Positions 1 to 64,000 of a stretch of DNA of 64,000 bases are shown in pieces; within the stretch, counting starts at the first letter, position 1; every line of letters starts with the position of its first letter. A model generated the notes under the pieces. It had not been told where the DNA came from. It ran no database searches and saw only the letters and a program-made list of their open reading frames with translations. Made by a program: the position numbers and the translations under genes. The DNA is from Lyngbya confervoides BDU141951. GTDB lineage: Bacteria; Cyanobacteriota; Cyanobacteriia; Thermosynechococcales; Thermosynechococcaceae. Location: positions 62,001 to 126,000 of the forward strand of contig NZ_JTHE03000088.1 of NCBI RefSeq assembly GCF_000817775.3. The letters are read 5' to 3'.

Positions 1-1
1 C

Positions 2-754
2 AATCTGGCGCAGGTTCAGGGGCTGTTCTATCGCGCCTATCAAGTGGTCATTGATGCCTATCGTAACGATCCTGGCGAATATAAGCTGCTATTTCGCTAT
101 ATCAAACTATTTTCCCTCATGGCCTACATTGAGGGCCAGGCCGATCATGGCTTTACAATCACCCTGGATGGTCCCACGAGCCTTTTCCAGGCCAGCACGC
201 GGTACGGTCTAGCTCTGGCCAAGCTCATTCCTGCCCTGTTGCACGTCACCAAATGGCGATTGACGGCAACCTTAAACCACAGGGATTCCAGCTCACAGAC
301 CACCCAGCGGCTGCGCTACAGCCTTAATTCTGATACGGCCCTACAGAGTCACTATCCTCCCGGCAAACCCTTTGACAGCTTAATCGAAGAGCAGTTTTAT
401 CAAAGTTGGTCCCGCCAAAAAACCGATTGGGTTTTAGAGCGGGAAGTGGATCTAATCCCCCTTCCAGGAAGCGTCATGATTCCAGACTTTAGGCTGGTTC
501 ACCCCACGGGTAAAACCTATCTCCTTGAAATTGTGGGCTATTGGCGCCCAGACTATCTGAAAAAAAAGTTTGCCCAGGTGCAAAAAGCAAATCGCACCGA
601 TTTAATTCTGGCGGTTTCCGATCGGCTAAATTTAGAAAAAGCTGGTGTCAATTGGAAGCAAGTCAACGTCCCCATTGTCTGGTTTAAGCAAAAGCTCAGC
701 CCCCGTCAGATTCTCGACCACATTAATGCCGCTTCCCCTGAGGCCTTAGGTTAG
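2..754 (+). CDS. Bax1/DUF790-family nuclease-like protein, C-terminal part (5' end outside window)
   Basis: The frame is open from the left edge, so the N-terminus lies outside the window and only about 250 C-terminal residues are visible. The end of the protein carries the pattern of the DUF790 family: a PD-(D/E)XK-like core with IPDFRLVHP followed by LLEIVGYW, in which the D, the E and the following strand would make the metal-binding nuclease site, and then the lysine-rich YLKKKFAQV. In archaea this family is Bax1, the nuclease partner of the XPB helicase, and the two genes are normally adjacent. I therefore infer that an XPB-like helicase gene lies just upstream, outside the window. The family call rests on the motif and is fairly secure; DNA-repair function here is inference. 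Confidence 0.75.
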   Translation, partial: NLAQVQGLFYRAYQVVIDAYRNDPGEYKLLFRYIKLFSLMAYIEGQADHGFTITLDGPTSLFQASTRYGLALAKLIPALLHVTKWRLTATLNHRDSSSQTTQRLRYSLNSDTALQSHYPPGKPFDSLIEEQFYQSWSRQKTDWVLEREVDLIPLPGSVMIPDFRLVHPTGKTYLLEIVGYWRPDYLKKKFAQVQKANRTDLILAVSDRLNLEKAGVNWKQVNVPIVWFKQKLSPRQILDHINAASPEALG

Positions 755-755
755 A

Positions 756-780
756 GGACCGGGTTCAGCACCGGCCTTTC
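756..780 (+). terminator. Weak hairpin after the Bax1-like gene
   Basis: GGACCGG and CCGGCC face each other across an eight-base loop directly after the stop codon and are followed by TTTC. The stem is short and contains a bulge, so termination is only possible. Confidence 0.35.
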
Positions 781-930
781 ATTAGGCCCAAACCGGCTAT
801 CAAAAAATTATTTTCAAGTAGAAAAACATCATGATGGATCCAGACACTAAGTTTCTATTAAGGCTACGGATGGGTATATTTGCTATCTCTTAGAATCGGA
901 GTATGTCCTTGATTTTTTGGACGTCCTTCC

Positions 931-1542
931 ATGATTCACTTCTCCTTGCCGCAAACCTCAGGACTAGCTCGAACGCTTCTGGGGATGTCGATCCTGTTCT
1001 GGTTCGAGAGTGCTTCGCTGCAGGCGGTAACCGCAGACCCTGGAACCTTGCCCGTTGGCGCACAAGTGGACGACGTGGCTGATTTAAGCAATCTGCCCGA
1101 CGGCAATCACCAGTTCTGCTCTTCTCCTGAAGCAGATCACACCCTTCAGGGGGCGGGGGTCTGTTATTGGTTTACTAAAAGAGGCTCCCAGTTTATTGGT
1201 TACTATGGCCAGCCGCAATCAGATGCCCTTGTCGATTGCGTTCAAGGACAGATGCAAAACGATCGCATTGTTGGAGATGCACTGGCCCTCTCCTGGGGGG
1301 GTGCCCCCTGGATGGATTTAGCCAGGGAAAAGCCCTTTATTTGGGAGGCGTTGACCCTAAAATCTGGCCAGATCCGTCATAGCGCTATGAACCGATTTGG
1401 AAGAGTGGATCTGGTGCGCTTTGAGACGGCTGAGTTAGACTTGAAAAATTTTTATCGCTATGGCCCGCCGGAAGCTGCAACCATGAACCCTCCCCCCCAA
1501 ACCTGTGAGGTGAACGATTGGATCAGCAAAATATCCGCCTAG
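931..1542 (+). CDS. Secreted hypothetical protein
   Basis: This 203-residue protein starts at an ATG. The N-terminus is hydrophobic (LARTLLGMSILFWFESASLQA) and ends in a plausible signal peptidase site near residue 32, so export is likely. The mature part has four cysteines (FCSS, GVCYWF, LVDCVQG, QTCEV), an even number that would suit disulphides in the periplasm. The stretch from about residue 75 (CYWFTKRGSQFIGYYG) resembles short beta-rich domains of cyanobacterial exported proteins of unknown function. I do not recognise a named family and assign no function. It stands alone between a gene ending upstream and a convergent gene downstream. Confidence 0.7.
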   Translation: MIHFSLPQTSGLARTLLGMSILFWFESASLQAVTADPGTLPVGAQVDDVADLSNLPDGNHQFCSSPEADHTLQGAGVCYWFTKRGSQFIGYYGQPQSDALVDCVQGQMQNDRIVGDALALSWGGAPWMDLAREKPFIWEALTLKSGQIRHSAMNRFGRVDLVRFETAELDLKNFYRYGPPEAATMNPPPQTCEVNDWISKISA

Positions 1543-1645
1543 GAAAGAAGGAAATTGAATGGCGAGTCCAGCGCATAATTTCAGGATGCTCAGGCGGGAT
1601 GCATCCGTGGCAATGGCCTGGTGCTAAAACCAATGGGCCATCAAA

Positions 1646-1684
1646 TTAGCTGTATTGGTTAGCTATGTTGGTTAGCTGTATTGG
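1646..1684. repeat. Three tandem 13-bp units
   Basis: The unit TTAGCTGTATTGG occurs at 1646-1658 and 1672-1684, with TTAGCTATGTTGG (two differences) between them at 1659-1671. The copies abut without spacers. The third copy supplies the stop codon of the minus-strand gene that ends at 1672, so the array sits at that gene's 3' end. Confidence 0.9.
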
Positions 1685-2103
1685 GCAATAATTTGGGCAA
1701 GCCCCGGTACAGCCTGTTCCACATCCCCTTTAACAGAGTTTCTGACCTTTTTATAGGTGGCAATTACAATCTTATTTTGGGCGTTCTTAATTTTATTATC
1801 TGTAACGGAGAGGAGAATTTCCGCCGTCTGCGCTGGATTTTGGCTCAGGTGGGCCACGGGATCTCCTGTCTGTACCCCCACTTGCCACATGGGATCCATG
1901 GCCACCAGGGCTTGGGGTAAAAGCCCATGGATGGCCCTGGGAACGTAATTGGGTCCAATGCCCTTCAGGGCAGTGTAGGCGGCCTTAATCGCCAGTCCCC
2001 CCAGTCCTGTTTTACGGGCGACCTGTTGATCCATTAGCTGGGCACAATCTTGGGCAATCTGGGCTTGAACCTGGGGATCTTGGAATTTCTCGCTAAGCAC
2101 CAT
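1672..2103 (-). CDS. Conserved hypothetical protein, DUF6918-like
   Basis: This 143-residue protein has no signal peptide. Its first half, with QVARKTGLGGLAIKAAYTAL followed by YVPRAIHGLLPQALVAMDPMW, matches the layout I associate with the DUF6918 family found in actinobacteria and cyanobacteria: a helical region, a 'glycine-leucine-glycine' turn, then a segment ending in MDPMW. The remainder is helical and polar. No catalytic residues are recognisable and the biological role is unknown. It is transcribed divergently from the SLH-domain gene across 217 bp and ends inside a 13-bp tandem repeat. Confidence 0.7.
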   Translation of the reverse strand: MVLSEKFQDPQVQAQIAQDCAQLMDQQVARKTGLGGLAIKAAYTALKGIGPNYVPRAIHGLLPQALVAMDPMWQVGVQTGDPVAHLSQNPAQTAEILLSVTDNKIKNAQNKIVIATYKKVRNSVKGDVEQAVPGLAQIIAQYS

Positions 2104-2320
2104 GGAAACGTGGACTCAATGACAACAAGAAGGATTTGCTCCCTATTATGACCAGAAAGTGCAGGATTTGATCGGGTTAATGATCGATGGAACTGATTGG
2201 GCCGGTCTCAGGTCCTGTTTTAGGGGGGGGCGGTAGGATTCTAGCAAAATTTCTGGAACGTTGGAATTCTAACGGTTGTATCTCCAGGCAGCTTAGTCTA
2301 GGCAACAGAAAGAGGATACT

Positions 2321-4087
2321 ATGACCTGTAATCTTGTGACACGTTATTCCCATCAAGGCCCCGCCACCATCACCTGGGTTTCGGCGCTCAGCATCTTGTC
2401 CTTTGCCATAACAGATCCGGCGGTGGCTCAGGGTAAGTTTACCGACGTGGGCGATCGCTACTGGGCCAGGCCCTTTATTGAATCACTGGCCCAGGAAAAT
2501 ATCATTAAGGGATTTCCCGACGGCACCTTTAAGCCAGACCAGCCCGTAACCCGCGCCCAGTTTGCCGCCATCATTAAACAGGCCTTCTCGATTCAACCGA
2601 TTCGCCCCTCGCGGCCCTTTAAAGACGTAGCGTCCAGCTACTGGGCAACCCCAGCCATTGATTATGCCTACACCACGGGTTTTCTCTCGGGATACACTAG
2701 CGGCGACTTTTCTCCAGAGCAAAATATTCCCAAGGTCCAGGCCCTAGTCTCCCTTGCCAGTGGTTTAAAGCTCACTCCGAGAGGATCGGTGGAGCAGACC
2801 CTGACCGGCTATGCGGATGCTTCCCAAATTCCTAACTACGCTCGTCCGGGGGTAGCCGCTGCGACCCAACAGCGAATCCCCGTCAATTACCCCAATCTTG
2901 GCTTCCTCAATCCCAATCAGCAGGCCTCGCGTGCCGATATTGCCGCCTATATTTATCAAGCATTGGTCAGTCAAGGACGTCTGACCCCCATTGCCTCCAC
3001 CCAGCCTGCAGCACAATACATTGTCCAATCCAGTGCCAACTCGACCCATTCAGCCCAGGTTACCCTTCCCTCAGGCACTGCCCTCCCCGTGAAGGTTCCC
3101 GATGCGCAGGAATCCGCTAATTTATTTTTAGCAGTGGGGGAAACTCTGGAAACATCCTTAGAAGTGGCGGCAGATATCCTAGATGCTAACGGTCAGCGAG
3201 TAATCCCCCAAGGTAGCCTCATTCAGGGCAGATTTCAGCCCCTGCGCGTGGGGAACACCGCAGCCACCCAGTTTATTGCCAGCCAGATTCGCCTTGGGAA
3301 CCAAACCTACAGCTTGAATGCCACCTCTACTGCGGTGGCGCCCCAATCTCAATCCGCGGTGACCTCCCAGGATCTTCAGGGCAGCATTTCTACTCTGTCT
3401 GCTTCCACGTTGTTACAGACGTTGCTGAGTGGACGACTCGATACCGGATCGCTCATCTCCCGCGTCATTCGATCCGGGGCGAATCTGAGCCAGGGAAGTA
3501 GCGGTGCCTCCACAGCGTCCGATCAAGTGGTTTTGGTCAATTTGAGAGCGTTAGACCTGCGCCTAAACGCGCCATTTTCTGTGACAAGCAGTCAGCTTCC
3601 CACCTCCCCCAGTCATTCAGCCGCCTATGAGGTTCGCTCCGGCACTCAGCTGGCCCTCACCTCCAGAACCGCCAATACTCGCTATGTCAGCTTGCCCAAT
3701 GAAACCCTTCCCCTCACTTTGAAGACTGCGGAAACCCTGTACGACAGCCAAAACCGGGTTCTCATTCCCCAGGGAAGCGAAGTGCGCGGTAGCTTAATCC
3801 CTGCCCGTGTGAACGGCCAAGCAGGCGCAATCTTTGAAGCAACGCAGATGACGGTGGGGGGCAAAACCTATCCGGTGAGCGGCTTCACTCCTGGAATTAT
3901 GCCCCGGTCTACTCAAACGTTAACCCTTGCAGACTTTCAGGGAAATGTGGTGACCTCCCCCGATGCTGGAATCCTGCTGCAATCGCTGCGCCAAAATCCC
4001 AACGCGGGGAGTGCCTCCTCAATTATCTTCTTTGACCCTGACCAAATCCAGCTTGAGTTTGATCGCCCGGTCCTGCTGACCCCCTGA
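2321..4087 (+). CDS. SLH-domain envelope protein with duplicated TrbI/VirB10-like C-terminal domain
   Basis: The 588-residue protein has a signal peptide (about residues 1-36, cleaved after VAQG) and three S-layer homology segments: FTDVGDRYWARPFIESLA (about 40), FKDVASSYWATPAID (about 100) and a degenerate YADASQIPNYARPGV (about 165). SLH domains bind cell-wall polymers and anchor outer-membrane or surface proteins. The C-terminal half contains two related domains, about residues 240-360 and 435-560. Each has a hydrophobic strand, a segment IPQGSLIQGRFQP or IPQGSEVRGSLIP, then a TYSL or TYPV strand. The 'DSQNRVLIPQGSEVRG' pattern resembles the beta-barrel domain of TrbI/VirB10 proteins of type IV secretion systems. 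The SLH call is secure; the TrbI likeness is inference. No other secretion genes are nearby. Confidence 0.8.
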   Translation: MTCNLVTRYSHQGPATITWVSALSILSFAITDPAVAQGKFTDVGDRYWARPFIESLAQENIIKGFPDGTFKPDQPVTRAQFAAIIKQAFSIQPIRPSRPFKDVASSYWATPAIDYAYTTGFLSGYTSGDFSPEQNIPKVQALVSLASGLKLTPRGSVEQTLTGYADASQIPNYARPGVAAATQQRIPVNYPNLGFLNPNQQASRADIAAYIYQALVSQGRLTPIASTQPAAQYIVQSSANSTHSAQVTLPSGTALPVKVPDAQESANLFLAVGETLETSLEVAADILDANGQRVIPQGSLIQGRFQPLRVGNTAATQFIASQIRLGNQTYSLNATSTAVAPQSQSAVTSQDLQGSISTLSASTLLQTLLSGRLDTGSLISRVIRSGANLSQGSSGASTASDQVVLVNLRALDLRLNAPFSVTSSQLPTSPSHSAAYEVRSGTQLALTSRTANTRYVSLPNETLPLTLKTAETLYDSQNRVLIPQGSEVRGSLIPARVNGQAGAIFEATQMTVGGKTYPVSGFTPGIMPRSTQTLTLADFQGNVVTSPDAGILLQSLRQNPNAGSASSIIFFDPDQIQLEFDRPVLLTP

Positions 4088-4096
4088 GGCGGCGCA

Positions 4097-4444
4097 CTAG
4101 ACCCCGGAAATTGGGGTTTGGGTTCGGAGCCAGTCAAGGTAGGGGGGACTCCCAGCCACAATGGGAAGGGCCAGAATTTCCGGTACTTCGTAGGAATGAT
4201 GGGCGATCACCGTGGTCCGGAGCGTATCGAAGCAATGGGCGGTGGTTTTGATGATGAGCTGCCATTCCGCTGCTTCCTGCAGATGCCCTTCCCAAAGATA
4301 AAGCGATTCCAGAGGAAAGAGGTTAACGCAGGCGGCGAGCTTCTGTTGAATGAGCTGCTGAGCAATGGCTCTCGCCTCTTGATGGCTGCTGGCTGTCACA
4401 AGCACAACCAGGGGTTCAAGGGACTCTTGGAGGTTAGTATTCAT
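4097..4444 (-). CDS. cutA: Divalent-cation tolerance protein CutA
   Basis: This 115-residue protein shows the CutA1 pattern: VVLVTASSHQEARAIAQQLI at the start, LAACVNLFPLESLYLWEG with the conserved cysteine, and the C-terminal SYEVPEILALPI. CutA forms a stable trimer of ferredoxin-like subunits; the name comes from copper sensitivity in E. coli, but its function in cyanobacteria is unsettled. Length and motifs are normal. It converges with the SLH gene, leaving only 9 bp between the two stop codons, and lies 13 bp downstream of the exporter ATPase gene, so it may be the last gene of that operon. Confidence 0.9.
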   Translation of the reverse strand: MNTNLQESLEPLVVLVTASSHQEARAIAQQLIQQKLAACVNLFPLESLYLWEGHLQEAAEWQLIIKTTAHCFDTLRTTVIAHHSYEVPEILALPIVAGSPPYLDWLRTQTPISGV

Positions 4445-4457
4445 GAATTAGCGTGCA

Positions 4458-5207
4458 TTAGCTAAGGGCTTTGGAAGAGAGATGGCCATCCTCCATCTGA
4501 ATAATCCGGTCCGCCACGTCTAGGATGCGATTGTCATGGGTCACGATCAAAATCGTACAGCCTTGCTGCTTTGCCAGGGACTGCATTAGCTCCACCACTT
4601 CGCGGCCAGAATGCTTATCTAGGGCCGCCGTAGGTTCATCAGCCAGCACAATTTTAGGACGGCTAACCAGGGCTCGCGCGATGGCGACTCGCTGTTTTTG
4701 TCCCCCCGAGAGATGATGGGGGTAGGAGTTGACCCACTCCCCTAGCCCCACGGCCTCCAGCATCTGTTGCGATCGCTGGCGGGCCGAACCAGCCTCAATT
4801 TTGGAATGCAGATCCAGGGACATCTGCACGTTTTGACGGGCCGTAAGGGAATGGAGCAAATTGTGGGCTTGAAAAATATAGCCAATATTACGGCGCACTG
4901 GCACAAGCTGATTGCGGGAGGCGCGGTAGAGCTGTTGTCCGAGCACTTGCAGGCTACCCTCTTGGGTGGATCGCAAGGCCCCAATGAGGGTCAGCAATGT
5001 GGTTTTTCCAGAGCCGGAGGGACCGGTCATAATCACAATTTCACCGGGATAGATGGTCTCACACACCTGAAATAAAATTTGCTTGCGCAAGCGTCCGCGA
5101 CCAAAGTAGTGGCTCACGTGGTCAATCGCAATGACTGGTTCCTGGCCCATCTCGTCTGTTCTATCCTTCAGAAATGAAACTCCTTCGTCCTGGCCCAAAA
5201 TCCTCAA
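4458..5207 (-). CDS. devA: DevA-type ABC exporter ATP-binding protein
   Basis: The protein carries a full ABC ATPase set: Walker A GPSGSGKTT, Q-loop GYIFQAHNLL, signature LSGGQKQRVAIARAL, Walker B KIVLADEPTAALD and switch VTHD. It is closest in pattern to the MacB/LolD/DevA class, which powers export through an FtsX-like permease. The gene follows the permease and membrane-fusion genes in the order devB-devC-devA, the arrangement known from heterocyst glycolipid export, although unicellular cyanobacteria have several such operons with unknown cargo. The start is uncertain: an internal ATG at 5150 would remove 19 residues that lie before the first conserved strand and may be the true start. 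Confidence 0.9.
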   Translation of the reverse strand: MRILGQDEGVSFLKDRTDEMGQEPVIAIDHVSHYFGRGRLRKQILFQVCETIYPGEIVIMTGPSGSGKTTLLTLIGALRSTQEGSLQVLGQQLYRASRNQLVPVRRNIGYIFQAHNLLHSLTARQNVQMSLDLHSKIEAGSARQRSQQMLEAVGLGEWVNSYPHHLSGGQKQRVAIARALVSRPKIVLADEPTAALDKHSGREVVELMQSLAKQQGCTILIVTHDNRILDVADRIIQMEDGHLSSKALS

Positions 5208-5238
5208 TTGTTAAGATCGCTCTACTCAAAGCTAGCTG

Positions 5239-6393
5239 CTAAAAGATATCCGCTGGATCAGCGGCCTGTACTTTCCGCATGGCGATCGCCCCTGAAATTA
5301 GACACATGAGGGCCGTGAGGGAAAAGACGACCATTCCCCGCTCCACCGTCATGGAGAGGGGCAGCGCCGTAGCCTTGCGTGTCATGCTGTACAGGCCCAT
5401 ACTGCCAAGTAGCCCCGGAATATAGCCTAAAACCGAGAGAATTATGGCTTCTTGAATAACCACGCCGAATAAATACCGGTTACGATAGCCCATGGCCTTC
5501 AAGGTCGCATATTCGGCCAGGTGATCCGAAACGTCGGTATAGAGAATTTGGTAGACAATGACCGTGCCAACAATGAAGCCCATGGCACTCCCCAGGCTAA
5601 AAATAAACCCAATGGCGGTGCTGGTTTGCCAGTAGCGTTGCTCAAACTGCACAAATCCAGCCTTGGTAAAAATCATCACATCGTCGGGCAGGGCCGCATC
5701 AATCCGTGCGGCTAAGATCTCAGGGGACAGGCCCGCCTCAGCGGTAATCAACCCCAAGTCAATCAATCCCGGCGATCGCGACGGGGTAAAGCGCAGAAAG
5801 TTGAGATCGCTGGTGATTAAATTTCCGTCCGCAGCGAAGGAGGCGCCTAGACTAAACAACCCTTTCACCGTCAGTCTGCGATCTTCCAGTTCGGTTTCCA
5901 CCACACGCCCTTGATCAAACCAGGCTGGCACAGGACCAAACTCAGGACGAGACAGGCGATCAAAGAGGACAACGTCGGACTTCTTAAGGAGATCCTGCTG
6001 CGCCTTAACACCCTCCAGGGTAAAGGGATGAGATTCAGGTTCAATCCCAGCAATTAAAATCTGGCGGGTGCCCCGAGTTTCAGGATTTCGCCACAGGGCA
6101 AGGCGTAGGTAGACCGGGGTAAAGGACTCAACCCCCTCAATCCCTCCCACCTGATAGAGCCGACGCCGCGAAAAGCTTTTCAGGGCAAAGAGGTTGGTGG
6201 ACTGGGGGCTGATCATCACCACATCGCAGTTGAGATTGCGATGCAGCATCACTGCCGCCTCAAACAGGGCATCTCGAAATCCAAGCTGAATCATCATCAG
6301 GACAACCGCAAAGGTAATCCCCGCAACAGCTACCAGCAAACGCACGCGCTCTCGGATCAGCTGCAACCAGGCCAGGGGAATCGCCAACATCAT
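5239..6393 (-). CDS. devC: DevC-type ABC exporter permease
   Basis: This 384-residue membrane protein has one N-terminal transmembrane segment (about 10-35), a large extracytoplasmic domain (about 40-250) and three C-terminal segments (about 260-375), which is the MacB/FtsX permease layout. The pattern from FIVGTVIVYQILYTDVSDHLAEY through LKAMGYRNRYL is characteristic of DevC proteins. It would form a tripartite exporter with the fusion protein encoded 6 bp upstream and the ATPase encoded 31 bp downstream. The cargo cannot be told from the sequence. Length and domain order are normal. Confidence 0.92.
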   Translation of the reverse strand: MMLAIPLAWLQLIRERVRLLVAVAGITFAVVLMMIQLGFRDALFEAAVMLHRNLNCDVVMISPQSTNLFALKSFSRRRLYQVGGIEGVESFTPVYLRLALWRNPETRGTRQILIAGIEPESHPFTLEGVKAQQDLLKKSDVVLFDRLSRPEFGPVPAWFDQGRVVETELEDRRLTVKGLFSLGASFAADGNLITSDLNFLRFTPSRSPGLIDLGLITAEAGLSPEILAARIDAALPDDVMIFTKAGFVQFEQRYWQTSTAIGFIFSLGSAMGFIVGTVIVYQILYTDVSDHLAEYATLKAMGYRNRYLFGVVIQEAIILSVLGYIPGLLGSMGLYSMTRKATALPLSMTVERGMVVFSLTALMCLISGAIAMRKVQAADPADIF

Positions 6394-6399
6394 GCCCCC

Positions 6400-7572
6400 C
6401 TAAGTTTGCGGACCCGATCGGGTATCAATCATCACATCGACCTGAAGATTGGTTAGTCCCGCCACCCGTTGACCATCTCGAAGTCGAATTTTGACCTCCA
6501 CCACCCGCGCGTCCGTACTGGCCGCAGGGTCCGTACTCAGCACATCCTTTTTGCCCACCTTGAGGCCAATTTGATCCACCACTCCGACCAGTTCTCCCCC
6601 AATGGCAGGACTGGTGATCGTGGCCAGCATCCCGCGCTCAACATTGGCAATATCCGTCTCGTAAACCTCGGCGATCGCGTACATCTGCTGGGTGCGGGCA
6701 ATTTCCACGATGGCCTGGCCGCTAGATCCTTCCCCCATGGGGGGCTCAATGGCTTCCCCATCTCGAAGCAAGACCTTCACCACCTGACCGGCCACGGGAA
6801 CTCGAATAATTGACTGACTAAGCTTAGCCTCAGCCAGCTTCAGATTACTTACCGCAGAGTTGAGCTGCACCTGAGCTTGAGCCCGCAAGGAGGCAGCCTT
6901 TGTCGATTCCACTTGGGCCTGAGCATTCCGCTCACTGGCCCGTTGATCGGCTATTAGCTCCTCCAACAGAGCCTGCGCTGCCCTTAGTTCTTCCTGTTTC
7001 TGATGAAAGGCCAGCTGACGATTTTCAAAGGCTTGCTGCGAAACGGCCCCCTGAGTCACCAAGGATTGGTAGCGGTTCAGATCCGCTTGGGCCTGGGCCA
7101 GTTCCGCATCAATTCGCTGTACAACAGCACCTTGAGCTTGAATCGCACGCAATTTCGGGGTCTGAGCCTGAAGCAGTCGGGTCTCAGCCTCCTGAGTTTG
7201 CATTTTCCCCAGGATCTCCTCCGTTTGCAGCAAGGCCTGGGCCTCTAGAACGCGGTTGGCCGCCAAGTCTCGCTCGGCCTTGCGTTCCTCAAAACTATCT
7301 AAAATCGCAACGGTGTCTCCTGGCGCCACCTGCTGTCCCTCGCGCACCATGAGACGCTGAATCCTGGCGCCGCTCGGACCGCCCACGCGAAAAATTTCGC
7401 CCTCTGGCGCAATACGCCCCAGGGCTGAAACACCTTGAGCATCCTGCGGTTCCACTGAAGTTGTGGGAGAGGGGGCAGGGGAATTTTGGCTGAGCTGACT
7501 GGCGGCAAAGGTACCAGCCCCAGCAATGGCCACCCCGATTCCCACTCCAATGCCCCACTTAATGGAAAACAT
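6400..7572 (-). CDS. devB: DevB-type periplasmic membrane-fusion protein (HlyD family)
   Basis: The protein starts with one membrane anchor (about residues 5-27), followed by a lipoyl-like half motif, GGPSGARIQRLMVREGQQVAPGD, a long alanine- and glutamine-rich coiled-coil hairpin (about 110-250), the second lipoyl half (IIRVPVAGQVVKVLLRDGE) and a beta-barrel domain. This is the HlyD/DevB adaptor that links the inner-membrane DevCA pump to a TolC-like outer-membrane channel. It is the first gene of a three-gene operon running leftwards. The intergenic region in front is shared with the divergent shikimate kinase gene. Confidence 0.92.
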   Translation of the reverse strand: MFSIKWGIGVGIGVAIAGAGTFAASQLSQNSPAPSPTTSVEPQDAQGVSALGRIAPEGEIFRVGGPSGARIQRLMVREGQQVAPGDTVAILDSFEERKAERDLAANRVLEAQALLQTEEILGKMQTQEAETRLLQAQTPKLRAIQAQGAVVQRIDAELAQAQADLNRYQSLVTQGAVSQQAFENRQLAFHQKQEELRAAQALLEELIADQRASERNAQAQVESTKAASLRAQAQVQLNSAVSNLKLAEAKLSQSIIRVPVAGQVVKVLLRDGEAIEPPMGEGSSGQAIVEIARTQQMYAIAEVYETDIANVERGMLATITSPAIGGELVGVVDQIGLKVGKKDVLSTDPAASTDARVVEVKIRLRDGQRVAGLTNLQVDVMIDTRSGPQT

Positions 7573-7618
7573 AACCGTTAAGGCCTACGGGCCATGAAAT
7601 TAACCTCTAAGGGAGTAG

Positions 7619-7640
7619 TTCAATTGTAAAGATAATTGAA
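7619..7640. promoter_or_regulatory. Seven-bp inverted repeat between devB and aroK
   Basis: TTCAATT at 7619-7625 and AATTGAA at 7634-7640 form a perfect inverted repeat with an 8-bp spacer, about 50 bp upstream of the devB start codon. Its size suits the binding site of a dimeric regulator. I cannot assign a regulator. Confidence 0.35.
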
Positions 7641-7811
7641 GATCATGACCATTGGCTGACAAAACGGAAAATTTTCCAATTTTTTTGGGAGATTCCGGGA
7701 GATGGAACCCTGACCCCCCATGAGACAATGACAAGAAACCAACTCGGGACTGGTTCGACTCCAAGCCGTACCTTGTTAGCCGTACATTTTTATCATTTCA
7801 GCTGGGTTTAA

Positions 7812-8363
7812 TTGATTTTGACTAATCTTGCTCCTGATCTTCGCAATGTCAACCTCTTTTTAGTGGGGATGATGGGCGCGGGTAAATCCACCACGGGGCA
7901 GGTCCTCGCTCAGCGGCTTGCCTATCACTTCTTTGATACCGATGCCCTGATCGTACAAGCCACGGGCCAGTCCGTGGACGCCATTTTTCAAACCCATGGG
8001 GAATCCGGCTTCCGCAAGATCGAGACCAGCGTTCTTGCGGAACTGGCAAGCTATCGGAACCTGGTGATTGCCACTGGCGGCGGCATTGTGCTCACCCCCC
8101 AAAACTGGAGCCATCTGCGCCATGGTCTCGTGGTGTGGCTGGATGTGGATCTACCCACCCTTTGGACGCGCCTCAACCAGGATCAATCTCGTCCCCTCCT
8201 AAAAACCCCCGATCCGCGGGCCACCTTAGCAGCCTTACTGGAGGCGCGGCGATCGCTTTATGCCCAAGCCGATGTGCGGGTGGCAGTGCCGGGCGAGGCT
8301 TCACCGGAGCAGGTGGCCGAGCGGGTGTTTGCCGCCATCGCTCCAGTGCTGCGTAGAGATTGA
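7812..8363 (+). CDS. aroK: Shikimate kinase
   Basis: Shikimate kinase phosphorylates shikimate at O3, a step of aromatic amino-acid synthesis. The protein has the P-loop GMMGAGKSTTGQ, the DTD motif of the substrate site (FFDTDALI), the FRKIET arginine segment, the ATGGGIV loop and RPLL of the lid. The only ATG codons near the N-terminus lie inside the P-loop, so translation must begin at a TTG, at 7812 or 7818; I chose the first. Neither has a clear Shine-Dalgarno sequence. The EPSP synthase of the same pathway is also in this window, 50 kb away. Confidence 0.93.
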   Translation: MILTNLAPDLRNVNLFLVGMMGAGKSTTGQVLAQRLAYHFFDTDALIVQATGQSVDAIFQTHGESGFRKIETSVLAELASYRNLVIATGGGIVLTPQNWSHLRHGLVVWLDVDLPTLWTRLNQDQSRPLLKTPDPRATLAALLEARRSLYAQADVRVAVPGEASPEQVAERVFAAIAPVLRRD

Positions 8364-8397
8364 GAGGATGCCCTTGTTAAGGGCTGACCGCCCCCCG

Positions 8398-9480
8398 TCA
8401 CGTTCGGATCCGCTGATTCAGGGCCAACCGATCTCGAGCGGTAAATTTTCCGATTCGATACAGATATCGGGCACAGTTGGAGAAGGACTCCAGGGCCTGC
8501 ATGTTAAAGCGATGCCAGCGAAGGGAGGCCTTCAAGTCCACCTTGAGTTCGAGCACCTGCTTGACCAGGGTATCGTCATCCACCTCATAGGTTATTCCAG
8601 AGGCAATGAGCGCCTGCACTGACTGCGGGAATGATGCATCGAGCAGGCGATGGGCCAGGTAGAGACTCTGAAGCAGCGTCCGTTGGCAGCCCCAGGCCTG
8701 AGCATGGGCTAAAACCCTGGGCCACTCTAAGGAGGGCTGGCCTACGAGTTGGGCAATGTCCATGAGTCGAACCAGCGATCGCCAATAGTCCTTCGCCGCA
8801 TCGACACACAGAGCCAGCAGATGACATTCAGGAGAGAGGGTCAGAATAGACTGACCTAAAATGCCGACCGGCTGCAAAGAATCCAACAGATCGGGGGTCG
8901 GAACCTCGATGAAGCAGGCTGCAGGAGTGAGGGCATAGTGCAAATCAATCACCAGACGGGTCTGGGGGGCAGCAAACTGAGATTGACGATAGTAGCTGGG
9001 ATCATTGAGGTAGTTGGCCACCATGCCAATGCGGGTCAGGTGGGCGGAAACAGCCGCGAAGTCCGTCTCTAACACCAAGAAGTCCAAATCCGCAAAATAG
9101 CGCCTTGTGGGATTGGAGTAGGCCACCTGGGCCAGAATCGGGCCCTTAAATGGCACCATTTGCAATCCCTGGCGCTGCATATACTGCACCAGTTCAACCA
9201 TGGATTGGGTCAGCAGCAGGTTAGATCGCATCGAGCGCTGCAGAGAATCATGGAGCGAATCCAGGAGCGGTGGCGGAATCTGGGCCTTAAAATATCGGCG
9301 GAGATTTTCCAGGATCAGCGGCACCAGCTTGCGCGTTTTGGCAATAGTGACCAAAAAGTCCCAGTCCAGATTCCCCTCCACCAAAGGGGTGATCTGCTGA
9401 ACCTGCGCGGGACTCAGGTCAGCCCGACAGAGCGCAATGAGCAACGTCAGCTCTGGAACTGTAATCGGAAAAGCATTCAC
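8398..9480 (-). CDS. Uncharacterised nucleotidyltransferase-fold protein (NTP_transf_5 type)
   Basis: This 360-residue protein has the family core PFKGPILAQVAYSNPTRRYFADLDFLV at about residues 113-140, where the final DLD would be the metal-binding acidic pair of a nucleotidyltransferase fold. A second conserved region, RLVIDLHYAL, follows at about 176. The rest is helical. Members are often found in capsule, lasso-peptide or other biosynthetic clusters, but here there are no such neighbours: the gene converges with aroK and stands alone. Function and substrate are unknown. Confidence 0.75.
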   Translation of the reverse strand: MNAFPITVPELTLLIALCRADLSPAQVQQITPLVEGNLDWDFLVTIAKTRKLVPLILENLRRYFKAQIPPPLLDSLHDSLQRSMRSNLLLTQSMVELVQYMQRQGLQMVPFKGPILAQVAYSNPTRRYFADLDFLVLETDFAAVSAHLTRIGMVANYLNDPSYYRQSQFAAPQTRLVIDLHYALTPAACFIEVPTPDLLDSLQPVGILGQSILTLSPECHLLALCVDAAKDYWRSLVRLMDIAQLVGQPSLEWPRVLAHAQAWGCQRTLLQSLYLAHRLLDASFPQSVQALIASGITYEVDDDTLVKQVLELKVDLKASLRWHRFNMQALESFSNCARYLYRIGKFTARDRLALNQRIRT

Positions 9481-9547
9481 CGTTGATTCAGAAGGTATTC
9501 AGGTCTTCGTTATCTAACCGGCCAGCGGAATCCATCTATCAGGATCT

Positions 9548-9575
9548 CCTCCAAAGGCGCCCCTCCAAAGGCGCC
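9548..9575. repeat. Two tandem 14-bp units
   Basis: CCTCCAAAGGCGCC occurs twice with no spacer (9548-9561, 9562-9575), just downstream of the stop codon of the minus-strand PHP gene. Confidence 0.9.
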
Positions 9576-9589
9576 GAAATCGCGCCGGG

Positions 9590-10261
9590 TCAACGACGCC
9601 GGGTAATATCCAAGCCATGGGTATCGGTCCCGCAGGTGTTCAGCAGGCTGTAGCGATCGCCCAGGGCCTTGACCGCCTTGGTTTGTTTTGGGCTGGGTTC
9701 CCAGGGGTGATCGCTCCCATAGCAGTAGTAAGTTTCCACGCCATCGATCCTCAGATCCGCCGCCGCCGCCACCAAGACCGCTGCACTTTTTTTGTAGCGA
9801 GCCGGATGAGCCAGGACGGCAATGCCGCCGGCACTATGGATAGCTTGGATCACGGCCTCTGCCGATCGCAACGCCCCCTGAACAGCGTCTCCCTGGAGAT
9901 AGGGCCGCAGATCCCCATGGGCAGGGTCAAAGGCATAGCCCAAAATATGTACGTCCACAGCCAATAAGTCGGCCGTAATTTCCACCCCGGACCAGATCTG
10001 CGGATAGGAAGGCAGGCACCTGTGCGCTTGCTGCCATTCCACAACTCTCAAGTAAGCCTCTACGGAATGATGGTCTGTAATGGCAAGCCCCTTCAACCCA
10101 AGGTGGATAGCCTGTTCATAGAGCCTGAGCGGATCGCACTGGCCATCGGAGTGGAGGGTATGCAGGTGAAAGTTGTAAAAACTGGGACAGCTTTGCCCAT
10201 CTAGCTGCTGGAAAACCCTAAATAAGTCCTGTTTCGTCTGAGTGATTGACAATAATTCCAT
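9590..10261 (-). CDS. PHP-domain phosphoesterase
   Basis: The 223-residue protein has the four metal-site motifs of the PHP fold in order: FHLHTLHSDG, LAITDHHSVEAY, a histidine in VDVHILGYAF, VLAHPARY and CGTDTHG. PHP proteins of this size are mostly small phosphoesterases related to RNase AM/YciV, which act on nucleoside 3',5'-bisphosphates or short RNA 5' ends. Substrate is not determined by the sequence. The protein ends in TRRR shortly after the last motif. It stands alone. Confidence 0.88.
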   Translation of the reverse strand: MELLSITQTKQDLFRVFQQLDGQSCPSFYNFHLHTLHSDGQCDPLRLYEQAIHLGLKGLAITDHHSVEAYLRVVEWQQAHRCLPSYPQIWSGVEITADLLAVDVHILGYAFDPAHGDLRPYLQGDAVQGALRSAEAVIQAIHSAGGIAVLAHPARYKKSAAVLVAAAADLRIDGVETYYCYGSDHPWEPSPKQTKAVKALGDRYSLLNTCGTDTHGLDITRRR

Positions 10262-10371
10262 GGATCAATCCGTTTAGGGCCGAGCGAGATCTGACACAGA
10301 GACATCCCACCCAATATATCTCATTCATCTCCATCGCCCAGGGCCAACCGGCCCCTCCTTCTGACAAGGGA

Positions 10372-10779
10372 CTACTGCACTTTTTGGGTGTTACCTCGGG
10401 CCACCCAGCCCTGCTGCCCAGTGGCTTCAATAAGCACCTTTTCCCACTGCTCATCCTCAGACCGCTCAAGCACCCGCACCGTTTCTTCAAATTGAATGGT
10501 GGTAATTGCTGGGGCTGAGGCCTCGGGCAACTCTCGCAAAATCAACCCATCCGGGTAGATCACCAGGGCCACATAGCTTGAATCAGATGATCCCGTCACC
10601 TCTCCCGGTGCCGTAATGCTGTTGTCCGGAGGTTTGACCTCTGGAAACTCTGGTTTCGGCGGAGACGTAGAAAGCCTGAGGAAGTAGAGATAGCCAACTC
10701 CAACAATGACGCTCAGAACCACTAAGAGTCCAAGAACAAGTCCAATGGAGAACTGGGTAAAGGTGACTTTTCGCTTCAT
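10372..10779 (-). CDS. Membrane-anchored SH3-domain protein
   Basis: The 135-residue protein has a short basic N-terminus, one transmembrane helix (about residues 10-34), a proline-rich linker with PPKPEFPEVKPP and a C-terminal bacterial SH3 domain (about 70-132) recognisable from GLILRELPEASAPAI and GWVARGNTQ. Such domains often bind peptides or cell-wall components. It begins 8 bp after the stop of the Ycf46 gene, so the two are very probably cotranscribed and translationally close. A functional link to Ycf46 is inference. Confidence 0.75.
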   Translation of the reverse strand: MKRKVTFTQFSIGLVLGLLVVLSVIVGVGYLYFLRLSTSPPKPEFPEVKPPDNSITAPGEVTGSSDSSYVALVIYPDGLILRELPEASAPAITTIQFEETVRVLERSEDEQWEKVLIEATGQQGWVARGNTQKVQ

Positions 10780-10787
10780 TTAAGGAC

Positions 10788-12305
10788 TTAGTCCGGCTGT
10801 TGCATTTGGCGCTGAATTCGCCAACTCAGTGTACTATGCCGAGACGCTAAACGAGCTTTGCCGGAATTAGCCCAATCCTGCAGCATTTGCACCTGGTCCT
10901 GGGCAGTGCGGGCTAAGGGGATAATCTGACTGGCTGATTCAAGGATGTCATCGGTGGTGAAATCCCGATTTTGACTAAAGCCCAGATGCATGGCCTCAAT
11001 CAGGCTTTGCTCAATTTCAGCTCCTGAAAAATCAGGGGTTTCAGCCGCTAGACGCTCAATATCGTAGGCCTGGAGGTTGTGGGGCCGCAGTCGCTGGATC
11101 TGCACCTCAAAAATTTCCTGGCGCTCTTGCTGGGTTGGCAGTCCCACAAAGAAAATCTCGTCAAAGCGGCCCTTGCGCAAAATTTCCGGGGGCAAGCGCT
11201 GAATATTATTGGCCGTCGCCACAACGAAAACGGGGGATGTTTTTTCCGCAAGCCAGGTAATGAAGGTTCCAAAGACGCGGCTGCTGGTGCCGGCATCACC
11301 ACGACCTTCAAATCCAGCAAAGGCTTTGTCAATCTCATCAATCCAGAGTACGCAGGGTGCTAGCGCTTCCGCAAGCTGGATCATCTGTCGGGTTCGAGAT
11401 TCCGACTCCCCCACCAAGCCAGCAAACAAACGGCCCACATCCAGCCGGAGCAGGGGAAGATGCCAGTGGTGGGCAATGGCCTTGGCCGTCAAGGATTTTC
11501 CGGTGCCCTGAATGCCGACCAGCAACAGCCCCCGGGGATGGGGCAAGCCGTACTGCCTAGCCTGCTCTGAAAAGGCTCCGCCGCGTCGCAGCAGCCAGTC
11601 CTTGAGCTGATCTAGACCCCCAATATCAGACATGTTCTCCTGGGTCGGAAAAAAGTCCAAAATTTGAGTTTGGCGAATAGACTGTTGCTTTTCCTCCAGG
11701 ATGAGATCGACATCCTCGGCGCTCACTTGGCCCTGGGTGGCGATCGCCCGAGCCAACACCCGACGAATTCGCTCCAAGGAAAGTCCCTGGCAAGCGCGCA
11801 CCAGTTCATTGAGAGCTTGGGGCGTCAGGGAACTGCCCGTGGACTGCTGCAGCCGGGTCAGCTCTGCCTGAATATCCTCATAGCCAGGGAGGGGAAAATC
11901 AACCACGTGGATGACTTCGGATAGGCCGGCAGGAATATGAAGATCGGGGGCAAGAATCACAATATTTTGCGGTTTCGCCTTGAGTGCTCGTCCCAAGTTA
12001 CGGAGCTTACGAGCCACCGCCACATCGTCTAAAAATCGGTGGAAATCCCGCAGCACAAAAATCGCCGCCCCAGACACTCGGTCTAAAAACTCCAGGGCCT
12101 GGAGAGGATTGCGTTTGCCCACCCCCAGGTCATTGGGATTGCCCTGGTAGCCGTCGACAAAATCCCAGTAGTAGACCAGGCGGTTGTTCAGGTGCTGGGC
12201 GCAAACTGCGATCGCCTGCTCCACCCGCTCCTCTTCCTGGGTGGGAATATAAATCAAGGGGTAGCGCGCCCGGAGCAGAAGATTAAACTCTTGATTAAAA
12301 CCCAT
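10788..12305 (-). CDS. ycf46: Ycf46-type AAA ATPase
   Basis: The 505-residue protein has a non-ATPase N-terminal half of the Ycf46 family (from [20 protein letters not shown]) and a C-terminal AAA module with Walker [15 protein letters not shown], Walker [13 protein letters not shown], a polar sensor in [24 protein letters not shown] and the arginine-finger region. Ycf46 is encoded in red-algal plastids and all cyanobacteria and has been linked to regulation of photosynthesis and inorganic carbon use. A small SH3 membrane protein follows in the same operon. Length and motifs are normal. Confidence 0.9.
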
Positions 12306-12376
12306 GATTTTGGTCTGCTATTTCGTTTAATGTATTGCAGGTTAACCCCATTGACACAGAACGCCCCGCTGGCGCC

Positions 12377-13372
12377 TCAGGGAATCAGCACCACTTTACC
12401 GGTCATGCCCCCGCGCTCTAAGAATTCATGGGCGTCTGCAGCCGCTGCCAGGGGAAAGGTTTTGTGGACATGAACCTGCAGCACCTGGTCTTCAAACCAC
12501 GTTTTACAGCGCTTGAGAATTTCCACTTGATGCTGCTGGGCAGCAGCCATGCCCTGCAGCATGGGCGTAAGCATTAACTCATAGCTCAAGGTTAAATTTT
12601 TCGTTCTTGCCGTGGACCAGGCGGTATCGCTAGCCGGAGCCAGCAGGGTAACCACTCGGCCGTAGGGACGCGCCAATTCAAAGCATTGGGAGAGCGAGGC
12701 GCCCCCAAGGGTATCCAAGGCCACATCCACCCCGACCCCCTCGGTCCAATCCCGCACTGCCTCCTCCACCGACTCGATGGGATATTGGATTACCTGATCC
12801 GCACCCCATTCCCGCGCGAGTCGCGCCTTTTGCGGGGTGCTGACCGTGGTGCAAACCCGCGCCCCGCGCTGTTTGGCTAGTTGAATGGCCACATGGCCCA
12901 CGCCCCCACTCCCCCCCTGCACAAAAACCGTGTGGTCAGGCTGAATTTGGGCGCGGTCGTAGAGCGCCTCCCAGGCCGTAATCAAAACCAGCGGAGCAGC
13001 AGCAGCCTGGACAAAGTCTAAATTTTGGGGTTTGGGCGCCACGTACTGGGCCTCCAAAACCGTCAAGTCACAGTAGGTGCCAGGAATGTCCCCAAGCCCC
13101 CCTCTGCAAAAGTACACCTCGTCCCCGATCTGAAAGTGAGTGACCTCAGAGCCCAATTCAACCACCACTCCAGACCCGTCACAGCCCAGAATCGCCGGCA
13201 TTTGATCCGGGTAAAAGGTGCCCCGCGATCGCAGTTTGGTATCAATCGGATTGACGCCCGCCGCCTTAATCTGGATTTTCAGCTGATGGGGCTGTTGGAT
13301 CTGAGGATCCGGGTAAGACTGGTAGCTCAGAGTCGTTGGATCCCCCGGACGCTGAAGGAGAACTGCTTTCAT
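12377..13372 (-). CDS. Zinc-independent quinone oxidoreductase (MDR superfamily)
   Basis: This 331-residue protein is a medium-chain dehydrogenase/reductase of the NADPH:quinone oxidoreductase class. It shows the N-terminal GroES-like fold (AAGVNPIDTKLRSRG, ILGCDGSGVVVELG), the nucleotide-binding loop VFVQGGSGGVGHVAIQLAK and the quinone reductase region DVALDTLGG. The cysteine and histidine ligands of the alcohol dehydrogenase zinc site are absent, as expected for this class. It likely reduces quinones or alpha,beta-unsaturated carbonyls with NADPH. It is a single gene; no regulatory clue is visible. Confidence 0.9.
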   Translation of the reverse strand: MKAVLLQRPGDPTTLSYQSYPDPQIQQPHQLKIQIKAAGVNPIDTKLRSRGTFYPDQMPAILGCDGSGVVVELGSEVTHFQIGDEVYFCRGGLGDIPGTYCDLTVLEAQYVAPKPQNLDFVQAAAAPLVLITAWEALYDRAQIQPDHTVFVQGGSGGVGHVAIQLAKQRGARVCTTVSTPQKARLAREWGADQVIQYPIESVEEAVRDWTEGVGVDVALDTLGGASLSQCFELARPYGRVVTLLAPASDTAWSTARTKNLTLSYELMLTPMLQGMAAAQQHQVEILKRCKTWFEDQVLQVHVHKTFPLAAAADAHEFLERGGMTGKVVLIP

Positions 13373-13556
13373 TAACCGCTGTCATAGTCATGGAAGTTGT
13401 GACTTTCTGAGAATAGCTCAATGCTGTAGTAATCCTGCGCTTTCACGGACTAATCTTGCTTTTCTGTAACTTTTGTATCAACAGTGTCCACGCAAAAATT
13501 GCTAGGGATACACTAGGCAAAAAGCAAATCTAAAAAAAATCTTAAGGAGGTAATCC

Positions 13557-13790
13557 GTGACGCCAAGCTTGATGCGTCAGCTCTGGTCGCTCGTGGACTC
13601 ATCCCAGTCTGAATGGCTCCAGGATCTTGATGATCAGCATCTTGAAAACTGGTTGGTTTCTCAAATGGAATCTCGAACGCAGACCCTTGACGCGATCTCC
13701 ATGGACGACCAAGCGCTTCGCCACTATATCCAAAATCACCTGCTGCTGATTAGAGAGCTTGCGGATTATTCAATGTCCCCCGTGTTCTAA
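13557..13790 (+). CDS. Small acidic conserved hypothetical protein
   Basis: This 77-residue protein starts at GTG, and the start is supported by a near-perfect ribosome site AAGGAGG eight bases upstream. It is acidic and helical with several tryptophans and leucines (LWSLVDSSQSEWLQDLDD, HLENWLVSQ, HHLLLIRELAD-like end) and has no membrane segment or signal. The strong ribosome site implies high translation. Short proteins of this kind are conserved in cyanobacteria without known function; I cannot name a family. Confidence 0.75.
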   Translation: MTPSLMRQLWSLVDSSQSEWLQDLDDQHLENWLVSQMESRTQTLDAISMDDQALRHYIQNHLLLIRELADYSMSPVF

Positions 13791-13809
13791 TTCCCCTGGG
13801 TGATCAGGG

Positions 13810-13837
13810 AGCGCTGATCCAAATTTTCAGCGCTTTC
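13810..13837 (+). terminator. Hairpin after the small acidic protein gene
   Basis: AGCGCTGA at 13810-13817 and TCAGCGCT at 13827-13834 form a perfect 8-bp stem with a 9-base AT-rich loop, followed by TTC. The U-tract is short, so it is a moderate terminator candidate. Confidence 0.5.
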
Positions 13838-13901
13838 ATGATTACCAGTGAGAATTAGACCCTGGATTCCACAGGTTAGGATCAACGGCTGTTTGTCTCC
13901 C

Positions 13902-14666
13902 CTAGGCTCCAAGAGAGGAACGCACGTTAGCAGACTGTAGCTGAAATGCCATGACCTCCAGGACAGCAAGAGCCTTGAGAGATCCACGGATGAGGCGGAG
14001 GGCTCCTAAGGGCTGCTTTAGAAATTGTCCGGCGAGCTTTGAAGGGCGCAGGTTGCCTTGGGCATCAAACGCATGGTTCAAGTCCGGCACATCCCCCCTG
14101 GCATTATCACTGACAACGCGAACCATACCCACTTCATATCCCTGATCCCGTAAGCAAGTGAGGGCAACGACCCCCTCCATATCCACCACATCGGCAGCAT
14201 GGGTTTGAGCAAGCTGCTGCTTTTGCGCGGCCCGGGAAATTACGCGATCGCAGGTCACCCCCGTGACGATCGTCACACGATCGCCCAGAATATTGCTTAG
14301 AGTAGAGAAGAGCTGCGTGGAGCAGGGGATCTCGGCTGAAATCTGCGATCGCGTTCCGTCGAGACAATGTTCATACAGAACCGCTTGTCCAACTGGCAAT
14401 GAAGATTGCAAACCTCCACACAGCCCCATCAGAATCACAGTTGGACGATGATCATCGCAGTTCACAGACATGGATGCCATCCACGTTTGCATAAATCGCC
14501 CCACTGGACCAGGTCCCACCGGCAAGGCAACTATTTTGATTGCTTGAGAGTCAGAGAAAGTTGCCAGGGCACGTTCCACTCCCCGTTGAACAGCCTTAAA
14601 CTCTTCCCCCTTGGGAACCAGAATCACATCGATTGGTTGGCACATTCCCGTTGATGACTGACACAT
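13902..14666 (-). CDS. Nucleosidase/phosphorylase-fold protein, possibly HpnG-like
   Basis: The 254-residue protein belongs to the PNP/MTA nucleosidase superfamily: LMGLCGGLQ is the phosphate or active-site loop, DVVDMEGVVAL contains the substrate-binding Met-Glu pair, and VRVVSDNARGDVPDL contains the catalytic Asp with an Asn. The last motif is typical of the branch that includes HpnG, which cleaves adenine from adenosylhopane. The gene is divergent from a squalene-synthase-like gene, which supports a link with hopanoids, but no hpnH or squalene-hopene cyclase gene is in this window, so a general purine nucleosidase is also possible. A second ATG at 14645 would shorten the protein by seven residues. 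Confidence 0.72.
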   Translation of the reverse strand: MCQSSTGMCQPIDVILVPKGEEFKAVQRGVERALATFSDSQAIKIVALPVGPGPVGRFMQTWMASMSVNCDDHRPTVILMGLCGGLQSSLPVGQAVLYEHCLDGTRSQISAEIPCSTQLFSTLSNILGDRVTIVTGVTCDRVISRAAQKQQLAQTHAADVVDMEGVVALTCLRDQGYEVGMVRVVSDNARGDVPDLNHAFDAQGNLRPSKLAGQFLKQPLGALRLIRGSLKALAVLEVMAFQLQSANVRSSLGA

Positions 14667-14847
14667 CGATCACAAAACACTTTCTAAAGTGACATATTCC
14701 AAGCCAGCAGAACAGCACCCACACCCTATGATTGGACGGGGAATGCCGTGAGTTTTGGTCTTTTCTTCGAAGGATTATGACAGATTCACCGTCCTTGGCT
14801 AGATGTCGTGGAGCATTCTGTGTGGTGTTGAGCAGGAGAGAAAAAAG

Positions 14848-15909
14848 ATGGTACAGATTGCGTTAGAAACGCAGCGAACCCCAAGACAAATTGAACAGTT
14901 TTGCCAGGACATTCTGCCGCAAGTCTCCCGAACCTTTGCCCTGAGCATCCGATTTTTGCCTGGAAACTTGGGGAAAGCCGTGCTTTGCGGCTATTTATTG
15001 GCTCGAATTGCCGATACCATCGAAGACGATCCGCTAGCCTCAATTCAGGCCAAAACCCATCTGCTTGAAGAATTTTTACATTGCTTTGATGACCCGGTGC
15101 TTGCCGATCGCTATGCTCAGCTGGCAACGGGGGTTTCTGGGGAACAGGCCCACCTCAAGCTCGTACACAATACCGACCAAGTTTTTGCCCTTTACCGAAG
15201 CTTGACACCCCAATCTCAAAAGACCCTGCGCCATTGGCTCTTTGAAATGATCCGGGGGATGCAAAAGTTCGTCGCCCTCTATCCCAAGGGTCTGCGTGTC
15301 CAAACCCTGGAGGAGTACAAAGAATACTGTTACTACGTTGCCGGCACTGTCGGTTTCCTGTTAACAGATCTGTGGTACGAACATTCTCCCAGCGTGGATG
15401 AAGAACTCTATCTGAAGCTCCGTAAAACCTGTGCAGAGTTTGGAGAAGCCCTGCAAACGGTGAATATCCTCAAAGATATTGCCTGGGATGCTAGGGAGGA
15501 AAATGCCATTTACATCCCAGAAGCATCCCTGAGAGAGGAGGGGAGCAGCCAGGCACAGTTGCTCAACGCCGACTACCTGCAGCAGAACCACCGAGCTATT
15601 CAGTCCCTGGTCAAGCTAGCCTGGACCGACCTGGAACTGGCCACCCAGTATCTGGAGGCCATTCCAAAATCTGCGGTTGCCATTCGGCTATTCTGCATTC
15701 TGCCCTTGATTTTTGCCTACGCCACCCTGCGCGATATTACCGAAACCGACGCCATGCTGCGGGAAGGAGGGAATGTCAAAATCTCCCGCGCAGAGGTGAA
15801 ATCGCTGATCCTGTTTGCACCACTTACGGTGGTCAGTAACCACAGCATTCGCTGGTTAGTCGATCGCGTTCGCACCCATCCCTTTCTATTGGGAAAGCCC
15901 GCGACCTGA
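14848..15909 (+). CDS. Squalene/phytoene synthase family enzyme, squalene-synthase-like
   Basis: The enzyme condenses two prenyl diphosphates head to head. Visible signatures are SRTFALSIRFLPGNLGKAV, the first Asp-rich motif ADTIEDD, YCYYVAGTVGFLLTDLW and the second Asp-rich site QTVNILKDIAWDAREENAIYIP. DTIEDD and the YVAGTVG segment suit squalene synthases better than CrtB phytoene synthases, so squalene for hopanoids is the more likely product. I set the start at ATG 14848, preceded by GGAG, rather than ATG 14803, which would add 15 residues without a ribosome site. It is divergent from a nucleosidase-fold gene. Product assignment is inference. Confidence 0.82.
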   Translation: MVQIALETQRTPRQIEQFCQDILPQVSRTFALSIRFLPGNLGKAVLCGYLLARIADTIEDDPLASIQAKTHLLEEFLHCFDDPVLADRYAQLATGVSGEQAHLKLVHNTDQVFALYRSLTPQSQKTLRHWLFEMIRGMQKFVALYPKGLRVQTLEEYKEYCYYVAGTVGFLLTDLWYEHSPSVDEELYLKLRKTCAEFGEALQTVNILKDIAWDAREENAIYIPEASLREEGSSQAQLLNADYLQQNHRAIQSLVKLAWTDLELATQYLEAIPKSAVAIRLFCILPLIFAYATLRDITETDAMLREGGNVKISRAEVKSLILFAPLTVVSNHSIRWLVDRVRTHPFLLGKPAT

Positions 15910-15990
15910 GTAGTCTCTCAGATCCCTCCTCCTGGCGCCATTCACAAGCTTTCCTCCTAAAAGCGCTGATAGGGCAAGTGAATTTCCAAG

Positions 15991-16857
15991 ATGTCAGACC
16001 TTTCCTCCCCGCCTTCGCCAGAGGGTCAAAGCCTGCGAGAGAAAGTCGCCTTTTACCTAGAGGTGGACAATAGCCCGATTGGGCTTGGGATTGACCTGGG
16101 CATCTTGGGTTTAATTTTGTTGTTCAGCCTGTCCTTCGTGCTGAACACATTTTCTTTGCCTTCTCCATGGCAACAGGGATTAGACTGGCTCAATGGCGCC
16201 ATTCTTTGCTTGTTCACCCTGGAATACGGCCTGAGGCTATGGAGCGCAGAAAACCGACTGCGCTACTTATTCAGTCCCTTTGCACTGATTGATTTAATGG
16301 CCATTTTACCCCTCTGGTTAGGGGTCCTCGATGGACGACTGATTCGTATCTTTCGCTGGTTTCGCCTGCTGCGGTTTGCTCGATTTCTTCAGAAAAAACA
16401 GCGGCTGACCCGTTTTTTCTCGCCCAATACGGTGCTTTTTGCCCGGACCTTGTTCACACTCTTTTCAATTATTTTTATTTACGCTGGGTTTATCTACCAG
16501 GCAGAGCACTTGCTCAATCCAGAACAGTTTGCAACCTTTCTAGACAGCTTTTACTTTTCGGTGGTGACCATGACCACCGTCGGATTTGGGGATATCACCC
16601 CCATCTCGCAGGCGGGGCGATTGTTTACGGTGTTGATGATTTTAACGGGGGTTGCCCTGGTTCCCTGGCAGCTAGGGGAACTGATTCGCCAGCTTTTTCG
16701 TTCGCCGCCCCCTAGCGCAGCCCTGTGTCCGCAGTGCGGTCCCAAAATCAGGCATGATGGGGATGCTCGCTACTGCAAGCGCTGTGGCACAGCCCTGAGA
16801 ATCCAGGAGCAAACCACGCGGGAGCGGGATTCAAGCCCCGTGCAGGCTCGCAACTGA
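15991..16857 (+). CDS. Voltage-gated potassium channel with C-terminal zinc ribbon
   Basis: The protein has six membrane segments. The fourth carries spaced arginines as a voltage sensor (RLIRIFRWFRLLRFARFL, about residues 112-129), and the pore loop has the K+ selectivity filter TVGFGD (about residues 193-198) followed by the last helix. The cytoplasmic tail contains two CxxC pairs, CPQCG and YCKRCG, 14 residues apart, forming a small zinc ribbon. The channel call is secure. The zinc ribbon takes the place of the usual RCK or cyclic-nucleotide domain; a regulatory or assembly role is inference. The stop codon lies inside the first unit of a 16-bp tandem repeat. Confidence 0.9.
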   Translation: MSDLSSPPSPEGQSLREKVAFYLEVDNSPIGLGIDLGILGLILLFSLSFVLNTFSLPSPWQQGLDWLNGAILCLFTLEYGLRLWSAENRLRYLFSPFALIDLMAILPLWLGVLDGRLIRIFRWFRLLRFARFLQKKQRLTRFFSPNTVLFARTLFTLFSIIFIYAGFIYQAEHLLNPEQFATFLDSFYFSVVTMTTVGFGDITPISQAGRLFTVLMILTGVALVPWQLGELIRQLFRSPPPSAALCPQCGPKIRHDGDARYCKRCGTALRIQEQTTRERDSSPVQARN

Positions 16858-16903
16858 TCGCCCGAGGCACAGATCGCCCGAGGCACAGATCGCCTAGGGC
16901 GCA
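16856..16903. repeat. Three tandem 16-bp units
   Basis: GATCGCCCGAGGCACA occurs exactly twice (16856-16871, 16872-16887), followed by a diverged third copy (16888-16903). The array begins in the stop codon of the potassium-channel gene. Confidence 0.9.
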
Positions 16904-16974
16904 GATAAGTTTTGTTGATGCGGAAAGAAACGCTAGGATTTTGAGATGTAGGGTGCCGGAGTGAATCGTTTGTG

Positions 16975-17631
16975 ATGCAACCTAAGGCTATTTTTCTGGC
17001 ATTCTGGCTGTTTTTTCTGGTCTATGCCTTTGTATTGGCCCCATCCATGCAGCCCGATACCCTGGCTTTAATTCAGGCCCTCGCCACCGGCCACTGGGAT
17101 CGGGTTAATCCCTGGATCCTCTGTCTGTTTAATGCCATGGGGCTTTGGCCCCTGGTCTACGGGGCACTCATGATCGTGGATGGACGGGGGCAAAAAATCC
17201 CGGCCTGGCCGTTTGTGGTGGCGTCCTTTGGCGTGGGGGCCTTTGCGATTCTTCCCTACCTGGGGATCAGGCAGTCCAATCCCAGTTTTTCCGGAGAGGT
17301 GAGGGGGCCACTACGGTTCTGGGAGTCCCGCTGGCTCGGGGGGACGCTACTTCTGGGGATGATTTTGCTGCTGGGGATAGCCGTGACCACCGGGGATTGG
17401 CCTGGGTTTGTGGCTCGGTTTGAGAGCGATCGCTTTATTCACGTGATGGGGCTGGACTTTTGCCTGCTCAGTCTTTGTAGTCCGGTCCTCATCACCGAGG
17501 ATTTGGCCAGACGGACCACCGCCCAATCTGCCTTATTCTGGCTAGCCTTTTTACCAGGGTTGGGGCCGTTACTCTATCTTTGCTGGCGGCCTCCCTTACC
17601 CACCTCGGGTTTGGAGGAAAAAGCGCCATGA
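16975..17631 (+). CDS. Multi-pass membrane protein of unknown function
   Basis: The protein of about 218 residues has roughly five to six hydrophobic helices (about 5-25, 45-70, 80-100, 125-145, 165-180, 187-205). Conserved-looking segments are NPWILCLFNAMGLWPLVYGAL and WPFVVASFGVGAFAILPYL, a pattern I associate with membrane proteins shared by cyanobacteria and plant plastids, but I cannot name the family. The start is ATG 16975; a GTG directly before it at 16972 is possible. The stop codon overlaps the next start codon as ATGA, so it is translationally coupled to the cobyrinate diamide synthase gene. Confidence 0.75.
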   Translation: MQPKAIFLAFWLFFLVYAFVLAPSMQPDTLALIQALATGHWDRVNPWILCLFNAMGLWPLVYGALMIVDGRGQKIPAWPFVVASFGVGAFAILPYLGIRQSNPSFSGEVRGPLRFWESRWLGGTLLLGMILLLGIAVTTGDWPGFVARFESDRFIHVMGLDFCLLSLCSPVLITEDLARRTTAQSALFWLAFLPGLGPLLYLCWRPPLPTSGLEEKAP

Positions 17632-18992
17632 CGGTTATCATTGCAGGGGAACGCAGCGGCGTAGGCAAAACCACCATCACGCTGGCCCTATTGGCTGGCC
17701 TAGAGCGCCGCGGCCTGAGGGTGCAATCCTTTAAGGTTGGCCCCGACTATATTGACCCCATGTTTCACACTGCGGTCACCCAACGTCCCTGCCGCACCCT
17801 AGATCCGGTACTGACCTCTGAGGCCTACGTTCAGGACTGCGTGGCTCGGCACCTTGCCGATTGTTCCTATGGCCTGATCGAGGGGGTGATGGGGCTGTTT
17901 GATGGGGCACTGGGCGATCGCGACTGGGCCAGTACAGCCCAGATTGCGAAGTTGCTCAACCTGCCAGTGGTGCTGGTCATCGATTGCGGTAAGCTATCGC
18001 GGTCGGTGGCAGCCCTGGTGCATGGATACCGAACCTTTGATCCGGAGTTAACCCTGGCAGGGGTGATTCTCAATCACGTCAGCAGTCATCGCCATCAGGA
18101 ATTGCTCAAGCAGGCCCTTGCCCCTCTGGGAGTTCCTATCCTGGGGATACTGGGTCGCCATGAACCGGTGCAGATCCCCGATCGCTATCTGGGATTGGTC
18201 CCGACAGAAGAACTCCAACAGTTTGCCGCAATTCAGTCTCAGCTTGCTGACCTCGGCGACCGCTGCCTAGACTGGTTGCAGCTTTTGCCCCTGCTCAAGA
18301 CGAACCCCTGCCCCGTCAAGATCAGCCCGCCGCCTAAAGCAGCCAAGGGGCATGTTCGCATTGCGATTGCCCGCGATTCGGCCTTTAATTTTTACTACCC
18401 GGAGAATCTTGAGGCGCTACAGGCAGCGGGCGCCGAGCTGATATTTTGGAGTCCCCTGAGCGATCCCCTCCCCGATCAAATCCATGGTTTAGTCTTTGGC
18501 GGCGGCTTTCCGGAGCTGTTTGCAGCGCCGCTCGCGGCCAATCAATTGGCCCGCAGTGGGGTGCTTGCCGCCATCCGCCGGGGAGTGCCCACCTATGCCG
18601 AATGTGGCGGGCTGATGTATCTTTGTCATGCCTTGACCCCCTTTGAAGGTGAGTCCTTCCCCATGGTGGGGGCCATTCCCAATGAGGTCCAGATGCAAAA
18701 AAAGCTGAGCCTAGGCTACCGGCAAATTCAGCCCACGGCCCAGGCCTGGCTGGTTCAACCTGGGGACACCCTCATTGGACACGAGTTTCACCACTCTCAA
18801 ATGCTGATCCAGCATTCGCAGCCCCTCTACCAGGTTTGGAGCGTCAGCCAACCCTATTTAGAGTCCTGGGGAGAGGGCTGGGGCGATGCAAACCTTCAGG
18901 CCTCCTACGTTCATCTTCACTGGGGCGCACATCCTGAAATTGCAGCGCGATTTGTGCACAGGTGTTGCCAATGGCGAGATTCCCGTGACTAA
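17628..18992 (+). CDS. cbiA: Cobyrinate a,c-diamide synthase
   Basis: CbiA/CobB amidates the a and c carboxylates of cobyrinic acid in cobalamin synthesis, using glutamine and ATP. The N-terminal half has a dethiobiotin-synthetase-like P-loop, AGERSGVGKTTITLALL, and KVGPDYIDPMFH. The C-terminal glutaminase domain has GLVFGGGFPELFA, the nucleophile region YAECGGLMYL (Cys near residue 340) and GHEFHHS. I chose ATG 17628 because it overlaps the preceding stop (ATGA) and has GGAGG at the right distance; a longer frame from 17580 lacks conserved sequence. No cobalamin riboswitch is visible upstream. Confidence 0.93.
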   Translation: MTVIIAGERSGVGKTTITLALLAGLERRGLRVQSFKVGPDYIDPMFHTAVTQRPCRTLDPVLTSEAYVQDCVARHLADCSYGLIEGVMGLFDGALGDRDWASTAQIAKLLNLPVVLVIDCGKLSRSVAALVHGYRTFDPELTLAGVILNHVSSHRHQELLKQALAPLGVPILGILGRHEPVQIPDRYLGLVPTEELQQFAAIQSQLADLGDRCLDWLQLLPLLKTNPCPVKISPPPKAAKGHVRIAIARDSAFNFYYPENLEALQAAGAELIFWSPLSDPLPDQIHGLVFGGGFPELFAAPLAANQLARSGVLAAIRRGVPTYAECGGLMYLCHALTPFEGESFPMVGAIPNEVQMQKKLSLGYRQIQPTAQAWLVQPGDTLIGHEFHHSQMLIQHSQPLYQVWSVSQPYLESWGEGWGDANLQASYVHLHWGAHPEIAARFVHRCCQWRDSRD

Positions 18993-19106
18993 ATTCTTTA
19001 CACTGTAGAACAAGAATCCGGAACGATAGAGTTGCTGGCTAATAGAGCCGCTGGCCCTCAGATTTTTTGCCATTTTGGTTTTCTACCCTTTTACCGCTGA
19101 TCCTTC

Positions 19107-19547
19107 ATGTCCCGTCCGACCGTTCAAACTACTCAGCAGCCCATGATCCTAGGGTTTGATCCCGGCCGTGACAAGTGCGGGGTCGCCGTCATGGGCGTGG
19201 ATCGTCAAATTCGGTTTCAAGAGGTGATTGCGGCTGACCAAGTGTCCCAAACCCTTGTGGATCTGTGCAATCGCTTTCCCATTTCTGCGCTGGTCATTGG
19301 CAATCAAACAACTTCCAAACAGTGGCAGCAACAGCTTCGCCAAACCTGTCCCCAGGACTTGAAGGTGCTGACCATTGATGAGCGCAACAGCACTGTGGAA
19401 GCCCGCGATCGCTATTGGGACCTCTACCCGCCCAAAGGTCTGCAGCGCCTGATCCCCCAGGGCATGCGTCTCCCTCCGCGCCCCATTGACGATATCGTTG
19501 CTGTTATTTTAATCGAACGTTACTTTAACCAACTGGTGTCACCGTGA
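19107..19547 (+). CDS. YqgF/RuvX-fold nuclease-like protein
   Basis: The 146-residue protein has the RNase H-like YqgF fold: LGFDPGRDKCGVAVMG at the start (first acidic residue in DPG), ALVIGNQTT in the middle, LTIDERNSTVEARDRYW with the conserved DER-T segment, and a final acidic pair in PIDDIVAVILIERY. YqgF proteins process the 5' end of pre-16S rRNA or act on Holliday-junction-like DNA. This is the divergent cyanobacterial form rather than the canonical RuvX, since DPGRDKCG replaces DxGxxRIG. An ATG at 19143 directly before the fold is an alternative start. It overlaps the next gene by 4 bp. Confidence 0.82.
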   Translation: MSRPTVQTTQQPMILGFDPGRDKCGVAVMGVDRQIRFQEVIAADQVSQTLVDLCNRFPISALVIGNQTTSKQWQQQLRQTCPQDLKVLTIDERNSTVEARDRYWDLYPPKGLQRLIPQGMRLPPRPIDDIVAVILIERYFNQLVSP

Positions 19548-20104
19548 CTCCGCTGCCCCCCTGGCGATCGCCGCTGGCCAGAGCACTGCATCGCAACCGA
19601 TCTTTGCCCCACCTGCGGTTTGTGCAATTGGCAACCGTAGATTTCCAGGGGCGTCCCCACAATCGGACCGTGGTCTACCGAGGACTAGTGGAGGAGACCC
19701 ACCAGATGCAGTTTGTCACGGACCGGCGGAGCGAAAAAATTGATCATCTGCTCCACAACCCCTGGGTAGAGGTGTGCTGGTATTTTACCAAGACCCGCGA
19801 ACAGATCCGCTTTCGAGGGACCATGCAGATCATCCAGATCGCCTCAGCCCTCCGGCAGACGGCCTGGGAACGTCTTTCTCCCCAGGCCAAGGCACAATTT
19901 TGCTGGCCTGCACCTGGAGCGCTGCGATCGCCGGATTCTTCCCTTGAAGCCCCCCCTATCCTGCCGCACCCCCCGGACACCTTTTGTCTGCTGCTGCTGA
20001 GCGTTGAGCAAGTGGACCACCTGGAGCTGCGCGGAGAGCCACAGAATCGCTGGATTCATCACCAGGTGGCCGGACAGTGGCAAACTCAGGCTGTCAATCC
20101 CTAG
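19544..20104 (+). CDS. Pyridoxamine 5'-phosphate oxidase-like FMN-binding protein
   Basis: The 186-residue protein begins at GTG, overlapping the stop of the YqgF-like gene (GTGA). The split-barrel flavin fold is seen in LRFVQLATVDFQGRPHNRTVVYRGL, FVTDRRSEKIDHLLHNPWVEVCWYF and RFRGTMQII. It belongs to the PPOX family as found in cyanobacteria and plants (Npun_F5749 type), where members are described as oxidases for pyridoxamine phosphate or as flavin proteins of unknown substrate. The canonical PdxH is usually longer at its C-terminus, so substrate is uncertain. Confidence 0.83.
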   Translation: MTPLPPWRSPLARALHRNRSLPHLRFVQLATVDFQGRPHNRTVVYRGLVEETHQMQFVTDRRSEKIDHLLHNPWVEVCWYFTKTREQIRFRGTMQIIQIASALRQTAWERLSPQAKAQFCWPAPGALRSPDSSLEAPPILPHPPDTFCLLLLSVEQVDHLELRGEPQNRWIHHQVAGQWQTQAVNP

Positions 20105-20210
20105 ACCCCAAGAAATCTGAGCCGATCTTGTGATCCCGAACCCCGGTAGGATAGGGAGCGGCAATGTCTTTTAGCCCTGCTCACGGCCTGCGATAGATTG
20201 GTGGCAACCC

Positions 20211-21443
20211 ATGGACCTCATTTCACCCCGCTGCTCCCCCCTATGGGGGACGCCCCTGCAACCTCAAGCCAAGCGAATCCTGCTCCTGGGATCTGGCGAA
20301 CTCGGCCGGGAAGTGGCACTGGAAGCCATGCGGTTAGGCGTTGAGGTCATTGCTGTGGATGCCTATGCTGAGGCGCCAGCTATGCAAATTGCCCATCGTG
20401 CCCATGTGATCCCCATGTTGGAGGGACAGGCGCTACGCAGGGTCGTCCTGGAGGAAAAGCCAGATTATATTGTGCCGGAGGTGGAAGCGATCGATACGAA
20501 CATGCTTCTACAGCTGGAATCTGAGGGCTGGCGGGTGGTGCCTACGGCCCAGGCAACCCGTCTGACCATGAATCGGGAAGGCATTCGTCGGCTTGCAGCG
20601 GAGGATTTGGGCCTTAAAACGTCTCCCTACCGATTTGCCTCCACCCTGGCGGACTACCAACGGGCCATCGCTGCAGTTGGATTTCCCTGCGTAGTGAAGC
20701 CCATCATGAGTTCCTCAGGAAAGGGTCAAAGCACCGTTCGCTGCCCAGCGGAGATCCAAGCCGCTTGGGATTACGCCCAGTGCGGAGGACGGGCCCAAAA
20801 TCAGCCGGTCATCGTAGAGGGCTTTGTCGCCTTTGACTGTGAAATCACCCTGCTGACCGTTCGGGCCGTTGATGGCACCCACTTTTGCCCACCGGTGGGC
20901 CATGTACAGGTGGCAGGAGACTATCGTGAATCCTGGCAGCCCTGCAATCTATCTGAATCGACCCGGCAGACCTGTGAGGCGATCGCCGAAACCATCACGG
21001 CTGCCCTGGGGGGCTGGGGCCTGTTTGGCGTGGAGCTGTTCATCCAAAACCACGGCCCAGGAGAGCCCACGGTGTACTTTAGCGAAGTGAGCCCCCGACC
21101 CCACGATACCGGCATGGTGACCATGGTGAGCCAAAACATGTCGGAGTTTGAGCTTCACGTGCGGGCAATGTTAGGCCTACCCGTGGGACAAATTGAGCTG
21201 TTGCAGCCAGGAGCCTCCGCAGTGATTCTGGCCCCTGGCCCAGGGATGTCACCCTGCTATAGCGGGATTTCCCAGGCCCTTCAGGTGCCCACCAGTAAGC
21301 TGCGACTTTTTGGAAAGCCTACCTGTCGCAACAATCGTCGCATGGGTGTGGCACTGGCCTTGGGGCAATCCGTGCAAGAGGCCCGCGATCGCGCCAAGAT
21401 GGCAGCAGCAGCGGTCACAGTTCACCCCGGATCAGCGCAATAG
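20211..21443 (+). CDS. purT: Formate-dependent phosphoribosylglycinamide formyltransferase
   Basis: PurT makes formyl-GAR from GAR, formate and ATP in purine synthesis, avoiding folate. This 410-residue ATP-grasp enzyme shows the N-terminal Rossmann part [21 protein letters not shown], the GAR-binding region [14 protein letters not shown], the ATP-grasp loop [17 protein letters not shown], and the metal site GVELFIQ with [13 protein letters not shown]. Motifs and length are normal. The fructosamine-kinase-like gene follows 120 bp later in the same direction with a tandem repeat between them. Confidence 0.95.
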
Positions 21444-21518
21444 AACGCCAAGCGGACCCAAATCGCCCCAGGCATCTTGCCCTTGAGGGGCCAGCCAGGC
21501 AGGGTGGTCAGGATCCCT

Positions 21519-21563
21519 ATAATTTCTACAGCAATAACTTCTACAGCAATAATTTCTACAGCC
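21519..21563. repeat. Three tandem 15-bp units ending at a start codon
   Basis: ATAATTTCTACAGCA (21519), ATAACTTCTACAGCA (21534) and ATAATTTCTACAGCC (21549) abut one another, and the third ends at the base before ATG 21564. If the frame upstream of the gene were translated, they would read as a five-residue repeat ending in IISTA. No Shine-Dalgarno sequence is present in them. Confidence 0.92.
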
Positions 21564-22430
21564 ATGTGGCAAGAGATCTCAGCCCAGCTTAGTTCTGTCC
21601 TGGGCCAACCCATTCAAATTGAGACCTGGCGGAGCGTCGGCGGTGGCAGTATCAACCAGGCCTATTGGGTCAAAGCAGACCACCAGGAGTTTTTTATCAA
21701 ACTCAACGATGCCGCGAAGGGAGCCATGTTTGAAGCGGAAGCCTTGGGCCTGCAGGAAATCCTTCAGACTTCCACAATTCGGGTGCCGCAGCCCCTTTGC
21801 TGGGGCAATGCCCCTCCCCACAGCTACATCGCTCTAGAGTGGATTCCCCTGGGATCGGGCAATCAACAGGGATGGTATCAACTGGGTCAAAACCTGGCAA
21901 AACTGCACCGGGTTTCTAGCGCGCGGGGATTCGGCTGGTGTCGAGACAATACCATTGGAGAAACCCCCCAGAAAAATCCTTGGACAGATCGCTGGGTGGA
22001 TTTTTTTCGCCGGGAGCGGCTTGGATACCAACTGAGGCTGGCTCAAAAACGGGGAGCTAATTTCCCAGGTGCAGAGGCACTACTCGCCGCCTTAGACAGC
22101 TTGCTCAACCACGATCCCCAGCCCTCCCTGGTGCATGGAGATCTCTGGTCTGGGAATGCGGGCTTTAGCCAGGAAGGAGATCCCTTGATTTTTGACCCAG
22201 CCCCCTACTACGGCGATCGAGAAGTGGATCTGGCAATGACCGAACTATTTGGGGGATTTCCTGCGGCATTTTACCAGGGATATCAAGCGGAAGATCCTGT
22301 CGGTGAGGGGTATGCACAGCGAAGGCCCATTTATAACCTTTACCATGTGCTCAATCACTTTAATCTGTTTGGCGGGAGCTATCAGGCCCAAGCTCGGCAA
22401 ATGATTCAGACCCTCGTCAGCGCGCTCTAG
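21564..22430 (+). CDS. Fructosamine kinase family protein
   Basis: This 288-residue protein has the aminoglycoside-phosphotransferase fold of the fructosamine-3-kinase family: SVGGGSINQAYWV, the ATP-site Lys in EFFIKLN, ALEWIPLG, the catalytic loop LVHGDLWSGNAGF and the metal site PLIFDPAPYYGDREVDLAMTELFGGF. These kinases phosphorylate sugars attached to protein amines, leading to repair of glycated proteins. The start is set at ATG 21564, where family conservation begins; the frame is open upstream but only through a tandem repeat. No Shine-Dalgarno sequence precedes the start. Confidence 0.92.
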   Translation: MWQEISAQLSSVLGQPIQIETWRSVGGGSINQAYWVKADHQEFFIKLNDAAKGAMFEAEALGLQEILQTSTIRVPQPLCWGNAPPHSYIALEWIPLGSGNQQGWYQLGQNLAKLHRVSSARGFGWCRDNTIGETPQKNPWTDRWVDFFRRERLGYQLRLAQKRGANFPGAEALLAALDSLLNHDPQPSLVHGDLWSGNAGFSQEGDPLIFDPAPYYGDREVDLAMTELFGGFPAAFYQGYQAEDPVGEGYAQRRPIYNLYHVLNHFNLFGGSYQAQARQMIQTLVSAL

Positions 22431-22676
22431 TTTCAAAGTTGCCTTGCGCAACCGTGACCGATCTTAAATGCTTTCCAGATTCAGGCTTTCAAGGCTGAAG
22501 ACCTTCAACCCTGTGGCAACCAATAAAGCCAAGGGTGATTCCCTGGACGGCATTCCAATGATTGGGCCTGAGGGCCATCGAACCGGCATGGATCCATCTA
22601 TTAAGATCCAAACCACCAAGGTCTGCAAGGAGACTTTTCATCCCCCCCGCAGACCCTGGCGTCCACTCATTTTTCA

Positions 22677-22702
22677 GCTTAAAAGGCTAGCTTAAAAGGC
22701 TA
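22677..22702. repeat. Two tandem 13-bp units
   Basis: GCTTAAAAGGCTA occurs twice without a spacer (22677-22689, 22690-22702) in the region between the fructosamine-kinase-like gene and the convergent lipoprotein gene. The rest of that gap, from 22431, holds no gene I can support. Confidence 0.9.
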
Positions 22703-22725
22703 AGGTGAAGGGCCTTGCGGCCAAT

Positions 22726-22962
22726 TTAACCCTCACCACCTTCGCCGCCCTCCTCGGTGGCGGGGGATTCTTCGGTCGCAGGAGATTCTTCGGTCGCAGG
22801 AGACTCTTCGGTGGTCGGCGTTTCGGGGGTCACCTCCTCCGTGGGTGTGGTGGTGTCTGTTCCCTCTGTACCATCGGTTTCAGAGGCCGAATCACAGGCA
22901 GTTATCGTCGCGGCTAGACCCAAGGCCAAAAATAATTGAACGGTTTTAGATGTGAATTTCAT
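22726..22962 (-). CDS. Small repeat-rich lipoprotein
   Basis: The 78-residue protein has a basic start, a hydrophobic stretch and a lipobox ending ATITAC, so the mature protein begins at Cys-23 and should be lipidated. The rest is made almost entirely of Thr, Glu, Pro, Ser and Gly, including three copies of TEESPA and an EGGEGGEG tail: a disordered, strongly negative stalk. AGGAG lies at a suitable distance before the ATG. Such tails may act as cell-envelope spacers or cation-binding coats; no function is known. The repeat DNA makes length variation between strains likely. Confidence 0.82.
   Translation of the reverse strand: MKFTSKTVQLFLALGLAATITACDSASETDGTEGTDTTTPTEEVTPETPTTEESPATEESPATEESPATEEGGEGGEG
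22762..22815. repeat. Three 18-bp coding repeats in the lipoprotein
   Basis: Three 18-bp units (22762, 22780, 22798) encode the TEESPA hexapeptide on the minus strand. They keep the reading frame; copies differ by one to a few bases. Confidence 0.9.
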
Positions 22963-23122
22963 AAGTCATGCTCCTCAATTAGCTCAGCCTCGTAAGAGGC
23001 GAGAATAACGATTTATTCTACATCCTCCTGCCTAAATCTGGGACTTCGAAAGTGCAGTTTTTCTGCCAAAATGGGAATCAACTTTTTGGATTCACGGACC
23101 CGAATAAGGGTGCAGGCTAAAC

Positions 23123-23794
23123 GTGTTGATTGTCATTCCCAATGTCCTGTCCCCAGGCGCGCTTGAGGACATCCATGATGTCCTAAACCCAGAGGACTTA
23201 ATAGATGGTCGAACCACCGCAGGCTGGCATGCCAAGCAGGTCAAGGCCAACCGCCAGTTGAGTCCAAAAGCGCCCTATGGTCAAAAGATCAAAGACATCG
23301 TGCAAACTGCCCTCTGGTCTAATCCCCTCTTTCAGTGCGCTGTTCAGCCTCGGGCCATCCATACGCTCCTCTTTAGCTACTACGATTCGGGAATGACCTA
23401 CGGTAGTCACGTGGACAATGCATTTATGGGTCAGGGAGAGCAACGAAGGCGCGCCGATGTCTCCTTCACGATTTTCCTGAGTCATCGAGAGTCCTATCAG
23501 GGAGGCGAGCTGATTTTGGAGCAGTCCGATGGCGATCGCCCCTATAAGCTCGACGCCGGGTCTGCGATTGTCTATCCCTCTTCCACATTGCATCAGGTGG
23601 CACCGGTCCAATCTGGAATCCGCTGGGCCAGTGTGGGATGGGTGCAAAGCTTAGTGCGTAATCCCGCCCATCGAGAACTCTTATTTGACCTGGACACGGC
23701 GCGACGATCTATCTTTCAAAGTCAAGGCAAGACTCTGGAGTTTGATTTAATCTCAAAAAGCCACGCCAATCTGTTAAGGGAATGGTCTGATTAA
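23123..23794 (+). CDS. piuC: PKHD-type Fe(II)/2-oxoglutarate hydroxylase
   Basis: The 223-residue protein is of the PiuC/YbiX family. It contains the iron and 2-oxoglutarate site YGSHVDNAFM (His and Asp ligands), the strand DVSFTIFLSHRESYQGGELIL, the second His and Arg region VYPSSTLHQVAPVQSGIRWASVGW, and a conserved C-terminal segment with FDLDTARRSIF. These enzymes hydroxylate unknown small molecules or proteins and are often linked to iron uptake in proteobacteria, but no iron-uptake genes are next to it here. Translation appears to start at GTG 23123. Confidence 0.92.
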   Translation: MLIVIPNVLSPGALEDIHDVLNPEDLIDGRTTAGWHAKQVKANRQLSPKAPYGQKIKDIVQTALWSNPLFQCAVQPRAIHTLLFSYYDSGMTYGSHVDNAFMGQGEQRRRADVSFTIFLSHRESYQGGELILEQSDGDRPYKLDAGSAIVYPSSTLHQVAPVQSGIRWASVGWVQSLVRNPAHRELLFDLDTARRSIFQSQGKTLEFDLISKSHANLLREWSD

Positions 23795-23921
23795 TTTTTC
23801 CTTGCCTTGGATCTGGCGAGGAACTTGAGCCCTCTATCCCAGGCAACCTTCTATCTCAGGCCACCCTAGGAACGGGATAAAATTCAAGGGGAACGTTCCC
23901 AATCATGACGATCAATGGGCA

Positions 23922-24740
23922 ATGATGGAATCGATGCTGTCAAGTCAACTTCAACAACTTCGGTCTGTGCTTCGGGAACTGGATCGGGCCTTAATTGCCT
24001 ATTCCGGTGGTGTTGATAGCGCTTTGGTTGCCAAGGTTGCCTATGATGTGCTGGGCGATCGCGCCCTAGCGGTAACGGCCGAATCTCCTTCCCTGCCTGC
24101 GGAGGACTTGGAAGCGGCCAAGGTTCAGGCCCAGCACATTGGCATTGCCCACCGCATTGTACAGACCCATGAGCTAGAAAACCCAAGCTACAGCACGAAC
24201 CCGGTAAATCGCTGTTACTTTTGCAAGAGCGAACTATACGATACCCTCAAGCCCCTTGGCCTAGACTGGGGGTATCCCTACGTCATTGATGGGGTCAATG
24301 CCGACGATCTTCAAGACTATCGCCCCGGCATTCAAGCCGCAAAGGAGCGGGGAACGCGATCGCCGCTGGCGGAAGTGGGCATGACCAAACTGGAGGTGCG
24401 CGCCCTGTCCCAAAGTTTGGGACTTCCCTGGTGGAATAAGCCAGCCCAACCCTGTCTCAGCTCTCGCTTTCCCTATGGCGAGTCCATTACCCCAGAAAAA
24501 CTGCAGCAGGTGGCCCAGGCAGAACGCTACCTCAAACAGAGGGGCTACTCAATTTTGCGCGTGCGATCCGATGGAGGGACGGCCCGGATCGAGTTACCGC
24601 CCCAGGACATCCCCCACTTTTTAAGCACAATCTCCCGGACGGAGTTGGTGGCAACCTTTAAGGCTCTGGGATTTCTCTATGTCACCCTAGACCTGGAGGG
24701 ATTTCGAAGCGGCAAGTTAAATCAAGGGCTCTCGCCCTGA
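23922..24740 (+). CDS. larE: LarE-type pyridinium-3,5-bisthiocarboxylate sulfur transferase
   Basis: LarE adds sulfur to the pyridinium precursor of the nickel-pincer cofactor of lactate racemase. The protein has the PP-loop AYSGGVDSALVAKVAY, ERGTRSPLAEVGMTKLEVR and PCLSSRFPYGESI, whose Cys matches the catalytic cysteine. It also has CYFC at about residue 89. The three cysteines suit the LarE class that carries a [4Fe-4S] cluster, rather than the sacrificial single-Cys class. No larA, larB or larC is in the window, so the cofactor pathway is either elsewhere or this homologue serves another thiolation. Confidence 0.88.
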   Translation: MMESMLSSQLQQLRSVLRELDRALIAYSGGVDSALVAKVAYDVLGDRALAVTAESPSLPAEDLEAAKVQAQHIGIAHRIVQTHELENPSYSTNPVNRCYFCKSELYDTLKPLGLDWGYPYVIDGVNADDLQDYRPGIQAAKERGTRSPLAEVGMTKLEVRALSQSLGLPWWNKPAQPCLSSRFPYGESITPEKLQQVAQAERYLKQRGYSILRVRSDGGTARIELPPQDIPHFLSTISRTELVATFKALGFLYVTLDLEGFRSGKLNQGLSP

Positions 24741-24776
24741 GACCAGAGCCGGTTTCCGTTGCCCATGAACGATCCC

Positions 24777-25052
24777 TTAGTTCGCAACTTGATCTTTAAA
24801 TAATTTTCCGGCGCTGAAGGCGGGCACCGTGGTTGCAGGAATCGTTAAGGCCTTACCAGTCTGAGGATTGCGTCCGTTTCTGGCTTTGCGCTCTCTTGGT
24901 TCAAAACTGCCAAACCCTACCAGGGTCACCTTTTCTCCTTCGCTCACGGTATCCATAATGGTGTCCAGGGCCACGGTCAGTACCAGGTCAGCCTGCTTCT
25001 TCGTCACGCCAGATTTATCCGCAATTGCATTGACCAGATCTGCTTTATTCAT
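24777..25052 (-). CDS. hup: HU-family DNA-binding protein
   Basis: The 91-residue protein is a typical HU: MNKADLVNAIADKSGVTKKQADLVL in the dimerisation helices, GFGSFEPRERKARNGRNPQTGK in the beta arm that contacts DNA, and AFSAGKLFKDQV at the end. It bends and compacts DNA as a dimer. A GAGGAG ribosome site precedes the ATG. Length and motifs are normal. Confidence 0.96.
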   Translation of the reverse strand: MNKADLVNAIADKSGVTKKQADLVLTVALDTIMDTVSEGEKVTLVGFGSFEPRERKARNGRNPQTGKALTIPATTVPAFSAGKLFKDQVAN

Positions 25053-25288
25053 AGCTACTCCTCACATGTGTCCAGAGGATTTTATCCCATGTCAACAAAA
25101 AATCAAGGGCAAATCGAACCTATTCTATTCTCAGAGGTCAATTTAGCGGCTATCGGCCCCCAGAGACCGGTTAAGAACTGCTGACATTCCCTCCTGCATG
25201 TCTCGGCCTTGTACGCTTGAGCCCCATCCTCCTCAGCCAGCGGAGAGTCCCCTTGCATCTCGATTTCAGTGAATCCTCCGCACTCAGG

Positions 25289-26368
25289 TCAATCAGCCTG
25301 TCGGTAAATGGTGCCGTTCAGACCTGTAATTTGGCTGGGCAAAGTCCGGTGATCCACAATCTCCAGCGTGGCCAGGTTGTAGGTCGTTGTGCGGGTGCGC
25401 CGCAGGGCTAAATAAATATCCACCACGCTCATGGATTTATAGGGTGCTAGGGTGCTGCCCATCAGCGATCGCGGCCCTCCTCCTAACGCGCCCGCATAGA
25501 GAAGGTGCAGTTTCCCCTTTTCTGCGGGGTAGTAGGCATGGTGATGACCACTGATGTAGGTGTGAACACCGTGGCGCTCCAGCAGGGAGCGGAGCGCTTC
25601 CGCATGGTGAAGCACCTCACCGGGCTTATTTTTTTGCTCAGCCACAGCGTAGAGAGGAAGATGCCCAATGACTAGCCGCACCGATTCGGGGGGGGCTTGC
25701 GCCAGGCTAGATTCCACCCAGTCAAGCTGATTGCGAGAAATTTGAGCCGTTGAAGCGTCCCAGACCAGACAAAACAGGTGCTTGAGCTGAAAGGTGTAGT
25801 AGAAGGGAAAATGGGCGGCATCCACAAAGTTTAAGCCACAGGCCTGCCGCGATCGCTGCCAGTAAGATCGAGCCAGATCGCGATCGCGGGCAAAGGTGTA
25901 TTGCCCGCTGGCGGTTTGAAACCCAGAGGCGTCGTGGTTACCCAGGGTAAAGCCAAAGGGAATCTGGGCCTGCCGCAGGGGAGTGGCGACGGTGCGATCA
26001 AAGGCCGCCCACATCTGCTGCACCTGATCCGTTGAGAGGGCCTTCGACTGGGCCGCAATCATATCTCCCCCGCACAACACCAGTTGCGGCTGCCAGTCTG
26101 GAATGATCGCGAGGGCGCGGTGAACCTCAGGGGCATAGGTGGTGGACCCGTACTGACTATTTAGATCGCTAATCACCACGATACGCACATCGCCCCGCCG
26201 GGGATTGATCTGACCATGGGGCAAGCGGGCTATTCCCCCCTCGGCTTGAACCGGCTTAGAGGCGAAGAGCGCACGCAAACGATCCTGGGCCAGGTTGCCC
26301 CACCTAGCCCCCCCATATCCCAGAAGGCAGGCCCCCATCCCTCGCAGTAGCGATCGCCTTGAAATCAC
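25289..26368 (-). CDS. Tat-exported metallophosphoesterase
   Basis: The N-terminus SRRSLLRGMGACLLGYGG is a twin-arginine signal, so the folded protein is probably exported to the periplasm. The calcineurin-like phosphoesterase domain follows: VVISDLNSQYGS replaces the first DxH motif (Asp kept, His replaced by Asn), then LCGGDMI, GNHDAS, LVIGHLPLYA and YISGHHHAYYP. Altered first ligands occur in the PPP superfamily, and activity remains plausible. Substrate is unknown. It lies 21 bp downstream of the IctB-like gene in the same direction, so the two may be cotranscribed. Confidence 0.88.
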   Translation of the reverse strand: MISRRSLLRGMGACLLGYGGARWGNLAQDRLRALFASKPVQAEGGIARLPHGQINPRRGDVRIVVISDLNSQYGSTTYAPEVHRALAIIPDWQPQLVLCGGDMIAAQSKALSTDQVQQMWAAFDRTVATPLRQAQIPFGFTLGNHDASGFQTASGQYTFARDRDLARSYWQRSRQACGLNFVDAAHFPFYYTFQLKHLFCLVWDASTAQISRNQLDWVESSLAQAPPESVRLVIGHLPLYAVAEQKNKPGEVLHHAEALRSLLERHGVHTYISGHHHAYYPAEKGKLHLLYAGALGGGPRSLMGSTLAPYKSMSVVDIYLALRRTRTTTYNLATLEIVDHRTLPSQITGLNGTIYRQAD

Positions 26369-26389
26369 ACAAGCCTCCCCATCCCTGAT

Positions 26390-27811
26390 TCAACTTGCCT
26401 CTGAGACATCTTGGAGGCCCCCGGAGTTCGGGACCTGAGCCGCCTGCTGACTTCCCTGGGTCCCATAGCTAAACACCACAGCCACCAATAGCCACCAGAC
26501 CGTGGCCACCTCAGGGCGATACCAGACCGTATCGACAAATCCATGGACTAGCATCCCCGCCATGGCGGCAAGGGCGCCCACGAGCAAAAACACCGAGGAA
26601 TCTTGCTGCTCGCGAATCTGGTGCAGTCGCGTCAGGGCACGGCTAACCAGGGTCAGGAGAAACCAGAAAAAGAGGGAAAACCCAATCAGTCCTACCTCCA
26701 CCATCAGCTCCAGGTAGACGGAATAGGCCCCGAGGGCGCTGTAGTTGGGCCGTTGATAAAGGGGATAGATCCGGTTAAATGCAGAATTTCCCGGCCCAAT
26801 GCCTAACCAGGGGCGATCGCGAATCATTTCCCCCACGGAATTCCAGACATTGATCCGAAAGTTATTGCTACTGTCTTCTCGCCCCGCAAAAACGCTCAAG
26901 GCTCGGTCCCGAAAAGCCGAGGAAAAAAGCAGCCCCAGAACAATCATTGTCACCAGAGTCCCAATAAACATGGGAAAGACTGAGACACGCCACAGTGGTG
27001 GGAGAAGCGGCAAATACCAGTAAAGAATTAAAATTCCCATGACAAACACCGCCAGGGCCGCTCCGATCCACCCCCCTCGACTTCCCGTTCCATACAAACA
27101 AATCAGATTGAGAGCGGTCATGGTGGCCGCCAACAACTTGGGCAGCCAACCGCGCCAGCGAACCAAAACAGCCAGCCCCAAGGGAATCGTCGGTAAGAGA
27201 TAGCCGGCCAGCAGGTTTGGATTCCCCAAATAGCTGTAAACGCGAGTTTGATCAGCCGTGGGGGAGGTGGGATCAACCCAGGTAGCCAGGGCTTCTGCGC
27301 CAAACAGATACTGGCGAATGCCGTAAACGGTCACAAACAAGGCTGTGAGCAGATATACCGTGGTCAGGACCGATCGCCACTGGGGAAATCGCATGAGCCG
27401 CTCCATGAGCAAAAACGCCAACAGATACAGGGTCAACTTCACCAGTCCCACCGCCGCCGCTCCCTTGACCGGGGATTGAGCCGTCGCCAGACATGCCACA
27501 AACCAATAGGCCATCAACAGCAGGTGCGCCGGAATGAAACGCTGACCCATAGGCCGATCATCGGCCAGGGTCAGCACCAGCCAGAGAGCACCGCAGCCAA
27601 GGGCCAGCAGCCCCGTGTAGGTATTGCTCACCAGAGGAGCAACAATAAACATTGCGCTAACCACCAACAGCGCCATCGGCTCCAGCCAGGGAACCAGCAA
27701 GCTTTGGGATCGCCAGGCGTTGAGCAGACCAATCCCGCGAAGGAGAAAGCTATGTTTGGCCCAAGTTTGAGCTGGAAACTGGGCCAGGGTAATGGATTGC
27801 CAGAGATTCAT
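26390..27811 (-). CDS. ictB: IctB-like membrane protein (O-antigen ligase superfamily)
   Basis: The 473-residue protein has about ten to twelve transmembrane segments and the cyanobacterial IctB signatures: LEPMALLVVSAMFIVAPLVSN near the N-terminus, YLGNPNLLAGYLLPTIPLGLA, GSRGGWIGA, and the loop FRINVWNSVGEMIRDRPWLGIGPGNSAFNRIYPLYQ, which is the Wzy_C/O-antigen ligase region. IctB was named for an effect on inorganic carbon accumulation, but it is not a proven bicarbonate transporter, and a glycan-polymerase role fits the fold. Length is normal. Confidence 0.92.
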   Translation of the reverse strand: MNLWQSITLAQFPAQTWAKHSFLLRGIGLLNAWRSQSLLVPWLEPMALLVVSAMFIVAPLVSNTYTGLLALGCGALWLVLTLADDRPMGQRFIPAHLLLMAYWFVACLATAQSPVKGAAAVGLVKLTLYLLAFLLMERLMRFPQWRSVLTTVYLLTALFVTVYGIRQYLFGAEALATWVDPTSPTADQTRVYSYLGNPNLLAGYLLPTIPLGLAVLVRWRGWLPKLLAATMTALNLICLYGTGSRGGWIGAALAVFVMGILILYWYLPLLPPLWRVSVFPMFIGTLVTMIVLGLLFSSAFRDRALSVFAGREDSSNNFRINVWNSVGEMIRDRPWLGIGPGNSAFNRIYPLYQRPNYSALGAYSVYLELMVEVGLIGFSLFFWFLLTLVSRALTRLHQIREQQDSSVFLLVGALAAMAGMLVHGFVDTVWYRPEVATVWWLLVAVVFSYGTQGSQQAAQVPNSGGLQDVSEAS

Positions 27812-27922
27812 TAAGACAACTATTGAGCCGATTCAATCATCCACATCGTCAAGCATGCCACGTTTTGCCACTGCAGCAGAATTACCATCCTCAACAGGTG
27901 CCCGGTCTGGCTCGGCGCTGAC

Positions 27923-28603
27923 CTACTTGGCCAGGCCATTTTCCAGGGCAAAGCGGACCAATTCTGTGCGGCTGTTGGTTTCGGTTTTACTAAACAAACG
28001 GCTGACGTACTTCTCGACGTTGCGAACGCTGGTATTAAGCTGACTGGCAATTTCCTTATTCATCAAGCCCTGGGAGACCAACTCCAGAACGCTCTGTTCT
28101 CGAGGTGTAAAGTCAATCTGAAGTTCGGTTTTTTGACGAGATAACTGGGGCTGATTTTTAAGAATTGCACGAATTTCAGCCACCTGATTGGCTAACTCTT
28201 CAATATCTGTGGTTGACCCCTCCGTGAGCTGGGAATGTCGCTGAATCAAATTGCTGACCACCGCCACCAGCTCGTCTGGGTCAAAGGGCTTGGATAAATA
28301 GGCATCCACACTGGCCTGGTAGCCCTCAATGCGATCCTTGGTCATCCCCCGAGCTGTCAAAAAAACCACGGGCAGTTTTTTAAATCGCGGGTCTTCGCGC
28401 ATTTGCTGGAGAAATTCGTACCCGTCCACCTGAGGCATCATGATATCGGAGATAACTAAATCTGGGGTGCGACGCTCAAGCATTTCCCAGCCCATTTTGG
28501 CATTGCTGGCGACATCAACGGTAAAGCCACTATCTTCCAGATAGGCTTGGACCGCTTCTCGCAGCCCAGGTTCATCATCTACAAGCAGCAAGTGAGCCGA
28601 CAT
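27923..28603 (-). CDS. Response regulator with LuxR-type DNA-binding domain (Ycf29-like)
   Basis: The receiver domain (1-120) has DDEPG, the phosphorylation site LVISDIMMPQVDGYEF, VFLTARGM and the Lys in YLSKPFDPDEL. After a helical linker comes a LuxR/NarL helix-turn-helix (about 155-220), FTPREQSVLELVSQGLMNKEIASQL followed by RNVEKYVSRLFSKT. This layout is that of Ycf29-type regulators, which are also encoded in some plastids. No sensor kinase gene is adjacent. Targets are unknown. Confidence 0.9.
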   Translation of the reverse strand: MSAHLLLVDDEPGLREAVQAYLEDSGFTVDVASNAKMGWEMLERRTPDLVISDIMMPQVDGYEFLQQMREDPRFKKLPVVFLTARGMTKDRIEGYQASVDAYLSKPFDPDELVAVVSNLIQRHSQLTEGSTTDIEELANQVAEIRAILKNQPQLSRQKTELQIDFTPREQSVLELVSQGLMNKEIASQLNTSVRNVEKYVSRLFSKTETNSRTELVRFALENGLAK

Positions 28604-28809
28604 GTGCTACCCTCCCAAATCGCTAGAGTCCTGACCTATGGTGATTTTACAGAATTTTGATCGGCCTTCCACTATCGCCGATCCGCTGGAGTCGTGTCCG
28701 AACAGATCCCAAGCCCGCGCGAATGCAGATAGAATCAGCAGGGGATCAGCAATCCCCCCAGTTTTCTCCACTTTGCTTTCTACAGAATTTTGAACTGAAG
28801 AATTTGTTC

Positions 28810-29226
28810 ATGCAGCTTGAATTTATTCCCGTCGAAGAATTTTACTTTGCCCTAACCCTATGCTGTAAAACCCTAGAAGAGTTTGGCACCCCTGACCTGG
28901 CAGCCCAGGTGCAGGTCATTCTAGCCCAGCGCTACGGCCAGTCCTCTACCGTGGCGGCAGCCAAGCAAAATACGTTTAACTATACGTTTCGAGTGCATGG
29001 TGCCGACCGCGAGACGTCCAATCCCTGGATTGCATCGGTCTCAGATTGGCAGGGCAAGGTGCGGCTGAGCAGTGATTTTGGCTGGCAGCTCAATGGCGAT
29101 CGCAAGCCCGTGCGAACCGATCAGTTCGAGCAGCGCGGCAGCTTCTGCCAGGCCCTTAAACAGCATCTGACCTCCGAACTGGGACTGCCGCTCACCGCAG
29201 ATCAAGGTCTCCAGTCCCAAACTTAA
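28810..29226 (+). CDS. Cyanobacterial hypothetical protein
   Basis: The protein has 138 residues from ATG 28810 (MQLEFIPVEEFYFALTLCC). The frame is open upstream to 28657, but that part is low in conservation-like features. The sequence is soluble, with TLCCKTLEEFGTPDLAAQVQVIL helical and NTFNYTFRVHGADRE beta. No catalytic motif is recognisable and I do not know a function. It is divergent from the response regulator gene and converges with ychF. Confidence 0.65.
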   Translation: MQLEFIPVEEFYFALTLCCKTLEEFGTPDLAAQVQVILAQRYGQSSTVAAAKQNTFNYTFRVHGADRETSNPWIASVSDWQGKVRLSSDFGWQLNGDRKPVRTDQFEQRGSFCQALKQHLTSELGLPLTADQGLQSQT

Positions 29227-29255
29227 TCCGGGCAGGGGCTATCCCTTCACAAGGG

Positions 29256-30347
29256 CTATACATTAAACCGAAAGAGCATAACATCTCCCTCTTGCACCAC
29301 GTAGTCCTTTCCTTCACTGCGCACCAGCCCCCTATCCTTGGCAGCAGTCATGGAACCGCAGTCGACTAAATCTTGGTAGGCCACGGTTTCGGCTCGGATA
29401 AAGCCCCGCTCAAAGTCGGTGTGAATGACGCCCGCAGCCTGGGGAGCTTTGGTACCCAGACGAATGGTCCAGGCGCGGGTTTCTTGAGGGCCGGTGGTGA
29501 AATAGGTTTGCAATCCTAACAGTTCATAGGTGGCGTGAATCAGAGATTGCAATCCCCCTTCTTCCACTCCCAGGGAAGCCAAAAAGTCCGCCCGATCCTC
29601 CGCGGGCAGATCTACAAGCTCGGATTCCACCTGAGCCGAGACCACCACCACCTGGGCCTGATCCGGCTGGGCGATCGCCCTGACCTGATCCACCCAATCG
29701 TTGCCCCCCGCCAGATCCTCTTCCGACACATTGGCCGCATAGATAATGGGCTTGAGGGACAACAGCCCCAGGGAACGAATCAAGTCCTGATCCTCAGCCT
29801 CCAGGCCAGCCTGTCGGGCTGACTTCCCGTCGTTCAGGAGGGTTTGGAGTCTTTGAAGGACCGCCAACTCCGCCTGAGCATCCTGGCTGGTGCGCGCCAG
29901 CTTTTTGACGCGATCAATGCGTCGATCCACTTGGGCGAGATCGGCCAGGGCCAGCTCTAGGTTAATCACCTCAATATCGCGCTGTGGATCCACCGACCCC
30001 GAAACATGAATAATATTTTCATCATCAAAGCAGCGCACCACATGGACAATGGCATCCACTTCCCGAATATTGGCCAAAAATTGATTGCCTAGGCCCTCTC
30101 CCCGGCTCGCCCCCGCCACCAAACCGGCAATATCGACAAATTCAACCCGCGTGGGCACTGTCTCCTTGGAGCTAGAAAGATGGGAGAGCACCCCCAGTCG
30201 CTCATCGGGGACAGCCACCACGCCCACATTGGGCTCGATGGTACAGAAGGGGAAGTTGGCGGCGTCAGCCTTAGCATTGGCCACTAAGGCATTAAACAGG
30301 GTTGATTTTCCGACGTTTGGCAACCCTACAATTCCGGCTCTCAGCAT
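29256..30347 (-). CDS. ychF: YchF/Obg-like redox-regulated ATPase
   Basis: The 363-residue protein has G1 GLPNVGKSTLFNAL, the G3 region VDIAGLVAGASRGEGLGNQFL, and an ASNQKAD-type G4 altered to YAANVSEED, the change that gives YchF ATP rather than GTP preference. A coiled coil (about 130-200) and a TGS-like C-terminal domain follow, including TNFE-like HTDFERGFIRAE and DYVVQEGDVMLFRF. YchF binds ribosomes and is linked to oxidative stress responses. Length and motifs are normal. Confidence 0.96.
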   Translation of the reverse strand: MLRAGIVGLPNVGKSTLFNALVANAKADAANFPFCTIEPNVGVVAVPDERLGVLSHLSSSKETVPTRVEFVDIAGLVAGASRGEGLGNQFLANIREVDAIVHVVRCFDDENIIHVSGSVDPQRDIEVINLELALADLAQVDRRIDRVKKLARTSQDAQAELAVLQRLQTLLNDGKSARQAGLEAEDQDLIRSLGLLSLKPIIYAANVSEEDLAGGNDWVDQVRAIAQPDQAQVVVVSAQVESELVDLPAEDRADFLASLGVEEGGLQSLIHATYELLGLQTYFTTGPQETRAWTIRLGTKAPQAAGVIHTDFERGFIRAETVAYQDLVDCGSMTAAKDRGLVRSEGKDYVVQEGDVMLFRFNV

Positions 30348-30387
30348 AGAAACAATCTTCTGATGAATTTAACCCATGGGTTCACAA

Positions 30388-30417
30388 ACCAACGCCTCTG
30401 TCACCAACGCCTCTGTG
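30388..30417. repeat. Two tandem 15-bp units
   Basis: ACCAACGCCTCTGTC (30388) and ACCAACGCCTCTGTG (30403) abut in the divergent region between ychF and the decarboxylase gene. Confidence 0.9.
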
Positions 30418-30481
30418 CCTCCATCAGGCTGCATAGACCGTTTGCACAAAGGCGCTTATCCCCAAAAGCTTGAATTCATCC

Positions 30482-32005
30482 ATGATATCAACTGTTGATC
30501 AAAGTCGAACGCCATTACTCACCGCGCTGCTACAGCAGGCAACAGCACCCCATCTGCGCTTTTATACCCCGGGTCACAAGGGGGGCCCCGGCAGTAGCGC
30601 CCAGATGTTAGCGGCCTTTGGGGCGGCGGTATGCCGCGCGGATCTCCCGGAGCTGCCAGGCTTTGACAATCTCTTTGCACCTCAGGCCTCCATTCAAGCC
30701 GCGCAGGAACTAGCGGCGGCGGCCTTTGGCGCTGACCACACCTATTTTCTCGTAAATGGCTCCTCTGGAGGATTAATGGCTGCGCTGCTCAGCGTATGTC
30801 GGCCGGGAGAGGAGGTGATTGTGCCACGCAACAGTCATCAATCAATCCTGCATGGGCTGATTCTAGCCGGAGCTAGGCCCATCTGGATGTGGCCCAGCAG
30901 GGAGGAGGATATTGCCCACTGCCTGACCCCAGCCGCCCTGGCAGCGGCCATCTCTGCCTACCCCCAAGCAAAGGCCGCGATCGCCATCTCCCCGTCCTAC
31001 GAAGGCGTCTGCGGCAATGTAGCGGGATTGGCGCGGGTAGCTCACCAGGGCGGTATTCCCCTGATTGTGGATGAAGCCCACGGTCCCCACCTGGGGTTTC
31101 ATCCGGCCTATCCAGCTTCAGCCCTCTCCCAGGGCGCTGACCTGGTGGTGCAGTCAACCCATAAGGTGCTCAGTGCCTTTTCCCAAGCTTCCATGCTGCA
31201 CTGTCGGGGCCATCGCATCGACCGCCATCGCCTCCAGGCCAGTCTCCGCATGATCCAAACCAGCAGCCCCAGCGCATTACTGCTGGCCTCCTTAGATGCC
31301 GCCCGGCAGCAGTGGGCTACCCAAGGTGAACCCATCCTGGAGGCGGCCCTGACCATGGTCCGGCAGGCGCGCCGGCAGATCCAGGCCATTCCCAACCTGG
31401 ATCTGTTAGCCCCGGCTCCGGATGTCGGCGATCCAGAACAATCGGGCTTTGTGGCCCTGGATCCGCTTCGCCTCACCATCAAGACCCAGGGGCTGGGAAT
31501 AGACGGCTTTCACTTCGATGATCAGCTCGCCAGCCGGTTTCAGATTCTGGCAGAGCTACCAGCTCAGAACCACCTGACCTTTACCTTGGGACTGGGAAAT
31601 AGCGCTGCCGATCTAGATCAGTTGGTTCAAGCCGTTCAAACCCTTTGCAGCGATTGGGCCGAACAGCAAAATCACACCCAACAGATCTCGCGATCCCCTC
31701 TGCAAGTCCAGAAAGCCTCCTTCCAGGATCCGCTGACTCCCAGGCGATCCACCCTCACCCCTCAAGCAGCCTTTAACGCGACCTCCCAAACCGTTCCCTT
31801 AGAGAGGGCGGTGGGTCGGATCAGTCAAGCGCTAGTTTGTCCCTACCCTCCCGGCATCCCAATTTTGTTTCCCGGAGAGACCATCACGGCGGAGGCGATC
31901 GCCCAGCTTTGCCAAACCCGAGAAGCAGGGGGCTTCATTGTCGGCGCCGCTGATGCCCCGGCCACCTCACTTCAAGTGATAGGCTTTGATGAAGCCCAGC
32001 CCTAG
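30482..32005 (+). CDS. Orn/Lys/Arg decarboxylase family PLP enzyme
   Basis: This is a fold-type I pyridoxal-phosphate enzyme of the short Orn/Lys/Arg decarboxylase group (about 507 residues). It has FYTPGHKGGPGSS at the start, FLVNGSSGGLMAALL, the cofactor Asp in LIVDEAHGPHLGF, and the Schiff-base lysine in VQSTHKVLSAFSQASMLH. The C-terminal domain has VCPYPPGIPILFPGE. The product is likely cadaverine, agmatine or putrescine, but substrate cannot be told. I chose ATG 30482 over a TTG at 30470. The cobalamin gene cbiT follows 68 bp after it. Confidence 0.9.
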   Translation: MISTVDQSRTPLLTALLQQATAPHLRFYTPGHKGGPGSSAQMLAAFGAAVCRADLPELPGFDNLFAPQASIQAAQELAAAAFGADHTYFLVNGSSGGLMAALLSVCRPGEEVIVPRNSHQSILHGLILAGARPIWMWPSREEDIAHCLTPAALAAAISAYPQAKAAIAISPSYEGVCGNVAGLARVAHQGGIPLIVDEAHGPHLGFHPAYPASALSQGADLVVQSTHKVLSAFSQASMLHCRGHRIDRHRLQASLRMIQTSSPSALLLASLDAARQQWATQGEPILEAALTMVRQARRQIQAIPNLDLLAPAPDVGDPEQSGFVALDPLRLTIKTQGLGIDGFHFDDQLASRFQILAELPAQNHLTFTLGLGNSAADLDQLVQAVQTLCSDWAEQQNHTQQISRSPLQVQKASFQDPLTPRRSTLTPQAAFNATSQTVPLERAVGRISQALVCPYPPGIPILFPGETITAEAIAQLCQTREAGGFIVGAADAPATSLQVIGFDEAQP

Positions 32006-32073
32006 AGACACCCTCCCGCTAGATTTCCTGATAACGTCCTGTTTTCATGCTTGCTCATTGTGCTTCTTTAAGT

Positions 32074-32679
32074 ATGCGCTACACCATTTGGCCCTATGCC
32101 AGCCCAGGTATTCCTGATCAGCTTTTTGAAAGACTTCCGGGTATTCCCCTCACCACCCGCGAAACTCGCCTGCTGATCCTTTCCCAACTGCGACTGGACC
32201 CCCAATCCATCATCTGGGACATCGGCGCGGGCACCGGGACCATCCCAGTAGAAGTGGGACGACTGTGTCCTCAAAGCCACATCGTGGCCATCGAGCGCGA
32301 TGAGGAGGTGGCCGCCTTAATTCAGAAAAATTGCGATCGCTTTCAGGTCAGTAACGTGGAGGTCATTGGCGCGAGCGCGCCCCAATGTCTGGCCCAGCTC
32401 AAGGCGCCCCCGCATCGTGTCTGTATTGAGGGGGGGCGATCCTTCAAGGAGATGATGACGGAGGTTTGGCGCTTTCTTCGACCCGGAGGCCGGGTTGTGG
32501 CCACCGCCTCTAGTCTGGAGCATCTATACAACATCTCGGAAACCTTTGCTCAACTCCAGGCCCGAAACATTGAGGTGGTTCAGTCCGTCATCAATCGCCT
32601 GGAGAATCGGGGCATTCGGCAAACCTTCTCTGCCGTTGACCCGATTTTTATTCTGAGTGGAGAAAAAATGGAACCCTAG
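32074..32679 (+). CDS. cbiT: Cobalt-precorrin-6B C15-methyltransferase (decarboxylating)
   Basis: CbiT methylates C15 and removes the acetate carboxyl of the precorrin in cobalamin synthesis. The protein shows WPYASPGIPDQLFERLPGIPLTTRE, the SAM-binding loop IWDIGAGTGTIPVEVGRL, the acidic end of strand 2 in VAIERDEE, and FLRPGGRVVATAS. I chose ATG 32074 because family similarity begins right after it; ATG 32047 would add nine residues. Another cobalamin gene, cbiA, is 13 kb away. Confidence 0.9.
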   Translation: MRYTIWPYASPGIPDQLFERLPGIPLTTRETRLLILSQLRLDPQSIIWDIGAGTGTIPVEVGRLCPQSHIVAIERDEEVAALIQKNCDRFQVSNVEVIGASAPQCLAQLKAPPHRVCIEGGRSFKEMMTEVWRFLRPGGRVVATASSLEHLYNISETFAQLQARNIEVVQSVINRLENRGIRQTFSAVDPIFILSGEKMEP

Positions 32680-32752
32680 CGCCAGAAGGCTGCATTCCTT
32701 AGGGTATACTGTGCTCCAGCCAATTTTTCAAGGGTAACATAAACGGTTCTGC

Positions 32753-34585
32753 ATGATTTCATTGCTCGCGATTCTGGCTTCGGTTCCGGCTCTTGCGCCT
32801 GATCTTCCTCCAACTCCTTCCCAAGAAACCTGGCAGATCCCAACTCCGGAGGTAGACCCTTCAGACCTCTCCCCAGAATCAGACCTCTCCCCAGAATTAG
32901 CGCAGCGCCTTCCTTCCTCCTTGGCGACCCCGCAGGAGATTTCCCCATCGGTCCATCAACCGCCTCTCCCCTCAGGGCTCTGCCCCCCGATGGCCCCCGC
33001 CTCTGACGGGAAGGGCGGGCCAGCAGGACTAGGACCAAAAGCGCTAGGGCCAGAAGCAACCGGACCCCAACAGAACTGTCCCTCCCCAGTCCTCCTCTCT
33101 AACCGCCAGATCTCGGATCCCTCCACGGTCTCCCAGGCCCATGATCCAGTCCTGGAACTGGCAAAGGGAACAAAAACGCCGCCTCCGCCTAAACCCACGC
33201 TGTATTCGGTTCCTCAGGAAATTCGTCCCCTGCCTGGAGAACTCGATGAGGTTCCTGTGTTTAACAGCAATAGTCCAGAAGTGGTCCGGGGTTCAGGCAT
33301 CCTGCTCTCCACATTTCCGCCAGACGAGATGCAGTACCCGGATGCCCACCTGGATTTTGCCTTCAAGGGTCGGTTTGATATCTTCGCCCACCATATTGCC
33401 CGCAGCGATTATCCAGAGGACACTCCAACCCCTTATCTGGGCATTTTGGTAAAAAACGGCAGCTCCCGGCGCTCCACCGTGGTGGATATTCTGCAGGCGG
33501 CCAGCTATTTGGGCACGCCCGATGCCCCCTACATCGACTTACCCAGTCGAACGCCCAACAATCTGGGACGAGTCTATTCAGGTCCGGGCGATCGCGTGAG
33601 TAACGTGATTCTCCGGGGCGTCCGTCAGAGCAACTGGCCCGCCAGGATCTCCCTGGCCCCCGATGAAACCATTATGCTCATGAACCTGCCCCTGCCCCTG
33701 CCGACCCTGGGACGCCCGATCAAGAACGGTTCAGACGGACCGCAGCGACGGATCATCCAAGCCCAAGCAGCCGGGAAGCCCCCCCGAAAGCGCGTGGCCA
33801 CCCCCTCCTCCAACGCCCGCTCAGCCCTGATTCGGCTCAAGTCTGAGGGGAAAGTGTATGTGGCCAGTATGGCCATGCTGGCGCCGGTGGCCGCAGACGG
33901 CCGGGAACTGATCCCCACCAAGGCGGACTGGGAAGACCTTCTGCGCCGGAGCGATGTCCTAAGGCCCCGAGACCATCCCCCCTCGGATCTCAACAGTCAG
34001 GCCGAAAAGTTTTACTACGGTCGAGTGGCAGGGGTAAGCCGAGGATCCAACTGGGAAACCCAGATTACCGACTCTCGCAAGCAGAAAAAGCTCACCATCC
34101 CCGCCCCCGGAAAATCCTTTTCCTATGGAATTAGCACCCTCCAGCGCGGCACCTTCGGCACAGGCCAGATTCAAAGCGCGCCCATGCTGGTTCGCTATCC
34201 TGATACGGCCTACTTAGCCCATGGCAACTACGGGGTCCATTATCAGCTGACGTTGCCGCTGTATAACCCCAGCGATCGCCCCCAACAGGTCAATCTGATG
34301 CTGCAAACGCCGGTTAAGCAAGATGACTCTCAGCAGGCTTTGCTGTTTTATCACAACCCCCCCCCGTCCATTTTCTTTCGGGGAACGGTGCGATTGCGAT
34401 ATAAAGGGGATGATGGAGCACCTGCGCTTCGATATCTTCATCTGGTGCATCGGCGGGGCGAAGCCGGACAGCCACTTCTGACGCTGAATCTTAAAGCAGA
34501 GGAATCTCGCCTAGTCACGGTTGACTTTTTATATCCTCCCGATGCCACTCCCCCCCAGGTGCTCACAATTCAAACCCAGCCCTAA
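32753..34585 (+). CDS. DUF3370 exported protein
   Basis: The 610-residue protein has a short signal peptide (MISLLAILASVPALA), then about 130 residues rich in proline and serine containing the duplicated hexapeptide SDLSPE, then the DUF3370 domain starting at EIRPLPGELDEVPVFNSNSPEV. This cyanobacterial domain covers the rest of the protein. It includes GILLSTFPPDEMQYP, FAHHIAR, GRVYSGPGDRVSN and NLPLPLPTLGRPIKNG. It is probably a periplasmic or outer-surface protein; no function is established. A perfect 18-bp tandem duplication at 32861-32896 encodes the SDLSPE repeat. Confidence 0.88.
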   Translation: MISLLAILASVPALAPDLPPTPSQETWQIPTPEVDPSDLSPESDLSPELAQRLPSSLATPQEISPSVHQPPLPSGLCPPMAPASDGKGGPAGLGPKALGPEATGPQQNCPSPVLLSNRQISDPSTVSQAHDPVLELAKGTKTPPPPKPTLYSVPQEIRPLPGELDEVPVFNSNSPEVVRGSGILLSTFPPDEMQYPDAHLDFAFKGRFDIFAHHIARSDYPEDTPTPYLGILVKNGSSRRSTVVDILQAASYLGTPDAPYIDLPSRTPNNLGRVYSGPGDRVSNVILRGVRQSNWPARISLAPDETIMLMNLPLPLPTLGRPIKNGSDGPQRRIIQAQAAGKPPRKRVATPSSNARSALIRLKSEGKVYVASMAMLAPVAADGRELIPTKADWEDLLRRSDVLRPRDHPPSDLNSQAEKFYYGRVAGVSRGSNWETQITDSRKQKKLTIPAPGKSFSYGISTLQRGTFGTGQIQSAPMLVRYPDTAYLAHGNYGVHYQLTLPLYNPSDRPQQVNLMLQTPVKQDDSQQALLFYHNPPPSIFFRGTVRLRYKGDDGAPALRYLHLVHRRGEAGQPLLTLNLKAEESRLVTVDFLYPPDATPPQVLTIQTQP

Positions 34586-34617
34586 TCTTCCCTTCGTTTT
34601 GGAGACCTCCCTGACCT

Positions 34618-35358
34618 ATGGCTGCACGGCTGCACATTTACCCATCCCGTGAAGAGGTTATTGATCGAGCGCGACAGCTCATTTTGGATAAAGCGGAGGC
34701 TGCGATTCAGCAGCGGGGACGGTTCACCCTGGCGCTGTCGGGGGGAAACACCCCTAAACCCCTCTATGAAGCCTTGGCTCAAGAATCGCAGCCTTGGGAA
34801 CGGTGGCATATTTTTTGGGGCGATGAGCGCTTTGTCCCGGCGGATCATCCCGATAGCAATCAGGGCATGGCTCGCGACGCCTGGCTCAACCAAATCCAGA
34901 TTCCCGCTGAGAATATTCATCCCCTGGAGACTGAGGCTGCGACCCCCGCAGCGGCTGCAGCGGCCAACGAGGCCCATTTGCGCGAGTTTTTTGCTGCCGC
35001 TTCACCGCAGGAATGGCCCCGCTTTGATCTGATGTTGTTGGGGATGGGCGAAGACGGCCACACCGCCTCGCTATTTCCGAAGACCGCAGCACTTCAGGTA
35101 TGCGATCGCTGGGTTACGGTGGGGCAAAAGGCCGACCAACCGCGGCTCACCTTGACCATCCCGGTTTTAAACCAGGCCAGATGCGTCCTGTTTGTGGTCG
35201 CCGGTGCCGATAAAAATCCAATTCTGCAGGAGATATTTGCTGACTCCTCGGCTGTGGCGGCCTCCTATCCGGCTGCGATTATTCAGCCGGAAGGAGAACT
35301 CCTTTGGATGCTCGATGGCGAGGCTGGGGCAGGGCTAGGACAGAATGGACTGAACTGA
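34618..35358 (+). CDS. pgl: 6-phosphogluconolactonase
   Basis: Pgl hydrolyses 6-phosphogluconolactone in the oxidative pentose phosphate pathway, directly after the Zwf step. The 246-residue protein shows LALSGGNTPKPLYEALA, FWGDERFVPADHPDSN and LMLLGMGEDGHTASLFP, the lactonase signatures. zwf and opcA are 7-9 kb downstream in the same direction. Length and motifs are normal. Confidence 0.94.
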   Translation: MAARLHIYPSREEVIDRARQLILDKAEAAIQQRGRFTLALSGGNTPKPLYEALAQESQPWERWHIFWGDERFVPADHPDSNQGMARDAWLNQIQIPAENIHPLETEAATPAAAAAANEAHLREFFAAASPQEWPRFDLMLLGMGEDGHTASLFPKTAALQVCDRWVTVGQKADQPRLTLTIPVLNQARCVLFVVAGADKNPILQEIFADSSAVAASYPAAIIQPEGELLWMLDGEAGAGLGQNGLN

Positions 35359-35558
35359 CGGGCGTTCCTTGCGATGAGAAAAAGCGCAATCCTGACTGCA
35401 ACAATGGTTCAAAGAAACAGAAGGTTTCACCTTGCCTAATTCGCTCCCCCATGAGCTTTCTGGCGCAGTTTTTGTTCACAATAGTTTTAGATCCGCTACC
35501 ACTGCCTACGGATCATCGCCAAGGTATCCTGAGAGCCAAGGATTCGACGTCTCCCTGT

Positions 35559-36251
35559 ATGATTGTCTGCCCTAACTGCCTGTACCAAAATCCCAACGGT
35601 CGCCAGCACTGCGAAGCGTGCTGCGCTAAACTGCCCAATGCCGTCAGCTGCCCTCAATGCGGGCAGTCCTGTTTAGTCGATGCGTTTTTTTGTGGCTGCT
35701 GTGGTTTCGTGCTAGCCCCCGTTGACACAGCACCCCCTCCCTTGGAAGACAGCGCCTCATCGACCCTCACACCCGTGACGACGGCCTCTGGGCAGTCAAC
35801 CACGATACCGCCTACGCCAGAGTTGAGTCTAAAGGTTGTTCCGGAAAATAATCCGCGAAACTGCCGTGAGACCTTGATCATGGATAATATTGTGCTGTCG
35901 GACATTCCCAAATTAGAGATCCCCCAAGTCGCCTACCTTTATCACTGGCAGTCAAAATCAAAGCTCCATCTCAATGGGGAACAGTCCGTATTTAAACTGG
36001 GTAAACGCAGCAAAAAATCGACGCCGGACATCAACCTGGGACATTTGAGCCATTCAGAGGTAATTTCCCGCCACCACGCCAATATTTTTCGCAAGGATAA
36101 CCGTTTTTATATTGAAGATGTCGGCAGCGCCAATGGAACCTATCTCAATAATCAGCGGATTTCCTGCGGCGACAAACATCCCCTGCAAGCCGGTGACAAA
36201 ATTTCCCTAGGGCGAGGCAATTTGGTTACCCTCATTTTTGAGTTATCCTGA
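35559..36251 (+). CDS. Zinc-ribbon and FHA-domain protein
   Basis: From ATG 35559 the protein has 230 residues. The N-terminus is a double zinc ribbon, with CPNC, CEACC, CPQCG and CGCCG. A low-complexity linker (about 55-95) follows, then an FHA domain (about 145-228) with KLGKRSKKSTPDINLG, SHSEVISRHHANIF and EDVGSANGTYLNNQRI; the SRHH and NGT elements are those that bind phosphothreonine. The frame is open upstream to 35304, overlapping pgl, but family sequence begins at the zinc ribbon. It lies 5 bp before an FHA-pseudokinase gene and is probably cotranscribed with it. Confidence 0.88.
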   Translation: MIVCPNCLYQNPNGRQHCEACCAKLPNAVSCPQCGQSCLVDAFFCGCCGFVLAPVDTAPPPLEDSASSTLTPVTTASGQSTTIPPTPELSLKVVPENNPRNCRETLIMDNIVLSDIPKLEIPQVAYLYHWQSKSKLHLNGEQSVFKLGKRSKKSTPDINLGHLSHSEVISRHHANIFRKDNRFYIEDVGSANGTYLNNQRISCGDKHPLQAGDKISLGRGNLVTLIFELS

Positions 36252-36255
36252 TTCA

Positions 36256-37554
36256 GTGATTACAATTACTTTGCTTCATCCAGTTCAATCCACCCCCGTT
36301 CAAAGTTGGTCCTTTGAGCGAGATCAGACCGTGCGAATTGGTCGGGCCGTGGACAACAACGTGGTGCTCTACAGCGCAGTGGTCTCTAGGCACCATGTGG
36401 AACTGCGGTTTGAACAGGGGGGGTGGCATCTGCACAACCTGGGAAGCAACGGCACCTTCATTGACGGCAAGAAGGTCGAGACCAAGCGGCTCCAAAACAA
36501 CGACATTATTCGGCTGGCCCGCTCTGGACCGAATATTAAAATTCAGATTAACCAGAGTCTCCCGCCCCTGGCCTCGGCCACCCCGTCCCAGCAGCAAGGA
36601 TCTCCGTTGCCGGAGTCACCCAAGCGCACGCAAATTGAATTATCTTCGAAAAACAATGGGGAGGCCGCAGCGGGTGAAGGTTCGCGATCTAGTCCCCCTC
36701 AGTCAGCACAGACAACCGATAGCGATCGCTCTGCCCCTGTCAGCGTTCCAGCCTGTGATCACAGCCGCACGCCACCAACCTCACTCATCTGCATTGATTG
36801 CGGAGAACCTCTGCAGGTCCTCTCCACCGTGGGTGAGTACAAAATTTTGAAGGTGCTCGGTCCGGGGGAACAAACCTTCCAAGCCTGGAAAGACAAAAAA
36901 ACCTTTATCTTAAAGACTCTGCCCCGTAATCGCCAAGAGAGTCCTTCCCGACGCGCGGAGTTTAAGGCGCAACTGGCCGCAATTTTAGGGCTCAATCACG
37001 GGGGTATTCCCCGGATGGTGGAGGCGTTTGACCAAGATGGGCTGCCCTACCTGGTCTACGAAATGGTCTATGGTCAAAGCCTGGAGCAGTGGCTATCGGA
37101 GCGCGGACCCATTTCTGTTCCCCAAGCCATCGCCTGGGGCTGTGAACTGGCTCATATCTTGGATTATCTTTCCCAGCGAAACCCGGTGGTTGTTCATGGC
37201 GCCATTAATCCAGCCAATATCATTCGACCCACCATCCCCCATGGCGCTCACCACCTGATTTTGGTGAACTTTGGTCGCTGCGCCTGTGATTTCGGCTACC
37301 CTGGCCTGACAGACCAGGTTGAACCGTCGCCGCACTTGGATATGTTTGGCTTAGGACTGACTCTGATGCAGCTGCTCACCGCTAAGAGCCCGGATGCCTT
37401 TTTTCGGGTGGGAGATAGCGGCAGTGAGCTGAGCGGAGAAGGCCTGGCGCACCTGCCAGGCAAGGTCAAAGACCTCATCCAGAAGCTGATCACTCTGGAG
37501 GAAGGGTTTTCCAGTCCCGCCGAGGTCACCTACCAACTTCAACAGCTGGTCTAG
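36256..37554 (+). CDS. FHA domain, zinc ribbon and protein pseudokinase fusion
   Basis: Order of parts: FHA domain (about residues 5-95; RIGRAVDNNVV, VVSRHHVEL, NGTFIDG), a low-complexity linker (95-170), a small CxxC pair (CDHS, CIDCGEPL), then a protein-kinase fold (about 190-430). The kinase part keeps the Lys (FILKTLP) and general helix order but lacks the key residues: the glycine loop is LGPGEQTFQAW, the HRDxKxxN loop is HGAINPANI, and DFG is NFG. It should not transfer phosphate and is a pseudokinase, likely a scaffold that binds phosphothreonine. Start: GTG 36256, or TTG 36238 overlapping the previous gene by 14 bp. The next gene overlaps its stop by one base. Confidence 0.87.
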   Translation: MITITLLHPVQSTPVQSWSFERDQTVRIGRAVDNNVVLYSAVVSRHHVELRFEQGGWHLHNLGSNGTFIDGKKVETKRLQNNDIIRLARSGPNIKIQINQSLPPLASATPSQQQGSPLPESPKRTQIELSSKNNGEAAAGEGSRSSPPQSAQTTDSDRSAPVSVPACDHSRTPPTSLICIDCGEPLQVLSTVGEYKILKVLGPGEQTFQAWKDKKTFILKTLPRNRQESPSRRAEFKAQLAAILGLNHGGIPRMVEAFDQDGLPYLVYEMVYGQSLEQWLSERGPISVPQAIAWGCELAHILDYLSQRNPVVVHGAINPANIIRPTIPHGAHHLILVNFGRCACDFGYPGLTDQVEPSPHLDMFGLGLTLMQLLTAKSPDAFFRVGDSGSELSGEGLAHLPGKVKDLIQKLITLEEGFSSPAEVTYQLQQLV

Positions 37555-38465
37555 TGGCGCCCCTCCCCCTGGTCTATCATCCAGATTACGGGGTGCCATT
37601 GCCGGAGGGACATCGCTTCCCCATGGCCAAGTTTCAGCGTCTCTACGAAACCCTCTCCTTGCAGCTACCGGGACAGTTTAGGGCGTTTACACCGCACCTT
37701 CCCCTGCAAACAAGCCTGGAGCTGGTTCATGATCCTAACTTTATTCAGGACTATTGCCTTGGCACGTTAGGAGCCCAGGAGCAGCGACGCATCGGGTTAC
37801 CTTGGAGCGAAGCCTTGGTCAAGCGAACCTTGACGGCCGTGGGGGGCACCCTGCTCACCGCTCGTTTGGCCCTCACCCATGGGATTGCCCTGAACACCGC
37901 AGGCGGAACGCACCATGCCTATCCCACCTTCGGATCGGGATTTTGCATCTTTAATGACTTTGCGATCGCAGCGCGGGTCCTGCTGGAGGAGGGAAAAATT
38001 CAACGGGTCCTCATTCTGGATCTAGATGTGCATCAAGGGGATGGAACAGCCTATATTTTTGCCCAGGATCCAAGGGTCTTTACCGTCTCAATTCACTGTG
38101 AGAAAAACTTTCCCCATCGCAAACAGCCCAGCGATCTGGACTTGGCCCTTCCAGAGGGCACCAGTGACCAGCGCTATCTCAAGACCTTACGCGCCAATTT
38201 ACCGACAATTTTGACCCTCAGTCAGCCCGATCTAATGCTCTATAACGCCGGCGCTGATCCCCATCGGGACGATCGCCTGGGCAAGCTAGCCCTCACGGAC
38301 ACCGGGCTGTTACAACGCGATTGCCTGGTGCTTGATACCTGTCGTCAGGCCAAGCTACCGGTGGCCTGCGTGATTGGCGGCGGATACGACCGGGATCTTC
38401 AGCGGCTGGTGAATCGGCATGCGCTCTTATTTTGGGCTGCTCACCATGTGTTTCAGACACCCTGA
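37554..38465 (+). CDS. Histone-deacetylase superfamily amidohydrolase
   Basis: The 303-residue protein has the zinc-dependent deacetylase fold: GTHHAYPTFGSGFCIFNDFAIAARV with the paired histidines, ILDLDVHQGDGTAYIF (Asp and His zinc ligands) and YNAGADPHRDDRLGKLAL (third ligand). Bacterial members remove acetyl groups from polyamines, acetoin-system proteins or other amines. Its GTG start overlaps the stop codon of the pseudokinase gene by one base, indicating coupled translation. A functional link to the FHA genes is inference. Confidence 0.92.
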   Translation: MAPLPLVYHPDYGVPLPEGHRFPMAKFQRLYETLSLQLPGQFRAFTPHLPLQTSLELVHDPNFIQDYCLGTLGAQEQRRIGLPWSEALVKRTLTAVGGTLLTARLALTHGIALNTAGGTHHAYPTFGSGFCIFNDFAIAARVLLEEGKIQRVLILDLDVHQGDGTAYIFAQDPRVFTVSIHCEKNFPHRKQPSDLDLALPEGTSDQRYLKTLRANLPTILTLSQPDLMLYNAGADPHRDDRLGKLALTDTGLLQRDCLVLDTCRQAKLPVACVIGGGYDRDLQRLVNRHALLFWAAHHVFQTP

Positions 38466-38527
38466 GTGAAATCCCATGGATCGGGGATGGATGGAGCCCT
38501 GATGGATATTTAATCCGATAAATCAAC

Positions 38528-39400
38528 TCAAGGTTGATACATCCAATGGATACACGCTTGCAGATCCTGATGCATCGTCTCCGCAGGCGCGTAGTGGCGT
38601 CGACCGTGCCCTGGCAGCAGCCATTCAAAGGAATAGTTGAGAAGCTTTTGGGTAGAGGATTTGAGCTTTTCCCAGGAGTACCAGCAGTGATTTTTAAAGG
38701 CAATGATTTTATTCAGGGAATCGGACCAAGCCAGGTGATCCCCGGTGAACAGGTAGCGATCTTGGTACAGCAATACCGTGTGACCTTGCGTATGGCCCGG
38801 CACTGGAATGATCAGCAAATCCGGGCTTAGCAGCCAGGGCTGATCTCCCTGGAGAGGCCGCTCAATCCCTTGGGTGCTCGGAGTCAGATCGGCCTGGTGC
38901 AGGATGCGATCGCAGCCAAAATGATCGTGAAATTTTTGATGATCGGCCACATCATCTCGATGGGTCAAGTAAAGATAGCGGACCCCGCCCCGCTGCTCCA
39001 GTTGCCGCACTAAGGGGGGTGCAAAGCGGGGAGAGTCCACAAGGACATTTCCCTCAGGGCGCTGAATGAGATAGCTGGCAGCCCCATAGGATTGTTCAGA
39101 ATGATAGCCACAGTGATAAACCGATCCCGCAATCGGCAGTGGAAACTGCTGCTGCACAGCCTTAATCCGGGGATCACGATCCTGGGTTCCAATGGAAGCC
39201 GTGGGGCAGGAAAGCAGGGCCTGTAGCGCCTTTTCATGGGCTTTCTGACCGGTGGGCTGCTGATATACTGCGGATTGACCCGCCTCTCGGTGGAACACCT
39301 CCGGGGCCATCCAGCGGCAAGTATCGCAGTCAATGCAGCTGGTATCTACATAAAACGCTCCAGAAACATTTTGCGGTCTGCGGTGCTGAAGATGCGCCAT
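38528..39400 (-). CDS. Ferredoxin-like domain fused to a metallo-beta-lactamase-fold hydrolase
   Basis: The N-terminus has CIDCDTC followed about 40 residues later by LSCPTASI, the four-cysteine pattern of a [4Fe-4S] ferredoxin (about residues 15-70). The metallo-beta-lactamase fold follows (about 80-290) with LTHRDDVADH, PGHTQGHTVLLY, FTGDHLAW and LPGHGRRH. The first motif is THRDD rather than THxHxDH, so His-Arg-Asp-Asp-x2-Asp-His provides the metal site, as in glyoxalase-II-related branches with modified ligands. The fusion suggests redox control or electron transfer linked to a hydrolase or dioxygenase reaction; the substrate is unknown. It faces fbp divergently. Confidence 0.85.
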   Translation of the reverse strand: MAHLQHRRPQNVSGAFYVDTSCIDCDTCRWMAPEVFHREAGQSAVYQQPTGQKAHEKALQALLSCPTASIGTQDRDPRIKAVQQQFPLPIAGSVYHCGYHSEQSYGAASYLIQRPEGNVLVDSPRFAPPLVRQLEQRGGVRYLYLTHRDDVADHQKFHDHFGCDRILHQADLTPSTQGIERPLQGDQPWLLSPDLLIIPVPGHTQGHTVLLYQDRYLFTGDHLAWSDSLNKIIAFKNHCWYSWEKLKSSTQKLLNYSFEWLLPGHGRRHYAPAETMHQDLQACIHWMYQP

Positions 39401-39532
39401 GGTATCTTCCCCGAATTGTTGTAGTTCAGTTAAAGCTTAACCCCATTCTTATTTTCACTGCCTAAGATGGAACAGTAACGAGCCTGATTGGCCGCCACCT
39501 AGCATCCTTCCCACTCGCCAAAGGTGCTGAAT

Positions 39533-40603
39533 ATGCCTGATTTCAACCATCCCACTGCTCTCAAGGAGGATATCCATACCTTAGATCGCGATTGCACCAC
39601 ACTCTCGCGTCACGTTCTAGAACAGCTCCAGAGTTTTGGTCCTGAAGCCCAGGACCTCAGCGCAATCATGACGCGCATCGCCCTCGCTGGTAAACTCATT
39701 GCCCGGCGGCTCAGCCGGGCAGGACTAGTGGAAGGGGCCCTGGGGTTCACTGGGGATATCAACGTCCAGGGTGAAGCCGTAAAAAAAATGGACCTGTACG
39801 CCAACGAGGTGTTCATCTCCGTGTTCAAGCAGAGCGGGCTGGTCTGCCGACTGGCCTCCGAGGAAATGGACACCCCCTATTACATTCCTGAAAACTGCCC
39901 CATTGGCCGCTATAGCCTGCTCTACGATCCCATTGATGGATCTTCCAACGTGGATGTCAATCTCAACGTTGGCTCTATTTTTTCGATTCGCCAACAGCAA
40001 GGAGATGATCCCCAGCACAATGGTCAGGATCTCTTACAAGATGGCCACCAGCAGATTGCGGCGGGCTATATTCTCTACGGTCCCAGCACGGTCCTGGTTT
40101 ACTCCATTGGGCGGGGCGTCCACGTATTTAACCTCGATCCCAGTCTGGGAGAATTTATCCTGGCCACCGAAAACTTAAGAATTCCTGATCATGGGCCGAC
40201 CTACAGCGTAAATGAGGGTAACTTTTGGCAATGGGATGAATCGATGCGCGACTTCACGCGCTATGTTCATCGCCACGAAGGCTATACGGCTCGCTACAGT
40301 GGGGCCCTAGTGGGAGATATCCATCGCATTTTGTTTCAAGGGGGAGTCTTCCTCTATCCCGGCACTCGTAAACAGCCGGAAGGAAAGCTGCGATTGCTCT
40401 ATGAATCTGCCCCCCTTGCCTTTTTGGCTGAGCAAGCCAACGGGGCCGCAAGTACAGGATACCAGCCACTGCTGGAGGTAGTTCCCACCGAACTCCACCA
40501 GCGGACCCCGCTGATTATTGGCAGTCGCGAGAATGTAGCCCTTGTAGAATCTTTTATCCAGGAACGGACCCGCCTAGAGCAGGATCGGATCGGACTTGGG
40601 TAA
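39533..40603 (+). CDS. fbp: Fructose-1,6-bisphosphatase class I
   Basis: The protein has the class I FBPase signatures: the metal site [62 protein letters not shown] and EQANGAAS. It dephosphorylates fructose 1,6-bisphosphate in the Calvin cycle and gluconeogenesis. ATG 39533 is preferred over GTG 39524. The gene begins a same-direction run fbp-tal-zwf-opcA, a grouping known in cyanobacteria. This is a separate enzyme from the dual-function class II GlpX type. Confidence 0.95.
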
Positions 40604-40686
40604 CACCGGGTTTAGATTCGAAAAAAAGCATTAGAACGGAAACAGCAAGCATCATTTGCCGTAATTGTTAGAGAAAGGATGTAACC

Positions 40687-41835
40687 ATGACTAGCGCAAC
40701 CAATCCCATTTTTGGGATCACGGCTCTTGGACAAAGTATTTGGATGGATAATCTGAGCCGAGATCTAATTGAGTCAGGCGATCTCAAACGGATGATCTCC
40801 GCCGATGGGATTCGCGGGATCACCTCGAATCCTGCCATTTTTGAGAAGGCGATCGCCGGTAATGCCATCTATGACGGCGATATCGAAGCCGGCATCCGGG
40901 CTGGAAAATCTGTGCTGGAAATTTATGAATCTCTGACCTTTGCCGATATTCGCCAGGCCTGCGATATTTTTCTCCCCCTTTATCAGGAAAGTCAGGGCAG
41001 CGATGGCTTCGTCAGCATCGAGGTTCCACCCACCATTGCCAAGGATACCGACTCAACGATTGGAGAGGCACGCCGCTATGCGGCAGAAATCAATCGCCCC
41101 AACGTCATGATTAAAATTCCTGGAACGCAGGAAGGGCTACCTGCTGTGGAGCAAGTCATTCGGGAGGGAATCAATGTCAATGTCACTCTTCTGTTCTCTT
41201 TGCAGAGCTACATTGAGACCTTTTGGGCCTATATCCGGGGGTTGGAAGGTCGCCGGGAGGACGGCAACGATATTTCCCAGGTCGCTTCCGTGGCCAGTTT
41301 TTTCCTGAGCCGCATTGATACCAAAATTGATCAGCAGCTAGAGAACAAGATCGCCGCCAGCGACGATCCCCAGCATCAATCCGTCCTAGCTCAGCTAAAG
41401 GGAAAGGTGGCGATCGCGAATGCAAAGCTTGCCTATCAGGCCTACAAGGAGATTCTCCAAACCGATCGCTGGCAATCCCTGGCCCAGGATGGGGCAAAGG
41501 TGCAGCGCCTGCTATGGGCCAGCACCAGCACCAAGGACCCCAGCTACAGCGATGTGATGTATGTAGATGAGCTGGTGGGGCCTGATACCGTCAATACCCT
41601 TCCCCCCGACACCATCGCAGCCTGCGAAGACCACTGCGCCGTCGAAAGTCGGGTGGAGAGCAACCTAGAAGCAGCGCACGAGGTCATAGATCAGCTAAAA
41701 TCGCCGCCGGTGGAGATTGATCTTGACCGGGTGATGGCCGAACTGCTTGAGGAAGGAATCGATAAATTTGTTCAGCCCTTTGAATCACTGCTCAATTCCC
41801 TAGAGCAAAAAGCACAATCCCTGGTCACCACCTAG
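40687..41835 (+). CDS. tal: Transaldolase
   Basis: Transaldolase moves a dihydroxyacetone unit between sugar phosphates in the non-oxidative pentose phosphate pathway. The 382-residue protein shows SGDLKRMISADGIRGITSNPAIFEKAI, the Schiff-base lysine in PNVMIKIPGTQEGL, and the loop LLWASTSTKDP with SYSDVMYVDELVGPDTVNT. This is the long bacterial TalB-like form. AAGGA lies 9 bp upstream of the ATG. It sits between fbp and zwf, consistent with coordinated night-time sugar oxidation. Confidence 0.96.
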   Translation: MTSATNPIFGITALGQSIWMDNLSRDLIESGDLKRMISADGIRGITSNPAIFEKAIAGNAIYDGDIEAGIRAGKSVLEIYESLTFADIRQACDIFLPLYQESQGSDGFVSIEVPPTIAKDTDSTIGEARRYAAEINRPNVMIKIPGTQEGLPAVEQVIREGINVNVTLLFSLQSYIETFWAYIRGLEGRREDGNDISQVASVASFFLSRIDTKIDQQLENKIAASDDPQHQSVLAQLKGKVAIANAKLAYQAYKEILQTDRWQSLAQDGAKVQRLLWASTSTKDPSYSDVMYVDELVGPDTVNTLPPDTIAACEDHCAVESRVESNLEAAHEVIDQLKSPPVEIDLDRVMAELLEEGIDKFVQPFESLLNSLEQKAQSLVTT

Positions 41836-41978
41836 TTGCCCTCACCCAGTTCCGTCCTCATGGTTGGTCAAGACTCCTGCACCCAAACATCCTGATGGGC
41901 AGGGGTTTTGACCCGGGTGAAGGATTTCCGTTTAGGCCAACTTTGTCCGTCCACCCCTAAACCTCCATTCGTAACATT

Positions 41979-43508
41979 ATGGTTTCGTTAAGTGAAAATC
42001 CACTGCGTGTTGGTCTTCAACAAGAGCGGATTCCTGAACCCCAGATTATGGTGATTTTTGGGGCATCCGGCGATTTGACTCAGCGGAAGCTGATCCCGGC
42101 TATCTATCATCTCAAGTGCGATCGCCGTTTACCGGCCGAGCTGACCATTGTGGGTGTGGCCCGTCGAGACTGGAGCCACCAATACTTCCGCGATCATTTG
42201 CGCCAGGGCATCGAAGAATTCTCCGATGGCATTCAATCTGAAGATCTGTGGGAGGATTTTGCCGCAGGCCTGTATTATTGCTCCGGCAATATGGATGATC
42301 CTGCTGCCTATGAAAGGCTCAATGAATTGCTGAGCGACCTGGATGGTCGACGGGGCACCTTTGGCAATCGAGTCTTTTACCTGTCCGTGTCTCCTAAATT
42401 TTTTGAACCCGCCATTCGCCAGCTCGGGGCAGCTGGAATGCTAGCTGATCCCATAAAGACGCGACTGGTCATCGAAAAACCGTTTGGTCGTGATTTACAA
42501 ACGGCCCAGGCCTTAAATCAGGTCGTGGGCCAGGTTTGCCGCGAGGAGCAGATTTACCGCATTGACCACTATCTGGGCAAAGAGACGGTGCAGAATCTAC
42601 TAGTGTTTCGCTTCTCGAACGCAATTTTTGAGCCCTTATGGAATCGTCAGTTTGTAGACCATGTGCAAATTACGGTCGCAGAAACCGTCGGGGTGGAAGA
42701 TCGGGCGGGCTACTACGAAACCTCCGGGGCTCTGCGGGATATGGTTCAAAATCACATCTTGCAACTGCTCTGCCTCACGGCCATGGAAGCGCCCAATAGC
42801 CTGGATGCCGATAGCATTCGCAATGAGAAGGTCAAGGTGCTGCAGGCGACGCGCCTGGCCAACCTTGACACCCTGGAATCCTCCGCCATTCGTGGCCAGT
42901 ACAGCAGCGGCTGGATGAAGGGAAAACCCATTCCAGGCTATCGTGAGGAGCCTGGGGTCAGCGATACCTCAACCACGCCCACCTACGTGGCGATGAAACT
43001 GCTGATTGATAATTGGCGATGGCAAGGGGTTCCGTTTTATTTAAGAACGGGCAAGCGCTTGCCCAAAAAAGTAACCGAGATTGCCATTCAGTTTCGAGAG
43101 GTGCCCCATCTTATTTTTCAATCGGCGGCTCGACAGGCCAATCCCAACGTGTTAGCCATGCGGATTCAGCCCAATGAAGGCATTGCGATGCGCTTTGAAG
43201 TCAAGATGCCGGGGTCAAGTCTGCGCACACGCCCGGTAGAAATGGATTTCAGCTACGGATCCACCTTCGGAGAATCCTCTTCCGATGCCTACGACCGACT
43301 CCTGCTGGACTGTATGCTGGGGGACCAAACCCTGTTTACCAGGGCGGACGAGGTGGAAGCGGCCTGGCGGGTCGTGACCCCAGCGCTCGCGGCTTGGGAT
43401 CAGCCCTCGGATCCAAACGCAATTCCCACCTACGAAGCGGGCACCTGGGAACCCGAAGCCGCAGAGCGACTGATTAATCTAGATGGTCGCCGCTGGCGAC
43501 GGCTTTAA
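41979..43508 (+). CDS. zwf: Glucose-6-phosphate dehydrogenase
   Basis: Zwf oxidises glucose 6-phosphate with NADP+ and opens the oxidative pentose phosphate pathway, mostly in the dark. The 509-residue protein has the dinucleotide loop [18 protein letters not shown], the active-site [26 protein letters not shown], and [15 protein letters not shown]. The downstream opcA gene encodes its allosteric activator. Motifs and length are normal. Confidence 0.97.
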
Positions 43509-43644
43509 GGCCAGCGAAGGGGAGCAACCCCTCAACCCATCGGGCGCACCCAGGCTGCGGTAAGTTTTCGCTAAATTATCAATATTGGTTTGCGCGCTAT
43601 CTCCTTTCTCTGCGTCCCCACCCTATGAGGTCACCATCTAAGTC

Positions 43645-45021
43645 ATGTCTCAACAAACTTCCCCGGTTGTCCCCCTGTTAACGCCCAAGGAAGTCTCGAT
43701 TAATCAAATTCAGACCGAGCTGAATCGAATCTGGGCAGAGCAAACCGCTAAAGCCAACGGTAGCGGACCAGCAGCGGTACGAGCAACCACCTTTAGTCTG
43801 CTCGTGTATGAACCTGCCCAAACCCAGAGACTGCTAGCTCAACTGGGCTATTATTCCGGTCCCGTGGATGGCATCTTTGGTCCGCGCATGAAGGTGGCGC
43901 TCCATGCTGCCCAGAAGGATTTTGGACTTCCCCAAACCAATCATGCCACCGCAGAACTCCTACAGCGCCTGCGGCAAAAGGCACAACAGCAACCTGTCCA
44001 GACCTCGTCGGATCCCCAAACCTTACCTGTGTTTAGCCAAGATTCCGACGGGTCAGGCATTGCGGATTTAATTGCGAATCAGAACCCCTGTCGAGTGGTC
44101 TCGCTCTTTCCAGTGAATGATGCAATGGATGAGGAGGGCGCAGATCTGCGAGCGGAGGTAGCGGCTTACTGCCCAGTCCAAAAACAGCGAAATAGCTTGA
44201 TTTGCTGCGAATATATTACCCTGAGCGGGACGCGGCGATCGCTGGAGAATATCACCACCTTGATCCAGTCGCTGTTGATGAACGACTTACCCCGGTTTCT
44301 GTGGTGGAAATCTGATCCCGATCAGTCGGAGGAATTCTTTCAAAAGCTTGCTCGCTCTTGTAACGGCGTCATTTTTGACTCTAGCTCCTTCTCCCAGACC
44401 CAGGAGGGATTAATTAAAATGTCTCAAATGGTTGAGCAGGGTCTTAATGTGGCCGACCTGAACTGGAAACGTCTTGCAGCCTGGCAAGAACTCACCGCGG
44501 AAGCCTTTGACCCGCCCTCTCGCCGCAGCGCCCTCCTGGAAGTGGATCGAGTCACGATTGACTATGAGGCGGGGAACCCAGCCCAAGCCCTACTGTTCCT
44601 CGGATGGCTTGCCAGCCGACTGCAATGGCATCCTACGGCCGTTGTCCAGGAAGAAGGCCCCTACAATCTGCTCACGGTGACTTTTCAAAACCCTCAACAG
44701 CGTCAGATACAGGCGGAGCTAGCCGCACTTCCTGTGGCGGATGTGGGCGAAATTGCCGGGGATCTCATTGATCTCAAACTGGCCTCAACCAATCTAGAGG
44801 CGGACTGCTGCACGGTGCTGTGTTCTCAAACCACAGGCTGTATGCGGATGGAGGCCGGTGGCGGGGCACAGTCCTGTCGTGTTCAACAGGTGACGCCCCT
44901 GACGGACCAGAAGTCAGAAGTGCTGCTCAGCCAGCATCTCCAGCGGTGGAGCCGGGATGTTCTGTTTGAAGAAGGGCTTGCGGTCAGCTGTGCAATTTTG
45001 CAGCTCATTGCCTTGGCCTAG
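43645..45021 (+). CDS. opcA: OpcA, glucose-6-phosphate dehydrogenase assembly protein
   Basis: OpcA activates Zwf and is subject to thioredoxin control in cyanobacteria. The 458-residue protein has an N-terminal stretch LLAQLGYYSGPVDGIFGPRM (about residues 68-90) that resembles the peptidoglycan-binding repeat, followed by the OpcA body with RVVSLFPVND, CCEYITLSG and LPRFLWWKSDPD. Cysteines occur in pairs in the C-terminal part (ADCCTVLC, TTGCMR), which fits redox control. It lies 137 bp after zwf and ends before a strong terminator. Confidence 0.94.
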   Translation: MSQQTSPVVPLLTPKEVSINQIQTELNRIWAEQTAKANGSGPAAVRATTFSLLVYEPAQTQRLLAQLGYYSGPVDGIFGPRMKVALHAAQKDFGLPQTNHATAELLQRLRQKAQQQPVQTSSDPQTLPVFSQDSDGSGIADLIANQNPCRVVSLFPVNDAMDEEGADLRAEVAAYCPVQKQRNSLICCEYITLSGTRRSLENITTLIQSLLMNDLPRFLWWKSDPDQSEEFFQKLARSCNGVIFDSSSFSQTQEGLIKMSQMVEQGLNVADLNWKRLAAWQELTAEAFDPPSRRSALLEVDRVTIDYEAGNPAQALLFLGWLASRLQWHPTAVVQEEGPYNLLTVTFQNPQQRQIQAELAALPVADVGEIAGDLIDLKLASTNLEADCCTVLCSQTTGCMRMEAGGGAQSCRVQQVTPLTDQKSEVLLSQHLQRWSRDVLFEEGLAVSCAILQLIALA

Positions 45022-45106
45022 GCCTTCACCCAAACAGGTAGAGCGTTTTAGGGAAAAGGTGGCCTGAGCATAAACTAAGGCCCCCCAGCCTACTCCCCCC
45101 CCCACA

Positions 45107-45146
45107 ATAACGCCCCCATCTCAGATGAAACGGGGGCGTTTATTTA
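45107..45146 (+). terminator. Strong intrinsic terminator between opcA and petH
   Basis: AACGCCCCC at 45109-45117 pairs with GGGGGCGTT at 45132-45140 across a 14-base loop and is followed by TATTTATC. It ends opcA transcription and may also stop transcripts arriving from petH on the other strand. Confidence 0.85.
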
Positions 45147-45189
45147 TCAGGAGAGTCAGCGGATAGACGATGAAGCGCTGATGGTATCC

Positions 45190-46386
<1,197 letters not shown>

Positions 46387-46425
46387 CTAAGCTGCTTTTG
46401 CTAATTAAAATTTCGCAATAAAATG

Positions 46426-46447
46426 CTGCATCGATCAAGTGATGCAG
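46426..46447. other. Seven-bp hairpin upstream of petH
   Basis: CTGCATC at 46426-46432 and GATGCAG at 46441-46447 form a perfect inverted repeat 60-80 bp before the petH start. It could be an operator or a leader hairpin. The rest of the 46375-46668 divergent region, shared with chlP, holds no gene. Confidence 0.4.
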
Positions 46448-46668
46448 ACGTATTATACCAGCTTCCTCCGCTGCCAAACGGTATCCTACGGGGCCAAATC
46501 AGGGGCGCAGCGTTTCCTTAAATTTCTCAGCTTGATTGTTAAGCTCTGTTGCATCTTGCGATTTTAGGGAGAGGGTCTTGTTAGATAGTAGTTCAGGTTC
46601 AAGTTCTGACCTATCAGCCGCACGTTCTGAGCGGGTTTATTGTTAGCCAGTGATTTTGGAGGATTGCT

Positions 46669-47892
46669 TTGGGACTTAGGGTTGCTGTAGTCGGAGGCGG
46701 GCCATCGGGGTCATCTGCGGCTGAAACGCTTGCTAAAGCAGGAATTGAGACTTACTTATTTGAGCGAAAGCTGGACAATGCCAAGCCTTGTGGCGGTGCC
46801 ATTCCGCTGTGCATGGTGGATGAGTTCGATTTACCCCTAGAAATCATCGACCGACAGGTGAGGAAGATGAAAATGATCTCACCGTCTAATATCGAGGTCA
46901 ATATTGGTCAGACCCTGAACAAGGATGAGTATATCGGCATGTGCCGTCGTGAAGTCCTGGACGGCTTCATGCGCGATCGCGCTGCTCGGCTCGGCGCCAA
47001 GTTAATCAACGGCACGGTCAACAAGCTGGAAATCCCCAGTCGAGAAGGCGATCCCTATATTCTCCACTATGCCGACTTGTCCGATGGCAATCCCGAGGGC
47101 GTGATGAAGTCTCTGGCGGTGGATGTGGTCATTGGCGCCGATGGAGCCAACTCGCGCATTGCTAAGGCCATTGATGCAGGGGACTATAACTACGCCATCG
47201 CCTTCCAGGAGCGAATTCGGCTGCCTGAAAAGATGATGGCCTACTACGAAGATTTAGCAGAAATGTACGTTGGCGATGACGTGTCGCCAGATTTCTACGC
47301 CTGGGTCTTTCCCAAATACGATCATGTGGCCGTGGGCACTGGCACCATGCAGGTCAATAAGGCCAAGATCAAGCAGCTTCAGGCCGGAATTCGCAAGCGA
47401 GCGGCCCACCGCCTGGAAGGGGGCGAAATCATTAAAATTGAGGCCCATCCAATTCCTGAGCATCCCCGTCCTCGCCGAGTAGTGGGTCGGGTTGCCCTGG
47501 TAGGGGATGCCGCCGGCACCGTGACCAAATCCTCAGGAGAAGGCATTTACTTTGCCGCAAAATCCGCTCGGATGTGCGCAGAAACCATCGTGGAAACCTC
47601 CAATCAGGGGCAACGCATTCCTACGGAAGCAGATCTCAAGCTCTACTTGAAGCGCTGGGATAGGAAGTACGGCATGACCTATAAGGTTCTAGATCTACTT
47701 CAGCGCGTGTTTTATCGATCCGATGCCACCCGCGAGGCCTTTGTGGAAATGTGCGCTGATATCGATGTGCAAAAGCTCACCTTCGATAGCTACCTTTACA
47801 AGACCGTCGTACCGGCTAATCCCATTACCCAGCTCAAGATTACGGCCAAAACCCTGGGCAGCTTAATGCGAGGGCATGCCCTGGCCCCCTAG
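46669..47892 (+). CDS. chlP: Geranylgeranyl reductase
   Basis: ChlP reduces geranylgeranyl diphosphate or geranylgeranyl-chlorophyll to the phytyl form for chlorophyll and tocopherol. The 407-residue flavoprotein has the FAD loop VAVVGGGPSGSSAAETLAKAG, KPCGGAIPLCMVDEF, VVIGADGANSRIAKA and ALVGDAAGTVTKSSGEGIYFA. No ATG is available: translation starts at TTG 46669, five bases after a clear GGAGGA, and an in-frame stop lies at 46651. Gene order and length are normal. Confidence 0.95.
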   Translation: MGLRVAVVGGGPSGSSAAETLAKAGIETYLFERKLDNAKPCGGAIPLCMVDEFDLPLEIIDRQVRKMKMISPSNIEVNIGQTLNKDEYIGMCRREVLDGFMRDRAARLGAKLINGTVNKLEIPSREGDPYILHYADLSDGNPEGVMKSLAVDVVIGADGANSRIAKAIDAGDYNYAIAFQERIRLPEKMMAYYEDLAEMYVGDDVSPDFYAWVFPKYDHVAVGTGTMQVNKAKIKQLQAGIRKRAAHRLEGGEIIKIEAHPIPEHPRPRRVVGRVALVGDAAGTVTKSSGEGIYFAAKSARMCAETIVETSNQGQRIPTEADLKLYLKRWDRKYGMTYKVLDLLQRVFYRSDATREAFVEMCADIDVQKLTFDSYLYKTVVPANPITQLKITAKTLGSLMRGHALAP

Positions 47893-47966
47893 GTCCCTTG
47901 AGCGTCATCCTGCGCAGACCTGCGCAGAGTGATGAATTCTAAGCCCATCCGTCTTTAAATCCAAGC

Positions 47967-47995
47967 AAGCAGCGAGCCAAGGTTCGCTGCTTTTG
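47967..47995 (+). terminator. Intrinsic terminator after chlP
   Basis: AAGCAGCGA at 47967-47975 pairs with TCGCTGCTT at 47984-47992, and a run of T follows. Just before it, the 10-bp unit CCTGCGCAGA is duplicated in tandem (47909-47928). Confidence 0.75.
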
Positions 47996-48115
47996 GTCTG
48001 GGAAGGTAGCCGTACTTGAATCAACCAGATAGGTGTGGCCACAATAGATGGCATCTAGCTGGGGGGATGTCCAGGAGACAAATCCCTGCTGTTTTTAACG
48101 GGACACGATAGAACC

Positions 48116-48484
48116 ATGACGAGTAAAGTGTTTGATACCGATAAGCGGAAGCTCCTTTCAGCAGTGAGTCACGGCTCCATTTTTTTTAGTCCCCTGCTGC
48201 TGACCGTTGGCATTCCCATCGTGTTGCTCACCGTGTCTGATGACCCCGTCATTCGAGACAATGCAAAGGAGGCGATTAATTTTCACATCAACGTTTGGAT
48301 TTACGGAGCAATCGCAGGGTTTATCAGCTTCTTCTGGTTTACCCTCATTTTGCTGCCGTTAATCTGGGCTTTAGCTGCCTTTGTCTTCATTCTGACCTGG
48401 GTATTTCCTCTCTTTGCCATTGTGAGCTGCATTACCCATCCCGATCAAAGCTACCGCTATCGATATATTTTCAGGTTTTTGTAA
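48116..48484 (+). CDS. DUF4870 membrane protein
   Basis: The 122-residue protein has three hydrophobic segments (about 22-42, 62-85, 88-110) and the DUF4870 pattern: LSAVSHGSIFFSPLLLTVGIPIVL, then DDPVIRDNAKEAINFHINVWIYG. The last block, where Asp-Asn-Ala-Lys-Glu-Ala begins the second helix, is typical. Function is unknown. It stands alone between chlP and the peroxidase. Confidence 0.85.
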   Translation: MTSKVFDTDKRKLLSAVSHGSIFFSPLLLTVGIPIVLLTVSDDPVIRDNAKEAINFHINVWIYGAIAGFISFFWFTLILLPLIWALAAFVFILTWVFPLFAIVSCITHPDQSYRYRYIFRFL

Positions 48485-48582
48485 GCCTGCGCCCAGCTGT
48501 CGCAATCTATTCTTTTGCGACTGGCTTGTTCTAAAATAAAAAACTGTTTCAGAGGCTTGCCATTGGAATCAGGAGGCAGGCT

Positions 48583-48639
48583 ATGCTTGGTTTACTGATG
48601 CGAGATTTTTCTATGCAGGAGATCACGCCTACCCGATAG
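48583..48639 (+). other. Eighteen-codon reading frame with strong ribosome site, in frame with the peroxidase gene
   Basis: AGGAGG lies six bases before ATG 48583, the best ribosome site in this region. The frame encodes 18 residues (MLGLLMRDFSMQEITPTR) and ends at TAG 48637. The same frame then continues without a stop into the peroxidase gene, whose first possible start is TTG 48655. It may be a short upstream peptide or the original N-terminus of the peroxidase interrupted by an amber codon. Confidence 0.5.
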
Positions 48640-48654
48640 GTTCGCGGGGAAGGG

Positions 48655-50988
48655 TTGCCTGCTGATATCTCAACAGATGCGGGGGAAGCATCGTTAGATA
48701 TCAAGGACCCGGTCACAAGTATGCCTAATCGTTTGCTAGCCTTCGACCCCTTCGCGGAAGGCCCCCTGCTCAGCCATTCCCTCGATGGCCAGAACAATAA
48801 TCTTGAACAGCCGCAATGGGGCAGTCGAGATAGCCAGATCCTCAATCTTGCGCCTCTCGACTATGGGGATGGCATTGCGACGCCAGCCGGCAGCGATCGC
48901 CCTGGAGCCAGGGACATTAGCAACCAGGTCGCGCAGCAAGACCAGCCGCGTCCCGACCCGCGGGGCCTCACCAATCTGGTGTGGGCTATGGGGCAGTTTC
49001 TAGACCACGACCTGGACCTGACGCCAGGGCAAAGTAACGCAGAAGGCGGGGCTGAAACCTTTGATATCAGGGTGCCCGTGGGAGATCCTTACCTCGACCC
49101 CCAGGGGCAGGGCAACCAATGGATTCGCTTCCATCGCTCCGAGTTTTTGGCCGGCACCAGCACCGACCTAGGCAATCCTCGCCAGATCCCGAATCGAGTC
49201 ACGGCCTGGATAGACGGCTCAAACATCTACGGTTCATCGCCAGAGCGTTTGGCCCTCCTGCGCAGTTTCCGCGATGGCCAGATGAAGGTCAGCGCCGGGA
49301 ATTTGCTCCCCCTTGATCTAGGCCAGAATAACGATAACCCCGGTCCCTCCACCCAATTGTTTTTAGCGGGGGATGTGCGAGCCAATGAGAACATAGTGCT
49401 CTCCTCTATGCATACGCTGCTGGTGAGAGAGCACAATCGCCTTGCCGCTGAGCTCCAGGACATCCACAGCGACTGGTCCGAGGAACAGCTTTTTCAGCGG
49501 GCTCGGCAGATCAACATTGCACAGCTGCAAAAGATTGTCTTTGACGACTATATTCCTCTGCTCCTAGGACGTCCCTTACCGGAGTATCGGGGTTACGATC
49601 CCAGCGTTCATCCCGGAATTAGCCGCACCTTTTCCACCGCCGCTTTTCGCTTTGGTCACACCATGGTCAGTCCAGAGATTGCCCGCCTAGATGGCCAAGG
49701 GGCCGTCATTCCCGAAGGCAATGTCAACCTGGCAGCGGCCTTCTTTCCCAACGCGGAGGTCTTACAAACCACTGGAATTGAACCCGTCTTACGGGGTAGC
49801 GTTTCCACCCTGGCCCAGGCGGTAGACAATCAGGTCATCCATGAGCTGCGTAACTTACTCTTTAGCTTTGGCGGCCAACTCGCGGCCCAGGACTTAATGG
49901 CACTCAATATTCAGCGGGGGCGTGATCATGGCCTTGCGGACTACAACTCGGTGCGCGCGGCCTTTGGCCTGAATCGAGTCGCAAACTTTGCGCAAATGAC
50001 CCAAGACCTCAATCAACAGGAAAAATTAGCACAGATCTACGGAAGCGTGGACAACATCGATGCCGTTGTCGGTCTATTTGCCGAAGATCCAGTGCCAGGA
50101 GGCAGTGTGGGAGAAACCATTGCCACGGTTTTGCAAGATCAGTTTACGCGACTGCGCAATGGCGATCGCTTCTACTACAAAAATAGTCTCACTCCAGCAG
50201 AAATTAAAGTCATTGAGGGCACAAGTTTTGCGGATATTATCCGCCGGAATACCAACTCCCCCATTGTGCAGGAGAATGTGTTTACCCTGCAACAGTCGGG
50301 AACCCAGAGCAATGACGAGCTGCGCGGTGGCCTTGGGGATGACGTAATCCTCGGCTATCAAGGCGATGATAGCCTGCGGGGATATTTTGGCAACGATAGG
50401 CTCTACGGCCATGGTGGATCTGATCTAATTAAAGGAGAGGAAGGCGACGACACTCTCATGGGTGGCCCCGGAAACGACCGCTTAATAGGAGGTTCAGGCA
50501 ATGACTACCTGGCGGGAAATCAAGGCAACGATAGCCTCGTGGCGGGATCTGGAAACGATATCTTGAAGGGGGGCATGGGCAGAGATTCACTGATGGGGCA
50601 AGCGGGGAACGATCAACTCGTGGGAGGTGCCGACGATGATTGGCTCAACGGCGGCGGCGGAAACGATAGGATTCTGGGGACCAGCCACTCCAAAGCCGGC
50701 CGCTTTGAGCACGATGTTCTCATTGGTCAGGGCGGCAAGGACAAATTTATGTTAGGTAATCCCCACACCGCCTTCTACGCCGCCAATGGTCCTCAGGATT
50801 TTGCCGCCATCTTAGATTTTCAGGTCGGCGAAGATAAGCTTGTGCTCCATGGAACAGCAGCAGACTATCGGACGGAACAGGACTCCACCACCACACTGAT
50901 TTACTGGGAACACAGGGGACAATCGGAGTTGATCGCCATGGTGAATACGGGGATCTCCATTAACAGCACCACTGCCCTGTTTCGCTAG
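48655..50988 (+). CDS. Animal-type haem peroxidase with C-terminal RTX calcium-binding repeats
   Basis: The N-terminal 560 residues are a peroxidase-cyclooxygenase domain: the distal His in MGQFLDHDLDLTP, Arg and proximal His in FRFGHTMVSPEI, and the NIQRGRDHGLADYN motif. The last 200 residues hold about ten nonapeptides of the GGxGxDxLx type, which bind calcium and mark type I secretion through an uncleaved C-terminus. Such cyanobacterial peroxidases have been described as peroxicins. Likely it is exported and produces reactive halogen or oxygen species. The start is uncertain: TTG 48655 with AAGGG, or ATG 48721; a strong ribosome site and ATG lie further upstream but are cut off by TAG 48637. 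No secretion genes are adjacent. Confidence 0.88.
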   Translation: MPADISTDAGEASLDIKDPVTSMPNRLLAFDPFAEGPLLSHSLDGQNNNLEQPQWGSRDSQILNLAPLDYGDGIATPAGSDRPGARDISNQVAQQDQPRPDPRGLTNLVWAMGQFLDHDLDLTPGQSNAEGGAETFDIRVPVGDPYLDPQGQGNQWIRFHRSEFLAGTSTDLGNPRQIPNRVTAWIDGSNIYGSSPERLALLRSFRDGQMKVSAGNLLPLDLGQNNDNPGPSTQLFLAGDVRANENIVLSSMHTLLVREHNRLAAELQDIHSDWSEEQLFQRARQINIAQLQKIVFDDYIPLLLGRPLPEYRGYDPSVHPGISRTFSTAAFRFGHTMVSPEIARLDGQGAVIPEGNVNLAAAFFPNAEVLQTTGIEPVLRGSVSTLAQAVDNQVIHELRNLLFSFGGQLAAQDLMALNIQRGRDHGLADYNSVRAAFGLNRVANFAQMTQDLNQQEKLAQIYGSVDNIDAVVGLFAEDPVPGGSVGETIATVLQDQFTRLRNGDRFYYKNSLTPAEIKVIEGTSFADIIRRNTNSPIVQENVFTLQQSGTQSNDELRGGLGDDVILGYQGDDSLRGYFGNDRLYGHGGSDLIKGEEGDDTLMGGPGNDRLIGGSGNDYLAGNQGNDSLVAGSGNDILKGGMGRDSLMGQAGNDQLVGGADDDWLNGGGGNDRILGTSHSKAGRFEHDVLIGQGGKDKFMLGNPHTAFYAANGPQDFAAILDFQVGEDKLVLHGTAADYRTEQDSTTTLIYWEHRGQSELIAMVNTGISINSTTALFR

Positions 50989-51123
50989 GGCACCCCCGCA
51001 GCCCCGATCACGGTGCATCCTCAAACCCCAGAGATTCGGGCAGCACGGCCCTCATCTCAAATCCTGTGCCATGCATGCCCCTGCCCCAGGTTCTTTCCCT
51101 CTGGCCTTCAGGGGTAGCAGGTC

Positions 51124-51161
51124 GCAGCATCCCTGCTGCCCCAAAAGAGAAAGGATGCTGC
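51124..51161. terminator. Nine-bp hairpin between the convergent peroxidase and PRK genes
   Basis: GCAGCATCC at 51124-51132 and GGATGCTGC at 51153-51161 form a perfect 9-bp stem with a 20-base loop. No U-tract follows on either strand, so it may be a processing or protective structure rather than an intrinsic terminator. Confidence 0.45.
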
Positions 51162-51179
51162 TCAGAAAATCGCAACTGA

Positions 51180-52088
51180 TCAGGCCGACTTGAGATTCCT
51201 CGCTTCCTCCACCATCTGCTCAATCAGGGGCGAGAGGATAATTTCCATGGCAAACCCCATCTTGCCGCCCGGAACAACCAGCGTTGTGTGACGGGACATG
51301 AAGGACCCTGAAATCATACTAAGCAGGTAGGGAAAGTCGATATGAAAGCGATCTCGAAAGCAGCGATTAATATGAATGATGACAAAGCTTTCATCCGCCG
51401 TTGGAATATCGCGAGCAATAAAGGGATTAGAGGTATCGACAGTGGAAACGCGCTGAAAGTTAATATGGGTGCGAGAAAACTGCGGAGTAATATAGTTCAC
51501 ATAGTCGGGCATGCGGCGCAGAATAGTATCAACAATGGCCTCAGGACTGTAGCCCCGCTCCGCATTATCTCGAGAGATTTTTTGAATCCACTCTAGATTT
51601 ACAATCGGCACCACCCCAACCAGAAGGTCGACATACTGGGCCACATCAATCTCTTTGGTGACCAGACCACCATGCAACCCTTCGTAAAAGAGAATATCGC
51701 TGTTGGCATCTAGCGGTTCCCAAGGAGTAAATTCACCGGATTTGCAGTCGGTCCCCAGGCGTTCGTTGTGGTGCTCGGCTTCCTCACCATTGTGCAAATA
51801 GTAGCGTTTTTGGCCTGTTCCAGTTTCGCCATACTCCTTAAAGAGAATCTCTAATTTATCGAGAATATTGGCCTCTACGCCAAAGTGGCTAAAGTTCTTG
51901 CCCTCAGAGGAGGCCTGAGCCATCATTTGACGCATTTCAACGCGGTTATACCTATGATAGCTGTCTCCCTCCACCACCACTGGGGTAATGCCTTCGCGAA
52001 TAAAAATATGTTCAAAGGCGCGTTTAACCGTAGAGGTTCCCGCACCCGAAGACCCGGTAACAGCAATAATGGGATGTTTACTAGACAT
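51180..52088 (-). CDS. prk: Phosphoribulokinase, class I (proteobacterial type)
   Basis: PRK makes ribulose 1,5-bisphosphate from ribulose 5-phosphate and ATP. This 302-residue protein has the short class I form: P-loop TGSSGAGTSTVKRAFEHIF, VVEGDSYHRYNR, FSHFGVEANILDKLE, LFYEGLHGG, VNLEWIQKISRDNAERGYS and FQRVSTVDTSNPFIARDIP. These are the motifs of purple-bacterial PRK. The Calvin-cycle PRK of cyanobacteria and plants is the longer class II protein with GDSGCGKST, which is not in this window. CP12 lies immediately upstream on the same strand, 381 bp away. Whether this is the only PRK of the organism cannot be told here. Confidence 0.92.
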   Translation of the reverse strand: MSSKHPIIAVTGSSGAGTSTVKRAFEHIFIREGITPVVVEGDSYHRYNRVEMRQMMAQASSEGKNFSHFGVEANILDKLEILFKEYGETGTGQKRYYLHNGEEAEHHNERLGTDCKSGEFTPWEPLDANSDILFYEGLHGGLVTKEIDVAQYVDLLVGVVPIVNLEWIQKISRDNAERGYSPEAIVDTILRRMPDYVNYITPQFSRTHINFQRVSTVDTSNPFIARDIPTADESFVIIHINRCFRDRFHIDFPYLLSMISGSFMSRHTTLVVPGGKMGFAMEIILSPLIEQMVEEARNLKSA

Positions 52089-52469
52089 GGTGAAGCGAAA
52101 ATTTAAGGTGAGTTAATGAAGCAGCAGACCCGAAAAAGCCCTTTGATTGGTTTTATCTTAATTTTTAATGACCCCAAAGCAAAGCTTGACTTTCTCCCAG
52201 CCTTCAGCAGTCACCAGACTCAGCGGGACCAGACCGGATCTGCGATCGCGTTTACCCCCGCCTCGGTCCTTCGTCCAATCACTGGCGCTTCGGCTTGTAA
52301 TCGCAAGACACCGGTAAAATTCCCGGAAAAAAGAGCGTGGGCCACCAATAGCCCCACGCTCTTGCCCCATTCGATCCTGTTTTAGAAATTTAGATTTGGC
52401 CTTAGAGCTCAAACCTGAGTCAATCTGGCTCAAATAACGCCCTTGCGCTCAAGTGAGCCCAACGTCACC
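52089..52469 (-). other. Gap between CP12 and prk
   Basis: This 381-bp stretch holds the CP12 terminator near 52325-52363 and the probable promoter region of prk nearer to 52089. One 89-codon frame on the plus strand (52116-52385) crosses the terminator and has no ribosome site, so I do not accept it as a gene. No other structure is visible. Confidence 0.6.
52325..52363 (-). terminator. Intrinsic terminator of CP12
   Basis: On the minus strand AAGAGCGTGGG and CCCACGCTCTT form an 11-bp stem with an 11-base loop and are followed by a run of T (seen as AAAAAA at 52327-52332 on the plus strand). It separates CP12 from prk, so the two are probably transcribed from different promoters or prk by readthrough. 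Confidence 0.88.
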
Positions 52470-52697
52470 CTAGTCTTCATAAATTCTGCACTCAACGGCA
52501 TCGGGATTGTCCGCACAATAGTTATCCAGGGACGTCTTTTCCTCTTCTGCCTTTTGACGTTGGTGGGACGCTTCAGCTTGCAATTCCTCAACAGCATCCC
52601 AGGCCGCAGCACAGGCTTGGGAATCTGAACCATCTGCGCTACAGACTTCTCGGGCAGATTCTATTTCCTGGGAAATTTTTTCTTGAATATCACTCAT
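52470..52697 (-). CDS. cp12: CP12 protein
   Basis: CP12 is a small disordered protein that in the dark bridges PRK and GAPDH into an inactive complex. This 75-residue protein has the core AWDAVEEL (about 31-38), an N-terminal cysteine pair (C19 and C29) and a C-terminal pair (CADNPDAVEC) before the conserved IYED end. All four regulatory cysteines are present. It lies upstream of a class I PRK gene, whereas the classic partner is class II PRK. Confidence 0.95.
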   Translation of the reverse strand: MSDIQEKISQEIESAREVCSADGSDSQACAAAWDAVEELQAEASHQRQKAEEEKTSLDNYCADNPDAVECRIYED

Positions 52698-52800
52698 AGC
52701 TATAACTGAATCACAACTTGTGGGTAAAACGCGCTAACTGTTTCAGTTTAACTTGTTTGTACAGACCGAGTCCGATGAATCGGGACGGTTCTACAATTGC

Positions 52801-53247
52801 TCACTGCCCCTGAAAACACCTCAGGGCCACCGTCATTAGTTCCGGAGGAATTTCGCCCCTGCGGTTCTTCATTCCCTGGCTCATAACCAGTAACTCCTGA
52901 AAGGTAAAGGTATTTTGGACCTCTCGGAGGGCACATTGGCAATAGGAGGAGGGGAGATTACTAGTTTCACACCCCGCCAGAAACTGCTGCTCGAACAGCG
53001 GATTATGAGTGCTCAGCACAGGAGGGGCAGCCCCACGATTCCCCGAAACTGGGTCGGGAGCGGAGGGGTCTACAGGTCGAACCTCAGCAGGTGCCCCCGG
53101 AATCTGGGGAGAAGTCGATGGCGGGGCAGCCGGTGAGTCGTAGGTGGGATGCTGCTGGACCCAATCTTGCCAGGACTCAGCTCGAACGAGGCTGCCAGAA
53201 AGAATACAAAAACCAGCCAGGGAAAAGGAAAGGATAGATTTCAGCAC
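52801..53247 (-). CDS. Secreted hypothetical protein with proline-rich linker
   Basis: The 148-residue protein starts at GTG 53247 and has a signal peptide (FSLAGFCILSGSLVRA). A proline- and serine-rich middle (about 40-75) connects to a C-terminal domain with four cysteines (LAGCETS, SYCQCALREV, ALRCFQ). The SSYCQCALREV pattern is like small cysteine-containing helical modules of exported cyanobacterial proteins. Function unknown. Confidence 0.7.
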   Translation of the reverse strand: MLKSILSFSLAGFCILSGSLVRAESWQDWVQQHPTYDSPAAPPSTSPQIPGAPAEVRPVDPSAPDPVSGNRGAAPPVLSTHNPLFEQQFLAGCETSNLPSSYCQCALREVQNTFTFQELLVMSQGMKNRRGEIPPELMTVALRCFQGQ

Positions 53248-53315
53248 AGGAATTGCTAGGGAAGGAGGTCCAAGCTTAATTTACCCATCCCAGAGAAAAA
53301 TTGATCCCCCAGATC

Positions 53316-53353
53316 GCCCTCGCCCAGGTCGGGGACCCATGCTCCGCGAGGGC
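53316..53353. other. Nested hairpin in the cpcL upstream region
   Basis: GCCCTCGC at 53316-53323 pairs with GCGAGGGC at 53346-53353, and inside it GGTC (53327) pairs with GACC (53334) around a GGG loop. On the minus strand a run of T precedes it; on the plus strand A follows. It lies about 120 bp before the cpcL start and 70 bp before the divergent secreted-protein gene. It could be a leader structure for either. Confidence 0.5.
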
Positions 53354-53472
53354 AAAAAAGGTTGAACATCAACCTCATTATTACAGTTCATTACCTTGAA
53401 AAAAATCGTAAGTATAATCACTTACGCTTAGAATTGTCCAACTCAGATGGGGTTAACCAGTAGGTATTGAAT

Positions 53473-54207
53473 ATGGTACTTCCATTACTTGAATTCCCAA
53501 CGACCTCTAGAAACTACCGGGTCGCCAGCTATGAGATTTCTGGAGACGAAGCTCCCAGGCAGTTTTCCACCGATTATCTGCAGCAGAGCGAAGGATATGA
53601 CGCTCTGATTGAAGCGGCCTATCGCCAAATTTTCAATGCGCAGCACTTCACCGTGAGCAGCCGAATTCGGCCGCTGGAATCTCAGCTGCGGAATGGAACC
53701 ATTACAGTGCGCGATTTTATTCGGGGCTTGCTGATCTCCCCTCACTTTCGCACCTTCAACTACGAAAGCAACAACAACTATCGCTTTGTGCAGATGTGCA
53801 TCCAGCGGGTGCTCGGGCGAGATGTGGAAGATGAACGGGAGAAATTAGCCTGGTCCATTGTATTGGCCACTCGGGGACTGGAGGGCTTTGTGAATGAGCT
53901 GCTTAACACCGAGGAATACCTCAACACCTTTGGGGAAAACACCGTTCCCTATCAGCGTCGCCGGGTGATTGCCCAGCATAGCGTGGGGGCGATTCCCTTC
54001 GAGCGTATGGCTCGCTACGATCGCAACCATCTGCAACAGCTTCAGGCCATGGGGAACGACTTTTCTGCCAATCGCGAACTGGGAGGCGGGCTACCCCCTG
54101 AGAATATTCGCCGCATTGGGGCCGTAATCACCTACACGGGCGCAACGCTGCTCTTGATAGGGGTACTTGCGGTTGTCTTATCCTGGTTCGGCTTAATCTC
54201 CATATAA
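53473..54207 (+). CDS. cpcL: Phycobilisome rod linker with C-terminal membrane anchor (CpcL/CpcG2 type)
   Basis: The 244-residue protein has a Pfam-type phycobilisome linker domain (about residues 25-165; DALIEAAYRQIFNAQHFTVSSR, LESQLRNGTITVRDFIRGLLIS, FRTFNYESNNNYRFVQMCIQRVLGR), a polar linker, and a hydrophobic C-terminal helix, VITYTGATLLLIGVLAVVLSWFGL. This anchor distinguishes CpcL from CpcG, which attaches rods to the core; CpcL rods sit on the membrane and feed photosystem I or the NDH complex. ATG 53473 matches the family start (MVLPLLEFP). petH, with its phycobilisome linker, is 7 kb away. Confidence 0.93.
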   Translation: MVLPLLEFPTTSRNYRVASYEISGDEAPRQFSTDYLQQSEGYDALIEAAYRQIFNAQHFTVSSRIRPLESQLRNGTITVRDFIRGLLISPHFRTFNYESNNNYRFVQMCIQRVLGRDVEDEREKLAWSIVLATRGLEGFVNELLNTEEYLNTFGENTVPYQRRRVIAQHSVGAIPFERMARYDRNHLQQLQAMGNDFSANRELGGGLPPENIRRIGAVITYTGATLLLIGVLAVVLSWFGLISI

Positions 54208-54352
54208 CTGCGAGAGAAAAGCAGCCCAAAGCCGTGCCGACCTTCGCCAGGGCTTGCGGGGGACAACCTGATCTGGGCACCCAAGCTCACCCCTGCCCCG
54301 TAGGTTGTCCCGCTTGAGTGCCCCGTGCGAGGGAGCATAGAACCTCAGGGAG
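54208..54352 (-). ncRNA. Candidate structured RNA with interleaved inverted repeats
   Basis: This 145-base gap between convergent genes holds two interleaved inverted repeats. GGGACAACCT (54260-54269) pairs with AGGTTGTCCC (54302-54311), and GGGCACCCAAGC (54275-54286) pairs with GCTTGAGTGCCC (54312-54323). The arms alternate, as in an H-type pseudoknot. The single mismatch in the second pair is C-A on the plus strand but a G-U pair on the minus strand, which favours a minus-strand RNA. On that strand a further GCAAGCCC/GGGCTGC hairpin ends in TTTT at 54217-54220, like a terminator. It could be the 3' region of the 54353 gene or a separate small RNA. I do not recognise a known class. Confidence 0.5.
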
Positions 54353-55015
54353 TTAAGGATTGCGAATAATCTCAGTTACCAGAGTGGTGTACTTGGCAAA
54401 GTCGGTTTCCCAAGCGTTCAAGGCCTGGTGCAGCAGGTCTATGGGGGGCTGACCCGATTCCGGTTGGAATCTAGTTTCACAGTTTCCGGTAAAGACAATT
54501 CCAGGAACCGCAGTGCCGTCTGGCTCCGTCACTACAGCGTCCTGGATGGTTAGGTTCAGCGTGTTGCGCTCAAAGGCATAGCTCAAGTTCAGGCTAGCCT
54601 GGTAGGGCTTTGTACTCAGGCGGTTGGAATTAAGTAACCCCAGGATATATTGCCGCGCGGCTTCCTCCTGGCCACTAAAGCTTAAAAAACTGCGGAAGTT
54701 GACGCCCACCGCCCGGTAGTCAACACCACTGAGAATTTCACAGTAACGAAGGGCCATCTTAGGGGCCAGTACGTTCACGGGAGTCCCGTCAAAGGGTTGG
54801 ACAATTTGAAACTGCTTCGGACTAGAGGCGATCGCAAACCCATTTTTGTAGCGAATCAACGCCCCGCGATCCGACAGCAGCGGTTTAGTGGCTAACTCCC
54901 AGCCTTTGCGACTAATTCCGCTTTGGGCCAGAAAATCAGGGGTAATCGCCCTTGACTCTTGACTTTCCACCGCCAGGACAATGGCTAATTCTTTAAAAAC
55001 TAAATCACGATCCAT
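54353..55015 (-). CDS. Hypothetical protein of unknown family
   Basis: The 220-residue soluble protein starts at ATG and has no signal or membrane segment. It begins with helices (DLVFKELAIVLAVESQ) and contains SGVDYRAVGVNFRSFLSF around residues 115-132, then beta-rich segments (LNLSYAFERNTLNLTIQDAVV) and an acidic helical end. I do not recognise the family. Its transcript ends in the structured region between it and cpcL. Confidence 0.7.
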   Translation of the reverse strand: MDRDLVFKELAIVLAVESQESRAITPDFLAQSGISRKGWELATKPLLSDRGALIRYKNGFAIASSPKQFQIVQPFDGTPVNVLAPKMALRYCEILSGVDYRAVGVNFRSFLSFSGQEEAARQYILGLLNSNRLSTKPYQASLNLSYAFERNTLNLTIQDAVVTEPDGTAVPGIVFTGNCETRFQPESGQPPIDLLHQALNAWETDFAKYTTLVTEIIRNP

Positions 55016-55160
55016 ATCATTAATAAGGCATCAATAGAATTTCAAACATTGGAATTTAAGTCAGCAGAACGGTATCAAGGCTACTCTGAACGGCATCCCA
55101 CAATCCACGCAGCAGCCAAGGTTAACGTTTCCATCACAACCCTAGCTTTGGCGAAACGAA

Positions 55161-55188
55161 TCTGCCCAATAAAATCTGCCCAATAAAA
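55161..55188. repeat. Two tandem 14-bp units
   Basis: TCTGCCCAATAAAA occurs twice (55161-55174, 55175-55188) next to the atpC terminator; its AAAA ends overlap the T-tract of that terminator on the minus strand. Confidence 0.92.
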
Positions 55189-55216
55189 GACCCTAATTCA
55201 CTACTGAATCAGGGTC
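55184..55216 (-). terminator. Intrinsic terminator of atpC
   Basis: On the minus strand GACCCTGATTC pairs with GAATTAGGGTC around AGTAGT with one mismatch, then TTTTATT follows. The stem is at 55189-55199 and 55206-55216. It closes the atpB-atpC transcript. Confidence 0.85.
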
Positions 55217-55248
55217 CCGTCAAACCACAATGGCTAGAACCTCTAGCG

Positions 55249-55665
55249 CTAAATCTGAACAACTTCTCCAGAAGCCTGTAACTTCGCCCGAGCTTTTTTA
55301 AAGTCTTGAAGGGCTTGGTAGCGCCGCTGCTTGTCTTCACCCTGTTCCGCCTTTTGGAGGGCAGCTTGTGCATCGCCAAAGGCGCTGCGGGCCGCCTCGC
55401 GATCAATGGCGTTTCCCACTTCACCACCGTTCACAAGAACGGTGACCTCGTCTGCTTCCACCTCTGCAAATCCACCCATCAGTGCGATCGCGGTCCAGTC
55501 ATTATTCATGCGGACGCGCATTACCCCAATTTCCAGGGCAGTGAGCAAGGGAGTGTGGCCTGTCAAAATACCTAACTGACCTGTGGTACTGGGAAGAATT
55601 ACCTCCTCAGCCGTGGCATCCCAAACCGTCTTGTCCGGTGCAATTACACGAACCGATAACGTCAT
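55249..55665 (-). CDS. atpC: ATP synthase epsilon subunit
   Basis: The F1 epsilon subunit of the thylakoid ATP synthase. From ATG 55665 the 138-residue protein begins [41 protein letters not shown], the usual family start, and ends in a two-helix domain ([32 protein letters not shown]). A frame extension upstream to 55749 lacks family sequence. The gene follows atpB by 108 bp with a hairpin in the gap, as in the atpBE arrangement of cyanobacteria. Confidence 0.96.
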
Positions 55666-55737
55666 AGTTTCTCTCCAAACCGCAAATTCCTTCAGAATTG
55701 TCGGATCGATATGCAAGATTGTCTCAATAAAATTAAC

Positions 55738-55767
55738 CCGACCCAGCACCGATCGGCGCTGGGTCGG
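55738..55767 (-). other. Ten-bp hairpin between atpB and atpC
   Basis: CCGACCCAGC at 55738-55747 pairs with GCTGGGTCGG at 55758-55767 with a 10-base loop. On the minus strand it is followed by GTTAATTTTATT, so it may act as an attenuating terminator or a processing site that sets the ratio of beta to epsilon messages. Confidence 0.7.
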
Positions 55768-55773
55768 CCAGAA

Positions 55774-57793
<2,020 letters not shown>

Positions 57794-58618
57794 ATGACTA
57801 CCCAGTGGAGGGGCCTATTGCAAAACCTTGGCCTCTGGACCGGATCCTTTGCCCAATTTTCTCCTGATGGCACCCTTTTGCAGGAAACCCCCAGCCAGCT
57901 GAGCTTGACGCTATCCGAGAATCAGCAACGGGTTGACCTTTGCTTGAAGCGTTTTCCTAACCATCAACCCGCATCGGTGATCAATCTTCAATTCTCCTAC
58001 CCAGGACCAGGGCGGCAGGTGCCCTTTCTAGAGCAGGGGGCCTTTTCTCAGGGAACCCTGCAATATTCGAAGGTGAGTCGCTTTGGCGCGGAGCTATCTA
58101 TGATCTGGGGCGATCGCCGACTGCGCTTGGTGCCACAATACGCCACGGGATCGCAGCTCACTCACCTCACCCTAATCTGCGAAACCCGAGCCGATTGCCC
58201 CCCCTCTCCGCCGCTCACTCTGGAAAAACTGCTCGGGCACTGGCAAGGCGAGGCTCACACCTCCTATGCCGATGGCCGAAACCCGGATCGCTATGCCACT
58301 GATCTGCAAGTCATCCAAAGGGGAGATCAGGTGCAGCAACGCATGCAGTTTGCAGATTACAAGATGGAAACCACCGGCCAGATCCATCCCTGTGCCATTG
58401 AGTTTACTTCCGGTCCGCAACCGCTGCGGCTGCTGATGTTGCCGGGGGGTGGGTCTTCCCTTGGTCCGCTAGAAATCCAGTCGGGCGTTCCCTTTTTCCT
58501 GGAGGCGGGCTGGTGGATTGAGCCCGGATTGCGCCAGCGACTCATTCGACGCTACAGCGATCGCGGCGAATGGGAAAGCCTCACCCTGGTGATAGAGCGT
58601 CAAATTTCTCCGCGCTAG
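57794..58618 (+). CDS. DUF3598 protein
   Basis: The 274-residue protein is of the cyanobacterial and plant DUF3598 family. It begins WRGLLQNLGLWTGSFAQFSPDG, contains LLGHWQGEAHTSYADGRNPDRYATDLQV at the start of the second half, and ends with beta-strands and VIERQ. The two halves (about 1-130 and 135-270) look like two similar beta-barrel lobes of the calycin type, the fold also used by CpeS/T lyases, so binding of a bilin or lipid is an idea but not shown. The start codon overlaps a 14-bp tandem repeat and lacks a clear ribosome site. Confidence 0.85.
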   Translation: MTTQWRGLLQNLGLWTGSFAQFSPDGTLLQETPSQLSLTLSENQQRVDLCLKRFPNHQPASVINLQFSYPGPGRQVPFLEQGAFSQGTLQYSKVSRFGAELSMIWGDRRLRLVPQYATGSQLTHLTLICETRADCPPSPPLTLEKLLGHWQGEAHTSYADGRNPDRYATDLQVIQRGDQVQQRMQFADYKMETTGQIHPCAIEFTSGPQPLRLLMLPGGGSSLGPLEIQSGVPFFLEAGWWIEPGLRQRLIRRYSDRGEWESLTLVIERQISPR

Positions 58619-58703
58619 CCATCCCTGGTCAGGGCTACTTCAGCCATCCAGGGTCCAGAAAACAGGCTACGATAACTTCTGGTTGTGCCGCTGTGTAGGT
58701 TAA

Positions 58704-60041
58704 ATGCTGCAATTGTCCCACGCCCCTGACCAGCCAGGGAAGACTCTCTGGACCTTGACGCCCAAGGATCCAGTTCTCAGGGGAACCGTGAGGGTACCCG
58801 GCGATAAATCTATTTCTCATCGCGCCCTCATGCTCGGAGCCTTGGCAGAGGGCGAAACCACTATCGAGGGGCTGCTGTTGGGGGAGGATCCTCGCAGCAC
58901 CGCAGCTTGTTTTCGCGCCCTGGGCGCGAAAATCTCTCCCCTGAATACGGAGCGGGTGACCGTTCAGGGAATTGGTCTGGGGAAGCTGTGGGAACCCGAT
59001 ACGATTCTAGATGCTGGCAATTCCGGCACCACCATGCGTCTAATGCTAGGCGTTTTGGCCTCCCACCGCGATCGGCTATTTATGGTCACCGGGGATGCTT
59101 CGCTGCGATCGCGCCCCATGGGTCGGGTGATTGCGCCTCTTGTTGAAATGGGCGCTCAGATTTGGGGACGTCAAGGCAACACCCTGGCCCCGTTGGCGGT
59201 CAAGGGACAAGCCCTCCATCCTTTTCACTACCACTCTCCCATTGCCTCGGCCCAGGTGAAATCCTGCCTGCTGCTGGCAGGACTGATGTGCGAAGGCCAA
59301 ACCACCGTCTCTGAACCGGCCCTATCGCGCGATCATTCCGAGCGGATGCTCCAGGCCTTTGGCGCTCAGATCACGGTGGATCCGGAGACGATTAGCGCCA
59401 CGGTAACAGGCCCAGCAAAACTGACAGGACAACCAGTGGTGGTCCCCGGAGACATCAGCTCAGCTGCTTTTTGGCTGGTGGCCGGGGCCATTTTACCCGG
59501 ATCTGATCTGGTGATTGAGAATGTAGGCGTTAATCCAACCCGCACCGGGGTTCTCGACGCCCTCGCGCTGATGGATGCCGACATCACCCGGATTAATGAG
59601 CGGGAGGTAGCCGGGGAGCCCGTGGCCGATTTGCGGGTGCGCTATCGGCCCCTCAAGGCCTGCGTTCTTTCAGGAGGCCTGATTCCACGCCTCATTGACG
59701 AGGTGCCTATTCTGGCCATCGCCGCAGCCTGCGCCCAGGGCACCACCCTCATCAAAGATGCCGAGGAGCTGCGAGTCAAGGAGAGCGATCGCATTCAGGC
59801 CATGGCCAGCCAGCTTCAAGCCATGGGGGCGGCGGTCCAAGAGCGCCCCGATGGTCTGGAAATTACCGGCGCAAAAGGTCTTCAGGGAGCCGTGGTGGAC
59901 AGTTTTGGCGATCATCGGATTGCCATGAGTCTGGCCATTGCGGCCTTAGTCGCCCAGGGAACCACCGAGATTCACGGCGCAGAATCAGCCGCCATTTCCT
60001 ACCCTAGCTTTACCTCCACCCTAGAAGCGCTCCTGCCCTAG
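58704..60041 (+). CDS. aroA: 3-phosphoshikimate 1-carboxyvinyltransferase (EPSP synthase)
   Basis: AroA joins phosphoenolpyruvate to shikimate 3-phosphate in aromatic synthesis. The 445-residue protein shows [87 protein letters not shown] and [15 protein letters not shown]. The GNSGTTMR loop (rather than GNAGTAMR) is that of the Bacillus and cyanobacterial branch. Length is normal. The gene stands alone. Confidence 0.96.
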
Positions 60042-60109
60042 CCCCGCTACAGCAGGAGAAATATTTTGTAAATGCTGAGTCGAACCTCCACAGGAGTGAT
60101 CGGGTCGCG

Positions 60110-61870
60110 CTAGAAGTTCAGCGTTCGCAGCACCTCATCTAGCTCATCCTGGGGATTTTCAGGTAGAGAAGCTCCCAGCTGACCTTCGAGGCCTGACACC
60201 CTTTGTTCCACCTGCTGCTCAACCAATTGCGGAATTCTTGAGAGGTCCCCAGAAACCTGCTGGGCCACCGTCTCAACCCGAGATTGCAGCGTGGCAATTT
60301 GCCCCTGAAGCTGGTTGATCTGCTCTGCCTGCTCCGGCGCTTGGGAGGAGAGCCCTGTGAGCCGTGCCTCCAGAGCCTGGATCTGCTGTTGAACACCATG
60401 CAGCTGGTCTTGGGTGGCCCGATCTTGACTTTGTTCAGAAAGCTGAGTCATCCGATGATCTAGACTCTCCAGATGTCCCTGTAGCGGCCCCATGGCCCGT
60501 TGAATTTCTGGCTGCAGGTCTGCAGAGGACTGCTCAGCCTGAGCTTGCAGCGCGGCAAGCTGGTCGTATATCGGACGATTGACAGCGTCTAGCTCGGCCT
60601 GTAGGCCCTCTCGGCTGAGGGCATTCGCTGAGGCCTGGGTCGCCTCTTGGAGCTGATTTAGCCGATCTTGAATCGTGTTCAGCTCACCGAGCTTGCCTGC
60701 AATCGCCTCGTACTGTTCACGCACAGAGGCATTCGCAGCATCAATACGCGCCTGAGTAGCATCTGGATTGGCCGCCTGGGAGGTCTCTTGGGCCAGCTTT
60801 TGCACCGCATCTAAACGGTGGTGGATCTCATCAAGCTGCTGATGAGAGTCCTGGATAGCGCCTTGTAAATGGGTAACTTCCGTGGAAATTTGGTGCAGGG
60901 ACTGATCCAAAGCCTCCTGAAGCGTAGAAACATCGGTTTGCAGCTGCACTAGTAACTCTGCTGCACCCCCATCCTGAGCCTCAGGGGCAGGAGTCGCGGC
61001 CATCTCACCCAACCGATTTTCTAAATCTGAAAGCTGGGACTGTAGAGGCGTGACAAAAGATTCAATCCTGGCTTGAACGGCTTGCTCATCGTAGGAACTG
61101 GGCTGAGGTTCCGAGGCAGAGTGGGAGAGTTCGTTCAGCCGATGTTCCAGGGCAACAACTTGATCCTGGAGCGGATGCAACAGCGCCCCCATCTCCGCCT
61201 GGAGATCAAGGGACTGGGAGAACTCCGTGGCTTCTGGTCCTACATTGGACTGGACAACGCGCTGCTCAAGTTCATAGATAGCGGCGCTCAGGCGCGCCAC
61301 ATCTTCTTGAAGTTCAGTTTGTACCGCGCTCGGGGCCGCCTGGCCCTCTAATCGCTGCGTCAGGCCTTCAATGGTTTCAGCCATTTCTAGCTGATGATTT
61401 CTGAGGATGCCCACCTCCTGGTTCAAGGCTCCCCCTTGGGAATAAAAATCGCTGCCCTGTATTTCCAGAAAAGACTCAAGCTGTTGCACCTTCGACGCCA
61501 GCTCCTGGAAACGCTCGCCCCGTTCAAAATTCTCAGATCCTTCTTCATCCAACAGCTCTGCCCCCAGGAACTCGCTTCTCATACTTTGCAGCTTGGAGGC
61601 ATACTGGCGCTGGGCCTCGATTAAATCAGCGGTCGCCGTATGCATGGTCAGTCGATCATGCAAGGCCCGACTATACAAATTGAGGCACACCGACAGGGTT
61701 AACGGCGAAGCCGCAAAGGCCACCTGATTCCAAACGATTGCTGCAATCGTGCCGCCGATGGAGGACAGCGCTGAGATCAGCTCAACCAGAAATAAAACGT
61801 TGCATCTTTGCTTTAAGGACTCAAACTCTTGATCTGGCGTGTTTTTTGCTAAACCTGTCGCACCCTTCAT
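60110..61870 (-). CDS. Large coiled-coil protein with N-terminal membrane segments
   Basis: The 586-residue protein has two hydrophobic segments near the N-terminus (about 28-48 and 52-68, CNVLFLVELISALSSIGGTIAAIVW and AFAASPLTLSVCLNLYS). The remainder, from about residue 90 to 575, is almost entirely Glu-, Gln-, Leu- and Ala-rich heptad repeats with short breaks: a long coiled coil in the cytoplasm or periplasm. There is no ATPase or binding motif. It could be a structural or cell-division scaffold. Composition makes homology searches weak, so I leave it unnamed. Confidence 0.75.
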   Translation of the reverse strand: MKGATGLAKNTPDQEFESLKQRCNVLFLVELISALSSIGGTIAAIVWNQVAFAASPLTLSVCLNLYSRALHDRLTMHTATADLIEAQRQYASKLQSMRSEFLGAELLDEEGSENFERGERFQELASKVQQLESFLEIQGSDFYSQGGALNQEVGILRNHQLEMAETIEGLTQRLEGQAAPSAVQTELQEDVARLSAAIYELEQRVVQSNVGPEATEFSQSLDLQAEMGALLHPLQDQVVALEHRLNELSHSASEPQPSSYDEQAVQARIESFVTPLQSQLSDLENRLGEMAATPAPEAQDGGAAELLVQLQTDVSTLQEALDQSLHQISTEVTHLQGAIQDSHQQLDEIHHRLDAVQKLAQETSQAANPDATQARIDAANASVREQYEAIAGKLGELNTIQDRLNQLQEATQASANALSREGLQAELDAVNRPIYDQLAALQAQAEQSSADLQPEIQRAMGPLQGHLESLDHRMTQLSEQSQDRATQDQLHGVQQQIQALEARLTGLSSQAPEQAEQINQLQGQIATLQSRVETVAQQVSGDLSRIPQLVEQQVEQRVSGLEGQLGASLPENPQDELDEVLRTLNF

Positions 61871-62204
61871 TTTGCCTCTTTACCCCAGCCACTCGGTGTT
61901 GATCTAAGAACTTGATGTCAGAAGACCCAGTTGCATTCTGAACAGTAAACACCGCAAAGAATATCTCTAATCGAATAGAAATTCAACCCTACGCCAAATC
62001 CGATGCAAATAGGGTCATTGCCTGCGCCATTCTCGCGAATTTTCCTCAGATCTCCTTTCCCTTAGCCAGAGGCGGCCGGGAGCTCAAGATAAGCTTGTCT
62101 TAAATGAGTCTGAGGTGGGTCTCCCCCGTCAATCTATTGCCTAAAAATATACCCATTTTTAGAGTATTTTCTACAACTATAGAATTGCTTTCCCACAAAA
62201 TCCC
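61871..62204. other. Gap between the coiled-coil gene and chlI
   Basis: This 334-bp AT-richer stretch lies after the chlI stop and before the coiled-coil gene on the minus strand, and should contain the latter's promoter. I see no gene, repeat or strong hairpin in it. Confidence 0.6.
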
Positions 62205-63314
62205 CTAGCGGCGCCCCCCCACCGGCTGCTTCTGATTGACGGACTCAAGCTCCGACTCATCTTCGAGTCCAAACACCTGGTTAAACACTTTCATGACCTT
62301 ATACCCAGAGTCAATGGACTCCAGGGGGTCCTTACGCAGGCGATGGCGCAGGCACAGCGTAATGACGCGACGAATATCCTCAACGGTGACTTCGGTGCGT
62401 CCTTCAAAGGCTGCGAGGGCTTTGGCGGCCCGATTGGAAACAATATCTCCCCGCAGACCGTCCACATCTAGCTCAGCGCACACCTGGGAGATCTGCACGC
62501 GCAATTCAGGTTCAATGGTGACCTGGTTCAGGGTTTGTTGAGCGGTTACCAGACGAGCCTGGAGCTGTTGCTGTTCCGCTTGATGCACGTCGTTGAAATG
62601 CTGGGGGTCTTGATCAAACAGAGATCGCTCCTCCACAATTTTGACCCGCAGACTCGGCTCTTTAACGGTGCGAATCTCGGCATGCATCCCAAATCGGTCT
62701 AGCAGCTGCGGTCGCAGTTCTCCCTCCTCTGGGTTTCCAGATCCCACCAACACAAACCTGGCCGGGTGACGAATTGAGATTCCCTCCCGTTCCACGGTAT
62801 TCCAGCCAGAAGCGGCTGAATCAAGGAGCACATCCACCAGATGATCATCCAGGAGATTGACCTCATCCACGTAGAGAATGCCGCGATTTGCCTTAGCCAA
62901 CAGCCCTGGTTCAAAGGCTTTCACCCCTTCTGCGAGGGCTTTTTCTATATCAATGGTGCCACAGACCCGATCCTCAGTAGCCCCCAGGGGTAAGTCCACC
63001 ATTGGCACCTGCATCGTGCCGGTGGAAACAGGTTGTCCCGCCGACACCCGCTGTTTCACATCGTCACTCATCAGTTCAGGATCGCTGGGGTGGCTGTTAA
63101 AGGGGTCATCCTTCACCACGGGAATTTCCGGCAACAGGTCTGCTAGGGCGCGGATCGTGGTGGACTTCCCGGTGCCGCGATCGCCCATAATCATGACCCC
63201 GCCAATTCTTGGATCAATGACATTGAGCATCAGGGCTAACTTCATCTCTTCCTGACCCACAATGGCCGTAAACGGGAACACAGGACGACGGGTAACAGAG
63301 GATGTAGAACTCAC
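62205..63314 (-). CDS. chlI: Magnesium chelatase subunit I
   Basis: ChlI is the AAA+ ATPase subunit that drives Mg insertion into protoporphyrin IX with ChlD and ChlH. The 369-residue protein has [18 protein letters not shown], Walker [23 protein letters not shown], the GTIDIEKAL and [40 protein letters not shown] block with Walker B, and the sensor [24 protein letters not shown]. Length and motifs are normal. It lies 103 bp downstream of the signal peptidase gene on the same strand. Confidence 0.97.
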
Positions 63315-63417
63315 GATAATTTACGCAATGACTGAATTAAGCTAAATCAAACAGAGGGAGGGGGACCGGCAGAGCGACCAGAAACGGATCTGAACTCCAA
63401 CCAATCAGATGGAACTC

Positions 63418-63999
63418 TCATTTTGCCATACTTATTGCCCCCTGCATGGGGTCAGAAATTTGCCCAGCGGCTCCGGGGGGCCAAAAGCGAAAATTAGCTC
63501 TGCCAATGATGTTGGCCTCAGGCAGAAAGCCCCAAATATGAGAATCGTTGCTGTTATTGCGGTTGTCCCCCATCACAAACAAAGCGCCTTCGGGAACAAC
63601 CACTTCAGACATCTCATAGTTGGGTGGTGCGGCAATGTAGGGTTCTGAAATGGGCTGACCGTCCACCCACACCTGCCCTGCGGAGACTGAAACCCTCTGG
63701 CCGGAAGTGGCAATGATTCGTTTAATAAAGGCTTGGTCTGCGCCGTAGCCAATGGACTGAAGTTGATCGGGAGGGCGAAAAACCACAATATCCCCGGATC
63801 CGGGAGGGCGGAAGTCATAGGATAGCTTTTCCACCACAATTCTATCCCCTGGATAGAGGGTGGGAACCATGGAGACCGAGGGGATGTAGCGCGATTCTGC
63901 CACAAAGGCTTTAACCAAATAGGCCAGGATCAACGCGATCGCAAGGGTCCAGATATTTTCCTTTTGAGCCGCCCAAAGGCGGGACCAGCGGCCAGGAGA
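63418..63999 (-). CDS. lepB: Signal peptidase I (5' end outside window)
   Basis: The frame is open to the right edge, so the first residues are missing. The visible part begins with a short hydrophilic lead, then a transmembrane helix (NIWTLAIALILAYLVKAFVAE), then the catalytic Ser box SRYIPSVSMVPTLYPGDRI, the Lys box FIKRIIATSGQRV and VMGDNRNNSNDSHIWG. It cleaves signal peptides of exported proteins. The TTG at 63933 would cut off the membrane helix and is not the start. Confidence 0.94.
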   Translation of the reverse strand, partial: SPGRWSRLWAAQKENIWTLAIALILAYLVKAFVAESRYIPSVSMVPTLYPGDRIVVEKLSYDFRPPGSGDIVVFRPPDQLQSIGYGADQAFIKRIIATSGQRVSVSAGQVWVDGQPISEPYIAAPPNYEMSEVVVPEGALFVMGDNRNNSNDSHIWGFLPEANIIGRANFRFWPPGAAGQISDPMQGAISMAK

Positions 64000-64000
64000 A

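Follow-up and report, generated by a model that had tools for sequence, protein, structure and literature searches.

We report that the 4.85 Mb genome of Lyngbya confervoides BDU141951 encodes two phosphoribulokinases (PRKs), a class I enzyme in the window (the whole stretch of 64,000 nucleotides analysed here, G000:C96:62001-126000) and the usual class II enzyme on another contig. We consider it probable that the class II enzyme is the partner of the CP12 encoded in the window, that the class I enzyme was acquired laterally and is not bound by CP12, and that the neighbouring positions of cp12 and the class I prk gene reflect a rearrangement that did not create an operon. With less assurance, we favour a wider scenario in which a class I PRK blind to CP12 is gained repeatedly by cyanobacteria and at first coexists with the class II enzyme, the two-PRK condition of the window genome, family f34 and most Pseudanabaena. 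The class II enzyme would then disappear, on more than one occasion, after which CP12 would shed the half that binds PRK and retain GAPDH as its only partner. On this view alpha-cyanobacteria, including Prochlorococcus, reached the end of the same route long ago.

The class I prk gene lies downstream of a gene for a CP12 with four cysteines, on the same strand (Table 1), as stated in the preliminary description of this DNA. Specifically, its product scored 491.8 bits against NF011997 (NCBIfam, PRK15453, the class I equivalog; cut-off 362), 68 bits against the class II model, which is below the cut-off of 236, and 28 bits against the uridine kinase model. Among solved structures it matched the R. 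sphaeroides PRK 1A7J (~59% identity, E=2e-103), and the two proteins are identical at the P-loop, D42, H45, R49, H100, E131, K165, R168, D169 and R173, the catalytic positions of 1A7J that were checked. Cys115 and Cys243 are its only cysteines, neither is in a class II regulatory position, and the N- and C-terminal regulatory Cys pairs of the class II type are lacking. In the R. sphaeroides enzyme R31, R234 and R257 are the NADH-site arginines, linked to NADH control. The window PRK has kept R31 and R257, and R234 is replaced by His in this and in all cyanobacterial class I PRKs checked; moreover, R31 is missing from the Pseudanabaena enzyme and R257 from the alpha-cyanobacterial one. Given the His at position 234, NADH-type control may be altered. 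A uridine-kinase-like paralogue, a placement named in the preliminary description among the findings that would refute its reading, is ruled out by the profile scores and by the tree, in which the protein groups with class I. Contamination as the source of the gene was ruled out as well, since the same contig has petH, chlP, a phycobilisome linker gene and atpB/atpC.

Table 1. Features of the window and of the genome discussed in the text
Feature	Position	Strand	Length	Remarks
Class I (proteobacterial/alpha-cyanobacterial type) PRK	51180..52088	(-)	302 aa	NF011997, 1A7J, catalytic residues, tree
Intrinsic terminator	52327..52361	(-)		9-10 bp GC-rich stem, then T6; after CP12, before PRK
Canonical CP12	52470..52697	(-)	75 aa	both Cys pairs (N- and C-terminal), AWDAVEEL
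Orphan ORF	52801-53247	(-)	148 aa	directly upstream of cp12, same strand
Haem peroxidase/RTX protein	48655-50988	(+)	777 aa	adjoins class I PRK
Fructosamine kinase	21477..22430	(+)		PF03881, E=2e-116; 30 kb from cp12
Class II PRK	G000:C76:199141-200136		331 aa	other contig than class I gene

The genome gave exactly two PRK-family matches, the window class I enzyme and a class II enzyme encoded on a different contig. With the class II enzyme present, the class I gene is a second PRK and not a replacement, one of the two possibilities named in the preliminary description. The class II PRK has all four regulatory cysteines (Cys19/41/230/236). Of the solved structures, the one it matched best was the PRK chain of 6GVE, the cyanobacterial GAPDH-CP12-PRK complex, an entry that also contains CP12. 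The window CP12 (106.7 bits against the Pfam CP12 model, PF02672) is of the canonical N/C type with two Cys pairs and AWD_VEEL, and likewise had its best structural match in CP12 as solved in 6GVE and related entries. This genome has close counterparts of the CP12 and PRK components of the Thermosynechococcus GAPDH-CP12-class II PRK complex but, unlike that system, also an extra class I PRK, which is not known to enter the complex. Altogether four CP12-domain genes are present, the canonical one, a short one (C31:24221) and two longer ones (C63:23857 and C108:84898) that include CBS-like sequence and resemble CBS-CP12 fusions, with degenerate CP12 parts.

To follow the distribution of class I PRK we applied the NF011997 cut-off to 386 genomes sampled across the phylum, and 65 passed: the whole of family f2 (alpha-cyanobacteria), the window genome, three genomes of f34/g50, three of Pseudanabaena and one of f29. 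None of the other sampled members of the Thermosynechococcus family, to which the window genome belongs, had class I PRK. Class I and class II occur together in f34, in genome G180 and in 17 Pseudanabaena genomes, and CP12 is intact in all of these. In the phylogenetic tree a single clade (98/92) holds all cyanobacterial class I PRKs; it is placed among gammaproteobacterial sequences and splits into an alpha (100/99) and a beta (100/99) branch; the window PRK groups within the beta branch with those of f34/g50 (98/94, 84% identity). It has ~70% identity to alpha-cyanobacterial and the best gammaproteobacterial enzymes, with which it shares family and catalytic residues. The proteobacterial type proposed earlier for the window PRK is thus right as to its ultimate affinity, the cyanobacterial class I lineage itself having gammaproteobacterial affinity. 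Lateral spread of a cyanobacterial class I gene among beta-cyanobacteria agrees with the patchy distribution. The preliminary description was right about the class I type but incomplete in assigning it mainly to purple bacteria; within the present comparison this is not so, as alpha-cyanobacteria have class I as their standard PRK (PMC9199185, PMC9978339), as in all f2 genomes here. In the literature the bacterial-type PRK is assigned to alpha-cyanobacteria and proteobacteria and the plant-type PRK to the great majority of the remaining cyanobacteria (PMC9978339; PMC9199185); the former is named "bacterial-type" in PMC9978339 and "class III" in PMC9199185.

The relation between CP12 and PRK type can be followed in Pseudanabaena, where every adequately complete genome carries class I PRK; class II PRK is present in the remaining genera of the family, for which the searches run gave no class I match. 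Seven Pseudanabaena genomes (G323, G437, G438, G441, G442, G445 and G447; 96-99% complete, G442 being one contig) lack class II PRK. A single clade of these seven was rejected by a gyrB DNA tree (p-AU 6e-7), so class II has been lost at least twice in the genus. The CP12 segment AWD[AGV]VEELQAE[AS]SHQ is retained in 17 of 17 Pseudanabaena with both PRKs, and in five of the class II-less genomes it reads AWDAVEGLEAEASNQ (G445), AWDHLEELEAEASNQ (G447), AWDHLGELEAEASAPQ (G323), AWDALENLEAETSTPA (G437) and AWNNLEQLAEEATQPD (G438). Over the 18 positions C29-Q46 these five CP12s have 4, 6, 8, 7 and 11 residues unseen in class II-bearing congeners, against 0, 0, 0, 0 and 2 over the last 21, GAPDH-binding positions. 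The alpha-cyanobacteria sampled have class I PRK only, and their CP12 is without the N-terminal Cys pair and without AWD_VEEL, with the C-terminal Cys pair and tail (the GAPDH motif) conserved. The CP12s with the poorest scores in class II-only genomes served as negative controls, and they keep AWD-x-[VIL]-EE even without the N-terminal cysteines. Loss of these cysteines was rejected as a marker of PRK independence, given that CP12s of the class II-only genomes G003 and G412 and one of G039 have lost them and keep AWD_VEEL; it is therefore AWD_VEEL, more than the Cys pair, that tracks class II PRK. The PRK half of CP12 and class II PRK co-vary, and it appears from these comparisons that this half is maintained by class II PRK only.

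An alternative is that the erosion in Pseudanabaena is drift within a lineage, unrelated to the type of PRK. One clade of the five genomes with eroded CP12 was not rejected by the gyrB tree (p-AU 0.22), and in G441 and G442 (L270, L271, L297, L298) class II is absent and the CP12 motif fully intact, both of which would suit drift. We nevertheless regard it as unlikely, because the erosion is limited to the PRK-binding segment and is seen in none of the 17 class II-bearing congeners, and because alpha-cyanobacteria have changed independently in the same direction. For G441/G442 the intact motif suggests a recent loss of class II; it could also mean some binding to class I PRK or another function of the segment. 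As the eroded five possibly represent one event, there are about two events behind the pattern (Pseudanabaena and alpha-cyanobacteria), with one exception, and the small number of independent events together with G441/G442 is the main weakness of our interpretation; for a sign test the phylogenetically independent pairs were too few. An apparently disrupted PRK of P. biceps O153 (G425/G437) was considered as a class II remnant and rejected, being a mirrored class I duplicate with the same neighbours reversed. This region (L283, G425:C17:12000-23000), with one intact and one frameshifted class I PRK, is probably an assembly artefact. In several Pseudanabaena genomes the gyrB reading frames (L340, L341, L342, L343, L344) are ~1086-1089 aa, ~430 aa above the others, and probably contain inteins.

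The preliminary description had also raised the possibility that the class I PRK is under CP12 control, i.e. that the adjacency is a functional pairing in which CP12 bridges GAPDH and the class I enzyme. The same-strand neighbourhood in the window and the intact CP12 motif beside class I PRK alone in G441/G442 are in its favour. The two genes are, however, 381 bp apart with a strong terminator between them, which had been proposed earlier and was recovered by a pattern scan (RNA fold z-score -3.5), and we read cp12 and the class I prk gene as two transcription units on that account. We compared 147 fetched class I stretches (1.43 Mb, the window and its own copies included), and in no other class I locus was cp12 found nearby; the sole other CP12 match in the set is the CP12 locus of G323, which was fetched for its own sake. 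With the linkage in one genome only among these loci, a conserved cp12-prk linkage is rejected, and a cp12-prk operon, in view also of the terminator, is not supported. Since, moreover, CP12 has eroded in the segment that binds PRK in lineages left with class I alone, control of the class I PRK by CP12 is in our view very unlikely. Around the alpha-cyanobacterial class I prk genes we recognised, from their sequences, leuB-like, lpxD-like, accD-like and aldolase-like genes. In nearly all genomes of the Thermosynechococcus family with a readable neighbour, the gene next to cp12 is that for fructosamine kinase, which here is 30 kb away; a rearrangement has therefore brought cp12 and the class I gene together by moving one or the other. 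The neighbourhood would thus be a local rearrangement seen in one genome, with which chance and selection for proximity are both compatible; the prior for placement beside cp12 by chance is low, at about 1 in a few thousand possible gene positions.

Instead, the class I gene could have arrived by a recent transfer and be carried along, neutral or in decay, without contributing to carbon fixation. This would agree with its patchy occurrence (a single genome among those sampled in the Thermosynechococcus family) but is highly improbable, since the reading frame and catalytic residues are intact, comparison with other beta class I genes gave a dN of 0.11-0.16 with dS saturated, which fits purifying selection, and class I is kept in all complete-enough Pseudanabaena and is sufficient as sole PRK in seven.

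In the mechanism that we propose, the native class II PRK would be the partner of the window CP12 in a GAPDH-CP12-PRK dark complex, in which CP12 and GAPDH would silence it. The class I PRK, presumably acquired laterally within the cyanobacterial class I lineage, would make RuBP by the same reaction. From the lack of class II regulatory cysteines and the predicted lack of binding by CP12 we infer that its activity is independent of CP12 and thioredoxin, and an NADH-type effector may still adjust it. Its physiological role might then be to supply RuBP while the class II enzyme is locked.

With respect to known systems, the type of enzyme is familiar and its setting, a genome with two PRKs, has been little described; the CP12-class I pairing itself is ordinary and local. 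Unlike the alpha-cyanobacteria, which have class I alone, this beta-cyanobacterium has class I, class II and a canonical CP12. Classical CP12 has been reported as missing from the marine picoplanktonic group (PMC3906501). In diatoms CP12 is present and the PRK/GAPDH/CP12 complex was not found (PMC9406205); as there, a PRK without complex-supporting cysteines exists here alongside a CP12, but the diatom PRK is plant-type and the escape here would be via a different PRK class. With regard to the Cys pair versus AWD_VEEL comparison, we also refer to elongatus, for which no impairment of the ternary complex is reported (PMC9406205). The literature searched, with incomplete coverage, gave no description of beta-cyanobacteria with both PRKs or of class II-less Pseudanabaena. 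The two-PRK genomes and the Pseudanabaena at differing stages after class II loss would provide the missing intermediates of PRK replacement and of its effects on CP12, and the main interest of our findings lies in this two-PRK stage and in the class II-dependent conservation of CP12. Whether any binding of CP12 to class I PRK occurs, and whether in Prochlorococcus and relatives the Calvin cycle is regulated in the dark through GAPDH alone, can now be tested; moreover, a CP12-independent PRK is of practical interest for carbon-fixation engineering.

Finally, we note some further genes. The protein encoded next to the class I PRK combines an animal-haem-peroxidase domain with RTX calcium-binding repeats, and the orphan ORF upstream of cp12, apparently encoding a secreted protein, had no match in Pfam or NCBIfam. 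The PDB entries 9QKO/9QKP, described as "cyanobacteria specific phosphoribulokinase", were among the structure matches and apparently represent another PRK-like family; a second, weak PRK match of ~320 aa in many of the sampled genomes may belong to it.
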